DNA of 64,000 nt from Salinibacterium sp. SWN248 (GTDB lineage: Bacteria > Actinomycetota > Actinomycetes > Actinomycetales > Microbacteriaceae), in contig NZ_JADYWW010000001.1 of assembly GCF_015864575.1 (NCBI RefSeq), positions 682,001-746,000 on the forward strand, written 5' to 3'. The notes below the pieces were generated by a model. It was not told the DNA's origin and made no database searches. It saw only the letters and a list, made by a program, of their open reading frames with translations. Position numbers and translations under genes: made by a program. Numbering within the stretch: the stretch's first letter is position 1; each line of letters opens with the position of its first letter. Below, piece by piece: positions 1-64,000 of this stretch.

Positions 1-281
1 GAGCCGCGCGCGCTGAAGCCGGCGGGCAAGAGTCCAGCGATTGCTTTGGCAGAGAGCGTCTTGCCCGAGCCCGATTCGCCGATCAGCGCAAGGGTTTCGC
101 CGGGCGCAATCGAGAAGTCGAAGGGTGCGACAACAACGCCAGCAGGCCCGTCGATCGTGAGTCCGGTAACGGCCACCTGAGCGGTCGAGTCGATGCCGGG
201 GCCAGTGCCCGAGCCGATGCTCGATCCGGAGCCCAAGCCGGCACCCGACGCGGGCACGTTTGTCATGCGGGTCTCGGTCAT
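1..281 (-). CDS. Peptide-type ABC transporter ATP-binding protein, N-terminal part
   Basis: This is the first 93 or so residues of an ABC ATPase; the rest lies beyond the window edge. The Walker A motif GESGSGKT is at residues 68-75, preceded by the usual beta-strand after a Gly/Ser-rich N-terminal extension of about 35 residues. The ATG overlaps the TGA of the upstream permease in an ATGA junction, so translation is probably coupled. A second ATG at codon 6 is an alternative start. By context it is the Dpp/Opp-type ATPase that energises the neighbouring permeases. Confidence 0.85.
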   Translation of the reverse strand, partial: MTETRMTNVPASGAGLGSGSSIGSGTGPGIDSTAQVAVTGLTIDGPAGVVVAPFDFSIAPGETLALIGESGSGKTLSAKAIAGLLPAGFSARG

Positions 282-1135
282 GAGCGTCCCGTTCTGGTCA
301 AGTTTTGGCCGAGCCAGTCGCCCACAAGGTTTGCTGCCGAAGCGACGCCGATGATGAGCAGGGCTGGCACAAGAACCGCTGCCGGGTTGTCGATCATGAT
401 GGCGCGACCGTCGGTGAGCTGGCGCCCCCAATCGGCCGTGCCGGGGGCAACGCCGACGCCCAAGAACGACAGCGACGAGAAGGCTACGAGTGCGAACGCC
501 ACATTGAGCATCGAGTTGGTGATGACGAGCGACCACACGTTCGGCAGTACCTGCGTGAACATGATGCGCGCCTTGGAGAGCGACAGCATTTGGGCTGCCT
601 CCACGAATGGTCGCGCGGCCTGCTCCATAACTCCGGCGCGCACAATGCGAATGTCCGAAGGTGAGAACAGCAGAATCAACAGCAGCACGGTCATCCAGTA
701 GCCAGCGCCGAAGACACCCGCGACCACGATCGCCGCCAGCAGCAGCGGAAGCGAGAACAGCAGGTCGGTCCAGCGGCCAATGATGAAGTCGATCGGGCCG
801 CGCAAATAGCCCGCAACCGTGCCGAGCAGAATGCCGAGCAGCATCGATCCGAGCGCAACACACACCGGACCGACGAGGGCGGATGCCGCTCCCGCGATCG
901 TGAGATCAAGCACGTCACGTCCGAGTTCGTCGGTGCCGAGAAGGTGACCAGGACTGCCCGGGGGCAGTAAGGAATCGAGGATCGACTGGGCCGTGGCATC
1001 CGGAGCAATCAGGTTGCCGAAGAGCACCAAGAAGGCGACGAGTCCGAGCAGGGCGAGCGACAACCACACGGCAACCGGATGCCGACGGCGCGACCGCGGA
1101 AGTTTCGCTAGAACGATAGCTTCGGTGCTGCTCAC
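278..1135 (-). CDS. ABC transporter permease, DppC/OppC family
   Basis: A 285-residue inner-membrane permease of the binding-protein-dependent type (BPD_transp_1). One N-terminal helix (about residues 22-44) is followed by a periplasmic segment containing LLGTDELGRDV, typical of DppC/OppC, and then the five-helix core. The cytoplasmic EAA loop begins EAAQMLSLSKARIMF; the family's usual Gly in this loop is Ser here. It overlaps the genes on both sides by four bases. It should pair with the DppB-like subunit to import peptides or a related solute; the substrate cannot be read from sequence. Confidence 0.9.
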   Translation of the reverse strand: MSSTEAIVLAKLPRSRRRHPVAVWLSLALLGLVAFLVLFGNLIAPDATAQSILDSLLPPGSPGHLLGTDELGRDVLDLTIAGAASALVGPVCVALGSMLLGILLGTVAGYLRGPIDFIIGRWTDLLFSLPLLLAAIVVAGVFGAGYWMTVLLLILLFSPSDIRIVRAGVMEQAARPFVEAAQMLSLSKARIMFTQVLPNVWSLVITNSMLNVAFALVAFSSLSFLGVGVAPGTADWGRQLTDGRAIMIDNPAAVLVPALLIIGVASAANLVGDWLGQNLTRTGRS

Positions 1136-2121
1136 TGAGCACTCTCCTTGGCGCGGATGCGGGGATCGAGGAAGATGTAGGCGAGGTCAGCCAGCAGCGC
1201 AATGATTGCAATCGTCACGGCCACGAGCAGGGTGAGCGCTTGCACGACGGCGATGTCCTTGAACAGCACGGAGCCTTGCAGCAGGGTGCCGAGGCCGGGC
1301 AGCGCGAACGTCGTTTCCGCGAGAACGGTGCCGCCGACCAGGAACGTCAGCACGAGGCTCGCACCGGTGACGATGGGGATGGCGGCGTTGCGCAGAGCGA
1401 TCAGGTGCACTTGGCGGTCGGGTAGGCCGCGCGCGCGACCAAAGGTTACATAGTCGGTTTCGAGTTCGCGCAGCATCGCGGTGCGAGTGAGTTTGAGGAT
1501 GATCGCGCCGAGCCCGAGCGCCAGAGTAATGGCGGGCAGCACGAGGTGCCAGAGGGTGTCGAGGCCGCCATCGCCCGCCCCGTAGACCGGAAAGATCGGG
1601 ACGTAGAACGCGAAGACGTAGAGAAGGAGGAGGCCGACGGCGAAGGTGGGCGCACTGAGGCCGACGATGCCGAAGCCAGTAGCGAAGCGGTCGATCCAGC
1701 TTCCCGAACGAACGGCGCTCTGAACGCCGAGGGGAACGGCCACGACGAGCGCGAGCAGAAACGCGAGTCCGCTGAGCGCGGCGGTGATTCCGAGGCGCGA
1801 GCCGATCACGTTCGAGACCGAATCTTGCAGGCGGATTGACTGCCCAAAGTCACCGGTGAGGGCGTTGCCCAACCAGATCAAATACTGCATATACAGCGGT
1901 TGATCGAGGTTGTATTGCGCGCGGATCGCGGCGATGGCTTCCGGCGATGATGCCCGGTTGCCGAGCAGGTTCTTGACGATGTCGCCGGGGGCGAGATGCA
2001 GCATCGAGAACACGATGATGGACAGCACCAGCAGGATGCCGATGGTGCCGAGCACGCGCACCACAAGCATGCGGCCCAAGGACCGTGCTTGTGATGCGCG
2101 TGCAATCGGGGTGATTGTCAC
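1132..2121 (-). CDS. ABC transporter permease, DppB/OppB family
   Basis: A 329-residue permease with an N-terminal helix, the LAPGD motif soon after it (typical of DppB/OppB), and the inner-membrane core with the EAA-type loop FGRARGLPDRQVHLIALRNA. The start is GTG at 2121, three bases after the stop of the substrate-binding protein. Its stop overlaps the start of the DppC-like gene. It forms the transmembrane channel with that subunit. Confidence 0.9.
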   Translation of the reverse strand: MTITPIARASQARSLGRMLVVRVLGTIGILLVLSIIVFSMLHLAPGDIVKNLLGNRASSPEAIAAIRAQYNLDQPLYMQYLIWLGNALTGDFGQSIRLQDSVSNVIGSRLGITAALSGLAFLLALVVAVPLGVQSAVRSGSWIDRFATGFGIVGLSAPTFAVGLLLLYVFAFYVPIFPVYGAGDGGLDTLWHLVLPAITLALGLGAIILKLTRTAMLRELETDYVTFGRARGLPDRQVHLIALRNAAIPIVTGASLVLTFLVGGTVLAETTFALPGLGTLLQGSVLFKDIAVVQALTLLVAVTIAIIALLADLAYIFLDPRIRAKESAQ

Positions 2122-2124
2122 AGA

Positions 2125-3720
2125 TTATCCAGCGGGGGTGAGCAGGGTCGGCCACGCGGAGATGAACGCGAATGAGCTGTAGCTACTCATGTCGATGTCC
2201 TTGGAGAACGCGGTTGCGGACTGTCCCCACCAGAGTGGAACGCTGATGATGTCTTCTGCCTGCAGCGTTTCGGCCTCGATGAGGAGGTCGATGCGGGCAG
2301 AGGGGTCGGTCTCAGCGCCGACACGTTCGAACAGCGAGAGAACTTCGGGGTTCTCGTAGTTCGAGATGTTGTAGTCGCCGAGCATGTACGTCGAGACCTC
2401 AGCGGGGTCGCCCAGCGTGGAGAAGTACCACATGAGGCCAACGCCGTAGCTGCTGTCTTGTTCGAGGCTCGCGAGCCATTCCTCGATGGGAACTTCACGC
2501 ACGTTCAGCGTGATGCCGATCTTGGAGAGGTTCTCGGCGAGCGACTGAGCGGCGGTGCCGAGCTGCGGTCCCGTGGAGGGGAACAGAATGTCGGTCTCGA
2601 AGCCATCCGGGTGGTCCGAGGCGGCCAGTGCTGCAGCAGCCGCGTCGAGGTCGAAGTCGTACTGCGGGATGGTCGCGAGCAGGTCGCGCGCATCGTCGGC
2701 GCTGTAGACGCTTCCGAGGGATTCGGGAGTCGCGATGGCAGTCGCTACTTCGCCGTGGCCGCGCAGCAGCTTGTCGACGATCGTGGTGCGGTCGACGCTG
2801 TGGGCGAATGCTTCGCGCACCTTCGGGTCGTTGAACGGCTCGAGGGCGGTGTTGAAATACATACCGACGTAAGAGAGGTCGTTGACGTAGTCGACGCGCA
2901 TGTTGTTGAGGTCTTCCCACTGGGTCGACTGCGCGAGTGGCACGTTGAACGCCACGTCGATGTCGCCAGACTGGGCGGCAAGAAGGCGAGTTCCCTCATC
3001 CGGGATGAACTTCACGTTGATGTTCTTCACCTCGGGAAGGTCGCCCCACCAGCTGTCAACGCGTTCGAAGTTAACGTGCGAGTCGGGCACGAACTCGGTG
3101 ACCTTGTAGGGTCCTGAGCCCAGGAGCAGGGCGCTGCTGGTGCCGACTTCGCCGTTGTTCTCTTCCCAGAACTTTTGCGAAGTGATGAAGGCCGCGCCAC
3201 CCGTGCTCATGTTGGCGGCGAATGCTGCATCAGGGGCCGAGAGGGTCACGGTGACTTCGAGGTCGCCGGTCTTCTCGACGCTCTCCACGCCACCCAAGTA
3301 GTACGAAAGGCCGGGCGAGCTGGTTTCGTCGCGCGCCTGCTCGAGGCTGAACACAACGTCATCGGCGGTCACCGGGGTGCCGTCTTGGAACATCGCATCG
3401 TCGCGCAGCTCGTAAACGTAGGTCACGTCATCCGGCTGGTCCCACGATTCGGCGAGGCCGGGCTGCAGGGCCCCGTCGGCGTCGATCGAGACGAGACCTT
3501 CCTGAGTGATGGAGGCGATGTAGTAGTTGAGGATGCCGCTCTCGGCACCCACATAGAGGCTCGAGAGGGAGCCGGGCAGAGCAACCGTGATGGTGTCAAT
3601 GTTGCCGTCGCCGGTGGGCGTGCTCGACGTGGCGCAGCCCGCGAGCAACAGGGCCGAGGCAGCGACGGCGACTGTGGACGCCCGAGCCCCCTTAGTCAGG
3701 GTGGAGTTAGTCGATCTCAT
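2125..3720 (-). CDS. Peptide-type ABC transporter substrate-binding lipoprotein (SBP_bac_5)
   Basis: A 531-residue extracellular solute-binding protein if translated from ATG 3720. The N-terminus is a lipoprotein signal: basic start, hydrophobic VAVAASALLLAGC, lipobox Cys near residue 26. The body matches the family-5 (DppA/OppA) fold, including the region YVYELRDDAMFQDGTPVTADDVVFS near the N-terminal third. A GAAAGG sequence at 3733-3738 could be its ribosome site, 12 bases upstream, which is rather far. The reading frame is open all the way upstream into a LysR gene (see that entry), so a fused product is possible. It is the first gene of the transporter operon. Confidence 0.85.
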   Translation of the reverse strand: MRSTNSTLTKGARASTVAVAASALLLAGCATSSTPTGDGNIDTITVALPGSLSSLYVGAESGILNYYIASITQEGLVSIDADGALQPGLAESWDQPDDVTYVYELRDDAMFQDGTPVTADDVVFSLEQARDETSSPGLSYYLGGVESVEKTGDLEVTVTLSAPDAAFAANMSTGGAAFITSQKFWEENNGEVGTSSALLLGSGPYKVTEFVPDSHVNFERVDSWWGDLPEVKNINVKFIPDEGTRLLAAQSGDIDVAFNVPLAQSTQWEDLNNMRVDYVNDLSYVGMYFNTALEPFNDPKVREAFAHSVDRTTIVDKLLRGHGEVATAIATPESLGSVYSADDARDLLATIPQYDFDLDAAAAALAASDHPDGFETDILFPSTGPQLGTAAQSLAENLSKIGITLNVREVPIEEWLASLEQDSSYGVGLMWYFSTLGDPAEVSTYMLGDYNISNYENPEVLSLFERVGAETDPSARIDLLIEAETLQAEDIISVPLWWGQSATAFSKDIDMSSYSSFAFISAWPTLLTPAG

Positions 3721-4797
3721 GCGAAGTTCGTGCCTTTCGGTGAGCGTTACAGGAGGTGTAAAGGGAGGGGATGCAAATTTCGCGCGTTGGAGGTGCGAGT
3801 GCTGTGACAGTGCCGCGCGGTCACTGTTGGTTTTCCGGGCCACCTCTCGCATGGCTAGCAGCCGAAGGGCCACTGCGATGCTTGGAGTGTCGGCTGAGTC
3901 GTCGAGCGTTGTCGCATAGATGCGTCGACGAAGTTTGGGCTGCAACTCGAGGGCCACGACGCCGTCTGGCAAGGCGGTAGTGGCCAAGGCGAGTTCTGAG
4001 AGGAACGTCACACCGATGCCGGATGCCACGAGCGCGAGTGCCGCGCCGGTGGTCGTCACGTCGTGCCGCAGGGTGGGTTTTTCGCCCAGCCCAGTCGCGA
4101 CGGCAACCAGTTGCTCGGTGCAGGTAGCCGGGCCGCCGATCCACGTAAACGGAAGCAGCCCCGCGACACTCGCTGACGCTCCGAGCTGATCGGCGGTGGC
4201 CCGAGGCACAATCGCGAGCACGTTTTCGGAGAGCAGGAAGCGCGATCGCAGTCCCTCCGGGCTCGTGTGCGAGCTCGATGCGATGGTGTGGTCGCTCGCG
4301 TAGCGGTAGTCGAGGGCGATGTCGGCGCGACCTTCGGCGACGGCGCTGAGGGCGGCATCCGGTGCGGCTTCGCTGAATTCGACGTGGATGCCCGGAAACT
4401 CGCGATCGAGCCGCGAGAGTAGCGGCGCGATGATGCTGGCGACGGCGGCCGGGAACGCGGCGAGACGCACGGCGCCCCGGTCGAGCCCGAGGTGCGCGCT
4501 GAGGTCGCTCGCGGCGGCGGTGACGGCGGCATCGATGCGGGGCGCGTGGCGGGCGAGCAGGGCACCGGCTTCGGTGAGTTCCATGCCGCGCGGGGTGCGT
4601 GCGACGAGGGCGATGTTCAGGCGAGCTTCGCTGCGCTTGAGGTGCTGGGTGATGGCGGGCTGGCTGAAGCCGAGTCTTCTGGCTGCTGCCGAAACGCTAC
4701 CGGTCTCGTGGATGGCGACGAGGATGCGCAGCATGTGAAGGTCGAGCGCGCGCGTCAGTTCGTCAAGGGTGGCGGATTCCTGCGGTGCGGCCTGCAT
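3721..4797 (-). CDS. LysR-family transcriptional regulator without its own stop codon
   Basis: The N-terminal winged helix (about residues 17-77) contains ILVAIHETGSVSAAARRLGF and the recognition helix SQPAITQHLKRSEARL. It is followed by a LysR substrate-binding domain to about residue 320, the usual family length. No stop codon follows. The frame continues for roughly 35 residues of non-conserved sequence straight into the lipoprotein signal of the substrate-binding protein, giving an 890-residue open frame to 2125. Either the regulator has lost its stop, or a sequencing or assembly frameshift hides one. I infer that it controls the downstream peptide transporter. The end coordinate marks the base before the next gene's ATG, not a stop codon. 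Confidence 0.8.
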
Positions 4798-4828
4798 AAC
4801 GACACCTTATGGGTAAACACCACCTACA

Positions 4829-4836
4829 TAACGTTA
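4829..4836. promoter_or_regulatory. Candidate LysR operator core
   Basis: TAACGTTA is a perfect 8-bp palindrome in the short region between the LysR gene and the divergent lipoprotein gene, within AT-richer sequence. LysR proteins usually bind such dyads next to their own gene; this one is only a guess. Confidence 0.25.
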
Positions 4837-4908
4837 CAGAATGATTAACTTTGGCTATGGGGCGCGACGCAACCCATTCGGGGGCAGGCCGAATCGCAAC
4901 CGGAAACG

Positions 4909-4914
4909 TACTCT
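4909..4914 (+). promoter_or_regulatory. -10 box for leaderless lipoprotein gene
   Basis: TACTCT lies six bases before ATG 4921 and there is no Shine-Dalgarno sequence, so transcription probably starts at or next to the start codon. Confidence 0.55.
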
Positions 4915-4920
4915 TAATTC

Positions 4921-5991
4921 ATGACAAGTTCTCGACGTCTGCCCGCACTCATCTCGGGCGCCGTAGCTCTTTCCCTCGTTCTGGGCGGTTGCTCACTCGT
5001 CGATCAAGCTTCCGACGTGGTCGCTTCAGCAGGGGGTGATGTGCTCGCTCACGCCGTACTTGCGGCGACGGTCGCCGAACTCGAGAGTCTTGATGGGGTG
5101 GAAGCGGCGTCTTACGAGCTCCAAGCCGACACTTATCTCGGGAACATCGGCAGAGTCAGTGTGGTCGCTACGTCGGCTATCGACGGCGCCCAATTGGGGC
5201 AGCTCTCGGAACAGTTTCGTGACGGCTATGCCGCGATCGGACAGGTGGCGGTTGAACCCCACTTCAGTCTGACTCTGGCGGAAGACGCCACAGGAAAGTT
5301 CGACCTCTGGGAGGTTCCGGAATCGAATGAGAGCTTTGTTGAGAACTTCGAATTCTGGCGGGCCGCGTCAGCAGCGGTCGACACCGAGCTGTGGCTCGAA
5401 ATTTTTCCGGGCGATGGCTGGACGCTGGGGGCTCGGTCGATCGCGATTCCGGATCAGGCAGATTTCGAGGAGGCAACTGATCGCGTGATTGCGAACTACG
5501 GCGCTCTCCAAGAGGTGGAGCTTGTCGAGGATGATCGCCAGAATTACTGGCAGCTTGCGGGCATCCAATCGGTGGGGGAGCTTGCGCCACTGACGTTCGT
5601 CGAGCTCGTGAGTGAGCTGCGCACAATCATGCCGCTTTTCTTTTACCCGGTGGAGTCGGATGCCGTCAGTGGCGACGCGGACTTTCCGGAAGGATTCCAA
5701 GTTGCTTGGGTGCCACCCGGCGCGGACTACGGCCTAACATCGGTCATCGTTTCCAGCAACGAATACACCGATGAATCGCGCAGCAACGCTATTCGGGCTG
5801 CGACTCGCACGAGCGAAATTGAGGGAGTCAACTTTCAATTCGCCACGAGTGATCGGGGTTTCTGGATGCACACTTCCGCTTGCGATGGCTCTGTAGAGGT
5901 CACCGCCGACGATGACCTCTTCTTCGAAGATGTCGCAACCTCCGGCGCCAAGCTGTTTGAGGGTGCAGGCCCTGGCGCGTGCTTCCCGTAA
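4921..5991 (+). CDS. Uncharacterised lipoprotein, tandem paralog 1
   Basis: A 356-residue secreted lipoprotein: positively charged start, hydrophobic ALISGAVALSLVLGGC, lipobox Cys near residue 23. I do not recognise a named domain. It is a clear paralog of the next gene: both share the order of acidic, aromatic-rich segments, the block FQFATSDRGFWMHTSACDG near the C-terminus, and a Cys-containing end (AGPGACFP). The C-terminal cysteines could form a disulfide. The preceding TACTCT box and absent ribosome site suggest a leaderless mRNA. Function unknown. Confidence 0.85.
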   Translation: MTSSRRLPALISGAVALSLVLGGCSLVDQASDVVASAGGDVLAHAVLAATVAELESLDGVEAASYELQADTYLGNIGRVSVVATSAIDGAQLGQLSEQFRDGYAAIGQVAVEPHFSLTLAEDATGKFDLWEVPESNESFVENFEFWRAASAAVDTELWLEIFPGDGWTLGARSIAIPDQADFEEATDRVIANYGALQEVELVEDDRQNYWQLAGIQSVGELAPLTFVELVSELRTIMPLFFYPVESDAVSGDADFPEGFQVAWVPPGADYGLTSVIVSSNEYTDESRSNAIRAATRTSEIEGVNFQFATSDRGFWMHTSACDGSVEVTADDDLFFEDVATSGAKLFEGAGPGACFP

Positions 5992-6031
5992 AGATCCGCT
6001 CGATTCTCGCGTGCTATACGAAAGCAAAACG

Positions 6032-6037
6032 TAAGCT
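6032..6037 (+). promoter_or_regulatory. -10 box for second lipoprotein gene
   Basis: TAAGCT lies six bases before ATG 6044. The stretch from AAACGTA to the ATG resembles the one before gene 4921, so promoter and gene were probably duplicated together. Confidence 0.5.
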
Positions 6038-6043
6038 TGAGTC

Positions 6044-7156
6044 ATGAATTTTCCTCGGCGCGTGACGAGCATGGTGACGGCCGTCGTTCTGCTCGCGCTC
6101 GGTGGGTGCACTGCGCTCGGTGATGAGGCATCCGACCTCGGCATCGAGGGGTTCTCCGAATCGCAGCAGCGCGATTTCATGGAAAGCCTCGTCCAGCTCA
6201 GGAGGATCCCGGGGGTGAGCGAGGTGTCGTGGACGGCAACTCCGAACCCCTTCTGGGAGAGCTTCGCGACGATCGAGGTGGGTGTGAGCGAGGCTTTCGC
6301 GGAGCAGCAATTGGGGGTAATCGCCTCGACCATGAATCAGTACGACGGCAACGGTGAAGGCCCTGGGCTGCCGATCTCGTTCAGCATCCGGCTCGACGGC
6401 GACGACGATGCCGGGTTCACTGTGTCGGGCCTCGGCCTTCCTCGCGATGACGTCGTCGAGAACTATCGTTACTGGCGCGAAATTACAGCCGTGATGGAAC
6501 TCGATATGAGGATGAATCTCCAAACGACCGTCTTTTTCAGGGACGATTACATGCGCGTGATTTCGGCTCCGACCGACACTCACCCGTCGCAGCCGCTACG
6601 CCACGTGATCGACCACTACGACGCGCTTGCGGCCCTCACTTCTCCTGAAGGCAATCCCGCTGGTGCGCTCTCCGCAGCGGGCAACGGAGTATTTGAATTC
6701 TGGTCCGTTCCGGGATTGCAATCGTCGGGTTCGCTTCCGCCGCGCGAGGTGCTTGATCTTGCGGAGCGGCTCAGCGGCTTATTTTCGTTGCGCACCAATG
6801 CGTGGCTCACGGCTGAGCCTGACGACGGCGATAGTTTCCCCGAAGGCGCCGGGATCCGCTGGGACGCCGACCCCACAGCGCAGCAGGGCCGCCAAGTGGA
6901 TCTACTTTTCTCGGAATACCACGAGGAAGATTGGCCCGCGATTGTCGCTGCTGCCGCAGCTTCCTCTCAACTCGCCGGCTTCCATTTCCAATACTTCTCC
7001 TTCGACCGAGACTTCTCCTTCCATACCTCGACCTGCGAGGGAACAGTCCAGAAAACAGCCGACGATCAAGCACTCTTTGACGCGATCCAGGCGAGCGGCG
7101 TAACACTGCTGGATGGCGCAGCACCGGGGCAGTGCATCCCCGACTTTTATGAGTGA
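6044..7156 (+). CDS. Uncharacterised lipoprotein, tandem paralog 2
   Basis: A 370-residue lipoprotein with a signal ending LLALGGC (Cys near residue 22). It is homologous along its length to the gene at 4921. The conserved C-terminal block here reads FQYFSFDRDFSFHTSTCEG, and the end is APGQCIPDFYE. It has its own TAAGCT -10 box and no visible ribosome site, so the two copies may be transcribed separately although only 52 bases apart. No catalytic motif is visible. Surface-exposed and family-specific is as far as the sequence goes. Confidence 0.85.
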   Translation: MNFPRRVTSMVTAVVLLALGGCTALGDEASDLGIEGFSESQQRDFMESLVQLRRIPGVSEVSWTATPNPFWESFATIEVGVSEAFAEQQLGVIASTMNQYDGNGEGPGLPISFSIRLDGDDDAGFTVSGLGLPRDDVVENYRYWREITAVMELDMRMNLQTTVFFRDDYMRVISAPTDTHPSQPLRHVIDHYDALAALTSPEGNPAGALSAAGNGVFEFWSVPGLQSSGSLPPREVLDLAERLSGLFSLRTNAWLTAEPDDGDSFPEGAGIRWDADPTAQQGRQVDLLFSEYHEEDWPAIVAAAAASSQLAGFHFQYFSFDRDFSFHTSTCEGTVQKTADDQALFDAIQASGVTLLDGAAPGQCIPDFYE

Positions 7157-7181
7157 GCGGGTGACATCCGTGCATCGGCGT

Positions 7182-7205
7182 GCGGGCCCCGGCGCGTGCA
7201 TTCCT
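7182..7205 (+). pseudogene. Relic of a third lipoprotein-paralog C-terminus
   Basis: In one frame these bases read AGPGACIP, almost the same as the C-terminal AGPGACFP of the gene at 4921 and close to APGQCIP of the gene at 6044. No open frame connects to them. It may be the leftover of a lost third copy or of unequal recombination; the stretch is short, so chance cannot be excluded. Confidence 0.4.
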
Positions 7206-7223
7206 GAGCAGCAACCCAGCACA

Positions 7224-7241
7224 GTCACGCCTAGGGCGAAC
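7224..7241 (+). promoter_or_regulatory. ClgR-type binding site upstream of clpC
   Basis: The 18 bases ending CGCCTAGGGCGAAC match the published Corynebacterium ClgR consensus (WNNWCGCYNANRGCGWWS, from memory) at every constrained base except the outermost W. ClgR activates clp genes in actinobacteria. The site sits 80 bases before the clpC ATG, a suitable distance for an activator. Confidence 0.65.
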
Positions 7242-7320
7242 AGCGGACTATTTCGCGATTTCTCTGGTTAGTCTCTTTACATCGGTACCGAATCTGTAGC
7301 GGTATCTAAGGAGTGAAGAG

Positions 7321-9798
7321 ATGTTTGAGAGATTTACCGACCGCGCCCGTCGTGTAGTCGTTTTGGCCCAAGAAGAGGCCAAGATGCTCAACCACAACTA
7401 CATCGGCACAGAGCACATTTTGCTTGGCCTCATCCACGAGGGTGAAGGCGTTGCCGCAAAGGCGCTTGAGTCTTTGGGTATTTCGCTCGACTCCGTGCGC
7501 GAGCAAGTGCAAGACATTATTGGCCAGGGTCAGCAGCAGCCGACCGGCCACATCCCCTTTACGCCGCGTGCCAAGAAGGTACTTGAGCTGAGCCTGCGCG
7601 AAGCACTGCAGCTTGGTCACAACTACATCGGCACCGAGCACATCCTGTTGGGCCTCATCCGCGAGGGTGAAGGCGTTGCCGCTCAGGTGCTCGTGAAGCT
7701 CGGCGCTGACCTCAACAAGGTTCGCCAGCAGGTCATCCAGCTCCTCGGTAGCTTCCAGGGCAAAGAGGCCGTTGCCGTTGGTGGTAACGACGCTGCGCCC
7801 GACAAGGGATCGCAGGTTCTTGACCAGTTCGGCCGCAACCTCACTCAAGCGGCTCGCGATGGCAAGCTCGACCCCGTTATTGGTCGCGAGAAGGAGATGG
7901 AACGCGTTATGCAGATCCTCTCCCGCCGCACCAAGAACAACCCCGTGCTCATCGGTGAACCCGGTGTCGGAAAGACGGCTGTTGTTGAAGGCCTCGCCAA
8001 CGCGATTGTTGCCGGCGACGTTCCCGAGACGCTGAAAGACAAGCAGCTCTACTCACTCGACCTCGGAAGCCTCATCGCTGGTAGCCGCTACCGCGGTGAC
8101 TTCGAAGAGCGCCTCAAGAAGGTCACCAAGGAGATCCGCACCCGCGGCGACATCATCGTCTTCATCGACGAGATCCACAGCCTCGTGGGTGCCGGCGCTG
8201 CTGAAGGTGCCATCGACGCAGCCTCCATCCTCAAGCCGCTTCTGGCTCGTGGCGAGCTCCAGACCATTGGTGCGACGACCCTCGACGAATACCGCAAGCA
8301 CTTTGAGAAGGATGCCGCGCTTGAGCGCCGCTTCCAGTCCGTGCAGGTGCACGAACCTAACCTGCCGCACACCATCAACATCCTTAAGGGACTGCGCGAC
8401 AAGTACGAGTCGTTCCACAAGGTATCCATCACTGACGGTGCCATTGTTGCCGCAGCGAACCTCGCCGACCGTTACGTCGCCGACCGTTTCCTGCCAGACA
8501 AGGCCATCGACCTGCTCGACGAGGCCGGCGCACGTCTGCGTCTGTCGATCCTGTCGGCACCTCCTGAGCTGCGCGAATTCGACGACAAGATCGCCGACGT
8601 TCGCTCGCGCAAGGAAGGCGCCATCGAAGACCAAGACTTCGAGAAGGCCGCTAGCCTGCGAGACGAAGAGAAGAAGCTCCTCGGCGAGCGTCTTCGCCTC
8701 GAGAAGCAGTGGAAGTCGGGCGACGTTGGCGCGAGCGGAATCGTGGATGAAGGTCTGATTGCCGAAGTTCTGGCAGCAGCAACCGGCATCCCCGTCTTCA
8801 AGCTCACCGAAGAAGAGTCCAGCCGCCTTATCTTCATGGAGAAGGCACTCCACATGCGCGTCATTGGTCAAGAGGAAGCCATCTCGGTTCTCTCCAAGAC
8901 CATCCGTCGCACGCGTGCCGGCCTCAAGGACCCCAACCGTCCGAGTGGTTCGTTCATTTTCGCCGGTCCGACCGGTGTTGGTAAGACTGAGCTCGCGAAG
9001 GCTCTTGCAGAGTTCCTGTTCGACGATGAGTCGGCCATGATCTCGCTCGACATGAGTGAGTACGGCGAAAAGCACACCGTTTCACGTTTGTTCGGTGCCC
9101 CTCCCGGATTCGTTGGATTCGAAGAGGGTGGCCAGCTCACCGAGAAGGTGCGCCGCAAGCCATTCAGTGTTGTGCTGTTCGACGAGATCGAGAAGGCTCA
9201 CCCCGACATCTTCAACTCGCTCCTGCAGATCCTCGAAGAGGGTCGCTTGACCGACGGTCAGGGTCGCGTGATCGACTTCAAGAACACCGTCATCATCATG
9301 ACCACCAACCTCGGCACGAAGGACATCACCGCTGGCCCCATGGGCTTCCAGGTGGAAGGTGACTCGGCAACAAGCTACGACCGCATGCGCGGCAAGGTTG
9401 TTGAAGAACTCAAGAAGCACTTCAAGCCTGAGTTCCTCAACCGTGTTGACGAGACCATCGTCTTCCCGCAGCTGAGCAAGCCAGAACTGTTGCAGATCGT
9501 TGACCTCTTCATCAAGCGTCTCTCAGAGCGCATGATGGATCGCGACCTCACCGTCGAGATCACTGTTCCCGCGAAGGAGCGTCTCATCGAAGTTGGGTTC
9601 GACCCCACCCTCGGTGCACGACCGCTTCGCCGCGCAGTGCAGCACGAAGTGGAAGACGCGCTCAGCGAGAAGATCCTTCACGGCGAGCTCAACGCCGGCG
9701 ACCACGTACACGTTGACTTCGTTGACAACAAGTTCGTGTTCGTCACGAGCCGCCAGCCGGGTCTCCCCGAAAAGGAGCCGGCCGAGGTCGAGGCCTAA
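7321..9798 (+). CDS. clpC: ATP-dependent Clp protease ATP-binding subunit ClpC
   Basis: An 825-residue AAA+ unfoldase that feeds substrates to ClpP. Two Clp_N repeats occupy residues 1-143; each contains [14 protein letters not shown]. The first AAA module has Walker A GEPGVGKT (212-219) and Walker B VFIDEIH. A UVR-type middle domain lies near residues 421-460. The second AAA module has GPTGVGKT (about 550-557) and the C-terminal D2-small domain. Length and domain order are those of a complete actinobacterial ClpC. A strong AAGGAG ribosome site precedes the ATG and a ClgR-type site lies upstream. Confidence 0.98.
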
Positions 9799-9830
9799 AC
9801 CTCCGACCTTGCCACCGCGGCACTAGCCAC

Positions 9831-9882
9831 ACGACAGCGGCTGCACGACACCTTCTGGTGCCGGGCAGCCGCTTCGTCGTTA
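9831..9882 (+). terminator. Rho-independent-like terminator after clpC
   Basis: A long imperfect hairpin: AGCGGCTGC (9836-9844) pairs with GCAGCCGCT (9865-9873). Inside it CACC pairs with GGTG around a TTCT loop, and outside it ACGAC pairs with GTCGT. Only a short T-containing tail follows. Confidence 0.65.
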
Positions 9883-9977
9883 ACGGAACCAGTCACCTAG
9901 CAATCGCCCTGCTACTGGCGGGAGCTGGTGTTTAGCGAAACTCGTCGCGCGGTGTGGGGCTGTGCGCCCCTGAGCGG

Positions 9978-9983
9978 TACCGT
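9978..9983 (+). promoter_or_regulatory. -10 box for argA
   Basis: TACCGT lies exactly six bases before the GTG at 9990. This spacing, repeated at many genes here, supports the GTG start and a leaderless transcript. Confidence 0.5.
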
Positions 9984-9989
9984 TACTGC

Positions 9990-10493
9990 GTGACCACCTT
10001 CAGCATCCGCCCAGCACGAACGCATGATGTGCGGGCCATCCAGAGCCTTATCGAGCCCTTGGTGAACGAGCGCATCCTGCTCGGTAAAGACCTTGTCGTC
10101 TTTTACGAGGCAGTCCAAGAGTTTCGGGTGGCTGTCGCGCCCAACGGCTCCGTTGTCGGATGCGGTGCCCTCCACGTGATGTGGCAAGACCTGGCCGAAG
10201 TGCGCACCCTCGCTGTCGCCTCCGAATGGCTGGGAAAGGGCGTCGGCCATGCGCTCATGGATCAGATTGAAGCGGATGCTCGCGCGCTGGGTCTTGACCG
10301 GTTGTTCTGCCTGACCTTCGAAACCGGTTTCTTTCAGCGCCATGGCTTTGAGCCGGTTGAGGAAGAAATCGTCGGTCCGACCGTATTTGCGCAGTTAGCG
10401 CTCTCGCCTGACGAGGGTGTGGCCGAATTTCTGGATCTTTCCCGTGTAAAACCCAACACCCTCGGCAACACGCGCATGCTGAAGCACCTTTAG
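9990..10493 (+). CDS. argA: Amino-acid N-acetyltransferase (short actinobacterial NAGS)
   Basis: A 167-residue GNAT-fold enzyme expected to make N-acetylglutamate from acetyl-CoA and glutamate or glutamine, the first step of arginine synthesis. It follows the short mycobacterial ArgA type rather than the E. coli kinase-fused type. Shared segments include YEAVQEFRVAV, VVGCGALHVMW, the acetyl-CoA loop near GKGVGHALM, CLTFETGFFQRHGF, and AEFLDLSRVKPNTLGNTRML. I chose GTG 9990 because TTFSIRPAR begins the family alignment and the -10 box fits; an upstream ATG at 9954 would add unconserved residues. Confidence 0.85.
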   Translation: MTTFSIRPARTHDVRAIQSLIEPLVNERILLGKDLVVFYEAVQEFRVAVAPNGSVVGCGALHVMWQDLAEVRTLAVASEWLGKGVGHALMDQIEADARALGLDRLFCLTFETGFFQRHGFEPVEEEIVGPTVFAQLALSPDEGVAEFLDLSRVKPNTLGNTRMLKHL

Positions 10494-10507
10494 TGGCCTC
10501 AGACGTT

Positions 10508-10513
10508 TAGCCT
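10508..10513 (+). promoter_or_regulatory. -10 box for gene at 10520
   Basis: TAGCCT lies six bases before ATG 10520, with no ribosome site between. Confidence 0.45.
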
Positions 10514-10519
10514 TGCGGT

Positions 10520-11146
10520 ATGTCGACGTTTAGGAACCCTGTCGGCCCGCAGTCAAGCAGCGTCTACTGGCGCCGGCGCTTGATCGTCGGGCTAGGACTC
10601 CTTGCCGTCATCGCCATCATCTTGCTGATTGTCTTCGGCCCTAAGGCCTCATCGGACCCCGCATCCACGTCTACAACGACGTCGACGACGGATCCCTCGG
10701 CCGCCGAATCCAGCACGCCAGCCGCCACTGATGCCTCTGGCTCGCTTGTCTGCGATCCCGCGAAGCTCACCCTTGAAGCAATCACCGACGAATCAAGCTA
10801 CGCCGAGGGCCAGAACCCGCAGCTGTCGTTCTCTATCAAGAGCACCATGACAGAGCCGTGCGCTATCGAGGCCGGCAGCGACATCCAAGAGTTTGTTGTC
10901 ACCAGTGGTAGCGATGAAATTTGGAACTCAAAGCACTGCCAGACCGAAGGCGAGCCGGGCACGGTCGTGTTGCAGCCTGGTGTGCCGGTGCAGTCGAGTT
11001 CGATCGAGTGGGATCGCACCCGGTCCGCCACCGACACCTGCGAGTCAGACCGCCCCGTTGTTACCGCGGGTGGCGCCAGCTACCACCTTGAGGTCTCGCT
11101 TGGTGATATCGCGTCTGACAGCACCAAACAGTTCTTGCTGAACTAA
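10520..11146 (+). CDS. Membrane-anchored protein with extracellular beta-rich domain
   Basis: A 208-residue protein with one N-terminal transmembrane segment (LIVGLGLLAVIAIILLIVF, about residues 17-35), then a Ser/Thr/Ala-rich linker to about residue 70, then a globular domain of about 135 residues with three Cys. The layout (N-terminus in, domain outside) resembles small actinobacterial DUF4232-like or immunoglobulin-like envelope proteins, but I cannot assign a family. Function unknown. Confidence 0.8.
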   Translation: MSTFRNPVGPQSSSVYWRRRLIVGLGLLAVIAIILLIVFGPKASSDPASTSTTTSTTDPSAAESSTPAATDASGSLVCDPAKLTLEAITDESSYAEGQNPQLSFSIKSTMTEPCAIEAGSDIQEFVVTSGSDEIWNSKHCQTEGEPGTVVLQPGVPVQSSSIEWDRTRSATDTCESDRPVVTAGGASYHLEVSLGDIASDSTKQFLLN

Positions 11147-11158
11147 CCCGGATAGGCC

Positions 11159-11575
11159 ATGGCTTCCTCAACCTCCGCGGCGCAGAGCGCCGAATTCAGT
11201 TCCCCCTTGCTCGCTCAAGCTCTCGAAGCTGGTGACCCCGTAGCGGTTGCTCTGGCGCTGCGCAACGACAGAGTCATGGTGCCGTTGCTGACGGATGCGA
11301 CGGATGCGACGGATGACGCCGCAGCGCAAGTGCGAGTGTTCCGGCGCGGTGAAGCAGACAAATACATGCTCTTGCTGTTCTCGTCGGTTGAGGCCTATGT
11401 GGCCATGCTGCCGGAGGAGACTGGCCATCAGGTCGTCGCCTATCGCGCAGATGATTTGCGCGCGTTCCTCGAGACCAATCGAGGCGTTCTGGAGTCGGTC
11501 TGGTTCGACGTCGCGGGCCCCCACACGATGCAAGCATCGCCCGATGACATCGTGGATGCCCTCACTCTTTCCTAG
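11159..11575 (+). CDS. SseB-like N-terminal domain protein
   Basis: A 138-residue soluble protein resembling the SseB N-terminal domain (PF07179): SPLLAQALEAGDPVAVALAL, VMVPLLTD, then VFRRGEADKYMLLLFSSVEAY and a terminal helix. Such proteins are common in actinobacteria and their role is not established. Three direct GACGGAT repeats at about 11291-11315 encode a short TDATDATD stretch. It starts 12 bases after the preceding gene, so the two may be cotranscribed. Confidence 0.7.
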   Translation: MASSTSAAQSAEFSSPLLAQALEAGDPVAVALALRNDRVMVPLLTDATDATDDAAAQVRVFRRGEADKYMLLLFSSVEAYVAMLPEETGHQVVAYRADDLRAFLETNRGVLESVWFDVAGPHTMQASPDDIVDALTLS

Positions 11576-11754
11576 ACCGACTGCTTGTTGACGGTCTTGG
11601 GGCAAATATTTGCCTTCCGGGAGGAATCAGGCTTCTGACCCAGTTCAGGGGACAAACACCCCAAAATAGACCATTTAAGGCCCATTTCGGCACTCTTTAG
11701 GGTTACATCCAGACTCGCAGCGGCATCAATGTTATAAACAGGCCTTTCTATCCC

Positions 11755-12882
11755 TTGTCTGTGACGGTTACTCTGTTCAACGTGGAAGACAACAGTTTCG
11801 GTGTGCCAGCGGGATGGTACCCAGACCCTCTGGGCTTGCCCCAGTTGCGCTGGTGGGATGCCCAAGCCTGGACTGAGCACACCTCAGATGCACGTGCCCC
11901 TATCGTTGTGCAGCCAGCTACCAAGCTGGCGTTCGCCGACGATGACTATGACGACGACGTAGACGAGCTTCCGTCGCGGCGCGAACAGCGCGATCGTGAA
12001 CGTCATGACACCGGTGACTACCTCAGGACCGAGACTCGTAGCGAGCCGGAGCCCGAGACTGCAGCAGTTCACGACGAGCTGAGTGCTCAGCCGCTTCTCG
12101 CAATGACATTGCGTGAGCTCGAGGCACCCATTGACGACGCGCAACAGGCCGATGAGCCAATGCTGCTGCCGAAGTCGGCTAACGCCCACGCGAACTCGAT
12201 GCCTGGTGCATCCACCCTCAGCGCTTACGCCGAGGAAGAAGAAGCGCCCGAGCGCGAGATCCGCCAACACCGCACGTACAACGCGGCTGTCTGGCTCATC
12301 GCGATCCTTCCACTTGTTCAGCTTCTGACCAGCATGTTCCTGATTGCGGGCGCCGGCCTCGGTAGCAACTTGCCGCTGCTGCTCGTCGTCTGGATTGCTC
12401 CGTACATCGTCGTTCTGGGCCTCGCCGCCTACGACAACCTGCTGCTGCAGGTGTGGGGTCACGAAAAACCAGCAAACGCTGCGTGGGCATTCCTGACCGC
12501 ACCGGTTTACCTAGTGGTTCGCGGTCTGCGCACCATGAAGGAGACGGGCAAGGGCATCGCGCCGATCGCCACGTGGGCCGGCACGATCGTGTCGCTGGTT
12601 ATCGGAATGTTGATCCTTCCTGGACTCCTCATCTCCTTGATTCCGCAGACGTTCAGCAACCAGATCGAGAGTTCGATTCAGGCTCAGGCTGCGACGCTCG
12701 GCGCAAACATCGAGCTTTCTTGCCCCGCAACTCCGCCGGTTCTCATGGGCGACACGTTCACGTGTCGTGCAGTGAAGCCCGCCAATGGCCAGAGCGACTC
12801 GATCCTGGTCAGCTTGCAGCGTGAGAACGGCTGGATCAGCTGGCGCGTAGAGGACTGGGGTCTCTGGACCCTGTTCGGCTAG
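11755..12882 (+). CDS. DUF2510-domain membrane protein
   Basis: The N-terminus carries a DUF2510 motif, PAGWYPDPLGLPQLRWWD, with AWTEHT following. Next come about 125 acidic, low-complexity residues and a C-terminal region with about four hydrophobic helices (roughly residues 178-295). A terminal domain of about 75 residues has a pair of cysteines. Start candidates are TTG 11755, GTG 11761 and GTG 11782; none has a good ribosome site, so the N-terminus is uncertain. DUF2510 proteins are envelope-associated in actinobacteria; the role of this one is unknown. Confidence 0.8.
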   Translation: MSVTVTLFNVEDNSFGVPAGWYPDPLGLPQLRWWDAQAWTEHTSDARAPIVVQPATKLAFADDDYDDDVDELPSRREQRDRERHDTGDYLRTETRSEPEPETAAVHDELSAQPLLAMTLRELEAPIDDAQQADEPMLLPKSANAHANSMPGASTLSAYAEEEEAPEREIRQHRTYNAAVWLIAILPLVQLLTSMFLIAGAGLGSNLPLLLVVWIAPYIVVLGLAAYDNLLLQVWGHEKPANAAWAFLTAPVYLVVRGLRTMKETGKGIAPIATWAGTIVSLVIGMLILPGLLISLIPQTFSNQIESSIQAQAATLGANIELSCPATPPVLMGDTFTCRAVKPANGQSDSILVSLQRENGWISWRVEDWGLWTLFG

Positions 12883-12905
12883 CCAACAGTTCACCACCTA
12901 GCGTC

Positions 12906-12941
12906 GCAACGGCGGCTCATCTTCGGATGGGCCGCCGTTGC
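12906..12941. terminator. Bidirectional terminator hairpin
   Basis: GCAACGGCGGC (12906-12916) and GCCGCCGTTGC (12931-12941) are perfect inverted repeats between the convergent DUF2510 and radA genes. Confidence 0.7.
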
Positions 12942-12973
12942 TGCGTTCTGGGGGAGGGACGTGACTCGTCGGC

Positions 12974-14329
12974 TCAGAACTCGGGGATGTGCACGCGTTC
13001 TTCGGTCGCCCCGGCGAAGGCCAAGCGGAGGGCTTCGCGAACGTGGGCAGCGTCGGCATCAATGACCGTGTCGAAGCCCAGCCGTGCCGCTTCTGCCAGT
13101 CGCTGTTTCGCTGACGATGCTGGCCGAATTTCGCCGGCCAAACTGATTTCGCCGACGACGGCCATCGTGGCGGAGAACGCTTTGTCTTTGTAGGCACTGG
13201 CGATTGCCAGTGCAATCGCGAGATCCGCTCCGGGTTCGGTGACGCGGATGCCACCCACCGTCGACACATAGACATCGAATGTCGATAGGGGAATACCCGC
13301 TCGCCGCTCAAGCACCGCGAGCAACATGGCCACTCGTGAGGCATCGACGCCGTTGACGACGCGACGCGGTTGGGGAGCCTGAGACTTCACGATGAGCGCC
13401 TGCACCTCAACGGGCAGGGCGCGCCTGCCCTCGAGGGCGATGGTGACGCACGTGCCACTCACGGGTTGGCGGGCGTGGGAGAGGAAGAGCCCGCTGGGGT
13501 CGGAGACTTCGGCGATTCCTTCGCCGGTCATCTCGAAGCAGCCGACTTCTTCGGTGGAGCCAAAACGGTTCTTGTGGGCGCGGACAAAGCGCAGCGCCGT
13601 CTGGCGGTCGCCTTCGAACTGGAGCACGACATCCACGAGGTGTTCGAGCAGTCGTGGGCCCGCAATGGTGCCGTCTTTGGTGACATGGCCAACGAGCAGG
13701 ATGGGCAGGTTCTGGTCTTTGCTAACCCGGATGAGCGTGGAGGCCACTTCGCGCACTTGCGATGGCCCGCCAGCGATACCTTCGGTTGCGGCAGAGGCAA
13801 CAGTTTGCACGGAGTCGACGATTACGAGTTGTGGCTTGACGTGATCAATCTGACCGAGGATCGTGCCGAGATCGGTTTCGGCGGCCAAGAACAGCGAAGG
13901 GTGCAGGGCGTTGGTGCGTTCGGCGCGCAGGCGAACTTGGCTGACCGACTCTTCGGCCGTGACGTAGAGAACACGCTGACCGGATGCCGCAGCCCGCGAT
14001 GCCACTTCGAGCAGCAGCGTTGACTTGCCGACGCCGGGCTCGCCGCTCAACAGAATGGCAGCGCCGGGCACGACGCCACCGCCGAGCACGCGGTCGAACT
14101 CCGCGATGCCGCTCGGCCAGTGCGCAACGGACTCGGCACCGATCTCGGTGATGGAGCGTGCGCCGCTCGTGTCAGAGACGGCAACGGTGGCCACACGCTT
14201 GGTGATGCCTGTTGCTGCGCCCGCATCGGTCACGGTTCCCCACTGCTGGCATTCGCCGCAGCGGCCCACCCATTTGATGCTCGTCCAGCCGCACTCGGTG
14301 CAGCGAAAATTACTTACAGCTCGGGCCAT
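12974..14329 (-). CDS. radA: DNA repair protein RadA
   Basis: A 451-residue RecA-like ATPase that promotes branch migration in recombinational repair. An N-terminal zinc finger (FRCTECG...GRCGECQQWG) is followed by Walker A GEPGVGKST, the RadA-specific motif HKNRFGSTEEVGCF, and a C-terminal Lon-protease-like domain from about residue 300 (EVQALIVKS to the end). Length is normal. A TAGGGT box six bases before the ATG points to a leaderless mRNA. Confidence 0.97.
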   Translation of the reverse strand: MARAVSNFRCTECGWTSIKWVGRCGECQQWGTVTDAGAATGITKRVATVAVSDTSGARSITEIGAESVAHWPSGIAEFDRVLGGGVVPGAAILLSGEPGVGKSTLLLEVASRAAASGQRVLYVTAEESVSQVRLRAERTNALHPSLFLAAETDLGTILGQIDHVKPQLVIVDSVQTVASAATEGIAGGPSQVREVASTLIRVSKDQNLPILLVGHVTKDGTIAGPRLLEHLVDVVLQFEGDRQTALRFVRAHKNRFGSTEEVGCFEMTGEGIAEVSDPSGLFLSHARQPVSGTCVTIALEGRRALPVEVQALIVKSQAPQPRRVVNGVDASRVAMLLAVLERRAGIPLSTFDVYVSTVGGIRVTEPGADLAIALAIASAYKDKAFSATMAVVGEISLAGEIRPASSAKQRLAEAARLGFDTVIDADAAHVREALRLAFAGATEERVHIPEF

Positions 14330-14335
14330 ACCTCA

Positions 14336-14341
14336 ACCCTA
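14336..14341 (-). promoter_or_regulatory. -10 box for radA
   Basis: On the minus strand TAGGGT lies six bases before the radA ATG (14329), with no ribosome site between. Confidence 0.5.
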
Positions 14342-14360
14342 GGCGGCACGACCGACACCG

Positions 14361-14675
14361 CTAGGCGAGAGTGAGGAACAGTTTCTCGATATCTGCCGGG
14401 GACATTCCATCGTGGCTGCCCTCGCCATCCGCATCATCCGTCGAGCATGATTGCAGGGCATTCGCGATGATCATGAAGCCAGCGCGATCGAGTGCCTTGC
14501 TGACGGCAGCGAGTTGCGTCACGACGTCTTTGCAGTTCGACTCGGCTCCCATCGACTGGATGAGGGCGTGCAGTTGACCTTCGGCGCGCTTGAGGCGGTT
14601 CATGACCTTGCGCATCGCTTCGGGGTCGTGCCCGGTAGCGGCATCCGTGGAGGCAGCGACTTCAGAGGTGGTCAT
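14361..14675 (-). CDS. CsoR/CstR-family repressor, persulfide-sensing type
   Basis: A 104-residue all-helical DUF156 repressor. The first conserved Cys is in NCKDVVTQLAAVSKALDRAG and the second in ANALQSC. The His that copper-sensing CsoR has four residues before the second Cys is Ala here, so copper sensing is unlikely. The Cys pair without His is the pattern of CstR, which senses persulfides. It is the last gene of an operon with two rhodanese-containing proteins, which fits. The start at 14675 has GAAAGG upstream. It probably binds the palindrome at 16695-16714. Confidence 0.85.
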   Translation of the reverse strand: MTTSEVAASTDAATGHDPEAMRKVMNRLKRAEGQLHALIQSMGAESNCKDVVTQLAAVSKALDRAGFMIIANALQSCSTDDADGEGSHDGMSPADIEKLFLTLA

Positions 14676-14677
14676 GA

Positions 14678-14980
14678 CTAGTTGCCTTTCGTAACGGGTA
14701 GGCCAGCGGTGCGCCAAGCGGAGGTTCCGCCCTCGATGTTGACGGCGTCGAAGCCTTGGGTGTTGAGCCATTCGACGGCCTGAGCGCTGCGGCCGCCGCT
14801 TTCGCAGATGACGTAGACGGTCTCGTCGCGGTCGAGTTCTTCGACGCGAGCGACGAGTTCTCCGAGCGGAATACTTGCGGCCTTTGGCGCATGCCCCGAA
14901 ACGTATTCGACGGGTTCGCGCACGTCGATAACGACGGGGTTGGTGAGTTCAGAGAGGGTCTGGGCTGTAACGGTGTTCAT
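14678..14980 (-). CDS. Single-domain rhodanese sulfurtransferase
   Basis: A 100-residue rhodanese domain with VIDVREPVEYVSGHAPKA and the active-site loop CESGGRSA, whose Cys carries the persulfide. It starts 51 bases after the upstream reductase stop and ends two bases before the CstR-like gene. It probably moves sulfane sulfur within the sulfide-handling pathway; the acceptor is not evident. Confidence 0.92.
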   Translation of the reverse strand: MNTVTAQTLSELTNPVVIDVREPVEYVSGHAPKAASIPLGELVARVEELDRDETVYVICESGGRSAQAVEWLNTQGFDAVNIEGGTSAWRTAGLPVTKGN

Positions 14981-15031
14981 AGGGATTCCTTGGGGGTGAA
15001 GTGGGTCAGGTGGTTACGAGTGAGTGGTGGG

Positions 15032-16687
15032 TTACGCGTTCGCGGCGAGCCACGTGCGGTAGCCGCCATCGAGGTTGACGGCGTCGATTCCGTGCTGGGT
15101 GAGGATGCGCACGGCGGTGTGGCCGCGCTGTCCGACCTGGCAGTGCACGATCACGCGGCGGTCATCGAGTTCACCGAAGCGGCTGCGCAAATCGTCGAGC
15201 GGGATGTTGACGGCGTGCGGGATGGCACCGAGCGCGAACTCGGCGGGGGTGCGAACATCCACTAGCAGGGTGCCAGCCTCAAGCTCGGCGTCAATCTCGT
15301 GCCACTGAATCGAGGCGCTGAGGTTGTCCCGCAGGTTCTTGGCGACGTAGCCGAGGTGGTTGATGGGGTCTTTCGCTGAGCCATACTGCGGCGCATAGGC
15401 GAGTTCGAGGTCGGCGAGAGCACTCGCAGTGAGGCCGACGCTCGTGGCGGTGGCGAGCACATCCATCCGCTTATCGACACCCTCGCGTCCGACAGCTTGG
15501 GCGCCGAGGATGAGATCGGTGGCGGCGTCGACGATGAGCTTGAGCGACAGCGATTGAGCGCCGGGGTAGTAGCCCGCGTGAGAAACCGGGTGGGTGTGAA
15601 TCACGCGAATGTCGCGACCGGCAGCACGAAGCGCGCGTTCGGTCGAACCGAGGCTGGCGGCAGTGAGATCGAAAACGCCGACGATGGCGGTGCCCAGTGC
15701 TGGCTTCGAGTGCGCCTCATCCCCGGCGAGAGTATCGGCAAGATAGCGGCCGTCACGGTTGGCCGGCCCGGCGAGCGCAACGAGTTCGTGCTCGCCAGTG
15801 ATGGCCCCGACCTTCTCGGCAACATCGCCGATCGCATAGATATGGGGTGCGCTGGTCTGATACCCAGCACTGACCCGGATGCCACCCGTTGGCCCCGTAG
15901 CGAGGCCAGCGTGCACGGCGAGCCCGTTGTCGGGTCGAACCCCTACGGCCGCAACGACGAGGTCTGCGGCAACGCTGGAGCCGTCGCTGAGCTGGACGGA
16001 GGTGTCATCCATCGCGATCGCTTCGGCGCCGAGGTGGAGGGCAACACCGTTCTCGCGCAGGTGCGCTTCAATCGGGGTCACCATTTCGGAATCGAAGGTT
16101 GCCAGAACGTGGGCGGGGCGCTGCACGAGCGTGACGCTAAGCCCGCGCTTGGCAAGGTTCTCGGCCATCTCGATGCCGATGTAGCCGGCACCCAAGACGA
16201 CGACGTTCGCGGTCGCCGGGTCGAGGGCGTCGAGGGAGGACTGGAGGAGGTCGACGTCTTCGATATTGCGCAGCACGAGCATCCGCTCACTGCCGGGGAT
16301 AGCGGGGATGACCGCGCTCGCGCCCGTTGCAATGACGAGCTCGTCGTAGCTTTCGGTGCTGATGGTGTCGTCGACGTGGTTGTGCACGGTGATGCTGCGT
16401 TGGGTGGGGTCGATGGCGGTGACGTTGTGGTTCACGCGCACGTCGAGGCCAAAACGGCTGCCGAGGCTGGCGGGGGTCTGCAGGAGAAGTTCGTCGCGGT
16501 CGGTGATGACGCCGCCGAGGTAGTAGGCAAGGCCGCAGTTGGCGAACGACACGTGACCGCTGCGCTCAAAGATGACGATCTCGGCGTGTTCGTCGCGACG
16601 GCGCATGCGGGTGGCGAAGGACATGCCGGCGGCAACTCCGCCAATGACGAGGATGCGGCGGGTGCGGTGCGTGGGGGAAGTGCTCAT
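15032..16687 (-). CDS. CoA-disulfide reductase / rhodanese fusion (CoADR-Rhd type)
   Basis: A 551-residue flavoprotein. The N-terminal FAD motif is ILVIGGVAAGMSFATRMRR, followed by the CoADR active-site segment SFANCGLAYYLGG with a single redox Cys. The NAD(P)H-binding region is VVVLGAGYIGIEMAE. The C-terminal 100 residues are a rhodanese domain with VIVHCQVGQRGHTAVRIL. Such fusions reduce CoA persulfides or polysulfides. The start is ATG 16687; an upstream GTG would enter the operator. First gene of the operon. Confidence 0.93.
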   Translation of the reverse strand: MSTSPTHRTRRILVIGGVAAGMSFATRMRRRDEHAEIVIFERSGHVSFANCGLAYYLGGVITDRDELLLQTPASLGSRFGLDVRVNHNVTAIDPTQRSITVHNHVDDTISTESYDELVIATGASAVIPAIPGSERMLVLRNIEDVDLLQSSLDALDPATANVVVLGAGYIGIEMAENLAKRGLSVTLVQRPAHVLATFDSEMVTPIEAHLRENGVALHLGAEAIAMDDTSVQLSDGSSVAADLVVAAVGVRPDNGLAVHAGLATGPTGGIRVSAGYQTSAPHIYAIGDVAEKVGAITGEHELVALAGPANRDGRYLADTLAGDEAHSKPALGTAIVGVFDLTAASLGSTERALRAAGRDIRVIHTHPVSHAGYYPGAQSLSLKLIVDAATDLILGAQAVGREGVDKRMDVLATATSVGLTASALADLELAYAPQYGSAKDPINHLGYVAKNLRDNLSASIQWHEIDAELEAGTLLVDVRTPAEFALGAIPHAVNIPLDDLRSRFGELDDRRVIVHCQVGQRGHTAVRILTQHGIDAVNLDGGYRTWLAANA

Positions 16688-16694
16688 CAACCAA

Positions 16695-16714
16695 GCATAC
16701 CTAGGGGGGTATGC
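16695..16714. promoter_or_regulatory. CsoR/CstR-type operator
   Basis: GCATACCTAGGGGGGTATGC has perfect 7-bp arms around six bases and lies just upstream of the reductase ATG. Its G-run flanked by ATAC/GTAT is typical of this repressor family. Binding there would block transcription or initiation of the operon. Confidence 0.75.
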
Positions 16715-16861
16715 GGGCCCCACTCTATTGGGGTAACTAGAGATCCGCTGAGCGCGAAATGGGTGCGAGAGAGGGCGCGCCGCAGTCCTCGATCGTTTTT
16801 GAGGAATGCGCGACTTATGGATGCTTCCCGCCTACGATGAGGGAGCGAACAAGGGAGCACC

Positions 16862-17440
16862 GTGGCGAAAGACAAAAACATTGACCCCCGATTCGACCCC
16901 GTTTTTCAGCGAGGTTATGCAGCAGGGGAGGGCGGCCAGCGCGAAGAAAACACCCGTGCCGCCCGCAACGTCGACAGCTATCGTCAACCTGGTCCCGCCA
17001 CCGTGGTGCCGCCGGCTCCGCGATTCCCTACCGACGATCGCGCCACAGCAGCGGCAGCGACCGCTACCATCTCCGCCCGGGAGCTTGACCCTTCGCCGGC
17101 CAGCGGCAACACTCATCCCCCGGCGGACCCGCAGTCACAGTATCTGGATGACGCGGCCGCATCCGCTGCCCCCGTCGCGACCCGCACGCCAACAAGTCTC
17201 GCCCGCAACCCCTGGATCTACGTTCTCTGGGCGGTGGGCGGTGGTCTCATGGCAAGCGGCGTCGGAGGGCTGTGGTGGGCGTTCAAGGGGCTCTATGGTC
17301 GCGGCACCATCAACGAAAACAGCTGGGAGCTGTTCAACCTCGCTCAGGTCGCATCACCGATCTGCATCACCGCTGGCGCATTCTGCGTAGCAAGTGCCCT
17401 GCTCGTGCACTGCCTCAACTGGATGCGCCGCAACCCGTGA
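16862..17440 (+). CDS. Two-helix membrane protein of unknown function
   Basis: A 192-residue protein: an N-terminal soluble, polar and proline-rich region of about 115 residues, then two hydrophobic helices (about residues 119-142 and 163-187). The start is GTG 16862, supported by AGGGAG seven bases upstream. A TACGAT box at 16833-16838 is a plausible promoter. No family recognised. Confidence 0.75.
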   Translation: MAKDKNIDPRFDPVFQRGYAAGEGGQREENTRAARNVDSYRQPGPATVVPPAPRFPTDDRATAAAATATISARELDPSPASGNTHPPADPQSQYLDDAAASAAPVATRTPTSLARNPWIYVLWAVGGGLMASGVGGLWWAFKGLYGRGTINENSWELFNLAQVASPICITAGAFCVASALLVHCLNWMRRNP

Positions 17441-17463
17441 ACGCACGTCACCGATATCTGTAC

Positions 17464-17469
17464 TAAACT
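17464..17469 (+). promoter_or_regulatory. -10 box for tRNA-Ser
   Basis: TAAACT lies seven bases before the first base of the mature tRNA, so the precursor would have almost no 5' leader. Confidence 0.5.
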
Positions 17470-17476
17470 CTCTCCC

Positions 17477-17566
17477 GGTACCGTGTCCGAGCGGCCGAAG
17501 GTGCAACTCTCGAAAAGTTGTGTGCGTGAAAGCGCACCGTGGGTTCAAATCCCACCGGTACCGCCA
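17477..17566 (+). tRNA. tRNA-Ser (anticodon CGA)
   Basis: A 90-base class II tRNA. The acceptor GGTACCG pairs with CGGTACC (17556-17562), discriminator G, CCA encoded. The anticodon stem CAACT/AGTTG encloses CTCGAAA, with CGA at 17511-17513 reading UCG. A long variable arm GTGCG-TGAAA-GCGCAC follows, then a T-loop with GGTTCAAATCC. Its 3' end is duplicated 7 kb downstream. Confidence 0.97.
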
Positions 17567-17640
17567 GCAAAAGCCCCGCATTCCTTGTGAATGCGGGGCT
17601 TTTTCGTGTGCGTGTGCGCGTGCGCTGGCGCCGTGGTGCA
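17534..17640 (+). repeat. Left direct repeat (attL-like): tRNA-Ser 3' end, terminator and flank
   Basis: This block recurs nearly unchanged at 24563-24660: the tRNA 3' end, its terminator hairpin, and a G+C-rich flank ending CTGGCGCCGTGGTGCA. The left copy contains the intact tRNA end. The arrangement is that of an element integrated at a tRNA 3' end. Confidence 0.75.
17569..17604 (+). terminator. tRNA-Ser terminator
   Basis: AAAAGCCCCGCATTC pairs with GAATGCGGGGCTTTT around CTTGT and is followed by a run of T residues: a canonical intrinsic terminator. Confidence 0.9.
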
Positions 17641-17767
17641 GGGTCAGCCTGGTTCCAGGCCACCTCAGTGTGTGCCTGCGAATACTGAGCAAACTATCTC
17701 TTCCGGTCGATTGTGATCGCTGGATTGACTTCCGTAGTGGTGCGACCCTATGCTCGTCATGTTCATA

Positions 17768-17781
17768 GTTGTCTAGGTACA
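17768..17781. promoter_or_regulatory. Candidate GntR/HutC-type operator
   Basis: GTCTAGGTAC lies 23 bases before the kinase start. HutC-type GntR repressors favour sites like GTCTAGAC; the match here has altered internal spacing. A second GTCTA follows at about 17792. Confidence 0.3.
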
Positions 17782-17801
17782 TAGAAGTACGGTCTAAATC
17801 A

Positions 17802-18719
17802 ATGAAGATTTCAGTTGTCGGTAGCTACGGCGTCGGTCTGACGATGCGCGTCCCGAGAGTTCCCGCCCCAGGCGAGACCGTCTCCGGTGGAACGTTCGAC
17901 GAAGGCCCCGGCGGAAAAGGGTCGAACCAGGCCATCGGCGCAGCGAGGCTTGGCGCAGAGGTAGCCTTCCTCACCGCCATCGGCGACGACGCGTTCGGTG
18001 CGTCGGCTCGTTCGCTCTGGCGTGCAGAAGGAGTAAACGCAGATCACGTGATCACCGCATCGGGGGCAACGATGGTTGGCTTCATCCTCGTTGATCCCTC
18101 TGGCGAAAACTGCATCTCCATCGCTCCCGGTGCACTCGACGAACTCGATGAGACTTCGGTCGAACCCTTCCGAACAGCGATCGCTGATTCCGACATTGTG
18201 GTGGTCTCGATGGAGATCCCGTTGTCGGCTGTGGAAGCGGCTTTGCGCATTGGGCGTGAGGCGGGGACCCGCACGCTTCTCAACCCGGCACCAGCCCAAA
18301 AGCTCCCTGATGAGCTGTGGCCGCTCATTGATGTCATTACTCCGAATCAGACCGAAGCTCCCGTGCTGTTGGGTCTCGCGCCCGATCACGGGCTCACGGA
18401 CGAAGAACTCGTGGACGCGCTGCGTGGACGCACGGGGGGCGTCGCAATTCTCACCCGCGGTGGTGCTGGCGCGCTTGCCTCCGACGCAGACGGGACTATC
18501 GAAATTGCGGCACGCACTGTGGAAAAGGTCGTTGACACCACCGGTGCGGGCGACTCATTCACCGCGGCGCTCGCTGTAGCGCTTGCTGAAGGCCGTGTGC
18601 TTTCCGAGGCTGCCGCTTTTGCTGCGGCCGCAGGCGCCCACGCAGTCACTATTGCGGGTGTCATTCCCTCACTTCCCACACGTAGCCAGCTGGATTCAAC
18701 GATTGGATCAACCCGATGA
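17802..18719 (+). CDS. PfkB-family sugar kinase (ribokinase/deoxyribokinase-like)
   Basis: A 305-residue ribokinase-fold kinase. It has the PfkB N-terminal signature GGKGSNQA, the catalytic motif DTTGAGDSF near residue 248, and NPAPAQKLP typical of ribokinases. The start ATG 17802 begins MKISVVGS, where the fold begins; an upstream TTG at 17769 would read through the candidate operator. With deoC and an RbsD-like gene downstream, phosphorylation of 2-deoxyribose (DeoK role) is more likely than of ribose, but this is inference. The stop overlaps the next gene (ATGA). Confidence 0.88.
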   Translation: MKISVVGSYGVGLTMRVPRVPAPGETVSGGTFDEGPGGKGSNQAIGAARLGAEVAFLTAIGDDAFGASARSLWRAEGVNADHVITASGATMVGFILVDPSGENCISIAPGALDELDETSVEPFRTAIADSDIVVVSMEIPLSAVEAALRIGREAGTRTLLNPAPAQKLPDELWPLIDVITPNQTEAPVLLGLAPDHGLTDEELVDALRGRTGGVAILTRGGAGALASDADGTIEIAARTVEKVVDTTGAGDSFTAALAVALAEGRVLSEAAAFAAAAGAHAVTIAGVIPSLPTRSQLDSTIGSTR

Positions 18720-19717
18720 CCGCATCGACACTGAGCGCGCCGCGAGCACGCTTCGACTTTCGAAAGCTCCTCCACGCGCGAGAATCCGGAGTTTTCGCCG
18801 CGCTCGTGCTGCTCTTCATCCTTGGCACAGTGCTGTCCCCGAACTTTGCACAGTCCGGAAACCTGCTGTCTGTCGGGCAGCAGATTTCCCAAATCGGCAT
18901 CATGGCGATTGGCGCAACGTTCGTCATCGTGAACGGTGAGATTGACCTTTCTGTGGGTTCAATTTACGCACTAGCCGCTGTCTCAACGGGTATGGCGATT
19001 GTGGCGGGAATGAGCTGGCCTGTAGCGTCCTTGATCGGCCTTGCCGTTGGAGCGTTCGCTGGTCTGCTCAACGGTCTTGCCGTCGTGTTGCTCGGTGTCC
19101 CGTCATTTATCGTGACGCTCGGCAGCCTGAGCGTGTTCCGAGGAGTGACGCTGTTGATTTCGGACGGCGCCCCCATTTCGTTGAGCGCGAAACTGCCTGG
19201 CGTTACCGAGTTCTCGCTGCTGGGTCAGGGGCGGCTCTTCGGAGTGGTTCCCATGCAGTTGTTGATCTTCGCCGCTGTCGCTGCTGTCGGAGTCATTTTG
19301 CTGTCTCGGTCGCGCCTTGGCTTCAACACCTACGCGGTCGGCGGCAACCAAGAGGCTGCTCGCCTCGTCGGAATCAATGTGAAAGCAGTCAAGCTCACTG
19401 CCTTCGTGCTCTCGGGTCTCACCGCCGCGATTGCCGGAGTGCTCGGCCTCTCCTTCCTCTCCTATGTTCAGGGAGTTACGGGAACCGGGCTCGAACTCAC
19501 GGTGATTTCGGCCGTGATTATCGGTGGTGCTGCACTCTTCGGTGGTTCCGGAACGATGTGGGGAACCATCATCGGTGTCATCTTCATCGGACTGCTGCAG
19601 AACATCCTGAATATCAATGGCATCTCGTCGTTCTGGCAGACCGTCGTCACCGGTCTTGTGATCGTCGCAGCAGTCGCTGCCGATACCTGGCAGCGCAAAC
19701 GCAAAACCAAGGCGTGA
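18716..19717 (+). CDS. Sugar ABC transporter permease, RbsC family
   Basis: A 333-residue integral membrane permease of the branched BPD_transp_2 type with about ten hydrophobic segments. The RbsC-type signatures are NGEIDLSVGSIYAL and, late in the protein, YAVGGNQEAARLVGINV. It overlaps the kinase stop by four bases, so the two are coupled. Together with the downstream binding protein and ATPase it imports a monosaccharide. Confidence 0.94.
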   Translation: MTASTLSAPRARFDFRKLLHARESGVFAALVLLFILGTVLSPNFAQSGNLLSVGQQISQIGIMAIGATFVIVNGEIDLSVGSIYALAAVSTGMAIVAGMSWPVASLIGLAVGAFAGLLNGLAVVLLGVPSFIVTLGSLSVFRGVTLLISDGAPISLSAKLPGVTEFSLLGQGRLFGVVPMQLLIFAAVAAVGVILLSRSRLGFNTYAVGGNQEAARLVGINVKAVKLTAFVLSGLTAAIAGVLGLSFLSYVQGVTGTGLELTVISAVIIGGAALFGGSGTMWGTIIGVIFIGLLQNILNINGISSFWQTVVTGLVIVAAVAADTWQRKRKTKA

Positions 19718-19807
19718 AATATTGCGTCTTCCCCTAGCTGAGCGGCTTACCACCTGCGCTCAGCGCAACAGCAAGAAATCCATCAGGACACAACCAAAGG
19801 AGTATTG

Positions 19808-20836
19808 ATGTCCATTCGCACTAAGGCTCACCGCCTACTCACAGCAGGCGCAGTCCTTGCCACCGCTGCACTCGCACTCAGCGGCTGCGGAGCAATCACC
19901 GCAGCCAACGAAGGCGCGAGCGCAGACGGAAGTTTCGAACTCGCCGGCTACATTCAAGAACGAATCGACAATGGCGACGAGCTGCGTATCAAGCTCAGCT
20001 ACCACGACCCGTCGTTGGCATTCGCAACTCCAATCAGCGAAGGCATGGAGCGTGCAGGTAGCGACCTCGGCGTAGACGTGCAACTCGTCGGACCCACCGG
20101 AGGCGATGCAGCAAAGCAGGTCTCTGAGCTTCAGACGCTCATTCAGCAAGAGGCTATTGACGGTCTTGCTGTCTCCTCCGCGTCGAGTGACGCACTCAAG
20201 CCTGTGATCGCGCAGGCTTTTGCTGCAGGCATCCCGATCATTTCCTTCAACACGGACAACCCCGACTCCCAACAAATGGGCTTCGTGGGCCAGGACCTCC
20301 GAGGATCAGGACAGTCTCAGGCTGAAGAACTCATCACCCAACTCGGTGACACCACGACCGGCAAGGTCGTAGTTTTCTCGCTCGACACCGGTGCAGGCTG
20401 GTCGAACGAACGATTCGGTGGATTTGAGGCTGGCTTCGAAGGTAGCGACCTCGAGCTCGTCGGCCCCGTAAACGTTGGCAACGAACCCAACGCTGCGTAC
20501 AACACAGTTGAGTCGACCATGGCTGGACTCTCGGATGTCGTAGCCATCGCTGGCCTCGATTGCTGCTCAACAACGGCAGCCGCGCAGTGGGTAGAGCAGT
20601 CCGGAAACACAGGAAAGATCACGACCGTCGGCTTTGACCTGCTGCCGTCGACCGCCGAGTTCGTAGAGAACGGTGTCATCACTTTCACGATTAGCCAGAA
20701 CCCCTCCGAGCAGGGCTACCAGGCAGTAAAGATCCTGTATGACTTCCTGACCGAAGGCACCGCGATCACCGGTGTCGACACGGGCGCCGAGTTCATCACG
20801 CAGGACAACCTGAGCGAAGCGACGGTAGAGGGCTAA
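19808..20836 (+). CDS. Sugar-binding lipoprotein, RbsB/periplasmic-binding-protein family 4
   Basis: A 342-residue lipoprotein with signal TAALALSGCG (Cys near residue 27). The body is a two-lobe sugar-binding fold with HDPSLAFATPISEGMERAG, IISFNTDNPDSQ and VGQDLRGSG. A strong AAAGGAG precedes ATG 19808. The TAA overlaps the ATG of the ATPase gene by one base. Captures the sugar imported by this system. Confidence 0.92.
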   Translation: MSIRTKAHRLLTAGAVLATAALALSGCGAITAANEGASADGSFELAGYIQERIDNGDELRIKLSYHDPSLAFATPISEGMERAGSDLGVDVQLVGPTGGDAAKQVSELQTLIQQEAIDGLAVSSASSDALKPVIAQAFAAGIPIISFNTDNPDSQQMGFVGQDLRGSGQSQAEELITQLGDTTTGKVVVFSLDTGAGWSNERFGGFEAGFEGSDLELVGPVNVGNEPNAAYNTVESTMAGLSDVVAIAGLDCCSTTAAAQWVEQSGNTGKITTVGFDLLPSTAEFVENGVITFTISQNPSEQGYQAVKILYDFLTEGTAITGVDTGAEFITQDNLSEATVEG

Positions 20837-22410
20837 TGGCTACGCTCCCTCTGCCCGACGATTCAGGCCCCACTATGAGTAAGCAAATGACTCCGCCCCC
20901 GGCAGTTACCATCCGAGGACTCAGCCGAAGCTTCGGCCCAGTGCGTGCTCTCGAGGACGTGAGCTTCGATGTACCAGTCGGCGAAGTAACCGCGCTCCTC
21001 GGCGAGAACGGCGCCGGAAAGTCAACACTGCTCAAGATTCTTGCGGGCCTGCAACCGCCGAGTGGAGGGAGCGTTTCCTTCTTCGACCGAGAGGTCACCG
21101 CATTCAGCCCCAACACGATGCTTACCGAACACAGTGTCGCAATCGTCCCTCAAGAGCTCTCGCTCCTACTGGACCGCACGGTTTCGGAGAACATTCTCGC
21201 GGGCGTCGAACCCGGAAACAGACTGTTCCCGTCACAGCGCGCAATGGTGCAGCGGACAATTGCTCTGCTCGATGAACTCGGGTTGCGGATTGATCCGCGG
21301 ATGCCGGTTCGTGAGCTCGACATGGCGACCCAGCAGCTTGTTGTCGTCGCGCGTTCGATCGCGAGAGGCTGCCGCGTGCTCATCCTGGATGAGCCAACGG
21401 CTATGTTGACCCCGGCAGAGTCCGATCGGCTTTTCGCGCTGATGGCACGGCTGAAGGCTGCGGGGACGACACTCGTCTATGTTTCGCACCGCATGCCCGA
21501 GGTTTTCGCGCTCGCGGATCAGATCGAAGTTCTGAGAGACGGAAAGCACGTTGCCTCGTGGCGTGCCGACGAAACCACACCGCAACGGGTTGTTGCGGCG
21601 ATGGTGGGTCGCGAGCTGAGCGAACTCACCACTCGTGCTCAATCGGGCGCACGCCCGATTCCTGCATCCGGAGCCGTCCCAGCGATTGAAATTAAAGAAC
21701 TCAGTGGAACCCGCCACTCTTCCATCAGCTTTGAACTCCACCCCGGTGAAATTCTCGGAGTCGCAGGGCTCCCTGATTCGGGGCGCGTTGAATTGCTGCA
21801 AAACATCTTCGGAGCCACTAAAGGGACCGGCGGGACCGTCAGCCTAGGGGGAGTGCCCTATGCGAACCGCACTCCCAGCGCGAGCATAGAAGCCAAGTTG
21901 GCCTTTGTGCCGGGCGAACGACGTGCTCAGGGCTTGCTCTCAACGATGAGCGTCGGGGACAACATCGGAGCTCTCACCGTGCGGGCGTTCACGCGACTCG
22001 GCCTTATCCGACGCCGTGCGTTTGATCGCGGGGCTAACGAACGAGCTCAAGCGCTCCGCGTTAAGACCGCAACGATCGACCAGCCGATCACCAACCTCTC
22101 GGGCGGTAACCAACAAAAGGCAATGCTTGGCCGTTGGCTCGCGATCGATCCACAAGTTTTGGTGCTCGATGAACCGACGCGTGGCGTGGACGTGGGAGCG
22201 AAGTCTGAAATCTACGAGCAGTTGTTCGCCCTAGCTGCCGAGGGAGTCGCGATCCTGTGTTCGTCCTCCGACTTGCCTGAACTCCTCACCATCACAGACC
22301 GCATCGCAGTCCTTAGCGAAGGGCGTTTAGTCGGAATTGTCGATACAGCGTCTGCCACTGAGGAATCGATCATGACCCTCGCCACTGGCGCTGTTTCGAC
22401 AGCAGCTTAA
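20836..22410 (+). CDS. Sugar ABC transporter ATP-binding protein, RbsA/MglA type
   Basis: A 524-residue protein with two ABC domains. The first has Walker A GENGAGKST (about residue 55) and Walker B VLILDEPTAML. The second has a degenerate Walker A (LPDSGRVE), as is usual in RbsA-type proteins, the signature LSGGNQQKAMLGRWL, and VLVLDEPTRGVDVG. The start overlaps the previous stop; ATG 20875 is an alternative that would remove 13 unconserved residues. Confidence 0.94.
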   Translation: MATLPLPDDSGPTMSKQMTPPPAVTIRGLSRSFGPVRALEDVSFDVPVGEVTALLGENGAGKSTLLKILAGLQPPSGGSVSFFDREVTAFSPNTMLTEHSVAIVPQELSLLLDRTVSENILAGVEPGNRLFPSQRAMVQRTIALLDELGLRIDPRMPVRELDMATQQLVVVARSIARGCRVLILDEPTAMLTPAESDRLFALMARLKAAGTTLVYVSHRMPEVFALADQIEVLRDGKHVASWRADETTPQRVVAAMVGRELSELTTRAQSGARPIPASGAVPAIEIKELSGTRHSSISFELHPGEILGVAGLPDSGRVELLQNIFGATKGTGGTVSLGGVPYANRTPSASIEAKLAFVPGERRAQGLLSTMSVGDNIGALTVRAFTRLGLIRRRAFDRGANERAQALRVKTATIDQPITNLSGGNQQKAMLGRWLAIDPQVLVLDEPTRGVDVGAKSEIYEQLFALAAEGVAILCSSSDLPELLTITDRIAVLSEGRLVGIVDTASATEESIMTLATGAVSTAA

Positions 22411-22439
22411 CCGCACCACCCCACATCGAAAGGAATCAC

Positions 22440-22895
22440 ATGAAGCGCAACGGCATTCTGAACGCCGAACTCAGCGGTGCTCTGGCCACGCTCGGGCACA
22501 CGGACCTCATTCTGGTGGTCGACGCCGGATTTCCGATCCCACGGACGGCCCACCGCATTGACCTCGCTATCGCCGAGAATCTTCCCGACCTTCGAACGGT
22601 CATTGGATTGATCGCTGACGAAATCGTCGTCGAGGGTGTTGTGCGGGCTGATGACGTGACAACCAACAACCCACGACTTGATGGATGGCTCCACGAGCGC
22701 TTCAACACGGCCGACTTCACGAGTCGCCCGCACTCCGAGATGCTCAAGGAAATCGCCGAACAGGCCAAGGTCATCGTGCGCACAGGTGCGTTCGAGCCTT
22801 GGGGAAACATCGGCCTGTTCTGCGGCGTCGACGTGCCGAAATGGTTCGGCGGCGACGGCGTCATCGCCCCTGATTACTACGCATCACAACTCTGA
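22440..22895 (+). CDS. RbsD/FucU-family sugar mutarotase
   Basis: A 151-residue protein of the D-ribose pyranase/fucose mutarotase family: MKRNGILNAELSGALATLGH with the catalytic-type His, VVDAGFPIP, and the C-terminal VRTGAFEPWGNIGLFCGV. It would interconvert pyranose and furanose or anomeric forms so that the imported sugar suits the kinase. AAAGGAA precedes the ATG. Confidence 0.92.
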   Translation: MKRNGILNAELSGALATLGHTDLILVVDAGFPIPRTAHRIDLAIAENLPDLRTVIGLIADEIVVEGVVRADDVTTNNPRLDGWLHERFNTADFTSRPHSEMLKEIAEQAKVIVRTGAFEPWGNIGLFCGVDVPKWFGGDGVIAPDYYASQL

Positions 22896-22965
22896 CCACG
22901 GCGCAGAAGCGCCACAGTGTCGCCCCATCAATGGTGCCGACAACACGCAATAGAAAGAGAAACAA

Positions 22966-23676
22966 GTGTCTGAAACTGTTACCACCCCTGAGCTCATGCT
23001 CACCCCTGCTGAGATGGCTCCGTACATTCAGCACACCAAGATCGAGGTCGGATCCACTCGCGACGAGATGATCGCCCACGCTCGGGAAGCCGTCAAGTAT
23101 GGGTTCAATGCCGCTATGGTTCCTGCATCATGGGTTCCCTTGGTCGCAGCCGAACTCGCTGGCACCGGCATCCAGATTGCATCAGCCCTAGATTTCCCCA
23201 GTGTTGGCGTAATGACGAGTGCAGGCAAGGCGGCTGAGGCTGCAGAGATCGCGCGTCTCGGAGCAACCCAGCTCGACATCGGGGTGCAGATCGGATGGCT
23301 GAAGAGTGGAATGTACGACGAGTTCCGCGAAGACATTGCTGGAGTCGTTCGGGCCTCGGGCATCCCCGTCAAGGTAATGCTGGAACTGCCGTTGTTGACG
23401 GATGCGGAGAAGGATATTGCGGTCGAACTCTCCATGGATGCGGGAGCTGCCTACTTGAAGAACGCCAGCAGCGGGCAGATCGAAACTGCAAACCCGGAAA
23501 GCGTTCGTTTTCTCGTTGAGCGTGCCCGACCAGGCGTTCTAGTGAAGGCCTCAGGTTCGATCAAGAGCTACACGCAAGGCCTGAACTTGCTGCGTGCCGG
23601 CGCGGTCCTGCTCGGCACCAGCGCTGGGATCGAAATTCTTCGGGACGCCGGAGACGAGAACACCGTCAGTTATTGA
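22966..23676 (+). CDS. deoC: Deoxyribose-phosphate aldolase-like protein (DeoC)
   Basis: A 236-residue TIM-barrel class I aldolase. The DeoC-type Schiff-base region AYLKNASSGQ contains the candidate catalytic Lys, and a second Lys lies in VLVKASGSIKSY, matching the conserved VKAAGGI strand. DeoC cleaves 2-deoxyribose-5-phosphate to acetaldehyde and glyceraldehyde-3-phosphate. The Lys context KNASSG departs from the usual KTSTGF, so a neighbouring DeoC/LacD-like specificity remains possible. GTG start with GAAAGAG upstream. Confidence 0.83.
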   Translation: MSETVTTPELMLTPAEMAPYIQHTKIEVGSTRDEMIAHAREAVKYGFNAAMVPASWVPLVAAELAGTGIQIASALDFPSVGVMTSAGKAAEAAEIARLGATQLDIGVQIGWLKSGMYDEFREDIAGVVRASGIPVKVMLELPLLTDAEKDIAVELSMDAGAAYLKNASSGQIETANPESVRFLVERARPGVLVKASGSIKSYTQGLNLLRAGAVLLGTSAGIEILRDAGDENTVSY

Positions 23677-23684
23677 TCAAAGAT

Positions 23685-23718
23685 CACCGTCCCGATTGCG
23701 CAATGCGTCGGGACGGTG
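23685..23718 (+). terminator. Hairpin between deoC and the GntR gene
   Basis: CACCGTCCCGA (23685-23695) pairs with TCGGGACGGTG (23708-23718). There is no clear T run, so it may reduce rather than stop readthrough into the regulator. Confidence 0.6.
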
Positions 23719-23747
23719 GTATTCATTACTTAAGCTAAGGGAGTTCC

Positions 23748-24500
23748 GTGACCACCACGTTGAGTGAAGTGATCAATCGCGATGCCCCAACCGCCATTCA
23801 CGTTCAAATTTCTGAGGGAATCCGGGCACGAATTCTGTCCGGAGAGTGGCCAGCGCACTACCGCCTCAAGAGCGAGCCAGAATTGGCTAATGACTTGGGG
23901 GTAAGCCGAGGCACCCTGCGACGTGCAATCACAACACTCATCGAAGAAGGGCTCCTTCGACAGGTGCGTGGTCGAGGCACTTTCGTGATCTCGACGACGA
24001 TCGAGCCCGCGATCGCTCAGAAGCTGAGCACGCTGTCTGAAGATTTCGCACATCAAGGAATTGTGGCGACGACCAAGGTGCTTGAATGCTCGCTCGAAAC
24101 CCCGCCGGCGCCTGTCGCGGCGCTCCTCGAGGTCCCGCAGGGGGGCTCTGTTCTGAAGCTAGTTCGTCTTCGTAGCGCTGAGCGCGGGCCGCTGGTGCTC
24201 CTGTACAACTATGTGCGCACTGACTTGGCAAACGGCATTGAACTCGTCGACTTTGAGGAGAAAAGCCTCTTTGGCACCCTCGAAGGAACGTATGGGTTGA
24301 GAATCGCCTCTGCCCGGCGCACCTTCAGCGCACAACCGGCTGAAGGTGACGTTGCGGACCATCTCAACCTCGAAGTAGGTGCGCCGGTGCAGTACCTTCA
24401 ACAGGTCACGTACCTATCGGATGATCGACCGGTCGAATACTCAGACGTGTGGATACACAGCGGGCGTTTGCAGATGACTTCCCTCCTCTCGCGTCGCTAG
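23748..24500 (+). CDS. GntR-family regulator, HutC subfamily
   Basis: A 250-residue regulator. The N-terminal winged helix carries PTAIHVQISEGIRARILSGEW and SEPELANDLGVSRGTLRRAI. The C-terminal UTRA ligand-binding domain includes RLRSAERGPLVLLYNYV and VEYSDVWIHSGRLQ. The start is GTG 23748 with AAGGGAG upstream. As the last gene of the islet it probably represses the operon and senses the imported sugar or its phosphate. Confidence 0.92.
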   Translation: MTTTLSEVINRDAPTAIHVQISEGIRARILSGEWPAHYRLKSEPELANDLGVSRGTLRRAITTLIEEGLLRQVRGRGTFVISTTIEPAIAQKLSTLSEDFAHQGIVATTKVLECSLETPPAPVAALLEVPQGGSVLKLVRLRSAERGPLVLLYNYVRTDLANGIELVDFEEKSLFGTLEGTYGLRIASARRTFSAQPAEGDVADHLNLEVGAPVQYLQQVTYLSDDRPVEYSDVWIHSGRLQMTSLLSRR

Positions 24501-24562
24501 CCCAAGTTCTCCAGCGAGGATTTCATCGAACGATAGTGAGAACTCTGTCGGCGATTACTGAT

Positions 24563-24660
24563 GCACCGTGGGTTCACATCCCACCGGTACCGCCCGCAAA
24601 AGCCCCGCATTCTTGTGAATGCGGGGCTTTTGCGTGCGCGGGCGCTGGCGCCGTGGTGCA
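24563..24660 (+). repeat. Right direct repeat (attR-like): degenerate tRNA-Ser 3' end plus terminator
   Basis: A near copy of 17534-17640. The T-loop reads TTCACAT instead of TTCAAAT, CCA is CCC, the hairpin loop has lost one base and the flank is about eight bases shorter. No tRNA 5' half precedes it, so it is not a gene. It marks the right edge of the sugar islet. Confidence 0.75.
24596..24633. terminator. Bidirectional hairpin in the right repeat
   Basis: GCAAAAGCCCCGCATTC and its exact complement flank TTGT. It can end transcription of the GntR gene and of the convergent terC operon. Confidence 0.75.
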
Positions 24661-24663
24661 GCT

Positions 24664-24906
24664 CTAGAACTGAGGCTTGTTGCTCGGACGGTTGGGGTCG
24701 TCATCGCGGAAGGGCAGCGCGGCAACTACCAATGCCGGAATAAGGAACCCCATGGCGAACGATAGCCAGAAGAACGATCCGAAGCTGCGGTCTTTGCGCT
24801 TGGCTGAGCCGGCGACCAAGAACGAGATGAAGAGGTTCAGCAGAAAAAGGCCGCCAAGAATTAGGGAGTAAACGAGGTCATAGGTTGCCGGAAGTAATGG
24901 GTTCAC
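24664..24906 (-). CDS. Small two-helix membrane protein
   Basis: An 80-residue protein with two hydrophobic segments (about residues 11-33 and 47-65) separated by a basic loop, SAKRKDRSFG, and a polar C-terminus. The GTG overlaps the terC TGA by four bases, so it is translationally coupled to terC and presumably shares its manganese control. No family recognised. Confidence 0.75.
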   Translation of the reverse strand: MNPLLPATYDLVYSLILGGLFLLNLFISFLVAGSAKRKDRSFGSFFWLSFAMGFLIPALVVAALPFRDDDPNRPSNKPQF

Positions 24907-25901
24907 GTCGCCACACTATCGACCTCGGCGAGTTCGTCTTCGGTCGCCATCCGGAATCCGCCGCCCGCGGGGGTCTCGATCGCGTGGCGGGGCTGGCCGC
25001 GCGTGGCCCACAGGCTCGCGCCGATCGACGTGGCCAGGATAACGAAAATCACACCGAGCGACAGAGTCGTCGAGATGTAATACACGTCGAGCAGGAGCAT
25101 CTTGATTCCGACCCAGACGAGCAAGAGCGCAAGACCGATCTTCAGATAGATGAAACGGTGCATAAGGTCGGCGAGGAGGAAGTACATTGCCCGCAGGCCT
25201 AGGATCGCGAAGGCATTGGCGGTGAACACAAGGAACGCTTCGTCGGTGACGGCGAAGATGGCCGGGATCGAGTCAACGGCAAACACGATGTCGGTGATCT
25301 CGACAAGAACCAGCACGGCCAACAGCGGGGTGGCAAGCAGAACGCCCGCCTTGCGCACGACAAGTTTCTGGCCGTAGAAGGCATCCGTCATGGGTACGCG
25401 CCGACGGAAGATCTTGAGCACAACAGACTTCTCCGGGTTGTAGTGATCGTGGCGTTTGCGAAGCATCTGGATTCCCGTAAACACCAAGAAGGCGCCGAAT
25501 ACGTAAAGCACCCACGCGAAGCTACTGAGCAGTGCTGCACCGGCCGCGATGAAAATGCCGCGGAAAACGAGAGCGCCAATAACTCCGAGAAACAGCACCC
25601 GGTGCTGAAACTGGGGCGGTACTGCGAAGGCCGTGAAAATGATGGCCCAGACGAAGACGTTATCGACGGCGAGCGACTTCTCGATGACGAAGCCCGCGAA
25701 GTACTGCTGGCCAAACTCGGCACCAAATAGCCACCAGATGATGAGACCAAAGGTCACGCCGGAGGCGACCCAGACGACCGACCACGCTGCAGCTTCGCGC
25801 ACGCTGATGACGTGGGCGGTGCGATGGGCGATCAGGTCGATGGCGAGCATCACGAGGATGACGCCGACAGCGGCGAGCCAAGCCCAGACGGGAACGTTCA
25901 T
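24903..25901 (-). CDS. TerC/Alx-family membrane protein, probable manganese exporter
   Basis: A 332-residue protein with about nine membrane helices and the TerC hallmark acidic motifs: EKSLAVDNVFVWAIIF near residue 75 and EITDIVFAVDSIPAIFAVT near residue 200. TerC/Alx proteins export Mn(II), in some bacteria to metallate exoenzymes. The 5' untranslated region is a yybP-ykoY-type riboswitch with an RBS-sequestering hairpin, supporting manganese homeostasis rather than tellurite resistance. GGAG lies seven bases before the ATG. Confidence 0.93.
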   Translation of the reverse strand: MNVPVWAWLAAVGVILVMLAIDLIAHRTAHVISVREAAAWSVVWVASGVTFGLIIWWLFGAEFGQQYFAGFVIEKSLAVDNVFVWAIIFTAFAVPPQFQHRVLFLGVIGALVFRGIFIAAGAALLSSFAWVLYVFGAFLVFTGIQMLRKRHDHYNPEKSVVLKIFRRRVPMTDAFYGQKLVVRKAGVLLATPLLAVLVLVEITDIVFAVDSIPAIFAVTDEAFLVFTANAFAILGLRAMYFLLADLMHRFIYLKIGLALLLVWVGIKMLLLDVYYISTTLSLGVIFVILATSIGASLWATRGQPRHAIETPAGGGFRMATEDELAEVDSVAT

Positions 25902-25908
25902 GAAACAA

Positions 25909-25933
25909 CTCCAGAATGTCAGAAATTCTGGAG
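25909..25933 (-). promoter_or_regulatory. RBS-sequestering hairpin (riboswitch expression platform)
   Basis: On the minus strand CTCCAGAAT (25933-25925) can pair with ATTCTGGAG (25917-25909) and so bury the GGAG ribosome site of terC. The same CCTCC is the 3' strand of riboswitch helix P1, so the two pairings exclude each other. Confidence 0.75.
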
Positions 25934-26026
25934 GTCTCGTCGAGCCCTTTCAGGCCCTAGCTGCACCGGGCCATGATGACACGACCGTAGTGACGATGAG
26001 CTTCGCGGGGACTACTCCCCTCCGTG
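25929..26026 (-). ncRNA. yybP-ykoY manganese riboswitch
   Basis: The minus-strand leader begins GGAGGGGAGTAG and ends GACGAGACCTCCA. Both are hallmark ends of yybP-ykoY (Mn2+-sensing) aptamers, with GGAGG/CCTCC forming P1 and ATCGTCACTACGG in the conserved middle. This class commonly precedes TerC/Alx genes. Metal binding would stabilise P1 and release the terC ribosome site. Confidence 0.85.
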
Positions 26027-26031
26027 CCCAT

Positions 26032-26061
26032 AGCTTAAGCGGATTCCGGTATGCCCCACAA
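26032..26061 (-). promoter_or_regulatory. Promoter of the terC riboswitch transcript
   Basis: On the minus strand, -35-like TTGTGG and -10 TAAGCT are separated by 18 bases. The predicted start, near 26026, coincides with the first bases of the riboswitch. Confidence 0.5.
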
Positions 26062-26143
26062 GGAATCTCTCGACGCATTCGGCGCTTTCGCAGCTTGCGG
26101 CGCGCCGAGGATCAGCGAGGGGCTCGATGAGCGCCCGAAGATG

Positions 26144-26178
26144 AAAGGGCCCCCCTTTTAGTCCCCGCAAGTGGGGAC
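26144..26178 (+). other. Two adjacent small hairpins before the CAP gene
   Basis: AAAGGG/CCCTTT and GTCCCC-GCAAGT-GGGGAC lie side by side in the 313-base gap between terC and the CAP gene. The rest of the gap is riboswitch and promoter. Their role (terminator or leader structure) is unclear. Confidence 0.4.
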
Positions 26179-26214
26179 TATACGTGCGCCGGGGGCTCGC
26201 GTAGCGTTCCTGAG

Positions 26215-27621
26215 GTGGGGAAAACCGGGGGGTTTCGAGCGCGGCGCACAGTCGTCCGCGCGTTTGGCATGCTTGCGATCGTTGGGGTGTTGGCTTCTGG
26301 CCTAGCGCTTTCAACACCATCGCCAGCCGAGGCAGCAGGCGAGAGCACGATCCTCAGCCTGGTGAATGAGGCGAGGGCGGCTGAGGGGCTTGGGCCGCTG
26401 AAGCTCAACTCTTCGCTGAGTTCGGTGTCATCGAAGTGGGCGTACCAAATGGCCGCCAACGGTGAGATGACTCACAATCCTTCCTACTCGAGCCAGATCC
26501 CTAGCGGATGGACCCGAGCGGGCGAGAACGTTGCCCGCGGTTGGCCGTCAGCCACCGCCGTGCACGACGCGTGGATGAACTCCGCGGGTCACCGAGCGAA
26601 CATCATGGGCGACTACACCGATATCGGTATCGCTTTCGTGACATCCGGTGGAACCACCTGGGCAGTCGAAAACTTCGGTAAGTACGGGGCAAGTGTTCCT
26701 GCTCCTGCGGCTCCGGAAGGCGTCGAGCGTTTGTCCGGCTCAGACCGCTACTCCACCGCGGTCGCCATTTCTCAGGAATATGAGCCTGGCGTTGACGTCG
26801 TTTATGTCGCCACGGGATCGAACTACCCGGACGCACTCAGTGCGGCACCGGCAGCGGCTAATCAAGGTGGGCCCCTTCTGTTGACCCCCGCCAGCAAGCT
26901 TCCGAGTTCTGTCCGCGCTGAGATTCAGCGGCTTCAGCCTGAACTTATCGTCGTAGTTGGCGGCTCTAGCGTCCTCCCGAACAGTATCTATTCAGAACTG
27001 TCAGCTCTCGCCCCGAACATTCGGCGCGATGGTGGTGCCGACCGTTACGAAACCTCTCGCATCGTGATCGAACGCGCCTTCCCGGGCGAGACTGAGACTG
27101 CCTATTTCGCTACCGGATCGAACTTCCCTGACGCATTGAGCGCAAGTGCCGCCGCCGGAAACTCGGGAAGCCCCGTTTTCCTCATCCGTGGCAAGGGGAC
27201 TGGAATCGACAGCGCCACTGCGGCTCTCATTGACAAACTTGGCGTGACGGAAGCAGTTATCGCTGGCGGAACCGGGGTTGTCTCGGTGGTAATGGAAAAC
27301 TCGCTTGGCAAATTACTGGGAGCAGATTCAGTCGTCCGGTATTCGGGAGCAAACCGCTACTCAACCTCGGACGCGATCAACAGCGGGAGCTTCAGCGTAG
27401 CGCCGAAGGCATTCTTTGCGGTCGGAACCGGATTCGCGGATGCCCTTGCTGGTGCCGCGCTCGCCGGAATCAGCTCAGCGCCGCTCTACGTTGTACCCGG
27501 CAATTGCGTGCCCGATTACGTGGTGAGCAACTTGAACGACTACGACACCACAAACCGAGTTCTTTTGGGCGGTACTGGTGCGCTGGGAAGTGGGGTCGCC
27601 TACATGACCCCCTGCAAGTAG
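26215..27621 (+). CDS. Secreted CAP-domain protein with cell-wall-binding repeats
   Basis: A 468-residue exported protein. The signal peptide (about 1-42) ends PSPAEAA. A CAP/SCP domain (about 45-160) has SSKWAYQMAANGEMTHNP, GENVARGW and HRANIMGDY. Three CWB2-type repeats (PF04122, about 172-465) each begin R-x-S/D-G-x-x-R-Y-x-T and contain ATGSNYPDALSAAP-like blocks. It should sit on the cell surface through the CWB2 modules. CAP domains are found in proteins of varied function; none can be assigned. GTG start without a clear ribosome site. Confidence 0.9.
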   Translation: MGKTGGFRARRTVVRAFGMLAIVGVLASGLALSTPSPAEAAGESTILSLVNEARAAEGLGPLKLNSSLSSVSSKWAYQMAANGEMTHNPSYSSQIPSGWTRAGENVARGWPSATAVHDAWMNSAGHRANIMGDYTDIGIAFVTSGGTTWAVENFGKYGASVPAPAAPEGVERLSGSDRYSTAVAISQEYEPGVDVVYVATGSNYPDALSAAPAAANQGGPLLLTPASKLPSSVRAEIQRLQPELIVVVGGSSVLPNSIYSELSALAPNIRRDGGADRYETSRIVIERAFPGETETAYFATGSNFPDALSASAAAGNSGSPVFLIRGKGTGIDSATAALIDKLGVTEAVIAGGTGVVSVVMENSLGKLLGADSVVRYSGANRYSTSDAINSGSFSVAPKAFFAVGTGFADALAGAALAGISSAPLYVVPGNCVPDYVVSNLNDYDTTNRVLLGGTGALGSGVAYMTPCK

Positions 27622-27648
27622 CAGCACTCGAACTAGCTTCGCCCGGAT

Positions 27649-27684
27649 GGCGAGCACGCAGCGTTAGCGCGCTGCGGGCTCGCC
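27649..27684. terminator. Hairpin between convergent CAP and TetR genes
   Basis: GGCGAGC (27649-27655) pairs with GCTCGCC (27678-27684), with further GCAGCG/CGCTGC pairing inside. It overlaps the TetR stop codon. Confidence 0.55.
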
Positions 27685-28290
27685 ATCTGTCGTTAACGAG
27701 ATGTCGAGCATGTCTTCGAGGGTTTCGCGCACGAGTGACTCTCGGGTTTCGCGGGTGCGGAAGTTCACAAGTTGGTACGCCGAGGTGGCATCAACGAGGG
27801 CGAAGAGCACGAGGGCGGCGCGCTCCGGGTTAACTGGGGCGAACTGCCCGGCATCCTGACCGGCGCGGATGATCCTGATGGCGAGCGCATGCCAGGAATC
27901 CATTGACTGGCGAGCGGCTTCGGCGAGCGACTCGTTGCGGCGGCCGAGGCTCCACGCATCGGTCCAGACTTCGCCGACGTTATCGCGCGCCGGGTCTGCG
28001 ATGGCCTCAATGAGCGCTCGAATCTGAGCGAGGGGTTCGGCTGGCGCAAGAGCGTAGCGCTCGACTTCGGCGATCTCATTTTCTGCAATCGACGCGAAGG
28101 TCGAAGCCACTAGTGCTTCCATGTTGGGTTCGTAGTGCGTGATGAGCGGGGCGGTTACTCCGCAGTGGGCGGCGAGGTTGCGCAAGGAGATCGCGGCAAG
28201 TCCCCGGGTGAGGGCGATGGTTGCTGCCGCGTCACGAATTTCGGATGCTCGCTCGGTGGCGTTTCGTCGTCGAGTTGTGCCTGCTGCCAT
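27664..28290 (-). CDS. TetR-family regulator of the polyamine operon
   Basis: A 208-residue regulator whose N-terminal HTH includes TIALTRGLAAISLRNLAAHCGVTAPLITHY (shown as two motifs, AAISLRNLAAHCG and GVTAPLITHY). The C-terminal ligand domain has no recognisable ligand motif. It is divergent from the amine oxidase operon with a 47-bp intergenic region, the usual layout of a local repressor. The -10 box TACACT lies six bases before the ATG. Confidence 0.88.
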   Translation of the reverse strand: MAAGTTRRRNATERASEIRDAAATIALTRGLAAISLRNLAAHCGVTAPLITHYEPNMEALVASTFASIAENEIAEVERYALAPAEPLAQIRALIEAIADPARDNVGEVWTDAWSLGRRNESLAEAARQSMDSWHALAIRIIRAGQDAGQFAPVNPERAALVLFALVDATSAYQLVNFRTRETRESLVRETLEDMLDISLTTDGEPAAR

Positions 28291-28296
28291 CCTCGC

Positions 28297-28302
28297 AGTG
28301 TA
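28297..28302 (-). promoter_or_regulatory. -10 box for TetR gene
   Basis: Minus-strand TACACT, six bases before ATG 28290, no ribosome site. Confidence 0.45.
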
Positions 28303-28309
28303 GCCGTTC

Positions 28310-28337
28310 TTGACTCTTATTGAACAGGTGGTAAATA
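28310..28337 (+). promoter_or_regulatory. Promoter of the polyamine operon
   Basis: TTGACT (28310-28315) and TAAATA (28332-28337) are 16 bases apart. Transcription would start near the ATGs at 28338 and 28347. The TetR protein probably binds within this interval. Confidence 0.55.
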
Positions 28338-29708
28338 ATGGAGGGTATGAACACCTTTAACCGCGACGTTGTCATCGTCGGAGCCGGCGCCACAGGCCTT
28401 ACCGCAGCACGGGCTCTCGTTCGCGCGGGCAAGAGCGTCATCGTGCTCGAAGCTCGCGACCGCATTGGTGGTCGTCTCTGGACGAACGACATCGACGGCC
28501 AGATGTATGAGATCGGCGGCCAGTGGGTTTCGCCTGACCAAACCGCTCTCATCGACACGCTCGCCGAACTCGGGCTCGAAACCTATTCGCGCTACCGCGA
28601 AGGCGAGAGCGTCTACGTCTCTCGCGACGGTGTTGCGCGTCGCTTCACCGGAGACATCTTCCCGGCCGGCGAAGCAACCGAAGCCGAGATCACCCGACTG
28701 ATTACGGTGCTTGACGGCCTCGTGGCTGAGCTCGACCTTCAGGCTCCGTGGGAGCATCCGCTGGCCGCAGAATTTGACCGCATCTCGTACCGCAGCTGGC
28801 TAGAAAGCCGGAGCGCGGATGCCGAAGCTGTCGACAACATTGCGCTCTACGTTGCCGAAGCAATGCTCACCAAGCCCGCCCACTCGTTCTCGCTGTTGCA
28901 GGCTCTGCTCATGGCAGCCAGCGCAGGCAGCTTCAGCAACCTCGTGGATGCCGACTTCATCCTCGATAAGCGCGTGGTCGGTGGGCTTCAGCAGGTTCCG
29001 CTGCTCATGGCCGACGCCCTGGGTGGCGACGTCGTTCGCCTTTCGCAGCCCGTTCGCCAGATCGAATGGGACGCCGCGGGCGCGACGGTCACGAGCGACG
29101 AACTCACGGTGCGCGCGCAGCACGTGATCGTTGCCGTACCGCCGAACCTCTACGACCGCATCGACTACGTTCCTGCCCTTCCACGGATGCGCCAGCAAAT
29201 GCAGCAGCACTCCTCCCTCGGTCTCGTCATCAAGGTGCACGCGACCTATGCGACCCCGTTCTGGCGCGCGGCCGGGCTTTCCGGTACAGCCTTTAGCCCA
29301 TACCAAATCGTGCACGAGGCCTACGACAACACCAACCACGGCGAAGATCGCGGCACTCTCGTGGGCTTTGTGTCGGGGGAGAAGGCCGACGAACTGTTCA
29401 CGCTTGATCCTGCCGACCGCAAGCAGCGCATCCTCGAATCGCTCGCTACCTATTACGGCGACGAAGCATTGACCCCCGCCGTGTATTACGAAAGCGACTG
29501 GGCCTCCGAAGAGTGGACCCGCGGCGCCTACGCCGCAAGCTTCGACCTCGGCGGACTCACGCGCTACGGCGCGCTGCAGCTTGAGCCGGTTGGTCCGATT
29601 CAGTTCGGCTCCAGCGACCTCGCGGCTGAAGGCTACCAGCACGTTGACGGTGCTATTCGGGTGGGGCAGCGGTTGGCATCCACCATTATTGAAACGGCGA
29701 AAGGCTAG
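28338..29708 (+). CDS. FAD-dependent amine oxidase, putrescine-oxidase-like
   Basis: A 456-residue flavin monoamine oxidase. The FAD motif is VVIVGAGATGLTAARALVRAG followed by EARDRIGGRLWT (each under 22 residues apart) and GGQWVSPDQ. The C-terminal FAD-contact region is near YQHVDGAIRVGQRLAS. It resembles actinobacterial putrescine oxidases, which convert putrescine to 4-aminobutanal, H2O2 and NH3. The first ATG is 28338, but 28347 (MNTFNRDV) is equally likely, since the GGAGGG between them is too close to serve. Two bases separate its stop from the next gene. Confidence 0.87.
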   Translation: MEGMNTFNRDVVIVGAGATGLTAARALVRAGKSVIVLEARDRIGGRLWTNDIDGQMYEIGGQWVSPDQTALIDTLAELGLETYSRYREGESVYVSRDGVARRFTGDIFPAGEATEAEITRLITVLDGLVAELDLQAPWEHPLAAEFDRISYRSWLESRSADAEAVDNIALYVAEAMLTKPAHSFSLLQALLMAASAGSFSNLVDADFILDKRVVGGLQQVPLLMADALGGDVVRLSQPVRQIEWDAAGATVTSDELTVRAQHVIVAVPPNLYDRIDYVPALPRMRQQMQQHSSLGLVIKVHATYATPFWRAAGLSGTAFSPYQIVHEAYDNTNHGEDRGTLVGFVSGEKADELFTLDPADRKQRILESLATYYGDEALTPAVYYESDWASEEWTRGAYAASFDLGGLTRYGALQLEPVGPIQFGSSDLAAEGYQHVDGAIRVGQRLASTIIETAKG

Positions 29709-29710
29709 CC

Positions 29711-30790
29711 ATGAGCTGGAAAATGCCATCCGAAACCGCTGAGCATGAGCGCACGTGGATGGCGTTCCCGCGCGTCGGCGAAACGCTCGGCGCGACTGAC
29801 TCCGAACGCGAACTCGGCTACGCCGCGTGGGCTGATGTTGCGAATGTTGTCGCGGAGTTCGAGCCGGTGTCGATGGTCGTTGATCCGACCGAAATGCTTC
29901 GTGCTCGGCGGATGCTCGCCAGCAGTATTGAGCTGCTCGAAGCACCGCTCGACGAGTTTTGGATGCGTGACATCGGGCCCACGTTCGTGCTCGACGATGA
30001 GCGGCCGGGTGTTCTCGGCGCCGTCGACTGGATCTTCAACGGTTGGGGTGCGCCCGAGTGGGCGGAGTGGGCGAAGTCGGCTGAGATCGGTCGTTTCGTC
30101 GCGGAAGCTGCGGGTGCCGAACTTGTTAGCTCGCTGCTGGTTGCCGAGGGCGGCGGACTACACGTCGATGGTGAAGGCACAGTCTTACTCACCGACACGG
30201 TGCAGCTCGACCCGCGCCGTAATCCGCTCGCTGATCGCGCCCGCGTCGAGAGCGAGATGCTGCGCACGATTGGGGCAACGCACGCCGTCTGGCTGCCGCG
30301 TGGACTGACGCGCGACTACGACGACTTCGGCACCAACGGGCACGTCGACATCGTCGCGACAATCGCATCGCCCGGGCGCGTTCTGCTGCACGCCCAGCCC
30401 AACCCTGAGCATCCGGACCATCAGGCGATGGCCGAGATTCGGGCTAGCCTCGAGAGCCAGCGGGATGCCGCCGGTCGCGCCTTTGAAATCGTCGAGCTGC
30501 CCGCACCCGCCCTGCTGCGAGACGATCATGGCTTCGTCGACTACAGCTACGTCAACCACCTCGTGGTCAACGGGGGAGTCATCGGTTGTGGCTTCGCCGA
30601 TGAAGTGGCGGATGCTCGCGCCGCCGAAATTCTGGGCGACGCGTATCCCGGCCGCGAAGTGCGCATGGTTGACTCCCGCGAGATCTTTGCGCGCGGAGGC
30701 GGCATCCACTGCATCACCCAACAACAACCTCAATTGCCCGGCCTCAGCGACGATGCTGCTACCGCACAAGAACCGGGAGCGATCGTATGA
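29711..30790 (+). CDS. aguA: Agmatine deiminase
   Basis: A 359-residue member of the peptidyl-arginine deiminase-like fold. It has the early HERTWMAFP, the FWMRDIGPTFV motif, FGTNGHVDIVA with the catalytic His/Asp, and the catalytic Cys in GGGIHCITQQQP near the C-terminus. It hydrolyses agmatine to N-carbamoylputrescine and ammonia. Its stop overlaps the amidase start by four bases (ATGA), so the product should be handled by the operon partners. Confidence 0.93.
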   Translation: MSWKMPSETAEHERTWMAFPRVGETLGATDSERELGYAAWADVANVVAEFEPVSMVVDPTEMLRARRMLASSIELLEAPLDEFWMRDIGPTFVLDDERPGVLGAVDWIFNGWGAPEWAEWAKSAEIGRFVAEAAGAELVSSLLVAEGGGLHVDGEGTVLLTDTVQLDPRRNPLADRARVESEMLRTIGATHAVWLPRGLTRDYDDFGTNGHVDIVATIASPGRVLLHAQPNPEHPDHQAMAEIRASLESQRDAAGRAFEIVELPAPALLRDDHGFVDYSYVNHLVVNGGVIGCGFADEVADARAAEILGDAYPGREVRMVDSREIFARGGGIHCITQQQPQLPGLSDDAATAQEPGAIV

Positions 30791-32616
30791 GCACCTTCGA
30801 CGTCGTAGAAGTGTCAATCGCCGAGCTCCAGGCGGCGCTCGCCGCGGGCACCCTCACGAGTGAAGCGCTCGTTGCCGCGTATCTCGAGCGGATTGATCGC
30901 TACGACCGCAGCGGGCCGCTACTCAACGCCGTGGTTGTTCCCAATGCCGAGGCGCTCGCCGAAGCGCGCGAATCGGATGCGCGCCGGGCCGCCGGTCAGC
31001 TGCGGGGGCCGCTCGACGGCATCCCGTACACGGCCAAAGACAGTTACCTGCACCGCGGACTCACCGCTGCGGCGGGCAGCCCCGCCTTCGCCGACCTGAT
31101 GGCGATGCGGGATGCCGCCACGATCGGTGCCCTGCGCGGTGCCGGAGCAATCTGCCTCGGCCTCACCAACATGCCCCCGATGGCCAACGGCGGAATGCAG
31201 CCCGGCGTCTACGGCCGCGCCGAGAGCCCGTACAACGCTGAGTACCTGACCGCTGCGTATGGCTCAGGATCGTCGAATGGATCGGGCACCGCAACGGCCG
31301 CGAGTTTTGCCGCCTTCGGCCTCGGTGAAGAGACCTGGTCGAGCGGCCGGGCGCCGGCATCCAACAACGCCCTCTGTGCTTACACGCCCTCGCGCGGCGT
31401 GATCTCGGTGCGCGGCAACTGGCCGCTCGTGCCCACGATGGATGTCGTCGTGCCCCACACCCGCACCATGGCCGACCTGCTCGCCGTGCTCGACGTGATC
31501 GTGTTCGACGATGCGGATACTCGGGGCGATTTTTGGCGCTCGCAGCCGTGGGTCGAGATCCCGGCGGCGTCGAGTGGCCGACCCGAGACGTATCTGTCGT
31601 TGTTGGCGGATGCGGATGCGACAGTTGACACTCGCGATGGTGCGCTGGCTGAGGCGGCTGACGCGGCTGACGCGGCTGACGCGGCTGACGCGGCTGACGC
31701 GGATGCCGCTGCAGGCCCCGCTGGTGCTGCGGCCGCGCTGCCGTTGGCGGGCAAGCGCTTCGGCGTTCCCCGGATGTACTTCAATCGCGACACCGAGGCG
31801 GGCTCGGGCACGCGCGGAGTCGGCGGTCCGACAGGAACCGCGATTGACACCCGCCCGAGCATCCTGACTCTGTTCGACCAAGCGCGTCGCGATCTCCAAG
31901 CCGCCGGCGCCTCCGTGGTCGAGGTCGACTTTCCGGTGGTCTCGAACTACGAGGCCGACCGTGCCGGGGCCCCGACGATCGCGACGCGCGGTCTGGTGAG
32001 CCCGGAGTTCTTGAAGCGCGAAATCGTCGATCTCTCGGCGTGGGCGTGGGAAGACTTTCTGCAGGCCAACGGTGACCCGAACTTTAATACCATCGTGGGC
32101 ATCGACGGCAGCACGATTTTCCCGGTCACGCCGGGCACTCCGCACGATCACTACGACGGCTTCGAAGACGACATCGCGGTGTACCCGACGCAGGTGCGCG
32201 ACCACCCGTATGCGGCCTTCACCGACATCCCCGAGCTCGAAGCGGGCGTGCGCGGCCTCGAAGAGACTCGTCGCGTTGACCTTGAAGAATGGATGCGGGC
32301 CAACGGCCTCGACGCCGTAGCCTTCCCCGCGGTCGCCGATGTGGGCGCCGCCGATATGGGCACCAACCCCGCCACGGCAGCAGCAGGATGGCGAAACGGT
32401 GTCTGGGTCGCCAACGGAAACCTCGCGATTCGTCACCTGGGCATACCGACCGTCACTGTTCCCATGGGGCTCATGGAGGACATCCGGATGCCCGTGGGAA
32501 TCACCTTCGCCGGTGCTGCGTACTCCGACCTCGACCTGCTGTGTATCGGTGTCGCGTACGAAGCGGTCTCGCAGCGTCGGGTCGCGCCGCCACGCACACC
32601 CCCGCTGGTCGACTAA
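30787..32616 (+). CDS. Amidase-signature-family hydrolase
   Basis: A 609-residue amidase. The Ser-Ser-Lys triad region is visible: Lys in GIPYTAKDSYL (about residue 83) and the Gly/Ser-rich segment GSGSSNGSGTATAASFA near residue 160. A low-complexity insertion encoded by five GCGGCTGAC repeats gives (AAD)5 near residues 290-304, between conserved blocks. In this operon it could hydrolyse N-carbamoylputrescine to putrescine, replacing the nitrilase-type AguB. That is inference; another amide or carbamate substrate is possible. Confidence 0.85.
   Translation: MSTFDVVEVSIAELQAALAAGTLTSEALVAAYLERIDRYDRSGPLLNAVVVPNAEALAEARESDARRAAGQLRGPLDGIPYTAKDSYLHRGLTAAAGSPAFADLMAMRDAATIGALRGAGAICLGLTNMPPMANGGMQPGVYGRAESPYNAEYLTAAYGSGSSNGSGTATAASFAAFGLGEETWSSGRAPASNNALCAYTPSRGVISVRGNWPLVPTMDVVVPHTRTMADLLAVLDVIVFDDADTRGDFWRSQPWVEIPAASSGRPETYLSLLADADATVDTRDGALAEAADAADAADAADAADADAAAGPAGAAAALPLAGKRFGVPRMYFNRDTEAGSGTRGVGGPTGTAIDTRPSILTLFDQARRDLQAAGASVVEVDFPVVSNYEADRAGAPTIATRGLVSPEFLKREIVDLSAWAWEDFLQANGDPNFNTIVGIDGSTIFPVTPGTPHDHYDGFEDDIAVYPTQVRDHPYAAFTDIPELEAGVRGLEETRRVDLEEWMRANGLDAVAFPAVADVGAADMGTNPATAAAGWRNGVWVANGNLAIRHLGIPTVTVPMGLMEDIRMPVGITFAGAAYSDLDLLCIGVAYEAVSQRRVAPPRTPPLVD
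31654..31698 (+). repeat. In-frame 9-bp tandem repeat in the amidase gene
   Basis: Five exact copies of GCGGCTGAC, followed by a diverged sixth (GCGGATGCC). They encode Ala-Ala-Asp repeats. Nine-base units keep the frame when copy number changes. Confidence 0.9.
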
Positions 32617-32628
32617 GCGGGGCGCGCC

Positions 32629-33138
32629 CTACAGCTGCTTGATCATCTCGAGCTCGCGCCGCGACTTATCGAGAATGTACGGAACCGTGTGCCGTGTCAT
32701 GGTAAAGCCGCGATTTTCGTACGCTGCGCGCGCTCGAGCGTTGTCTTCGTGCACGCCGAGGGTGAGGGTGCTGCCGTACTGGAAAGCCCACTGCTCGATG
32801 GTCGTGAGCAGGGCATCCGTCACGCCAGCTTTCCGGCCACGAAAATCGGGAGTGACGTAGACACCCACGAGGAGCGGGCCTGTTTTTGCGTCAGGGATAT
32901 AGCACCCCATCGTGCCGATCCACCTGCCGTCGGTGGTGATGGCGGCGACAGCAATGGCTAACGAGTTCTGCCCGCGAACAGCGCGCCGCTGCCACTCTGC
33001 TTCTGTGGCGCGCTGGGCATCCTCAAGGTGCTCGGCAAAACCAATCGGGGTATCGGCCAGCATCTCCAAGCGCAGATCGCGAACTTCACGCCAGTCTGCT
33101 GGCTCCGTTCGTCGGATGGAAAACTGTGGCTCGCGCAT
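32629..33138 (-). CDS. GNAT-family N-acetyltransferase
   Basis: A 169-residue acetyltransferase. The N-terminus is IRRTEPADWREVRDLRLEML; the acetyl-CoA-binding strand/loop is VGVYVTPDFRGRKAGVTDALL, with the late motif YENRGFTMTRHTVPY. Substrate unknown. A minus-strand TAAGAT box (33146-33151) lies seven bases before the ATG. It ends 12 bases from the convergent amidase. Confidence 0.88.
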   Translation of the reverse strand: MREPQFSIRRTEPADWREVRDLRLEMLADTPIGFAEHLEDAQRATEAEWQRRAVRGQNSLAIAVAAITTDGRWIGTMGCYIPDAKTGPLLVGVYVTPDFRGRKAGVTDALLTTIEQWAFQYGSTLTLGVHEDNARARAAYENRGFTMTRHTVPYILDKSRRELEMIKQL

Positions 33139-33145
33139 GATCTGA

Positions 33146-33151
33146 ATCTTA
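33146..33151 (-). promoter_or_regulatory. -10 box for GNAT gene
   Basis: Minus-strand TAAGAT seven bases before ATG 33138, no ribosome site. Confidence 0.45.
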
Positions 33152-33178
33152 GTTGTGGGCCTGGCACGCAGCCTGCCG

Positions 33179-33184
33179 TACCGT
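33179..33184 (+). promoter_or_regulatory. -10 box for moaB-like gene
   Basis: TACCGT lies seven bases before ATG 33192, which supports that start over a TTG at 33153. Confidence 0.45.
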
Positions 33185-33191
33185 TGCAGAC

Positions 33192-33701
33192 ATGGTTCAC
33201 ACTCACAGCGGCAAGGGCAGCGACGTTGAGGCAGTGCCCGCTGCGGTCATCACGGTTTCTGACCGCAGCTTCCGGGGGGAGCGGGCGGATACCTCGGGGC
33301 CGCGCGCGGTCGAACTGCTCACAGAGCAGGGCTATGCGGTGTCGTTGACGGTGATTCCGGATGGCGCGGGATCAGTCACAGCTGCGATACGAGCCGCGCT
33401 CGCCGCTGGTGCCCGCATCGTGATCACGAGCGGCGGAACGGGAGTGGCACCCCGGGATCTCACGCCCGAAGGAACCCGGCCCGTGCTCACGCGCGAGATT
33501 CCCGGCATCGCCGAAGAACTGCGTCGCGAGGGAGCTCGTCACACGAAGATGGCGGTACTGAGTCGCGGCTTGGTCGGCATCGCGGGCAACGCTCTCGTGG
33601 TCAACCTGCCCGGGTCAACGAAAGCGGTTGAAGAAGGCCTTGCGGTGGTCGCGCCGTTGATCGGCCACATCCTGGAGCAGCTTGATGGCGGAGACCACTA
33701 G
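33192..33701 (+). CDS. moaB: MoaB/MogA-family molybdopterin-binding protein
   Basis: A 169-residue MoCF_biosynth-fold protein expected to adenylylate molybdopterin before molybdenum insertion. Motifs: AVITVSDRSFRGERADTSGP, VITSGGTGVAPRDLTPE, and NLPGSTKAVEEGL. Start as for the -10 box. It opens the molybdenum cofactor region but is transcribed away from moaC-moeA, and its 3' end is convergent with moaC. Confidence 0.9.
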   Translation: MVHTHSGKGSDVEAVPAAVITVSDRSFRGERADTSGPRAVELLTEQGYAVSLTVIPDGAGSVTAAIRAALAAGARIVITSGGTGVAPRDLTPEGTRPVLTREIPGIAEELRREGARHTKMAVLSRGLVGIAGNALVVNLPGSTKAVEEGLAVVAPLIGHILEQLDGGDH

Positions 33702-33741
33702 CTAGCGGGCGCTCCTCGGGGCCGCCTTACGCGGGGCCGCG

Positions 33742-34221
33742 CTATTCGGGGCGACGCCAGTCGCCCGAACGACCACCCGACTTCGCGAGCAGTCGCACGT
33801 TCTCAATCTGCACGGTCTTGTCCATGCCCTTGACCATGTCGACGATCGCGAGAGCCGCAACAGACACCGCTGTCATCGCTTCCATCTCAACGCCCGTGCG
33901 ATCGGCGGTGCGTACGGTCGCGGTCACGGCGACACCGTCATCCGTTACCTCGAGGTCGACGGTCGCGCCGTGCACGCCGATGATGTGGGCGAGTGGCAAG
34001 AGTTCGGCCGTGCGCTTCGCGGCTTGGATGCCAGCGATGCGTGCGACAGCCAGAACGTCACCCTTGGGAGCGTTGCCTGAGCGCAGCGCATCAATGATCA
34101 CGGGGGAGCAGCGAACGAAACCCTCCGCCGTCGCCTCGCGAACGGTCGGGGTCTTGGCGGTGACATCCACCATCCGGGCTTGGCCAACGGAATTGAGGTG
34201 GGTGAAAGGCTGATCGCTCAT
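33742..34221 (-). CDS. moaC: Cyclic pyranopterin monophosphate synthase MoaC
   Basis: A 159-residue protein with FTHLNSVGQARMVDVTAK at the start, the LLPLAHIIGVHGATVDLEV block and the conserved GVEMEAMTAVSVAALAIVDM (active-site region). MoaC acts with MoaA to convert GTP into cPMP, the first committed step of molybdopterin synthesis. The start overlaps the moeA stop by four bases, so it is expressed with moeA. Confidence 0.96.
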   Translation of the reverse strand: MSDQPFTHLNSVGQARMVDVTAKTPTVREATAEGFVRCSPVIIDALRSGNAPKGDVLAVARIAGIQAAKRTAELLPLAHIIGVHGATVDLEVTDDGVAVTATVRTADRTGVEMEAMTAVSVAALAIVDMVKGMDKTVQIENVRLLAKSGGRSGDWRRPE

Positions 34222-35540
34222 GAGACCAGTGTGACAGTCAGGGTGTCACCGTTGAGCACATCGGTCGTGTCTTCGGGCACGAAAGCCAGAGCGTTGGCGC
34301 TGGCCAGACTCGCGACGAGATACGAACCGGCACCGCCGGCGCTCGCGGGACGAACGGATGCCGCACCCTGCCCATCCTCTTCGACAACAGCGGGCATGTA
34401 TTGGGCGCGCCCCGCGGGGCTGCGCCAGCCCGTCGTGACCGTGGCGGTGAGCGTCGGCCGCACGATCGGCGTCCGGCCCGCCAGCGTGAGAAGCGCGGGG
34501 CGTACGAAGGTTTCGAACGAGACGAAGACGCTCACGGGGTTGCCGGGGAGGGCGAAGAGGAGGGGGCCGCTGTCGGGAGCGGTTGCGGTGGCGGTCGTGA
34601 CGGTGCTGTTGTCGCTGCTGACGTCGGTGGCGGCGCTGGCGTTGACGACCGGGAACCGGCCGAAGCCCTGGGGCTTGCCCGGCTGCATCCGCACGGGGCC
34701 GAACCAGATGCCGAGCGGGGCGAGCACAGCCTTCACGACGTCGTAGGCGCCGACGCTCACTCCACCCGAGGTGATGATGGCATCCAGGTCGGGGGCGTGC
34801 GTGTCGAGGATCGCACGCAGAGCATCGTCGTCGTCGGGCACGGAACCCAGCAGCACCGGGATGCCGCCGCACTCGGTAATGAGCGCTTCGAGCAGTAGCG
34901 AATTCGAGTCATGGATCTGGCCCCGGGCGAGAGGCTCGCCGGGCTGGCGCAGTTCGCTGCCGGTCGAGAGCACGCCAACGCGCGGTGCCGGAATCACCGA
35001 AAGAGTTCCGACCCCAGCAGCGGCAGCGGCGGCAAGATCGCGCGGGCCGAGAACGCGCCCGGCGGGCAGCACCGCAGCATCGGTGCGCACGTCGGTGCCC
35101 TGGGGGCGAATGAACGCAGCCTCGCTCGGGGCCCGAAAAATGAGCACCGTCGCGGTGCCCTCATCAGTGTCTTCGATGGGAACGATGCAGTCCGCGTCGT
35201 CGGGAACGGGAGCGCCGGTCATGATGCGCGTGGCCTCGCCGGGGAGAAGTCGGGGGTTCTGTGCGGACCCGGCGGGGAGGTCGGCAACCACAGTGAGGGC
35301 AACCGGGGTTTCGGCGGTGGCCGTTGCGGCATCCGCTCGACGAATCGCGTAGCCGTCCATCGCCGAGTTATCGAAGCCGGGCACATCCGCGGCGGCCCGA
35401 ACATCGGCGGCGAGCGTGCGGTGCAGGGCCTGAGCGATCGGAACAGTGATCGCGGGCAGCATGGCGATGGTCGTCAGAATGCTCGCGAGGTGCTGCTCAA
35501 TACTGATCGATGCCGGTAGCGGCGTTGCGTCGAGGGCCAT
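34218..35540 (-). CDS. moeA: Molybdopterin molybdenumtransferase MoeA
   Basis: A 440-residue protein. The N-terminal domain has PGFDNSAMDGYAIRRADA (conserved DNSAMDGYA) and the linker ATRIMTGAPVPDDADCIVPIED. The MoCF-fold domain contains VGVLSTGSEL, ITSGGVSVGAYDVVK and ALPGNPVSVFVSFETFV. The C-terminal beta-barrel follows. It inserts molybdate into adenylylated molybdopterin. The -10 TAGAAT lies six bases before the ATG. Confidence 0.96.
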   Translation of the reverse strand: MALDATPLPASISIEQHLASILTTIAMLPAITVPIAQALHRTLAADVRAAADVPGFDNSAMDGYAIRRADAATATAETPVALTVVADLPAGSAQNPRLLPGEATRIMTGAPVPDDADCIVPIEDTDEGTATVLIFRAPSEAAFIRPQGTDVRTDAAVLPAGRVLGPRDLAAAAAAGVGTLSVIPAPRVGVLSTGSELRQPGEPLARGQIHDSNSLLLEALITECGGIPVLLGSVPDDDDALRAILDTHAPDLDAIITSGGVSVGAYDVVKAVLAPLGIWFGPVRMQPGKPQGFGRFPVVNASAATDVSSDNSTVTTATATAPDSGPLLFALPGNPVSVFVSFETFVRPALLTLAGRTPIVRPTLTATVTTGWRSPAGRAQYMPAVVEEDGQGAASVRPASAGGAGSYLVASLASANALAFVPEDTTDVLNGDTLTVTLVS

Positions 35541-35546
35541 AGGCTC

Positions 35547-35552
35547 ATTCTA
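35547..35552 (-). promoter_or_regulatory. -10 box for moeA-moaC
   Basis: Minus-strand TAGAAT lies six bases before the moeA ATG. Confidence 0.5.
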
Positions 35553-35622
35553 GCGAAAGCGGTTCACACTCGACTGGGTGCGGTCGTAGCGAAAATCGCC
35601 CTTTTCTCCGCAGGTGCGGTGC

Positions 35623-35628
35623 TAAACT
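35623..35628 (+). promoter_or_regulatory. -10 box for the mop-modABC operon
   Basis: TAAACT lies seven bases before ATG 35636, no ribosome site. Confidence 0.5.
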
Positions 35629-35635
35629 CCGATTT

Positions 35636-36049
35636 ATGACGCACTATCGGATTAGCGAAGCCGCAGGGCTCCTCGGAGTCAGCGACGATACGGTGCGACG
35701 GTGGATCGCCTCCGACGGACTGCCTGCCTCTCTCGATGACGCCGGGCGCCAAGTCATCGACGGCGCAGACCTTGCGCAGCGGGCTCAACAACGTGCGCAG
35801 CACGCTCAACAGTTGGCAGCGGCATCCGAATCAACGAGCAGCGCTCGTAACCGGATGGTCGGACTCGTCACGGGCATCCTGAGCGACACCGTCATGTCGC
35901 AGGTCGAACTGCAGTGTGGCCCGCATCGCATCGTGTCGCTCATGTCGACCGAAGCCGTGCGCGACTTGAAACTCGAAATCGGGTCGCTCGCGGTCGCCGT
36001 CGTCAAGGCAACGATGGTGGTTGTTGAGGCTCCGAAAGACAACTCCTAG
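35636..36049 (+). CDS. HTH-TOBE (mop) molybdate-responsive DNA-binding protein
   Basis: A 137-residue two-domain protein: an N-terminal excisionase/MerR-like helix-turn-helix (YRISEAAGLLGVSDDTVRRW) and, after an Ala/Gln-rich linker, a single TOBE/mop domain (ARNRMVGLVTGILSDTVMSQ to VVEAPKD) that binds molybdate. It probably regulates the modABC genes that follow. Its TAG overlaps the GTG of modA. Confidence 0.85.
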   Translation: MTHYRISEAAGLLGVSDDTVRRWIASDGLPASLDDAGRQVIDGADLAQRAQQRAQHAQQLAAASESTSSARNRMVGLVTGILSDTVMSQVELQCGPHRIVSLMSTEAVRDLKLEIGSLAVAVVKATMVVVEAPKDNS

Positions 36050-36894
36050 TGATGCTTCCGGTGCGGAAGCAGGGGCAGCCGCGGCAGCAGGGCGGTCACG
36101 GGCGACGACGGGTTCGCGTGCTGACGACGGTCGCCGCCGTCGCGATTGCAAGTCTGGTGGGGCTTGCCGGCTGCTCGGCAACAGAGCCGGCACCGGCATC
36201 CACGTCTGCTGACGGTGGGCTGCAGGGTGAGCTCACGATCTTCGCCGCGGCGTCATTGACGGCCTCGTTCACCGAATTGGCTGAGGCCTTCAGCGCCGAG
36301 AACCCCGGCGTCACAATCGCGCCGATCTCCTTCGACGGCTCCTCTACGCTCGCCACACAAATCAGCGAAGGCGCCCCCGCCGATGTCTTTGCCTCCGCGG
36401 ATGACGCGACAATGCAGCAGGTCAGCGCCGAGCTGGCGACTGCTCCCGTTTCTTTCGCGAGCAATGAATTGCAGATTGCGGTGCAGCCCGGCAACCCGCT
36501 GGACATCACGGCACTGAGCGATCTGGCGGAGCCCGGCGTGCAGGTTGCCGTGTGCGCTCCCGCGGTTCCGTGTGGGGCCGCTTCGCGCATCCTGCTCGAC
36601 GTTGCAGACGTTGAACTGACTCCGGTGACCGAAGAACAGAATGTGACGGCCGTGCTGACCAAGGTCGAGCTGGGCGAAGTGGATGCCGGGCTCGTCTATG
36701 TCACGGACGTTCTGAACACGGCGGGAGCGGTCGCCGGCATCGAGATTGCCGACGCTGCAACCGCACGCAACACGTACCCGATCGCCGTGCTGAACGAAGC
36801 TGCGCAACCGGCCATCGCGGCCGCGTTCGTGGACTTCGTACTCTCGCCGCCGGGGCAGAACATCCTCGCGAGCTACGGATTCGTGAAGCCATGA
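36049..36894 (+). CDS. modA: Molybdate-binding lipoprotein ModA
   Basis: A 281-residue lipoprotein: signal ASLVGLAGCSA (Cys near residue 42, after a long basic N-region), then the ModA fold with LTIFAAASLTASFTELAEAF, FDGSSTLATQISEGAPADVF and AGLVYVTDVLN. It binds molybdate for the ModBC transporter. The GTG at 36049 overlaps the previous stop; ATG 36052 is an equal alternative. Confidence 0.93.
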   Translation: MMLPVRKQGQPRQQGGHGRRRVRVLTTVAAVAIASLVGLAGCSATEPAPASTSADGGLQGELTIFAAASLTASFTELAEAFSAENPGVTIAPISFDGSSTLATQISEGAPADVFASADDATMQQVSAELATAPVSFASNELQIAVQPGNPLDITALSDLAEPGVQVAVCAPAVPCGAASRILLDVADVELTPVTEEQNVTAVLTKVELGEVDAGLVYVTDVLNTAGAVAGIEIADAATARNTYPIAVLNEAAQPAIAAAFVDFVLSPPGQNILASYGFVKP

Positions 36895-37763
36895 GTGTCT
36901 CCTCGCGCAGCGTGCTGACCACCGGCACCGCGGCAAGCCGAAGCGCGGCAGCCCGAACCACGGCAGCAGCAGGCTCCGGCATCCCGCGCCTTCTCTACCT
37001 GCCCGCGGCTCTTGGCTTCGCGCTGCTGATCTTGCCCCTCGTCGGGCTGTTCCTCCGTGCCGACTGGCCCAGCGTGCCGGCCGCGATTGTCTCGGCGGAG
37101 GCGCAGTCGGCGCTCTGGTTGTCGCTGCAAACCGCCCTCGCCGCGACGGTGCTCTGTCTCATCGTCGGCATCCCGCTCGCGCTCGTGATCGCTCGCTCGG
37201 GCAACCGGCTGGCGGGCCTGTTGCGCGCCCTCACGACGCTCCCACTCGTGATGCCGCCCTTGGTCGGAGGCATCGCCCTGCTGTACCTACTCGGGCGCAA
37301 CGGGCTCGTCGGCAGTGTGCTCGAACTGTGGTTTGGCATCCGCATTCCGTTCACGACGGGTGCTGTCGTGATCGCCCAATCGTTCGTGGCTCTGCCCTTC
37401 CTGGTGATCTCGGTCGAGGGCGCGCTGCGCACCGCGGGCACCCGGTACGAGGCGGTCGCGGCAACCCTCGGTGCAGGCCGCTGGACGGTCTTTCGCCGCG
37501 TCACGCTGCCGCTCATCATGCCGGGCGTCATCGCCGGCACCGTGCTCTGCTTCGCTCGCGCCCTCGGCGAATTCGGGGCCACCGCCCTCTTCGCTGGCAA
37601 CGCCGCCGGCACCACCCGCACCATGCCCCTCGCGATCTACACCGCGTTCAACGGCGCCGGTGTGAGCCAAGATTCGGCCATCGCTCTGTCACTGCTGCTC
37701 GTGGTCGTCGGCATCGTCATCCTTCTTCTGCTGCGCAGCTGGCGCACGACCCCGGAGCGCTGA
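36891..37763 (+). CDS. modB: Molybdate ABC transporter permease ModB
   Basis: A 290-residue permease with about six helices. Typical ModB features: SLQTALAATVLCLIVGIPLA, TTLPLVMPPLVGGIALL and the EAA loop YEAVAATLGAGRWTVFRRV. The start overlaps modA by four bases. Confidence 0.95.
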   Translation: MSVSSRSVLTTGTAASRSAAARTTAAAGSGIPRLLYLPAALGFALLILPLVGLFLRADWPSVPAAIVSAEAQSALWLSLQTALAATVLCLIVGIPLALVIARSGNRLAGLLRALTTLPLVMPPLVGGIALLYLLGRNGLVGSVLELWFGIRIPFTTGAVVIAQSFVALPFLVISVEGALRTAGTRYEAVAATLGAGRWTVFRRVTLPLIMPGVIAGTVLCFARALGEFGATALFAGNAAGTTRTMPLAIYTAFNGAGVSQDSAIALSLLLVVVGIVILLLLRSWRTTPER

Positions 37764-37766
37764 GCC

Positions 37767-38996
37767 ATGACGCTGGATGCCACCATGCTGGTGAACCGCG
37801 GCTCATTCACCCTCGACGCGAGTGTCTCGGTCTCGCCCGGAGAAACGCTCGCGCTGCTGGGCCCGAACGGCTCCGGTAAGTCGACGCTGCTCGCGGTGAT
37901 CGCAGGCCTGCTCGCTCCCGACCAGGGCTCCGTCTCGGTCGACGGGCGAGTGCTCACCGAGGTTCCGCAGTCGGGTGGCGGGCGGTCGGGTGGCGGGCGG
38001 ATGACCGTGGTGCCCGCTCATCGTCGCCGCATTGGTTTGCTCGGGCAAGACCCCCTGCTGTTCCCGCACTTGAGCGCCCTCGAAAACGTCGCTTTTGGGC
38101 TGCGCTCGCACGGCTTGCCGCGCCCGCACGGAATGAAGGCGGCGGAGGCCCGCGAGCGTGCCGCCGAATGGCTCGATGCCATAGGGATGAGCGAGTTCGC
38201 CGCGCGCAAACCCGCCGAGCTTTCGGGAGGTCAGCAGCAGCGCGTGGCGATTGCCCGCGTGCTGGCCACCGAACCCGATGTGCTGCTCTTCGACGAACCG
38301 ATGGCCGCTCTCGATGTGCAGAACGCCTCGCTCGTGCGCACCCTGCTGCGCGAGTGTCTGGCCTCCCGCATCTCCGCCACCCACACCGGAATCCATGGCC
38401 GACCGCAGACCGCACCCGCCACTATCGTCGTCACCCACGATGTGGTGGATGCCATGGTGCTGGCCGACCGCGTCGCCATCATGGATGCCGGCCGCATCAT
38501 CGACAGCGGCGATGTCGCCCGCGTTCTCGGTGAGCCCATCAACCAGTTCGCCGCCACTCTGGTCGGCCTCAACGTGCTGCACGGAATCGTCGAAACGGAC
38601 GAGCTCGTGCGGCTCGCGGATGGGCGTGGTCTCGCCGTCGACGACGTCGCACCGGAGGTCGGTGCGGAGGTTTCGGTCGCGTTCCCGCCGTCCGCGGTGA
38701 CGCTCCGCCGGGAATCGTCGGGTTCCGACGCTGCTGCTGCCGTCGCTGCCGCGACCGCAGCCGCGGGGCCCACGGCACCTGAACCAACCGCATCCGCCCC
38801 CTCGCACCCCAACGAATGGCACGCCACCGTCGACCTTCTCGAGCCCGGCCTCAGAGGAATCCGCGTCACGCTGCTGGGCGACACGGTCGTGGCCGAGACA
38901 GCGGCGGCCGATCTGCTCGCGCACGACATTACGCCGGGGGACCGCATCGTGGCATCCGTCGCAGCATCCCAGATCACGGTGTATCCGCGCCGCTAA
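37767..38996 (+). CDS. modC: Molybdate ABC transporter ATP-binding protein ModC
   Basis: A 409-residue ATPase. Walker A GPNGSGKST is near residue 32-40, signature LSGGQQQRVAIARVL, Walker B VLLFDEPMAALD, switch His in VVTHDV. The C-terminal part (from about 265) is a TOBE domain interrupted by an Ala/Pro-rich linker. The ATPase half carries an Arg/Gly-rich insertion (SGGGRSGGGR). The stop lies inside the first unit of a 13-bp tandem repeat. Confidence 0.94.
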   Translation: MTLDATMLVNRGSFTLDASVSVSPGETLALLGPNGSGKSTLLAVIAGLLAPDQGSVSVDGRVLTEVPQSGGGRSGGGRMTVVPAHRRRIGLLGQDPLLFPHLSALENVAFGLRSHGLPRPHGMKAAEARERAAEWLDAIGMSEFAARKPAELSGGQQQRVAIARVLATEPDVLLFDEPMAALDVQNASLVRTLLRECLASRISATHTGIHGRPQTAPATIVVTHDVVDAMVLADRVAIMDAGRIIDSGDVARVLGEPINQFAATLVGLNVLHGIVETDELVRLADGRGLAVDDVAPEVGAEVSVAFPPSAVTLRRESSGSDAAAAVAAATAAAGPTAPEPTASAPSHPNEWHATVDLLEPGLRGIRVTLLGDTVVAETAAADLLAHDITPGDRIVASVAASQITVYPRR

Positions 38997-39042
38997 ATCG
39001 CACCGCTAAATCGCACCGCTAAATCGCACCGCTAAATCGCAC
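38991..39042 (+). repeat. 13-bp tandem repeat across the modC stop
   Basis: Four exact head-to-tail copies of CGCTAAATCGCAC, the first containing the modC TAA. Each later copy repeats the in-phase or shifted TAA, so no extended product results. Confidence 0.95.
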
Positions 39043-39087
39043 CGCGAATCCTCGGGACAATCCCGTCGTTCTCGGGGCGCACGTTGC

Positions 39088-39093
39088 TAGGAT
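39088..39093 (+). promoter_or_regulatory. -10 box for MOSC gene
   Basis: TAGGAT lies six bases before ATG 39100, no ribosome site. Confidence 0.5.
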
Positions 39094-39099
39094 TCGCCC

Positions 39100-39927
39100 A
39101 TGCGCGTGACACGACTCAGAGTGTATCCAGTGAAGTCTTTTGCCGGCGAAGATGTTGATTCGGCGGCCGTCAATCCGTGGGGTCTCGACCAGGATCGGCG
39201 TTGGGCGCTTGTCGATAGCGACGGCAATGCCCTGACCGCACGTCAGCACAACCACCTTCTCGGCCTCTCCGCTCACGCGCTGAGCGAGACGGCCGTGCGG
39301 CTTTCTGATCGCGACGGCTCCAGCGTGACCGTCGACATGGCCGACGGCGGCGACACAATCGAGGTGAGCCTCGATGGGCAAGGCACCGCCCTTGCAGCCC
39401 GCGGCGACGTGAACGCCTGGCTCAGCGAACGCGTCGGCCTCGACGCACGACTCGTCTGGCAGTCTGATCCGACCGTGCGCCCGATCGACCCCGACGATGG
39501 CGGGCAACCCGGCGAAGTCGTGTCTCTCGCCGACGGCGGCCCGCTGTTGCTCGCGAGCGAAGCGTCGCTGCGCCAACTCGATGAGTGGACCGACGCGGAT
39601 GACGCACCCCTCGACATGATCCGGTTTCGCCCCAACGTGATCATCGACGACCTCGAACCCTTCGTCGAAGAAAGTTGGACGCACGTCACGATCGGCGACG
39701 TGCGCTTTCGCGTCACCATGATCTGCGATCGCTGCGTCATGACCACGATCGAACCCTCCACTCTCGAGCGCGGCAAGGAACCGATTCGAACCCTGGCGCA
39801 GCACCGCCAGCGGGATCACAAAACGTGGTTCGGCATCCGCCTCACTCCGCTTGATGGTGGTCGCCTCCACGTGGGCGATGCCGTCGAGGCGACGACCTCG
39901 GAGGTTTCGCAGCCTGCCGCGGGTTAG
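39100..39927 (+). CDS. MOSC-domain protein with MOSC_N barrel
   Basis: A 275-residue protein. The N-terminal barrel (MRVTRLRVYPVKSFAGEDVD, DRRWALVDSDGNALTARQ) precedes a MOSC domain with MIRFRPNVIIDDLEPF and the conserved Cys in MICDRCVMTTIEP. MOSC proteins handle sulfur on the molybdenum cofactor (mARC/YcbX/MOCS3-C-terminal types). This one has no fused ferredoxin domain. It may itself be a molybdenum-binding oxidoreductase of mARC type. Confidence 0.9.
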   Translation: MRVTRLRVYPVKSFAGEDVDSAAVNPWGLDQDRRWALVDSDGNALTARQHNHLLGLSAHALSETAVRLSDRDGSSVTVDMADGGDTIEVSLDGQGTALAARGDVNAWLSERVGLDARLVWQSDPTVRPIDPDDGGQPGEVVSLADGGPLLLASEASLRQLDEWTDADDAPLDMIRFRPNVIIDDLEPFVEESWTHVTIGDVRFRVTMICDRCVMTTIEPSTLERGKEPIRTLAQHRQRDHKTWFGIRLTPLDGGRLHVGDAVEATTSEVSQPAAG

Positions 39928-39930
39928 TCT
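39925..39930 (+). promoter_or_regulatory. -10 box for moaA
   Basis: TAGTCT overlaps the end of the MOSC gene and lies six bases before the moaA ATG. Confidence 0.5.
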
Positions 39931-39936
39931 GACGCT

Positions 39937-41007
39937 ATGAGTTCCTCCGCGATCGGCACCCCCATCGTGGACACCCTCGGCAGACCGCTGCACGACATCC
40001 GTTTCTCGGTCACTGACCGCTGCAATTTTCGGTGCGTCTACTGCATGCCCAAGGAAGTCTTCGGCGCCGACTACGCGTTCATGCCGCGCGACGAACTTTT
40101 GAGCTTCGAAGAGATCACTCGGCTCGCGAGCATCGCCGCGCTTCACGGTGTGGAGAAGATCCGTCTCACCGGTGGTGAACCGCTCCTGCGCAAAGGCCTC
40201 CCTGAACTGGTCGGGATGCTGTCGAAGTTGACGACTCCGGCGGGCGCGCCCCTCGACCTCGCCATCACCACCAACGGCTCAGCGCTCGGCCACCTTGCCC
40301 CCGCGCTGAAGGAAGCTGGCCTGAAGCGGGTTACCGTGTCGCTCGATTCGCTCGACGATGCGACCTTCCAGTCGATGAATGACGTCAAGTTTCCCGTGAA
40401 GAAGATCCTGGACGGCCTCGACGCAGCGCACGCCGCCGGGCTCGGCCCCATCAAGATCAACATGGTCGTGAAGAAGGGGCACAACGACAAAGACATCGTC
40501 GCGATGGCCCGCCATTTCAAGGACACCCCGTTCATCCTGCGCTTCATCGAATACATGGATGTCGGCACCACCAACGGTTGGCAGCTCGGCGAAGTCGTGC
40601 CTTCGGCCGAGGTTGTCGCGCGTATCAATGCGGAGCTTCCTCTCGAAGAAGTCGCCCCCAACTACAGCGGCGAAACGTCGCAGCGCTGGCGATACCGCGA
40701 TGGCAGCAACGAAATCGGCGTGATCTCGAGCGTCACGCAGTCGTTCTGCCACACGTGTTCCCGCGCCCGTATCTCGGTCGACGGCAAGCTCTACACCTGC
40801 CTCTTCGCGAGCTCGGGCCACGACCTCCGCGCGCTCATGCGTGACGGTTGCACCGACGACCAACTGTCGGATGCCATGGCGAGCCTGTGGCGAAAGCGCA
40901 CCGACCGCTATTCCGAGTTGCGCTCGCTCAACACCCCGCGTCCTGCCGGAGCCGACGGCACCAAGCCCGGCGCCAAGAGAATTGAAATGTCGTACATTGG
41001 TGGCTGA
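39937..41007 (+). CDS. moaA: GTP 3',8-cyclase MoaA
   Basis: A 356-residue radical-SAM enzyme. The N-terminal [4Fe-4S] motif is CNFRCVYC (Cx3Cx2C), followed by the SAM region [13 protein letters not shown]. The C-terminal cluster region [21 protein letters not shown] (21 residues, key Cys three) binds GTP. The C-terminal Gly-Gly of MoaA is present (SYIGG). It makes 3',8-cyclo-GTP, the substrate of MoaC. Confidence 0.97.
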
Positions 41008-41008
41008 C

Positions 41009-41254
41009 ATGAGCATTCACATCCGTTACTTCGCGGCCGCAGCCGAGGCTGCCGGGCGCGATGAAGAGCACCTCGAGATCGAGGCCGGAGCCACCCTGAG
41101 CACGCTCAAGGCTGTGCTCATTGAACGCTATGGCGCCCTCATGCAGCGCGTCGTCGAGTCGGGGTCGTTCCTGATCGACGGCGTTGTTCGCCGCGACCCC
41201 GCGCACGCGGTGGGTGCTCGCGTCGACGTGCTGCCGCCGTTCGCCGGCGGCTAG
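41009..41254 (+). CDS. moaD: Molybdopterin synthase sulfur carrier MoaD
   Basis: An 81-residue ubiquitin-fold protein ending VLPPFAGG; the terminal Gly-Gly is adenylylated and thiocarboxylated by a MoeB-type enzyme. ATG 41009 is one base after the moaA stop. It forms the small subunit of molybdopterin synthase with MoaE. Confidence 0.92.
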   Translation: MSIHIRYFAAAAEAAGRDEEHLEIEAGATLSTLKAVLIERYGALMQRVVESGSFLIDGVVRRDPAHAVGARVDVLPPFAGG

Positions 41255-41266
41255 AGCGCGAAACTG

Positions 41267-41692
41267 CTACAGCCCAACCCATTCGGTGGCGCCGCCCGCA
41301 AGCTGCTGGCGCTTCCAGATCGGTACGGTCTGCTTGATGCGCTCGACGAGCAGTTCGCACGCCTCGAACGCTTCGCGGCGGTGCGCAGCGGAGACGGCTG
41401 CCGAGAGGGCAATATCCCCAATCTGCAGCAGGCCAACGCGGTGCGCTGCTGCGATTGCGAGGCCCGTTTCGGCTGCCACTTCAGCGCAGCACTGGGCAAG
41501 CAGCGCCTCCGCTTCGGGATGCGCCTGGTACTCGAGCGACCACACTTCGTTGCCGCCGTCGTGATTGCGCACGACTCCCGAAAACACGACGACCGCGCCA
41601 GAAGCGGGGGATTCGACAGCGCGACGAATAGCGGCCTCATCGATCGGGGCATCCGTGATGGTGGCGAAGCTTGCCGGGGTGGACGCGTTCAT
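41267..41692 (-). CDS. moaE: Molybdopterin synthase catalytic subunit MoaE
   Basis: A 141-residue protein with the MoaE signatures GAVVVFSGVVRNHDGG, LEYQAHPEAEALLAQ, AHRVGLLQIGDIAL and ERIKQTVPIWKRQ (catalytic Lys region). It transfers sulfur from MoaD thiocarboxylate to cPMP. It follows the moeB-type gene by two bases on the minus strand and is convergent with moaD. Confidence 0.96.
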   Translation of the reverse strand: MNASTPASFATITDAPIDEAAIRRAVESPASGAVVVFSGVVRNHDGGNEVWSLEYQAHPEAEALLAQCCAEVAAETGLAIAAAHRVGLLQIGDIALSAAVSAAHRREAFEACELLVERIKQTVPIWKRQQLAGGATEWVGL

Positions 41693-41694
41693 TT

Positions 41695-42939
41695 TTAGTA
41701 CCTCGCGAGCGCAGGATCAATGACCTGCGCGTAGTCGTCGATGCCGCCAACCAGGTGGCGAATGTTGGTGAAGCCGGCGCTCTGCAGCAGGCGCAGGGCG
41801 CGTTCGCTGCGGATTCCGTGATGACAATATACGACCACCGGAATATCGGTGCGGATGTCGGCAAGCCGGCTCTCAAGGCCACCCAGCGGAATCAGTTCGG
41901 CTGTCTCAATCGCGGCAATCGCAAACTCGAAGGGTTCCCGAATATCGACCAGCTGCAGCGCAGCCTCCGTGGAGAGCAGGGCCGCAAGTTCGCGCGAATC
42001 GATCTCGTCGCTCACGCCGCCCGCAGCGTCGCTTCCGCTCGTCTCGCCGAATTCGGCGGAGCCGCCAGTTTTGCTCGTGTCGCCGACACCGCTCGAACCG
42101 ATGGCGGCAGGCGCCAGACCGCAGAATAGGTCGTAGTCAATGAGCTCGGTAACGGCATCCACTTCGTCGCTCACGGCGTATTCCAGCTCGCGAAAGCGCC
42201 CGCTGAGCGCGTCGTAGGTGGTGACTCGGCCCAGAAGCGGTTCGCCGATGCCCGTGATGAGCTTCACAGTTTCGGAGCACATGATCGCGCCGATCATGGC
42301 GCACACGGTCGGCAGCACGCCGCCCTCGGCGCATGACGGAACGGTGCCGGGTGCGGGTGGAACGGGAAAGAGGTCGCGGTAGGTGGGCCCCTGGCCTGAC
42401 CACGAAATTCCGGCTTGACCGCCGTAGCGCAGGATCGCACCCCAGACGACCGGGATGCCGGTCAGCACCGCTGCGTCATTGACGAGATAGCGAGTGGCGA
42501 AGTTGTCGCTGCCGTCGAGCACGAGGTCATACCCCGCAAAGAGTTCGAGGGCGTTGCTGGAATCGAGCCACACGTTGTGGCCGATGAACGAGACTTCGGG
42601 ATCGATGCGGCCGACGGTTTCGGCCATCGATTCGAGCTTGCTGCGCCCGATATCGGTAACCCCGTGGGCGAGCTGGCGGTGCAGGTTGGAGAGCTCAACG
42701 GCATCCGTATCGATCACGCCGATGGTGCCGACACCCATCGCAGCGAGGGCGGGGATGGTGGCGCTGCCGAGGCCGCCCGCGCCCACGACCAGCACTCGTG
42801 CGTGAGCGAGGCGACGTTGCGCGATCTCACCAAAGTCAGGATTAGCGAGCTGGCGCGAGTAGCGAATCAGGCGTTCGGAACTGAGCGGTGCGCCCGGCCC
42901 CACGAGCGGCTGGCGGTCAGACTGAGCAGGCAATGTCAC
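41695..42939 (-). CDS. MoeB/ThiF-type adenylyltransferase with rhodanese domain (MoeZ-like)
   Basis: A 414-residue fusion. The N-terminal E1-like domain has VLVVGAGGLGSATIPALAAM (nucleotide binding), VIDTDAVELSNLHRQ, DGSDNFATRYLVND and PSCAEGGVLP. The C-terminal rhodanese has VVYCHHGIRSERALR with its Cys. It activates the MoaD C-terminus and supplies sulfur, as MoeZ does in mycobacteria. I chose GTG 42939 because AAGGA lies upstream and family similarity begins there; the frame is open to 43239. Confidence 0.92.
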   Translation of the reverse strand: MTLPAQSDRQPLVGPGAPLSSERLIRYSRQLANPDFGEIAQRRLAHARVLVVGAGGLGSATIPALAAMGVGTIGVIDTDAVELSNLHRQLAHGVTDIGRSKLESMAETVGRIDPEVSFIGHNVWLDSSNALELFAGYDLVLDGSDNFATRYLVNDAAVLTGIPVVWGAILRYGGQAGISWSGQGPTYRDLFPVPPAPGTVPSCAEGGVLPTVCAMIGAIMCSETVKLITGIGEPLLGRVTTYDALSGRFRELEYAVSDEVDAVTELIDYDLFCGLAPAAIGSSGVGDTSKTGGSAEFGETSGSDAAGGVSDEIDSRELAALLSTEAALQLVDIREPFEFAIAAIETAELIPLGGLESRLADIRTDIPVVVYCHHGIRSERALRLLQSAGFTNIRHLVGGIDDYAQVIDPALARY

Positions 42940-43090
42940 GAGGCGATCCTTACCGCGCCGAAAGTGGCACGGCCACGATTCTACCGTTTCGGATGCTGCG
43001 AGACCGGGCTTAATCGCAGCGTCGTTGCCTACCGATAGGGTGTGTGCGGGCCGGAGATCTCGGCCCACCACCCGATAAGAGGAGTACCCC

Positions 43091-43462
43091 ATGGAAGCCG
43101 CCGTAATCGCAGCCTGGACGTTTGTTTCTGAAGCCCCGATTCCCGAAGACGTCATGCCCATGCTGCTCCCCGGTGAACAGCCGATCGCGGCGTACAAGAC
43201 GTTCCGCGACAGCGCCGTGTTCACCAACAAGCGCCTCATCGTTCGTGACGCTCAAGGCATCACGGGCAAGAAGGTAGAGCTCTACTCGCTGCCCTACTCG
43301 AACGTGCTCATGTGGTCCTCCGAGAACGCCGGAACGCTCGACATCAACGCCGAGCTCGAACTGTGGACCCGCGCCGGTCACATCAAGATCAAGGTCGGCA
43401 AGGCCATCGACGTGCGCAAGCTCGATATGCTCATCGCCAACGTGGTTATTGGCGCGAGCTAA
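43091..43462 (+). CDS. Bacterial PH-domain protein
   Basis: A 123-residue single-domain protein resembling bacterial PH domains (PF08000): LLPGEQPIAAYKTFRDSAVF, TNKRLIVRDAQGITGKKVE and a terminal helix DVRKLDMLIANVV. GAGGAG precedes the ATG. Role unknown, possibly membrane or protein interaction. Confidence 0.8.
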   Translation: MEAAVIAAWTFVSEAPIPEDVMPMLLPGEQPIAAYKTFRDSAVFTNKRLIVRDAQGITGKKVELYSLPYSNVLMWSSENAGTLDINAELELWTRAGHIKIKVGKAIDVRKLDMLIANVVIGAS

Positions 43463-43507
43463 GGCCACCCACGCACGCGACCGACACGCACACGGCGGGG
43501 TGGGGCA

Positions 43508-44134
43508 ATGAAGACAGACTTCAAGAAAACGCTCGACGCGTATAAAGCGCGCCACAACGAATTCAGAATTCTGGATGTCCCACCCCAGCAGTACCTGATG
43601 GTCGACGGTCACGGGGCGCCCGGTGAGGGCAGCGACTACACGACCGCGATCGCCGCGCTGTATCCCGTGGCCTACACGCTGAAGTTCGCGAGCAAAGCGC
43701 TCGACCGCGACTATGTCGTGCCGCCGCTGGAAGCGCTCTGGTGGGCCGACGATATGGCCGCCTTCACGAGCGGGCGCGACAAGTCACAGTGGGACTGGAC
43801 CGCGATGATCCTCGCGCCCGAGTGGATCACTCCGACCATGTTTGAGGATGCGGTGGCCTCGGTGGTCGCCAAGAGCAAGACACCCGAGAGTCTGCCCGCC
43901 AGCCTCGACAAGGTGCGCCTCGAAACCCTCGACGAGGGGCTGTGCGTGCAAACACTCCACCTCGGGCCTTATGACGATGAGGCCGAGATTCTGGCGCAGC
44001 TGCATACCGAGTTCGTTCCCGAGCAGGGGCTGCGGATGACCGGCAAGCACCACGAGATCTACTTCAACGACTTTCGCAAAGTCGAAGCATCCAAGCTCCG
44101 CACGCTGCTGAGGCAACCCGTGGAACGCGTCTAG
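43508..44134 (+). CDS. GyrI-like small-molecule-binding domain protein
   Basis: A 208-residue stand-alone SRPBCC-unrelated GyrI-like protein: MKTDFKKTLDAYKAR, VPPQQYLMVDGHGAPGEGSD, and the late LHLGPYDDEAEILAQLH typical of GyrI/Rob-tail domains. No DNA-binding part is present. Its TAG abuts the stop of the convergent gene (TAGCTA). It may bind hydrophobic compounds. Confidence 0.85.
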   Translation: MKTDFKKTLDAYKARHNEFRILDVPPQQYLMVDGHGAPGEGSDYTTAIAALYPVAYTLKFASKALDRDYVVPPLEALWWADDMAAFTSGRDKSQWDWTAMILAPEWITPTMFEDAVASVVAKSKTPESLPASLDKVRLETLDEGLCVQTLHLGPYDDEAEILAQLHTEFVPEQGLRMTGKHHEIYFNDFRKVEASKLRTLLRQPVERV

Positions 44135-45025
44135 CTAAAGCTTGGCGATCTCGATCTTCTTCAGCTGCATCATGTGCTCGAAGGCATTCGGCCGTTTCAT
44201 GAGTTCGTCGATGTTGGCGGGAGTGATCTGCCAACTCACGCCGAATTTGTCTTTGCACCACCCGCAGGCTTCCGCCTCGGGAACTGCCGAGAGCGCCGCC
44301 CAGTAGCGATCAATCTCAGTCTGATCCGCACACGGAATCACAAACGACACTGACTCCGTGAATGTCACGTGTTGGCGGGTCGCGGCATCCATTGCCACAA
44401 ACCACAGGTCTCGGAGCCTGACATCTCCAAACATTACCGAACCGGGATGCGCGGGCCCCGACCGCTCGGTGTAGCGAACATCAGCACCCAACTGCGAATT
44501 ATCAAACACCGAGGCATAGAACTCGATGGCCTCCCGCGCGCGGTTTTGCACGCCATCGCCGAACAACAACGCGGGCATGATGGTGGGTCGCGGTTCACCA
44601 GCGGGATCGGTCAAAATGAGCTGCCAGTTCACGCCAAAACGGTCCCGCAACCATCCATAGCGCGGGCTGAAATCGTAGTTAGCGATCGGCATGAGCGCAC
44701 TGCCGCCGTCGATAAGTGCGTTCCACAACGGATCAAGGTTGTGGCGAGCATCCGGATCAGTAGAAGGATCGAAATTGACCATGAACGACGTGGACTCGTT
44801 GAACGCAAATCGCTCGCCCGCGTTGATCGCTAAAAAGTCTTGCCCGGCGAGACGAAAAGTAACCGTCAGCACCGCACCGGCGAGGTCGCGCTGAAAGTCA
44901 GCCAACCCCTCCGAGGGGTAGTGAGTGGTGCCGACGATCGAACTATCGTAAAACGCTGCGGTGTAGAACTGAACAGCCTCTTCGGCATTGCCGTTGAACC
45001 AGAGGCACGGCGTGATCGTGGTCAT
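44135..45025 (-). CDS. PhnB/VOC-fold protein, two-domain (3-demethylubiquinone methyltransferase-like DUF)
   Basis: A 296-residue protein made of two PhnB-type VOC domains. The first starts MTTITPCLWFNGNAEEAVQF and the second PTIMPALLFGDGVQNRAREA. Each has WxxDKFGVxWQI (DRFGVNWQL and DKFGVSWQI). Start 45025 has GGAGGAAC nearby, so the longer frame to 45208 is rejected. Despite the family's historical name no methyltransferase motif is visible. Confidence 0.88.
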   Translation of the reverse strand: MTTITPCLWFNGNAEEAVQFYTAAFYDSSIVGTTHYPSEGLADFQRDLAGAVLTVTFRLAGQDFLAINAGERFAFNESTSFMVNFDPSTDPDARHNLDPLWNALIDGGSALMPIANYDFSPRYGWLRDRFGVNWQLILTDPAGEPRPTIMPALLFGDGVQNRAREAIEFYASVFDNSQLGADVRYTERSGPAHPGSVMFGDVRLRDLWFVAMDAATRQHVTFTESVSFVIPCADQTEIDRYWAALSAVPEAEACGWCKDKFGVSWQITPANIDELMKRPNAFEHMMQLKKIEIAKL

Positions 45026-45115
45026 GGTGTTCCTCCTCGAACCCATGTCGTCGCAACGCGCGGCGGCTAATGACACGATCATAAGCCGCGTCAGGCTGCG
45101 AGAGAAGGTTTCGTT

Positions 45116-45121
45116 TAAGCT
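45116..45121 (+). promoter_or_regulatory. -10 box for YihY-family gene
   Basis: TAAGCT lies six bases before ATG 45128. Confidence 0.45.
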
Positions 45122-45127
45122 GGCGGG

Positions 45128-46192
45128 ATGAATGTGAACGAGTTGGGGCCAGACGCGAGCCTCGATGAGCGCGGCGACAGTGCTGCTAAGCCCAAGGCCA
45201 CTGATCACAGTGCCGCAGGGCGTCGGCGTGAGTGGCGCTACGCCTTCCTACGCGCGTATCACGGCTTCATGCTGCATCGCGGAATCGATTCCGCAGCCAC
45301 TCTCGCATTCTTTGCTGCGCTCGCGATTTTCCCAGCCGCGCTTACGGTCGTGTCAGCACTAGCGCTAGGTCAGGGTGAAGACCAAGCGGCCGAGACCGTG
45401 CTCGATCTGGCGCGAGAAGTGCTGCAAGAAGACACCGTGGAGGCCCTCAAGGAACCGTTGACTCAACTCTTCTCGGTGGGGAGCCCGGGCCTAGCTCTCG
45501 CCATCGGCATCGCCCTGAGCGTGTGGTCGATGTCGAGCTATGCCACCGCGTTCGGGCGGGCCGCGAACAGCGTTTTTGAGATCCAAGAGGGTCGTCGCTT
45601 TGTGAAGTTCCGCGGCCTCATGCTTGTGCTCTCGGCCTTCCTCCTTGCGGCCTTTGCTGCCGTGGCTGTGCTCCTGCTCACCACCACCAACGTCGCCACC
45701 GCCATCGGTGAAGCGTTCGGCTTTGGGGAACCCTGGGTCGCGATCTGGTCGTACGGTCGCTGGCCGGTTCTCGGTGGCATCCTCACTCTCATCATTGCGG
45801 TGCTGTACTACTACACCCCCAACATTCGTCACGAACGGATGCGGTGGGTCAGCACCGGCGCCGTGTTCGCGATAGTGACGTGGGGCCTCGCGACCGCGGG
45901 GTTCGGTTTTTACGTCTCCACGATCGCGAACTACGACCGCGTCTATGGCTGGCTTGGGGGAGCGCTCGCGCTGCTGATTTGGCTCTATATCAGCAACCTC
46001 GCGGTCGTGGCCGGCGTCGAGGTTGATGCCGAGTTCACCCGCCTCCGCCAGCTGAGGGCTGGCGTCTCAGCAGAGAACACCGTGCAACTGCCCGTGCGCG
46101 ATACCTTTCGCAATCTCGTGTTGGCTCGCCGTCAGGCAGCGGATGAGGCTGCCGGCATCGCCATTCGCGAGAACGCGGCCGAGAGCGAATAG
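45128..46192 (+). CDS. YihY/BrkB-family membrane protein
   Basis: A 354-residue protein with about six helices. It has the family features DSAATLAFFAALAIFPAAL, SSYATAFGRAANSVFEIQEGR, and YYTPNIRHERMRWVSTGAVF. Long misnamed ribonuclease BN; its real role, possibly a transporter, is not settled. Soluble charged tails flank the membrane part. Confidence 0.92.
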   Translation: MNVNELGPDASLDERGDSAAKPKATDHSAAGRRREWRYAFLRAYHGFMLHRGIDSAATLAFFAALAIFPAALTVVSALALGQGEDQAAETVLDLAREVLQEDTVEALKEPLTQLFSVGSPGLALAIGIALSVWSMSSYATAFGRAANSVFEIQEGRRFVKFRGLMLVLSAFLLAAFAAVAVLLLTTTNVATAIGEAFGFGEPWVAIWSYGRWPVLGGILTLIIAVLYYYTPNIRHERMRWVSTGAVFAIVTWGLATAGFGFYVSTIANYDRVYGWLGGALALLIWLYISNLAVVAGVEVDAEFTRLRQLRAGVSAENTVQLPVRDTFRNLVLARRQAADEAAGIAIRENAAESE

Positions 46193-46247
46193 CCACCAAG
46201 CGGGTTTGCAACTGCACCCGGAAGTTCAGCTGTACCTGCAGGTTCAA

Positions 46248-47351
46248 CTACGGCTGCGGTACGAGCTCGACCTGCAGAATGCGGTCGTCACCGTCGCGGG
46301 GGTCGCCCCGGCCGTCGGTGTTGTTGGTAAGCATCCAGAGGGTGCCATCGGGGCCGGGAATGACATCACGGATGCGGCCGGCAGCATTCTCGAAAGTCGC
46401 CGTCGCGGTGGTCGTTTCGCCGGGATGAATTTCCCACAGGCGTTCGCCGCCGAGACCGGCCATGAAGAAGGTGCCGTCGATGAAGGTGAGGCCGCTGGGG
46501 CTCGCGTCGTCGGTCGCCCACTGATAGCTGGGTTCTTCGAAACTCGAATCAGTGGATTCCCCTTCTGCGAGCGGCCAGCCATAGTTGGCGCCCGCGCGAA
46601 TGATGTTGAGCTCATCCCACGTGTTTTGGCCAAACTCTGAAGCCCACAACTGGCCTTCGTCGTCCCACGCAAGGCCCTGCGGGTTGCGGTGACCGAGGGA
46701 GTAGACCAGCGATCCGTCGAAAGGGTTGTCGTCGGGAACGGAGCCGTCAGGCAGCAGCCGAAGAATTTTGCCGTTGAGACTGTCGAGGTCTTGGGCTGAT
46801 TCGGGGTCACTCGCGTCGCCGACAGTGGCGTAGAGCATCCCGTCGGGGCCGAAGGCGATGCGCCCGCCATTGTGAATGCGCGACTTGCCCAGGCCGGTAA
46901 TGATGTCGACGCTCGCGCCGAGGGCATAGCTGCCAGCCTCACCTTCGAGTTCGAAACGCACGATGCGATTGTCCGCCGCGGTGGTGAGGTAGGCGTACAG
47001 CTGGGTCTCGTCGAGCATGGCAAGACCGAGCAGCCCGCCCTCGCCGTCGGGGGCAGCCTCGCCTACGATCCCGACTTCGCGAAGATCTCCGGCTGCGGTC
47101 AATTCTTTGATGAGCTGGGTGTCGCGTTCGCTAATCAGCGTCGAACCGGATGCCAGCCGCACCATCGACCACGGAGCGTCCAGCCCCGAAACGATCGTCG
47201 TCGCTTCCTCCGCGGCGTTGACTGTCACGGCGGCGGCGTCGACGCTTGGCGCCGACGTTCCTGCTGACTGTTCTGGCTCAGCAACGGGCGACTGAGCGCA
47301 TCCCGCTAGCAATCCAATAACGAGCACGGCGGTGAAACGGGGAGAACGCAT
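46248..47351 (-). CDS. PQQ-dependent sugar dehydrogenase-like lipoprotein
   Basis: A 367-residue exported beta-propeller: lipoprotein signal LVIGLLAGCAQS (Cys near residue 18), then the glucose/sorbosone dehydrogenase pattern with ISERDTQLIKEL, GEGGLLGLAM, HNGGRIAFGPDGMLYATVGD, YSLGHRNPQGLAWD and GANYGWPLAEG. These residues line the PQQ/Ca site in the family. No PQQ synthesis genes are in the window, so cofactor use is unproven. Confidence 0.88.
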   Translation of the reverse strand: MRSPRFTAVLVIGLLAGCAQSPVAEPEQSAGTSAPSVDAAAVTVNAAEEATTIVSGLDAPWSMVRLASGSTLISERDTQLIKELTAAGDLREVGIVGEAAPDGEGGLLGLAMLDETQLYAYLTTAADNRIVRFELEGEAGSYALGASVDIITGLGKSRIHNGGRIAFGPDGMLYATVGDASDPESAQDLDSLNGKILRLLPDGSVPDDNPFDGSLVYSLGHRNPQGLAWDDEGQLWASEFGQNTWDELNIIRAGANYGWPLAEGESTDSSFEEPSYQWATDDASPSGLTFIDGTFFMAGLGGERLWEIHPGETTTATATFENAAGRIRDVIPGPDGTLWMLTNNTDGRGDPRDGDDRILQVELVPQP

Positions 47352-47435
47352 GCGCTAATCCCACCGTAGATTCGTCTGAGAAGAAAGGTCTTGGCGTCTT
47401 TGCTCCCCGATTGTGGCTAGGTTTCGTACTCGTAA

Positions 47436-49763
47436 CTAGGAGTTTCGAGAGTCAACCGAGCCGCGGAAACCACGCAAGCGCAGGCTGTTCGTCACGACGA
47501 AAACCGACGAGAACGCCATGGCCGCGCCCGCGATGAGCGGGTTGAGCAGACCGAGCATCGCGATCGGCAGTGCTGCCACGTTGTAGGCGAAGGCCCAGAA
47601 CAGGTTTCCCCGGATGATCCCGAGGGTGCGCTTAGCGAGGCGAACCGCGTCGGCGACAACCATGAGGTCACCACTGACGACGGTGATGTCGCTGGCGGCG
47701 ATCGCGGCATCCGTTCCGCCACCCATGGCAATGCCGAGGTCCGCGGCGGCCAGAGCGGCAGAGTCGTTCACTCCATCGCCGACCATCGCGACAACACGGC
47801 CTTCGGCCTGCAGCTGACGGATGACGTCGAGCTTGCCCTGCGGAGTGATGCCGGCGTGCACGTCGGTGATTCCGACCGTTGCGGCGACGGATGCTGCAGC
47901 GCCGGCGTTGTCACCGGTGAGCAACACAGGGCGCAGGCCGAGACGGATGAACTCGGCGATGGCGTCCGCACTGCTTGCCTTCACGGTGTCGCCGACAACC
48001 AGCACGCCTCGTGCCTGACCGGCCCATGCGATGACCATCGCGGTTGACCCGGCGGCTTCGGCTTTCTCGACTAAGGCGCGGGCAGCATCCGACACCGTCT
48101 GGTGCTGGTCAGCGGTGAGCCATGACGGCTTGCCGACGAACACCACGGTGCCATCAATCGTGGCCTGAACGCCGGTGCCCGCGTGGGCGGCGAAGTCGGT
48201 GACGGCGGGCAGCTCGAGGTCGCGATCGGCGGCGGCGGCAACAACGGCTCGGCCGACCGGATGCTCGGAGCCAGCCTCCACGGCGGCGGCGCGAGCCAGC
48301 ACGAGCTGCTCGTTTTCGCCGTCGAGCACCTCGATACTGCTGAGGCGCATTTCGCCGGTCGTGACGGTGCCGGTCTTGTCGAGCACGATGGTGTCGACCG
48401 AGCGGGTTTGCTCGAGAACCTGCGGTCCGCTGATGAGGATGCCGAGCTGCGAGCCGCGACCGGTGCCCACGAGTAGGGCGGTGGGGGTTGCGAGGCCGAG
48501 GGCGCAGGGGCACGCGATGACGAGCGTGGTGACGGCGGCCGTGAAGGCGAGTTCGATGGGCCCGCCGGCGATCATCCAGCCGACGAACGCAACCACGGCA
48601 AGCACGAGCACGACCGGAACGAAGATCGCCGAAACGCGGTCGGCGAGACGTTGGATGTCGGCTTTGCCGGTCTGAGCGTCTTCGACCATGCGACCGAGTC
48701 GGGCCAGTTCGGTGTCGCGGCCGACGCGGGTGATTTCGATGACGAGGCGTCCGCCGACGTTGAGAGTGGCACCGGTGACGCGGTCGTCGGGGCCGACTTC
48801 GACGGGCACCGATTCGCCCGTGAGCATGCTCGCATCGACGGCAGAGTTGCCTTCGAGAATGAGCCCGTCGCTGGCAATCTTCTCGCCCGGGCGAACCACA
48901 ACGCGGTCGCCGACGACGAGCGAGGAGACAGCAACGCGCTGTTCGACGCCGCCGCGCAGAACGGCAGCATCTTTCGCGCCGAGTTCAAGGAGAGCGCGCA
49001 GCGCCGCCCCGGATTCGCGACTGGCACGAGCCTCGATGTACTTGCCGAGCAAGATGAACACGGTGACGGCAGCGGCAACTTCGAGATAGATCTCGCTCGC
49101 GCCGCCGTGCGGGGTTCCGAAGAACGTCATCGTCATGTGCATGCCGGGCTCGCCCGCACCACCGAAGAAGAGGGCGTAGAGCGACCAGCCGAAGGCGGCC
49201 GTGATGCCCAGGCTGATGAGGGTGTCCATCGTCGCTGCACCGTGGCGCGCGTTGGTGGCGGCGGCGCGGTGGAACGGCCACGCACCCCATACAACAACCG
49301 GGGCTGTGAGGGTCAGAGCTAGCCACTGCCAGTAGGTGAATTGCAGTGCCGGGATCATCGACATCAGCACGACCGGCACGGCCAGTGCGGTCGAGACGAG
49401 CAGACGGTGCAGCAACTGCGAAGCCCAGTCGTCATCGCTGCTCTTAGGGCTCGCGTTGTCGTTCTCGTCGCGTTCCTGAATGGGCGCCGGGATGACGGCG
49501 CTATACCCGGCAGCCTTCACGGTTTCTAGAAACTGCTCCGGATCGGAGCCCTCGGGCGCGCGAACGCGAGCTTTCTCGGTGGCGTAATTGACGGTCGCCT
49601 CGACACCGGGGAGCTTGTTGAGCTTGCGCTCGATGCGGCCCGCGCAGGAGGCGCAGGTCATTCCGGTGATGTCGAGTTCGACATCCAGAAGGTTGCTGGT
49701 GCCGGGCGCTGCGGTGGTGGCGGTGCCGTCGGTAGTTGTCGCGTTGTCGGGTGCCGCGGCCAT
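47436..49763 (-). CDS. copA: Copper-translocating P1B-type ATPase CopA
   Basis: A 775-residue exporter. One N-terminal HMA domain carries [15 protein letters not shown]. The membrane CPC motif is [13 protein letters not shown], the phosphorylation motif [10 protein letters not shown], the HP motif SEHPVGRAV, and the hinge [18 protein letters not shown]. It exports Cu(I) using ATP. The ATG overlaps the copZ stop by one base (TAATG), and a CsoR operator precedes the operon. Confidence 0.96.
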
Positions 49764-49987
49764 TAGAGGCTCGTCACGAACGTGTAGCCGGCCTCCTCGA
49801 TTGCGGCGCTGACGGTGGCGTCGTCGAGAGGAGTCTCAGACGTGACAGAAACGGTGGAGGGCAGGCCCGAGGCGAGGTCAACCGAAACTTCGGTGACGCC
49901 ATCCACTTCGGAAAGCTCTTCAGTGACACTGGAGACGCAGTGGCTGCAGGTCATTCCTTCGACCAGGTAATCGGCGGTGTGAGACAT
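49763..49987 (-). CDS. copZ: Copper chaperone CopZ
   Basis: A 74-residue HMA-fold protein with the Cu(I)-binding motif [11 protein letters not shown] near residue 10-20. It delivers copper to CopA, whose gene it overlaps. A GGAGAAAC site precedes the ATG. Confidence 0.93.
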
Positions 49988-50048
49988 GTTTCTCCTTCGA
50001 TTGCCGCAGGCGCGAGGCGCGGGCGGAAGTTGTTGTTAGGAACGAGTT

Positions 50049-50330
50049 CTAGGAACGAACGAGGCGCGCGATCGCGGCACTCGCTTCGCGAAGTTTTTCG
50101 TCGGCGACCGGGCCGCCTTCGCGGCTGGCTTCGGCGACACAGTGGGTGAGGTGGTCATCAAGCAGCGCGAGCGCTACAGACTCGAGGGCCTTCGTGGCGG
50201 CAGACACTTGCGTGAGCACGTCGATGCAGTAGGTGTCTTCTTCAATCATTCGGTGGATGCCGCGAACTTGACCTTCTGCGCGACGAAGGCGCTTGAGCAG
50301 CACTTCTTTGTCTTCGACATAACCGACCAT
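50049..50330 (-). CDS. csoR: Copper-sensing repressor CsoR
   Basis: A 93-residue DUF156 protein with the full Cys-His-Cys copper site: Cys in TYCIDVLTQVSAATKALES, His and second Cys in DDHLTHC. Compare the His-less paralog at 14361. The start at 50330 follows GGAGGG; the longer frame would translate the operator. First gene of csoR-copZ-copA, autoregulated through 50349-50365. Confidence 0.95.
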   Translation of the reverse strand: MVGYVEDKEVLLKRLRRAEGQVRGIHRMIEEDTYCIDVLTQVSAATKALESVALALLDDHLTHCVAEASREGGPVADEKLREASAAIARLVRS

Positions 50331-50348
50331 GATATTCCCTCCAACTGG

Positions 50349-50365
50349 ATACCCCCAAGGGGTAT
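50349..50365. promoter_or_regulatory. CsoR operator
   Basis: ATACCCCCAAGGGGTAT has perfect ATACCCC/GGGGTAT arms around CAA, the standard CsoR-type site, 18 bases before csoR. Confidence 0.88.
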
Positions 50366-50477
50366 TCCCATTAGACGCCTCTCGCAACGAGAAGTCAACC
50401 CGAAACCACGTGCGGCGCGAGCTGGCCCGATGGCTGCGGTGGCGGCGGCGCGGCCGGGGCGCGAGCTGACCCGGTGG

Positions 50478-50849
50478 CTAGGCTGCGAGCGCAGGCTGAG
50501 TAAGTGCCGACTCGAACTCGTCTACCGAACCGGCCACGGCATCCAGCTCACTGTTCTGAAGAATGGTGCTGATGCTGCCATCGTCGTGATGCGCAAGCAC
50601 GACAGGCAATCCTGTGGTGGCGACGTGTGCGATCTCGGCGGGAGTGATTTCGTTGCGGTGTCGCACGGTGAAGGGCACACCGAGGCGCGCCACCATGGCG
50701 TCCCACTGGGGTTTGCGGCGAATCGGTGAGTGCGTGATGTCGCACAGCGAGCACGCGGCGGTGCCGAGCATGTGACCGATCACGTACCGAGTTTCGCCCC
50801 AGACGCCGCCATCAGCGTTGTAGATACCGGTGTAACGGATGATCGCCAT
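50478..50849 (-). CDS. Conserved-looking hypothetical with CSLC motif
   Basis: A 123-residue soluble protein. GTAACSLCDITHSP (about residues 30-43) contains a CxxC pair plus His that could bind metal or act in redox chemistry. The second half holds TGLPVVLAHHDDGS, with a thioredoxin-fold-like cis-Pro flavour. I cannot assign a family. GGAGGCATC precedes the ATG. Confidence 0.7.
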   Translation of the reverse strand: MAIIRYTGIYNADGGVWGETRYVIGHMLGTAACSLCDITHSPIRRKPQWDAMVARLGVPFTVRHRNEITPAEIAHVATTGLPVVLAHHDDGSISTILQNSELDAVAGSVDEFESALTQPALAA

Positions 50850-50862
50850 GATGCCTCCTCGC

Positions 50863-50896
50863 CCGGCACGGTGCCGGAACTCCTGTGTGAGGAGTT
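50863..50896. other. Two adjacent hairpins between two minus-strand genes
   Basis: CCGGCAC-G-GTGCCGG (50863-50877) and AACTCC-TGTGTGA-GGAGTT (50878-50896) fill the gap after the gene at 50954. One may terminate that gene and the other lie in the leader of the gene at 50478. Confidence 0.5.
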
Positions 50897-50953
50897 ATTC
50901 GGAGGCCTGGGCTGGTGCGTTTGGCGAGGCGGGTGTGTGTAGGGCCGTGGGGG

Positions 50954-51526
50954 TCAGTCGGGAACGCTGAACGACCGCGCCCATCGCGCTTTTCTCAACA
51001 GGATGACCACGGAGACTACTGTCACGATCGTGATGGAGATGATGATCAGCACCACATTGGCATCGACCCAGGTCGCGAAGAACCGTGCAAAACCAGAGCT
51101 GAGGATGCCGCCGGTGCCGCCGTCGTAGAGGTAGGTGAGAAACAGGCTGTACGGGTAGCTGATCGCGGCCGCAATGATCATCGTCACAATGCCGAGGCCT
51201 GCGGCGACGCCGAAGCCGTGCTCTTGAACGGGAAAGCGGTCGGAGGCGCGAGCGAAGAGCGAGAAGGCAATCAGAATCGCGAAGGGGGCGGTAGCGGCTC
51301 CCGCGGTTGGCGAGGCGAGGCCGAATATTGCGGCGAGTGCGGCAGCAAGGGGGATGGTGAGTAACGTGACGAGCACTCCGCGGCGAAAGCGGTACGGCCC
51401 GTCAGGCTCGAGGATTATGTTGCCGCGGCCGTGCTCAGCGGCAGCGATTTGGGCTTCGACTTCAAATACGCGCCCTTGAGCGTGGGCATAGTTGCCGGGG
51501 CCAGGGTTTTGATACATCTCTGACAC
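50954..51526 (-). CDS. Four-helix membrane protein, paralog A (tail motif absent)
   Basis: A 190-residue protein with four hydrophobic helices. It shares with the genes at 51674, 59962 and 60829 the opening PYRFRRGVLVTLLTIPLA, the Tyr/Ser/Phe loop after helix 3 (PYSLFLTYLYDGGTGGI) and the basic end of helix 4. It lacks the C-terminal LNGKPL motif of the other three. Start GTG 51526 is placed by GAGGTGAT eight bases upstream; ATG 51517 is an alternative. Family not recognised. Confidence 0.78.
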   Translation of the reverse strand: MSEMYQNPGPGNYAHAQGRVFEVEAQIAAAEHGRGNIILEPDGPYRFRRGVLVTLLTIPLAAALAAIFGLASPTAGAATAPFAILIAFSLFARASDRFPVQEHGFGVAAGLGIVTMIIAAAISYPYSLFLTYLYDGGTGGILSSGFARFFATWVDANVVLIIISITIVTVVSVVILLRKARWARSFSVPD

Positions 51527-51673
51527 TGTTATCACCTCGTGTGGCGCGGCGGGAGTTTCTCGCCGGGCACCTTTTCGCTAGCTCTCAGGATACCTAAGTA
51601 TTTCTCCACAGTGGGCCTTTCACAGTGAGGATCTTGATGCCGCACCGGTTGCGTGGCTGTTTCCCGTGGATGG

Positions 51674-52504
51674 TTATCTTTCCGTTCGAAGACCTGACCA
51701 TGCCCTAATCGCTTTGTGGGCGAGGTCGCTCACCCTCGACGAGAACCCCTTCGTGATTTCCTGTTCGTCGAGTGGTTTTCCATTGAGGATGATGCCGGGG
51801 GACGAGGCATTGATGGTCATGACGTGATTGGCGAACCGATTGGCTGCATTCGCCGAGTTGGTGGCGGATGACGACAACGCTTGTCGCGACGTCTCGAAGC
51901 GGGTGGTCGCTGATGTTGCTGCAGCATTGGCTTTCGCGATGATGCTTTCGCGGTGCGCAGCGAGGGCTTTGGCGACGTTCATGACAATCACGAGGATGGC
52001 GACAACGGCGGTGACGGTTAGCGGAATGGCGACTTGTTCGGCCCGAGTCGGGAAAGGAAAATCGGCGCGCCCCGCGAGGATGTCCTCAATGATTCCGGTC
52101 GTGCCGCCGTTAGAAACGAAGCTGGTGTAGACGTCAGAGAGCAGGCCGGAGAGGGCTCCGAGAACGGTAGCGATGGTGCCAACGACGAGGGCGAACATGA
52201 AGTCACGGCCGCGTGTCACGGTCTGGCGAGAACCTACGGCAAAGAGCTGAAAGGCCGTGAGCATTCCGAGGGCGCCGAAGATGGCTGCGATTCCGAATCC
52301 CAGCAGGCCAACAAGGATTGCGGCGGCGATTGCGAGGGGGATCGCGAACAGCGAGAGAAATGCTCCGAGGCCGAAGTTGTAGGGCGTGGTGTCGGCGGGA
52401 AGGGTGCGACCGTTGGTGTTCGCGGCGGAGATCATGGCGGCGGAGTGGCGTTCGAGCGAGCGCGCGTACTTGGCGGGGCTCTGCTGTGAGAAGAGACCTG
52501 ACAT
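51674..52504 (-). CDS. Four-helix membrane protein with LNGKPL tail, paralog B
   Basis: A 276-residue protein. Helices are near residues 45-69, 71-91, 103-124 and 157-180. The loop after helix 3 has VYTSFVSNGGTTGII. A charged, Ala/Ser-rich, probably coiled region (185-230) leads to SSPGIILNGKPLDEQE (234-249) and a basic end. With an even helix number and N-terminus inside, the tail motif would be cytoplasmic. GGAGG precedes ATG 52504. Function unknown. Confidence 0.82.
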   Translation of the reverse strand: MSGLFSQQSPAKYARSLERHSAAMISAANTNGRTLPADTTPYNFGLGAFLSLFAIPLAIAAAILVGLLGFGIAAIFGALGMLTAFQLFAVGSRQTVTRGRDFMFALVVGTIATVLGALSGLLSDVYTSFVSNGGTTGIIEDILAGRADFPFPTRAEQVAIPLTVTAVVAILVIVMNVAKALAAHRESIIAKANAAATSATTRFETSRQALSSSATNSANAANRFANHVMTINASSPGIILNGKPLDEQEITKGFSSRVSDLAHKAIRAWSGLRTER

Positions 52505-52692
52505 TGTGGCGACCTCCGATCGCACCGCAACGGCTCCGTTGCTCGAGTTAACAGAATAGCTTTCTTGCCGGTGAGGCGGCAGGGAGCGTACGAAGTGCCC
52601 GTGGGGCGCGGATGTCCTGTGGTGGGTTCACTGCACACGGTTAACGGTTGCGAGGCCCCGAGGGGTTGCCGCCTGCGGTTACCCGCGCAGCG

Positions 52693-54891
52693 TTATCCGC
52701 GCAGGGCAAGCGCGAACGGCAGTACGGCATCCGCGCCGGCGTCGCGGAGTGCTTTCGCGGCGATCGTGAGCGTCCAGCGCGAGTCGACGAGGTCATCTAC
52801 GAGCAGGATGGGGCCGTTGGGCAGTTCGCCGCCCGCCCATTCGAACTGTTGCCACACACTCGCGAGCCGGTAGGCGCTATTGCCGCCGGGCTCACCCTGT
52901 GGTCCATCACCGGTGAGCGAGAGTGACCCGAGGTAGGGCAGTTTGCCCGCGCTCGCGAGGGCTTCGGCGACGGATGCCACGAGTTGTGGTCGGCGGCGTG
53001 ACGGCATCGAGACCACGGCGACGGGTCGCTCATCCCAGCCCCAGTCGGCGAGTACGCGCACGCAGGCGGCAACGAGCGCGGGGCTCGCTGGTGCGTCGGG
53101 GGTGCCGGGGGCGAAGAGGGTGCGCAGGGTGCCGCCCCAGCCGAGGTCGTTGAGGCGGGCGAGGGCGCGGCCTTCGAGGGAGCGTTGGTCGGGGTTGATG
53201 CGTCCGCGCACGGGCACGCCCACTTTGTCGGCTCCGGTGGGCCATTGGGCGCGGGGTTCGATGGGCACACCGACTTTGTCGAGGGTGGCGGTGGCACGGC
53301 TGGTGGCATCCGTGCTGATGTCGGTGGGGTACCAGATCCCGGCGCAGTTGTCGCAGCGGCCGCAGGGGGTGGCGGTGTCGTCGTCGAGGGCGCGTTGCAG
53401 AAATTCCATGCGGCAGCCTTCGGTGCCGGCGGGGAGCTGTTCGTAGTCGAGCATGTTCTGTTGTTCGGCGCGGCGGGCGGCGGTGACTCCGGCGTAGCGT
53501 TCGGCGTCGTAGCTCCAGGGTTGGCCGGTGGCGGTCCAGCCGCCTTGCACGCGGGCGACGGCACCGTCGACATCCAACACTTTGAGCAGCAGTTCGAGGG
53601 GGCTGCGGCGCAGGTTCACGCGCGCTTCGAGCGCGGGGGTGGAGACGGGCCCGGCGCCAGAGTCGGCGGCGGCGGTGAGCTCGGAGATCACGAGTTCGGC
53701 GTTGGCTTGGTCGGGCATGGATGAGGTGGCGAAGTATTCCCAGATGTCGCGGTCTTCGGGCCCGGGCATGAGCAGTACGTCGGCGTTGTCGGTGGCACGC
53801 CCGGCGCGGCCGACCTGTTGGTAGTAGGCCACGGGAGAAGAAGGGGCACCGAGGTGGATGACGAAGCCCAGGTCGGGCTTGTCGAAGCCCATGCCGAGGG
53901 CGCTGGTGGCAACGAGCGCTTTGACGGTGTTGTTCTTGAGCGCCTGTTCGGACTCTTCGCGTTCTTGCGGGTCGGTTTTGCCGGTGTAGGCGCGCACATC
54001 CATGCCGCTATCGCGCAGCAGTCGCGCGGTGTCTTCGGCGGCCGAAACGGTGAGCGTGTAGATGATGCCGCTGCCGGGCAGTTCGGCGAGGTGACTCAGC
54101 AGCCAGCCGAGGCGAGCTCGGGCATCCGGCAATTTCAGTACGCCAAGCCGCAGGGATGCTCGCGCGAGGGGTCCGCGGATGGTGACGACTTCGGTGCCTG
54201 CCGCGGCTGTGCTCTCGGCGACGCCTGTGGTGCCTGCGGGGTTTTCGACGCTAGGGCTGCCGTCGGTGCCGCCGCTTGCACCACCTTCGAGCTGCGCGGC
54301 AATGTCGGCGACGACGCGGGAGTTGGCGGTGGCGGTGGTGGCGAGCACGGGTACGCCGGCGGGCATGGTGGCGATGAGTTCGCGCAGGCGGCGGTAGTCG
54401 GGGCGAAAGTCGTGGCCCCAGTCGCTGATGCAGTGCGCTTCGTCGACGACGAGCATCCCGATGCGGTTGATCAGTGCGGGCAGTTGGTTGTCGCGAAAGC
54501 TGGGGTTGTTGAGGCGTTCGGGCGAGACGAGCAGCACATCAACTTCGTCGTTGGCGAGCTGCTGCTGAACTTCAGCCCATTCGTGGGGGTTGGTGGAGTT
54601 GATGGCGACAGCCCGAACTCCGGCGCGGGATGCCGCGGCAATCTGATCACGCATCAGTGCGAGCAGTGGCGACACGAGCACGGTAGGCCCCGCACCTCGC
54701 CGGCGCATCAGCAGCGTGGAGACGAAGTAGACGGCGGACTTTCCCCACCCGGTGCGCTGCACCACGAGCGCCCGGCGGCGCCCATCGACGAGCGTCTCGA
54801 TCGCCTCAAACTGCCCCTCATGAAAATCGGCAGTCTCATTGCCCACAAGCGTGCGAAGAACGGTCAGGGCCTCAGTGCGGGTATCTGTCAC
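52693..54891 (-). CDS. RecQ-family DNA helicase fused to a phosphoribosyltransferase-like domain
   Basis: A 732-residue protein. Helicase motifs: I RTGWGKSAVYF, II VVDEAHCISDWGHDFRPDY, and VI QQVGRAGRA. The RecQ zinc site follows (GCRMEFLQRALDD...CGRCDNC). The last 200 or so residues form a type I PRTase-like domain with the PRPP-loop ILLVDDLVDSRWTLT. A Gly/Ser/Thr-rich insert near residue 205-240 interrupts the helicase core. GTG start. Such fusions occur in actinobacteria; the PRTase substrate is unknown. Confidence 0.93.
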   Translation of the reverse strand: MTDTRTEALTVLRTLVGNETADFHEGQFEAIETLVDGRRRALVVQRTGWGKSAVYFVSTLLMRRRGAGPTVLVSPLLALMRDQIAAASRAGVRAVAINSTNPHEWAEVQQQLANDEVDVLLVSPERLNNPSFRDNQLPALINRIGMLVVDEAHCISDWGHDFRPDYRRLRELIATMPAGVPVLATTATANSRVVADIAAQLEGGASGGTDGSPSVENPAGTTGVAESTAAAGTEVVTIRGPLARASLRLGVLKLPDARARLGWLLSHLAELPGSGIIYTLTVSAAEDTARLLRDSGMDVRAYTGKTDPQEREESEQALKNNTVKALVATSALGMGFDKPDLGFVIHLGAPSSPVAYYQQVGRAGRATDNADVLLMPGPEDRDIWEYFATSSMPDQANAELVISELTAAADSGAGPVSTPALEARVNLRRSPLELLLKVLDVDGAVARVQGGWTATGQPWSYDAERYAGVTAARRAEQQNMLDYEQLPAGTEGCRMEFLQRALDDDTATPCGRCDNCAGIWYPTDISTDATSRATATLDKVGVPIEPRAQWPTGADKVGVPVRGRINPDQRSLEGRALARLNDLGWGGTLRTLFAPGTPDAPASPALVAACVRVLADWGWDERPVAVVSMPSRRRPQLVASVAEALASAGKLPYLGSLSLTGDGPQGEPGGNSAYRLASVWQQFEWAGGELPNGPILLVDDLVDSRWTLTIAAKALRDAGADAVLPFALALRG

Positions 54892-54974
54892 GTGGCTAGT
54901 GTGTCAGGGGGTGCTGACTTTTTATCCGTTGCATTGAGGTCAAAGCATCCATGAACGTTGCCCATCTCGACTTG

Positions 54975-54980
54975 TAGTTT
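54975..54980 (+). promoter_or_regulatory. -10 box for the methyltransferase gene
   Basis: TAGTTT lies six bases before ATG 54987 and supports that start over ATG 55035. Confidence 0.45.
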
Positions 54981-54986
54981 GATTCG

Positions 54987-56039
54987 ATGGCCAGTCAAGC
55001 CGCCGATGTCGGCGCCACACGAGATAATCAAACAATGCTTAAGTCACTTGAAATTTGCGCCGGTGCCGGCGGGCAAGCCATCGGTTTAGAACGCGCGGGT
55101 TTCCAACACGTTGCGGTCGTTGAGAATGACAAACATGCAGCTGCAACTTTGCGGCTCAATCGCGACAACGAAGAGACGACTGGAAGACATCGTTGGCCGG
55201 TGCTGGAGATGGATGTGCACGAGCTCGACGGCAGCGATTATCCAGGTTTGGACCTTTTTGCGGGTGGTGTCCCATGCCCTCCATTCAGCATTGCTGGCAA
55301 GCAGCTCGGAGCCGACGATGAACGGGATCTTTTTCCCAAAGCATTGGAAATCGTTCGAGACGCACAACCCAAAGCTGTCCTTCTAGAGAATGTGCGCGGG
55401 CTTAGCTCGGCGCGATTCGCCGACTACCGGTCACAAGTTGTTCAAACCTTGGAGGATTTGGGGTATACGACTTGGTGGCAGATCATAAATGCTTCAGAAC
55501 ACGGGGTTGCGCAACTTCGCCCTCGTTTCGTTCTTGTTGCGATTAAGCACATCTATGCCGAAGGGTTTGAGTGGCCACGTCCAGTGGCATCTCCCCCAAC
55601 TGTAGGCGAGGTCCTCTACTCCCAGATGGCATCCAACGGATGGGGTGGCGTAGATGACTGGATGGAACGAGCGAATGCCATCGGTCCGACTTTGGTCGGT
55701 GGAAGTAAGAAGCACGGTGGCCCGGATCTGGGGCCGACTCGAGCTCGCGAAGCGTGGCTAGCCCTCGGGGTCGACGGACGCGGACTCGCCAACGAGCCTC
55801 CGGCGAGCGATTTCGTGGGTTCTCCAAGACTTACCGTGCCGATGGCTGCGGCTATCCAAGGATTTCCCGACGACTGGAAGTTCAGCGGCGGGAAGACAGC
55901 CTCGTATCGACAAGTGGGAAACGCATTCCCGCCACCCGTCGCTGAAGCAATCGGTCGAAGTATTGCGCGTGCGTTGCGGAAAAAGCCGAAGCAAAGCGTG
56001 AATGCGCTTAAGCCCGTTGTAGACGGTGTCGAGCAATAG
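54987..56039 (+). CDS. DNA (cytosine-5)-methyltransferase, Dcm family
   Basis: A 350-residue C5 methyltransferase: motif I LEICAGAGGQAIGLERAG, IV GVPCPPFS with the catalytic Cys, VI ENVRGL, VIII QLRPRFVLVA, X QVGNAFPPPVAEAIG. The target-recognition region is short (about 190-260). Codon use is more AT-tolerant than in flanking genes, suggesting transfer. It is followed 51 bases later by an HNH nuclease, so a restriction-modification pair is likely. Confidence 0.95.
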   Translation: MASQAADVGATRDNQTMLKSLEICAGAGGQAIGLERAGFQHVAVVENDKHAAATLRLNRDNEETTGRHRWPVLEMDVHELDGSDYPGLDLFAGGVPCPPFSIAGKQLGADDERDLFPKALEIVRDAQPKAVLLENVRGLSSARFADYRSQVVQTLEDLGYTTWWQIINASEHGVAQLRPRFVLVAIKHIYAEGFEWPRPVASPPTVGEVLYSQMASNGWGGVDDWMERANAIGPTLVGGSKKHGGPDLGPTRAREAWLALGVDGRGLANEPPASDFVGSPRLTVPMAAAIQGFPDDWKFSGGKTASYRQVGNAFPPPVAEAIGRSIARALRKKPKQSVNALKPVVDGVEQ

Positions 56040-56090
56040 CCTCAATTGTGACCCGGCAGATTACGGGGTTCCAACGAAACGGAGACAAAC

Positions 56091-56864
56091 GTGACAGCGT
56101 TGCGCGATGACTATCCTGAGGGAGCGTATTCCCCGGACGGAGTCTTGTGGTGGGAGCAGGAATTTCACTCAGGCACTCGGCAAGTGTTTGGCGGCGAGCA
56201 GAAGTTAGCAGCTTGGCTTTATTGGAACGTCGATGAGGGGTCTACTTTCACGATGCCTGTACTTCGTGAAGCCCTCGATAGTGAAGCAGAGCATTTGAAC
56301 CGCCGGCTCCGCTCGCTGCGTGAGCTTGGATGGGTTCTTCCGTCATACCAGGATGATCGCACTCTCGGAACTGGCCAGTATCGCGTTGAGGCGAAAGGCT
56401 GGTGGCCAGGTGAGGGTGCACGTCCAAGAACTGGCGGTGCGGTTAGTCAGCGCATTCGAAGAGTCGTTTTTGACCGCGATGGCAGCCGCTGTGTGATCTG
56501 CGGAGTTGGAAGCGGGGAGCAGTATCCTGGCGAGCCAACGAGCAGAGCCACGATGACCATCGGACACCGAATTGCGCAGGCATTAGGTGGAAGTGATCGG
56601 CCAGATAACTTGCGCACAGAGTGCAGTCGGTGCAATGAGCCCCGACGTGAAGAAGGACGCAGACCGGAACGATTCGACGAGATTTTTACTGAGATTCGTC
56701 GATTCTCGAGAGAGGATCTACGGACGCTCCATCAGTGGGTTGTCGATGGCCAGCGTAGCCGTTCGAAAGTAGACGAAATCTATGATCGGCTTAGGTCGCT
56801 CGGCCACGAAGAGCAGCGCGATGCGGCTTCGCGTATTCAAGAAATGCTATTAGGGCGAGCATGA
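56091..56864 (+). CDS. HNH endonuclease with N-terminal winged helix, probable restriction enzyme
   Basis: A 257-residue protein. Residues about 35-115 look like a winged helix (AAWLYWNVDEGSTFTMPVLR, LRELGWVLPS). The HNH domain (about 120-185) has RCVICG, IGHRIAQALGGSDRPDNLR and TECSRCN, with the zinc Cys pairs and catalytic His. GGAGAC precedes GTG 56091. Next to a C5 methyltransferase on the same strand it is best read as the cognate Type II nuclease. Confidence 0.85.
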   Translation: MTALRDDYPEGAYSPDGVLWWEQEFHSGTRQVFGGEQKLAAWLYWNVDEGSTFTMPVLREALDSEAEHLNRRLRSLRELGWVLPSYQDDRTLGTGQYRVEAKGWWPGEGARPRTGGAVSQRIRRVVFDRDGSRCVICGVGSGEQYPGEPTSRATMTIGHRIAQALGGSDRPDNLRTECSRCNEPRREEGRRPERFDEIFTEIRRFSREDLRTLHQWVVDGQRSRSKVDEIYDRLRSLGHEEQRDAASRIQEMLLGRA

Positions 56865-56926
56865 TATTGCGGCTTTTCCATATTAAATTACATGGATGAT
56901 TAGCTCGAGCTGATGAGTAGAGATCG

Positions 56927-57273
56927 CTATGGAGCGCTCCCCGTCTTCTCAATCAGCTCAACCACGGGGATGTCGGTCGGCGCCCATTCGAGGTCGCTCA
57001 GCTCGGCAGGCGCGAGCCAACGAACTTCCGCGTGCTCGGTCAGCACTGGCGTTTTGGAGAGCAGTTCGCCCACTGACACCTCGAACTCAAGTTCTTCGCT
57101 GATTTCCCGAGCGAGCGCATCGCGGAGAATCTGATCAGCTTCGATTTTGCCGCCGAGGGAACTCCCACATGCAGGACGATGCACCACGATGCACCACGAG
57201 GCCCGCGCGGGGCGCACAGGATGAGGCCGTCGCGCACGATGACTGCGACGACGACGCCGATCCGTTTCTTCAA
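56927..57273 (-). pseudogene. Degenerate mutT (NUDIX) copy
   Basis: A broken copy of the intact mutT at 59516. The N-terminal frame reads LKKRIGVVVAVIVRDGLIL. A duplicated GTGCATCGTG and an extra base near the WEFPGGK codons then shift the frame. The second frame continues KIEADQILRDALAREISEEL and TEHAEVRWLAPAELSDLEW. About 22 residues present in the intact gene before TPVLTEH are missing. The start has become TTG. Confidence 0.9.
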
Positions 57274-57323
57274 AGACGATCTCTTCTGGGTTTTTTCGAC
57301 GGGCGACCGTCGAACTTTTGCAT
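57270..57323 (-). pseudogene. Vestigial LNGKPL-type tail in front of the mutT relic
   Basis: In frame with a stop that overlaps the mutT-relic start (TTGA), these bases read KFDGRPSKKPRRDRL. This recalls the C-termini LNGKPLDEKKPKK of paralog D and LNGEPL of paralog C, whose intact gene overlaps intact mutT in the same way (GTGA). It is probably the remains of a former C-mutT unit. Confidence 0.5.
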
Positions 57324-57479
57324 GCGGCGGAACTGGGCGAGTCTGGATTGTGCGGCGCGCAACGCTGTAGGTTGCCGCAGCGTCACACACACATTCCTCC
57401 CGGCGATTAGCTCAAGTTTGGTCGCCAGGCAGGCCCATAAAGCTTGCGAGAAAATCGGCGGACTCGCCATCACTTGCGC

Positions 57480-59315
57480 CTAAGGCTTTGTTGAATCGAC
57501 CCAACCATCCTCTAATTCCAACTCGGGGGATTCTGGACCGAAATAGGGCCATCGATCGATCGCCCAGGCTTGCAGTTCCAGCGAACGATGGGCGATCGTC
57601 TTTGGTGTCCATTCCTCATAATCGTCGTAGATGTGCTTTGTAGTCGCGAAAACCGTCTCGTTGCTGAGCCGCGCACGCGCATCTGCCCAGTTTCCCGATC
57701 CCTTCCCAGCGTTGGCAGCGTTTGAGAGAGGGACGAGGTTCGCCCAGGTGTTCAATAGGGCATTGTGTTCGTCGGGTGTGAACGACAGAGTCCAATCGCC
57801 GGAATGGCTTTGAGGCATTACGTGATCGACTGTCACACTAGGGAACGACTCTAAGACATCGCCAGACGTGTGAACTCTCTCGTATTCGGTGAGCACGTAG
57901 GCACATATCCGCCGGTGGTAGAGGTCCCCAGATTCGATTGCTTCTTTGACCCTATCGTTCGCGGGAAATACGACCGTGTTGGAGACGATTTCTTTCCTGA
58001 CGAGAGCAGGGTCCCCTCCAGCGTCTACCCACAGCCTCTTGAAGATGGCATGCAATCCAGTCGGCTCGATACCAAGGAGCGCTCGGCGAACGAGGAACGA
58101 TTCGATAATCTCTAGGCACTTCACTGCGGCGAACGTGTCGATGTCCCCAGAACCCGTTGCGGTGAGCAGCTGAATTATGTAGGGGTAGCAGGAGCTCGGC
58201 CGGTTCAGATCGTTCAATCGCCGCACTGCAATAACGAGCTCGGGCTCAAGGCCGTCGAGCTTCGCAGAATGAATCGCGTTGTAGCTCGACTGGTAGCGGC
58301 GAAGATCGCGCATGATCGCCAGCATCTGTTGCTTCGGGTCATTGGTATCTGCGGCATCCTCGCTCCACCGGCGGGCGAGGGCCTTGAACGTTGAAGACTT
58401 TGTGACCTGCGGATCGATGGTTAACGCAAAGGGGAAAAAATAACCTGTTTTCGCTGCATCGTCCGCAAACGCATCTTCGAATGGCTTCCACTCTTCCGAG
58501 TAGAGCTTCAAAGCCAACTTGGCGTCGTCGCGAAGTCGTTTGAGGACCTCATTGCGTACTAAATCGATGATTCCGAGTTTCACACCTTCGTTGTTTAGGC
58601 GGTCGAAAACTTCGTTCGGATCATGTGCGTCACCGAGGCGAATTTCGACGAATTCGAGGTTGTCCAGGAGCACATCCCGGAGCCTGCCGATTCGCGCAAC
58701 AACTTGATCTTCGGTTAGCGGGGTTCCGGTTTCTGACTCCGAAGTTCGCTTTTCGACGTGACCGAGCAATAGCTTGTAGGCTTTCGCGAGATCGCCACTC
58801 GACTCACCTGCTTCTCTCTCTACATCAATATCGAGGTCGAAGCCGTCGCCGAACGCGGATCTCAAAATGTCGTTAAACTGTCTCGTGTCTTTGAGCGTCG
58901 GGCGCAACTTCGGCTGGTTTTTAGTAGCGCGCTTCCGGCTGACCACGTACTGCTCAAAGAGGTCGCTCGCAATGTCCTTGCCTGCGTCTCCGAACCGACG
59001 CGCGTGGGCTGCCAAAGCCACGATCGTTAACACCATCGTGGTCATTCTCTGCTGGCCATCGATTATCCAGTAAAGCCCGGCTTCGCCCGCGGTCGAAGGG
59101 CGTTCGTCGTCGAAAACTAGAGCCCCAAGAAATCTGCCCTTGTATTGTTCGTCCAGAATGGTGTCGATGTCCTCCCAAAGCATGTCAATTTGAGCACGCC
59201 CCCAGACGTATCTTCTCTGGAAAAGAGGACAGTACAGCTGTACGTCGTCCTTCAGTCGGTCTCCTAGACTCACTGGGGCCGCTTCGAGCCCGCGCACTTC
59301 CGCCATGAACTTCAC
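57480..59315 (-). CDS. DUF262/DUF1524 (GmrSD-like) protein
   Basis: A 611-residue single-chain protein with the architecture of GmrSD Type IV modification-dependent restriction enzymes. The N-terminal DUF262 has PLFQRRYVWGRAQIDMLWED and the nucleotide-binding motif IIDGQQRMTTM. FDRLNNEGVKLGIIDLVRN follows. The C-terminal DUF1524 HNH-type domain has VDHVMPQSHSGDW and WANLVPLSNAANAGKG. It may cleave modified phage DNA using NTP hydrolysis. GTG 59315 is used; ATG 59306 is equally possible. It lies between the mutT relic and intact mutT. Confidence 0.9.
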   Translation of the reverse strand: MKFMAEVRGLEAAPVSLGDRLKDDVQLYCPLFQRRYVWGRAQIDMLWEDIDTILDEQYKGRFLGALVFDDERPSTAGEAGLYWIIDGQQRMTTMVLTIVALAAHARRFGDAGKDIASDLFEQYVVSRKRATKNQPKLRPTLKDTRQFNDILRSAFGDGFDLDIDVEREAGESSGDLAKAYKLLLGHVEKRTSESETGTPLTEDQVVARIGRLRDVLLDNLEFVEIRLGDAHDPNEVFDRLNNEGVKLGIIDLVRNEVLKRLRDDAKLALKLYSEEWKPFEDAFADDAAKTGYFFPFALTIDPQVTKSSTFKALARRWSEDAADTNDPKQQMLAIMRDLRRYQSSYNAIHSAKLDGLEPELVIAVRRLNDLNRPSSCYPYIIQLLTATGSGDIDTFAAVKCLEIIESFLVRRALLGIEPTGLHAIFKRLWVDAGGDPALVRKEIVSNTVVFPANDRVKEAIESGDLYHRRICAYVLTEYERVHTSGDVLESFPSVTVDHVMPQSHSGDWTLSFTPDEHNALLNTWANLVPLSNAANAGKGSGNWADARARLSNETVFATTKHIYDDYEEWTPKTIAHRSLELQAWAIDRWPYFGPESPELELEDGWVDSTKP

Positions 59316-59515
59316 TCTCGATTAGAGGATTCTTCCGTTTTGCCAGGATAGGGGAGGGCGCTCAGCCGTTGCATGCCCCCAAAAGGGGCTTACCGCTCCT
59401 GAGCGAGCTCCGCTTATTCATGGCCACCTGCTTCTTTTAGGCGGCAACGGTTCATCGGACTCCGGCGATCGGACACTCTCGCGCCGCGTACGCCGTTGGC
59501 TGCTTGGGCACCCTA

Positions 59516-59965
59516 CTAAAGATTGGTAACGGCAGGCTCGGCGAGTAGTTGATTTGACTCGATGCGGACTGAGCTTGCCGCCGTCGCAATCAGCGCGACC
59601 GCGGGGATGTCGGCAGGCGCCCAGTCGAGCGAACTCAGTTCGGCGGGCGCGAGCCAGCGCACCTCCGCGTGCTCGGTCAGCACCGGCGTTCCGGAGAGCA
59701 GCCCGCAGTAGAACGTGGTCAGCGCGACGATTCCGAAGTCGTATTCGCGAGTGGTCGTGGTGATCAGCTCGCCTACGGCCACTTCGCACTCAAGCTCTTC
59801 GGTGATCTCTCGCGCGAGCGCATCGCGAGGAGTCTCGCCGGCCTCGATCTTGCCGCCGGGAAACTCCCACATCCCGGGCAAGGCTCCGCCGGGTCCGCGC
59901 TGGGCGCACAGGATCAGACCATCGCGCACGATGACCGCGCCGACGACATTGATCTGTTTCTTCAC
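59516..59965 (-). CDS. NUDIX hydrolase, MutT/CTP-diphosphatase type
   Basis: A 149-residue NUDIX protein. The Nudix box is complete (G-x5-E-x7-R-E-x-x-E-E-L, in GKIEAGETPRDALAREITEE). It begins KKQINVVGAVIVRDGLILCA and has WEFPGGK. It probably hydrolyses oxidised or non-canonical nucleotides. The GTG overlaps the stop of the upstream membrane gene by four bases, so it is coupled to it. Confidence 0.93.
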   Translation of the reverse strand: MKKQINVVGAVIVRDGLILCAQRGPGGALPGMWEFPGGKIEAGETPRDALAREITEELECEVAVGELITTTTREYDFGIVALTTFYCGLLSGTPVLTEHAEVRWLAPAELSSLDWAPADIPAVALIATAASSVRIESNQLLAEPAVTNL

Positions 59966-60708
59966 TGCTGATCCTTCTTGGCGGCTGATCGATTCCAGAG
60001 GCTCTTCTTCTCCGGCTGGTTCACCAGCGGCTCGCCATTCAGCAGAATACCGGGACTGTTGCGCGGGGTGGCGGAGGCGGGAGCGTCTGCCGGTGCGGCG
60101 GCGTGAGCATCCGGAGCGCTCGACCCGTTCCAGGTGTCAGGGGGCTGAACGTCGGCAGCTTCGCGACGGGTGGCCAGGGCACTGCGGCCCGCGCTCACCA
60201 CCAGGATGACTGAGAACACGATCACAAGGAGCGCCGGGATCAGCACCTCGAGAATGCTATTGCTGAGCTGGAGTTCGACCCGGCGGGCGAAGACGCTGCC
60301 GAACAGGCCGCCCTTGTCGCCAGCCGAGATGAAGGAGCGGTAGACGGCTGCGAGGTATCCGCTGATGAACCCGAGCGTCACCGCGATAGCGCCAATCAGG
60401 GCGCTCAGCGCGAAGCCGGCGCCGCTGATGGCTTTGCGGCGGGAACCGAACGTGAAGAGCGCGAAGACGGCCAGCATCCCGACCGCGGCGAAGGCTGAAG
60501 CGAACCCGAAGCCGAGCGACGCCAGCACTGTTGTCACCGCTACCGCCAGCGGGATCGCGAGCAACGCGAACGCGACACCGCGCCCAAAGCTGTAGGGACG
60601 CGGGGCGGGGTCAAGAACCTCAGTCACAGCAGGGCCTCCATCGGTATTCATGCGAGCCAGTGCGCGGCTGCGGCTGTTGGACAATCGCTGCAGCGCGAGT
60701 TCGGGCAA
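59962..60708 (-). CDS. Four-helix membrane protein with LNGEPL tail, paralog C
   Basis: A 248-residue protein if started at TTG 60708 (AGGGAA upstream); ATG 60651 is an alternative. It opens PYSFGRGVAFALLAIPLA, has helices near 44-68, 70-88, 97-118 and 150-172, the loop VYRSFISAGDKGGLFGSVF, then an Ala/Pro linker and NSPGILLNGEPLVNQ (217-231) with a basic end. It overlaps mutT and may be regulated with it. Paralog of the genes at 50954, 51674 and 60829. Confidence 0.82.
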   Translation of the reverse strand: MPELALQRLSNSRSRALARMNTDGGPAVTEVLDPAPRPYSFGRGVAFALLAIPLAVAVTTVLASLGFGFASAFAAVGMLAVFALFTFGSRRKAISGAGFALSALIGAIAVTLGFISGYLAAVYRSFISAGDKGGLFGSVFARRVELQLSNSILEVLIPALLVIVFSVILVVSAGRSALATRREAADVQPPDTWNGSSAPDAHAAAPADAPASATPRNSPGILLNGEPLVNQPEKKSLWNRSAAKKDQQ

Positions 60709-60767
60709 GGGGCGTTCCCTGCGATCATCATCGAGACTACTGTTCGCGCGCAGTCGCGAGCCACTGT

Positions 60768-60813
60768 GGGCAGCTCGGGCGCCACCACCGGTAGCGGGTG
60801 TCAGTGGCGCCGG
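60768..60813 (-). pseudogene. Relic of the nei 3' end
   Basis: About 46 bases match the 3' end of nei (61768-61813) with roughly six differences. On the minus strand they read ATDTRYRWWRPSCP beside the intact TDTRYMWWCPSCQK. The relic lies just upstream of paralog C, as intact nei lies upstream of paralog D. Confidence 0.75.
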
Positions 60814-60828
60814 TTCCCGCTGCCGAGG

Positions 60829-61596
60829 CTACTTCTTGGGCTTCTTTTCGTCGAGCGGTTTTCCGTTGAGCAGGATGCCGCTGGAGGATTCGTTGAGGGT
60901 GGGGGAGAGTGCGGGGCTGCTCGTTGCCGTTGTCGCATTTTTCTCCCGTGCGGGACTTGGTGCGGCAACCGGTGCGGCACCTGGTGCAGTGAACTCGGAA
61001 AACTGTTCAGCCGTCAGAACTCGCACCCGGCCTGTTCCGTTCACTATCTGGGATCTGAGCTGAACTATTCCGATAGCGAGCACGATGCCTACGGCGCACA
61101 CGACCAGAATTTCGGCGCGGCCCTCGCTCACTCGTTGGCTGAGGACGGTGGCGAAGGTGTCGCCGAAAAATCCGCCATCTCCGGAGACTGCCAAGAACGA
61201 GGCGTAGGAATGGGCTATCACCGCGGCGCCGAAGCCAAGCATGACCGCGACCCCACCAATGGCGATCGCGGTGACGAGCGTGCGCCCTCTGAGCGGTGAT
61301 CGATGCGATCCGAGGTCGAATAGTTTCAGCGCCACCCACATTCCGGAGGCGGCGAAGAATATCCCGATCATTTGCCGCACGCCCGTTGCCAACGCGATCA
61401 CCGTGGGGATGAGGATCGCCACAGGGATTGCTGTGAGGGCGAGCACGAATCCGCGTCGCGGTGCGTACTGTTTCGCGAGGCGTGCGGGAACCTTTTTCGA
61501 CAGCCTGACAACGGCTTTATAAGTATTTTTTGTCATGACATCGCTGTTGTCGGTTCGCGACTTGTGGGGGCTAGCGGTGCTCAACACGGTGTCCAT
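60829..61596 (-). CDS. Four-helix membrane protein with LNGKPL tail, paralog D
   Basis: A 255-residue protein. RRGFVLALTAIPVAILIP begins helix 1 (about 48-70), with further helices near 74-92, 106-128 and 161-181. The loop is SYASFLAVSGDGGFFGDTF. An Ala/Ser/Pro linker leads to SSSGILLNGKPLDEKKPKK at the very C-terminus (237-255). GGAGGTC precedes ATG 61596; ATG at residue 21 is an alternative. Function unknown. Confidence 0.82.
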   Translation of the reverse strand: MDTVLSTASPHKSRTDNSDVMTKNTYKAVVRLSKKVPARLAKQYAPRRGFVLALTAIPVAILIPTVIALATGVRQMIGIFFAASGMWVALKLFDLGSHRSPLRGRTLVTAIAIGGVAVMLGFGAAVIAHSYASFLAVSGDGGFFGDTFATVLSQRVSEGRAEILVVCAVGIVLAIGIVQLRSQIVNGTGRVRVLTAEQFSEFTAPGAAPVAAPSPAREKNATTATSSPALSPTLNESSSGILLNGKPLDEKKPKK

Positions 61597-61759
61597 TCAG
61601 TAGACCTCCGGATGGTGGAGGGGCGCTTTCAGGCGACGGTTTCTGCGCCACGTCTCGGCCTCGCGCATCAGCATAACCGACAGCGAATATAACGCGCGCG
61701 ACCCTTATTCACCCGTGACGGCGTCAATAGGGAACAGCGGCGATGCTGCGACGGCATCA

Positions 61760-62620
61760 CTACTTCTGGCAGCTCGGGCACCACCACATGTAGCGGGTGT
61801 CGGTGGGGCCGGTGCCGAGCTGATCCGACTCGATGCGGGTGCCGCAGCGCAGGCACGGTTCGCCGCGCCGCCCGTGCACCCAGTAGCGGGGCTTGCCGCG
61901 CGGCAGGCCCGTGAGGTTGCGGATCGGGCGGTCCTTGTTCACCATGATCGCCTTGTAGCCGAGCGCGACGAGGCGTTTCGGGTCGGCGATGTCGCCGATG
62001 GGGGTGTGCGGGCGCACGCCGCGCAGAAAGCTCAACTCGTTCGCGAACACGTTGCCGAGGCCGGCGAGGTTCCGCTGATCGAGTAGTGCGAGAGCGACCG
62101 GCCGCTCGGGGTCTGAGAGCAGATTCGCCAACGCGAGGTCGGCATCCCAATCGGGGCCGAGCAGGTCGGGCCCGAGGTGCCCCACAATGCTGTCTTCGGA
62201 TGCCGTGGGCACCGCCTCAAGCAGCCCCAGTTCAAAACCTACCGCGGTCTTCGTTGCGGTACTCAGCACCCCGCGAGCCAGGTAGGAGGGCTTGCGCCAC
62301 CGTTCCCCGGCGCCGTAAATCTGCCACACGCCCTCCATCTTGAGGTGGCTGTGGATGGTGAGGCCGCCGCCGGGTTCGACGGCTGCGCCTGTGCCTGAGC
62401 CGGTGACTGCGCCCGAGGCTGCTGAAGCGACGGAGTCGGCGGCTGGCGCAACCCGAATCAGCAGGTGCTTGCCGCGCGGCACGACACTCGTGACGGTCTG
62501 GCCGCTGAGGTCGAGGGTTGCGAAGGCGGGCACTCGAAAGTCGGTGCGCGTGAGAACCTGGCCGTCGAGTGCCGCCCGCAGCTTCGCGGCCGCCTTGTAG
62601 ACGGAATCACCCTCAGGCAC
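61760..62620 (-). CDS. nei: Fpg/Nei-family DNA glycosylase (endonuclease VIII type)
   Basis: A 286-residue enzyme starting MPEGDSV with the catalytic Pro2-Glu3. The helix-two-turn-helix region is LLDQRNLAGLGNVFANELSF, and the C-terminal zinc finger is CLRCGTRIES...WWCPSCQK. It removes oxidised pyrimidines and cleaves the abasic site. Closest to actinobacterial Nei2. A Gly/Ala-rich insert (about 62-82) is not a family feature. The ATG overlaps the lhr stop by eight bases. Confidence 0.94.
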   Translation of the reverse strand: MPEGDSVYKAAAKLRAALDGQVLTRTDFRVPAFATLDLSGQTVTSVVPRGKHLLIRVAPAADSVASAASGAVTGSGTGAAVEPGGGLTIHSHLKMEGVWQIYGAGERWRKPSYLARGVLSTATKTAVGFELGLLEAVPTASEDSIVGHLGPDLLGPDWDADLALANLLSDPERPVALALLDQRNLAGLGNVFANELSFLRGVRPHTPIGDIADPKRLVALGYKAIMVNKDRPIRNLTGLPRGKPRYWVHGRRGEPCLRCGTRIESDQLGTGPTDTRYMWWCPSCQK

Positions 62621-64000
62621 GAAGCCTCAACCCCTGCGGTGTCGCGACGAATCCAGCCTCCACGAGGGCTTTGCCCACCGGGGTGCCGACGGCGAAGTCG
62701 CCATTCACTTTCTCGATGCGCAGCTTGGGCAGGGTTCCGCGGAGGGTGCTCGTGAGCGAACGCGTCGCGGCATCCACGACGGCGGGCTCGAGGTCGAAGG
62801 CGAGGAGGGACTTGCCGCCGCGCTCCAAATACAGGGCCAGATGGCCATCGACCATCACCACGACGGCGCCGGCCTTGCGGCCCGGGCGGTGCTTCTTGGG
62901 AGCATCCGCAGCGGATTTGGCGGCTGTCGCCCAGCCTTCGTCTGGCGACGAGGGGGCGTCCGAGTCGCTCCCTGCGGGACTACCTGTCGCCGAGCCAGCA
63001 CCTGCACCAGAACTGCCAGTACCGCCAGAGCCTTCACCGGCATCCGCCCCACCAATCCCGGGCCACCCCAGCGCCGCCCCGTAGGGGTTCGCCGGGTCAG
63101 TCGCGGCGAGCGTGATCGCGCGAAGTTCGGGCGCAGCATCCGGATCCCGAGTGAAACCACGCAGGCGGTCAACGGTCGCGCCGGTCGCGAACTGGGCAGC
63201 ACCGAGACCGTCGATGAAGTAACCGCGGCGTGCCCGACCGGTTTCTTCGAAGCCGCTCAGCACCCGGTACGTCAGGGCGAAGCCACCCCGGATGCCCTCG
63301 CTCACGACAGCGCCGCGAGTAACGACCGCGTGCCGTTCGAGCATGAGTTCGGCGGTCGACTTGGCGCGAACGGTGGTGTCGCCCTCCGCGGTTTCGAGGA
63401 GAGCCCAGCGGCCGGAAGCGCTCGGCGGTCCGGCTTGAGCCACGGTCGACACGCGTCCCCGGTAGGCGCGAGCGCGGGCCGGTCGAGGCGCACGGGTTGC
63501 CCGCACGGTGCCGCTGAGGTGCGATCGAAGGGGAGAAAAGCTGTCGTTGGTGATGAGCGAACGCCACACCAAATCCCACAGCTCCTTGAGCAGCGCCTTG
63601 TCATCAGTGCTGCCGACCTGATTCGAGAGCTGCCGGAAGAAGAACGCGCCACCGCCCGCCAGGTCCGCGAGAATGCTCTGCTGCAGTTCGCTCAGCCCAT
63701 CGCGGTCGGGCTCGGGCAAAGTCAGCGCTGCTGTCGCCGCAGGATGCAGACTGATCCAGCCGTCGTTGCCGGCCAGCGCGCCGTGCCCGGCCCACACCAC
63801 CTCGCCCGAGGTCGTCAGCTCGTCCAGCCAGGCGGGCGAATAGTCGCGAATGCGGGCGCTCAGAATAAAGTCTTCCCATGCGGATGCCGGGGCCGAATAC
63901 CCGGCAAGTTGGTCGATCACCTGTGCGAGGCCGTCGATCCCGCGCAGCGAGTCACCGGCAGCGGACACGTGCTGCCACGCGGGCAGGAACCGGCCAAGGG
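62613..64000 (-). CDS. lhr: ATP-dependent helicase Lhr, C-terminal part
   Basis: The last 462 or so residues of Lhr; the helicase core lies beyond the window. The frame is open to the edge, beginning GRFLPAWQHVS, so the GTG at 63968 is internal. Visible features are the Lhr C-terminal winged-helix and DUF-type regions, LSGFEETGRARRGYFIDGLGA and ALYLERGGKSLLAF. A Gly/Ser/Ala-rich linker sits near 62920-63050. Lhr works in DNA crosslink repair in mycobacteria, and coupling to nei fits a repair role. Confidence 0.9.
   Translation of the reverse strand, partial: LGRFLPAWQHVSAAGDSLRGIDGLAQVIDQLAGYSAPASAWEDFILSARIRDYSPAWLDELTTSGEVVWAGHGALAGNDGWISLHPAATAALTLPEPDRDGLSELQQSILADLAGGGAFFFRQLSNQVGSTDDKALLKELWDLVWRSLITNDSFSPLRSHLSGTVRATRAPRPARARAYRGRVSTVAQAGPPSASGRWALLETAEGDTTVRAKSTAELMLERHAVVTRGAVVSEGIRGGFALTYRVLSGFEETGRARRGYFIDGLGAAQFATGATVDRLRGFTRDPDAAPELRAITLAATDPANPYGAALGWPGIGGADAGEGSGGTGSSGAGAGSATGSPAGSDSDAPSSPDEGWATAAKSAADAPKKHRPGRKAGAVVVMVDGHLALYLERGGKSLLAFDLEPAVVDAATRSLTSTLRGTLPKLRIEKVNGDFAVGTPVGKALVEAGFVATPQGLRLRA

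Follow-up and report, generated by a model that had tools for sequence, protein, structure and literature searches.

Short conserved peptides at the C terminus of FtsZ and SSB dock partner proteins. In both cases, the peptide follows a variable linker. SidA, DidA and ChiZ, small membrane proteins with one helix, stop division as part of the DNA-damage response.

The locus described here lies within a window of 64,000 nucleotides from Salinibacterium sp. SWN248. It contains four genes for predicted four-helix membrane proteins, designated B193, A283, C248 and D255 (B, A, C and D for short). A, C and D carry the tail motif S-[PS]-G-I-[IL]-L-N-G-[KE]-P-L behind a linker. The arrangement of a short conserved peptide after a variable linker is the same as in the FtsZ and SSB tails; the difference is that the carrier is a membrane protein, and we know of no sequence likeness. 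Tail-borne docking peptides are a known kind, and this system is no new kind. It shares with SidA, DidA and ChiZ the setting of a membrane protein near damage-linked genes, but has four helices instead of one, and its LexA-box-like sites are at chance level. The genes and motif codons are as follows.

50954-51535, minus strand: B193, four-helix paralog without a tail, 193 aa
51674-52525, minus strand: A283, four-helix paralog with linker, tail motif and 31 more residues, 283 aa
51770..51802, minus strand: codons of the A tail motif, SPGIILNGKPL
59962-60708, minus strand: C248, four-helix paralog with tail motif, 248 aa
60025..60057, minus strand: codons of the C tail motif, SPGILLNGEPL
60829-61596, minus strand: D255, four-helix paralog with tail motif and 8 residues after the motif Pro, 255 aa
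60853..60885, minus strand: codons of the D tail motif, SSGILLNGKPL

The initial annotation had recognized four related genes at these places. The open reading frames are confirmed, and a search of the 3.05-Mb genome with A283 recovers A283 itself (E = 9.7e-171), C (9.8e-28), D (1.3e-16) and B (5.7e-12), with no fifth place at E ≤ 0.001. Judged by sequence, the four proteins are paralogs of one family, although only about 20-35% of residues are identical among them. Their alignment contains 15 invariant columns, which include Gly, Leu and Ile-Pro positions in helix 1 as well as a Gly in the loop that follows helix 3. Two features that had been assigned to all four hold for three each: the R-G at the start of helix 1 is present in B, C and D and replaced by L-G in A, and the Y-x-S-F loop is present in A, C and D and absent from B. 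B has a conserved stretch of the type M-x-x-G-x-[YF]-[AS]-x-A-x-G-R before helix 1, and ends soon after helix 4.

Four segments exceed the hydropathy threshold in B, C and D. Three do so in A, and the presence of helix 2 in this protein is inferred by homology. Basic residues follow helix 4 in each paralog; between helices 2 and 3, the loop carries a net basic charge in A, C and D, though not in B. These basic residues fit an N-in/C-in topology, and the tails of A, C and D are most likely cytoplasmic. AlphaFold models were built for C248 and for a relative from genome G021, each from an alignment of five sequences; their mean pLDDT values are 53.4 and 54.4, respectively. In each model, four long helices are accompanied by a mostly unstructured tail. 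The G021 model places short strands at Ile-Leu and Lys-Pro, flanking Asn-Gly, with a pLDDT of about 50; no strand is seen at the motif in the C248 model (mean pLDDT 53.4). Foldseek with the G021 model (pLDDT 54) returned nothing at E ≤ 0.001, and the best match of a sequence profile against the PDB has an E value of 5.9. Both models are too poor for a fold to be assigned from them. Nearly the same letters occur in β segments of two folded proteins, a PAAR protein (8gra, G-I-L-V-N-G-K-P-I, E = 1.3) and DegQ (3stj, G-L-L-R-N-G-K-P-L, E = 3.1); both matches are at chance level, and the segments were used solely as a hint of shape. Together with the G021 model, they hint that the motif could form a β-hairpin around an Asn-Gly turn.

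The motif pattern has three matches in the window, compared with a mean of 0.01 in 100 shuffles. The whole genome contains one further match, inside an open reading frame that by eye resembles phosphate acetyltransferase. In the shorter form G-[IV]-x-L-N-G-x-P, the motif is found after helix 4 in A, C and D and is absent from B. It had been placed at the protein end in three of the proteins. The three carriers stand, but in A and C the motif is not at the extreme C terminus, since 31 and 20 residues, respectively, follow its Leu.

Within the genus, a degenerate DNA pattern for G-[IV]-x-L-N-G-x-P yields 24 matches in 15 of 27 genomes, including one tail-only match at a contig end (G019). All 24 fall within matches of the family profile, and the reversed pattern has none. 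A still looser pattern matched all 27 genomes; it was inseparable from background and was replaced by the degenerate one. With G002 added to the 15 genomes found by the DNA pattern, the motif is kept in at least 16 of 27, contrary to the concern, raised with the initial annotation, that it might not be conserved outside this genome. Examples from relatives are PSPGIILNGKPLDPDAK in G021 and PSPGVILNGKPVDPSQK in G007.

A slightly wider pattern was applied to 299 genomes of the taxonomic family and gave 18 matches in 12 genomes (reversed pattern, 3). Eleven of these belong to five of the six genus genomes drawn. The remaining seven, among 293 genomes, lie in frames of 43 to 575 codons, none of which resembles the family by eye. 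With a narrower pattern, 150 genomes gave five matches, all in three genomes of the genus, and one match to the reversed pattern. Chance was rejected as the origin of the motif on the basis of the shuffles, the family-bound matches in the genus and the reversed-pattern controls. A module common to unrelated proteins was also considered, and no such case was seen in the own genome, the genus or the 293 others. In the searches made, the tail motif is limited to a single genus and a single protein family. No paper on the motif letters, in five spellings, was found in the literature searched.

The initial annotation had read the conserved tail as a binding or signal peptide, and the constraint on the motif agrees with this. 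No 11-residue window has a higher mean identity between subfamilies than the 11 motif residues (0.81) in 23 of the 24 tailed rows (the 154-aa G025 frame was left out, and a gap counted as a mismatch); these rows were chosen by L-N-G-x-P, so those four letters are fixed by choice, and class D merges two groups that the tree separates. The Ser and the first Gly of the motif, which lie outside the selection letters, are also invariant in these rows. The eight best windows all overlap the motif, and no ten-residue block of the helix core exceeds 0.43. Among ten A orthologs, pN/pS is 0.13 for the motif, 0.26 for the linker, 0.30 for the helix core, 0.64 behind the motif and 0.95 for the N terminus, values derived from pairs that are not independent and, for the motif, from 11 codons only. 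The linker had been described as variable. It does differ between subfamilies, but is conserved within the A orthologs, where it is about as conserved as the helix core. The sole member with a complete tail and no motif is found in G004. In a tailed G025 frame (L021:1402-1863), the first helix is missing and the motif is intact; this frame may be decaying.

A search with a profile built from 19 members detects the family in 18 of the 27 genus genomes. The other nine have no match at E 0.01, so the family is dispensable. In seven of these nine, nei was found, and no member was seen by eye in the filtered list of open reading frames within 1.5 kb downstream; a search at E 1e-40 did not find nei in the other two, G009 and G015. 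The collection comprises 36 open reading frames from 18 genomes; 24 of these frames, from 15 genomes, have the motif. G019, with a split member, is the 16th motif genome; this member is cut by contig ends, and its tail fragment is outside the collection and the identity, pN/pS and tree sets. In a tree of 50 rows, rooted at the midpoint only and with a long-branch warning, the A (10), B (9) and C (4) members each occupy one side of a supported branch. The initial D class splits into D proper (G000 and G011) and a further subfamily (G001, G006 and G025), and eight rows (G002, G004, G007, G019, two from G020, G021 and G024) lie nearer other genera. The G021 member, aligned with row L018 left out because of a stop codon, shares 25-29% of residues with A, C and D of the window and has the same motif. 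A is beside B in eight of the ten genomes that have A; G014 and G025 contain A without B, and G013 contains B without A. In G020, a very diverged tailless relative (L086:2095-2568, E = 6.1e-05) lies directly behind the tailed one, as B lies behind A.

The four-helix core extends beyond the genus. A profile from genus members matched 32 of the 299 genomes, in 17 of 85 genera including its own. Five of the 32 are from the own genus; the other 27 represent 16 genera, with best E values of 5.3e-17 to 2.5e-5. Loci were obtained for 25 of these 27, and the most hydrophobic open reading frame at each match was taken. This unnamed family, of the type E-N-V-x-R-G ... I-P ... L-Y-R-x-G-S-G-G, has the same helix pattern as the window proteins, with R-G and I-P at helix 1 and L-[YF]-x-x-G-[SA] closing helix 2. 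None of the 25 contains the motif, and the core therefore works without it. The tails are mostly Pro/Ala-rich or short, and several end near Asp-Pro. An order-wide search matched 22 of 297 genomes, of which only three from outside the taxonomic family are better than 1e-20; these come from other families of the order and have E values of 4.3e-31 to 1.7e-21. Two weak matches (L182 and L188) looked unrelated on reading. The core family probably predates the motif, which either was added at the level of this genus or existed earlier and was lost elsewhere.

The initial annotation knew of no described family with this motif, and profile searches of Pfam, NCBIfam, PADLOC and the PDB place the proteins in none. 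No Pfam or NCBIfam score of the four exceeds a curated cut-off, the best NCBIfam match being TraX for D255 (16.5 bits against a cut-off of 100). Pfam at E ≤ 1 on 25 members of the wider alignment gave a best value of 0.011 and nothing convincing. PADLOC returned nothing for the four proteins at E ≤ 0.1, and no paper on the four-helix family was found in titles and abstract openings. We regard this as a real and well-bounded feature, a tail peptide private to the genus on membrane proteins of an uncharacterised family, and found no description of it in the libraries searched.

The neighbouring genes are listed below.

52693..54891, minus strand: RecQ-type helicase, upstream neighbour of A
59516-59965: nudix
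61760..62620, minus strand: Fpg/Nei-type DNA glycosylase, frequent upstream neighbour of the family
62613..63968, minus strand: C-terminal part of Lhr with two winged-helix domains, frame open to the window edge

D lies about 160 bases downstream of nei. A nei gene is also found within the 1.5-kb upstream flank at 10 of the 25 loci from other genera, and in six of the seven genomes of the G002, G004, G007, G019, G020, G021 and G024 type. At some nei-linked loci, a further gene lies between nei and the family member or upstream of the member. In G024 (L084:908-1486), G020 (L086:821-1462) and G004 (L087:2081-2632), a staphylococcal-nuclease-like gene is located directly upstream of the member. 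LexA boxes follow the pattern CGAAC-N4-GTTCG. No perfect box is present in the window, and sites with one mismatch number 9 against 5.07 expected, a chance level that is reached or exceeded in 6 of 100 shuffles. One of these sites, at 52713-52726, is placed upstream of A, where recQ ends. With the sites at chance level, a damage link has no LexA operator behind it. Promoter and terminator scans gave nothing above chance. In mycobacteria, an lhr-nei2 operon is reported to be induced by DNA damage through PafBC and needed against crosslinks (PMC11323726). The adjacency to lhr-nei weakly suggests a role in the damage response; position near these genes does not by itself establish co-function.

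A lies directly downstream of recQ on the same strand in 10 of the 10 genomes that contain A, which are related and so do not count as ten independent cases. The best PADLOC match of the helicase is the toxin model PsyrT (1.3e-217), and there was no antitoxin match among eight other proteins scanned with PADLOC. The nudix-recQ junction (window 54987-59315; relatives L063-L072) is a hotspot for restriction-modification cargo. Ten proteins were scanned from seven of ten relatives; G012 and G025 were left out, and in G005 the nudix and recQ frames abut with no cargo. Among the cargo, G011 has an HNH gene, while G014 (Pfam and PADLOC) and G008 (PADLOC) have a type IV-like helicase with DUF3427. 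A methyltransferase and HNH are present in G001 and G023, GmrSD_N in G023 and an MvaI/BcnI nuclease in G013. An unscanned frame at the G012 junction has the length of the G014/G008 helicase and a similar start. The dcm-HNH-GmrSD block of the window is another example of this cargo. The membrane genes had been described as two pairs flanking a RecQ/restriction block. The position is correct, but since the cargo differs between genomes, the flanking is read as a by-product of insertion beside these genes.

The motif is kept better across the genus than any other stretch of the protein, which makes the docking of a partner probable. An exclusive link between peptide and family, a position behind a linker and a constraint stronger than that on the helices are as expected of a docking peptide. 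We assign a probability of about 0.5 to the reading that the tail peptide docks onto a shared, putative cytoplasmic partner outside the family. A, C and D would each be a small four-helix protein of the inner membrane whose two termini face the cytoplasm. The linker would keep the docking peptide S-[PS]-G-[IV]-[ILM]-L-N-G-x-P-[LV] clear of the membrane, and upon binding the peptide would probably fold as a β-hairpin around the Asn-Gly turn. The tailed paralogs would recruit one common partner, which their differing helices and N termini would place in different complexes or conditions. The tailless B may be an assembly partner or a non-recruiting version.

The motif might instead be a structural element within the family, pairing tail with tail or packing on the family's own cytoplasmic loops to form homo- or hetero-oligomers. 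Its restriction to this family and the suitability of a hairpin-like peptide for self-pairing agree with such contacts, as does the frequent adjacency of tailed and tailless genes (A and B in 8 of 10 genomes; the G020 pair). However, A is found without B in G014 and G025 and B without A in G013, and the helix core diverges far more between paralogs than the tail does, so that we consider this reading possible but rather unlikely. A processing, degradation or localisation signal for a general machine, such as a protease adaptor or a pole marker, seems improbable. Such a signal could be short, conserved and near the end of a flexible tail, like the motif, which is followed by 6 residues after its Pro in all five complete tailed frames of the G002, G007, G020, G021 and G024 type. 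It would be expected in unrelated proteins, whereas 24 of 24 genus matches are in this family, and the 31 and 20 residues behind the motif Leu in A and C also argue against it.

The initial annotation had further hinted at phage defence, with the four genes as the membrane part of a system that includes the RecQ/restriction block. The window neighbourhood and the resemblance of RecQ to PsyrT favour this. The hint is not supported by the other observations: the four proteins have no PADLOC match at E ≤ 0.1, the cargo varies by genome and is absent from the abutting nudix-recQ junction of G005, whereas the recQ-A pair is constant, and the methyltransferase, HNH and GmrSD of the window are unmatched within 1.5 kb of the 25 members from other genera. 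We judge it very unlikely. It is hardly credible that the motif is conserved merely through young paralogs or DNA exchange and has no function of its own. With all paralogs located within 11 kb, gene conversion among them could occur, but they have drifted to about 20-35% identity while the motif stays, and the tree supports a single group for each of A, B and C. In addition, the motif codons of A, C and D differ at synonymous places, which shows that they are not a recent DNA copy and speaks against recent gene conversion.

Docking onto a common partner could be part of a wider scheme, which we offer as a long shot. A dedicated putative cytoplasmic receptor would read S-x-G-x-x-L-N-G-x-P as a genus-private address. 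Paralogous anchors, which arose by local duplication in the lhr/nei/nudix/recQ neighbourhood, would compete for it under regulation by tailless paralogs, and repair or damage-response factors would be tethered to chosen membrane sites.

A fixed peptide on a membrane protein that drifts to 20-35% identity offers a sharp handle on the putative interaction, and docking is directly testable by peptide pull-down. With the motif restricted, in the searches made, to a single genus and protein family, the receptor may be a single identifiable protein. Its identification would provide the first functional assignment for the four-helix family, whose members lie beside lhr-nei in many genera.

Two minor observations concern nudix. 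The stop of C overlaps the nudix start by 4 bases (59962-59965), which suggests coupled translation. A 116-aa open reading frame at 57040-57390 contains a stretch like the nudix start (V-I-V-R-D-G-L-I-L-C-A), after which the likeness is lost; by eye, it is a decayed partial nudix copy beside the restriction block.
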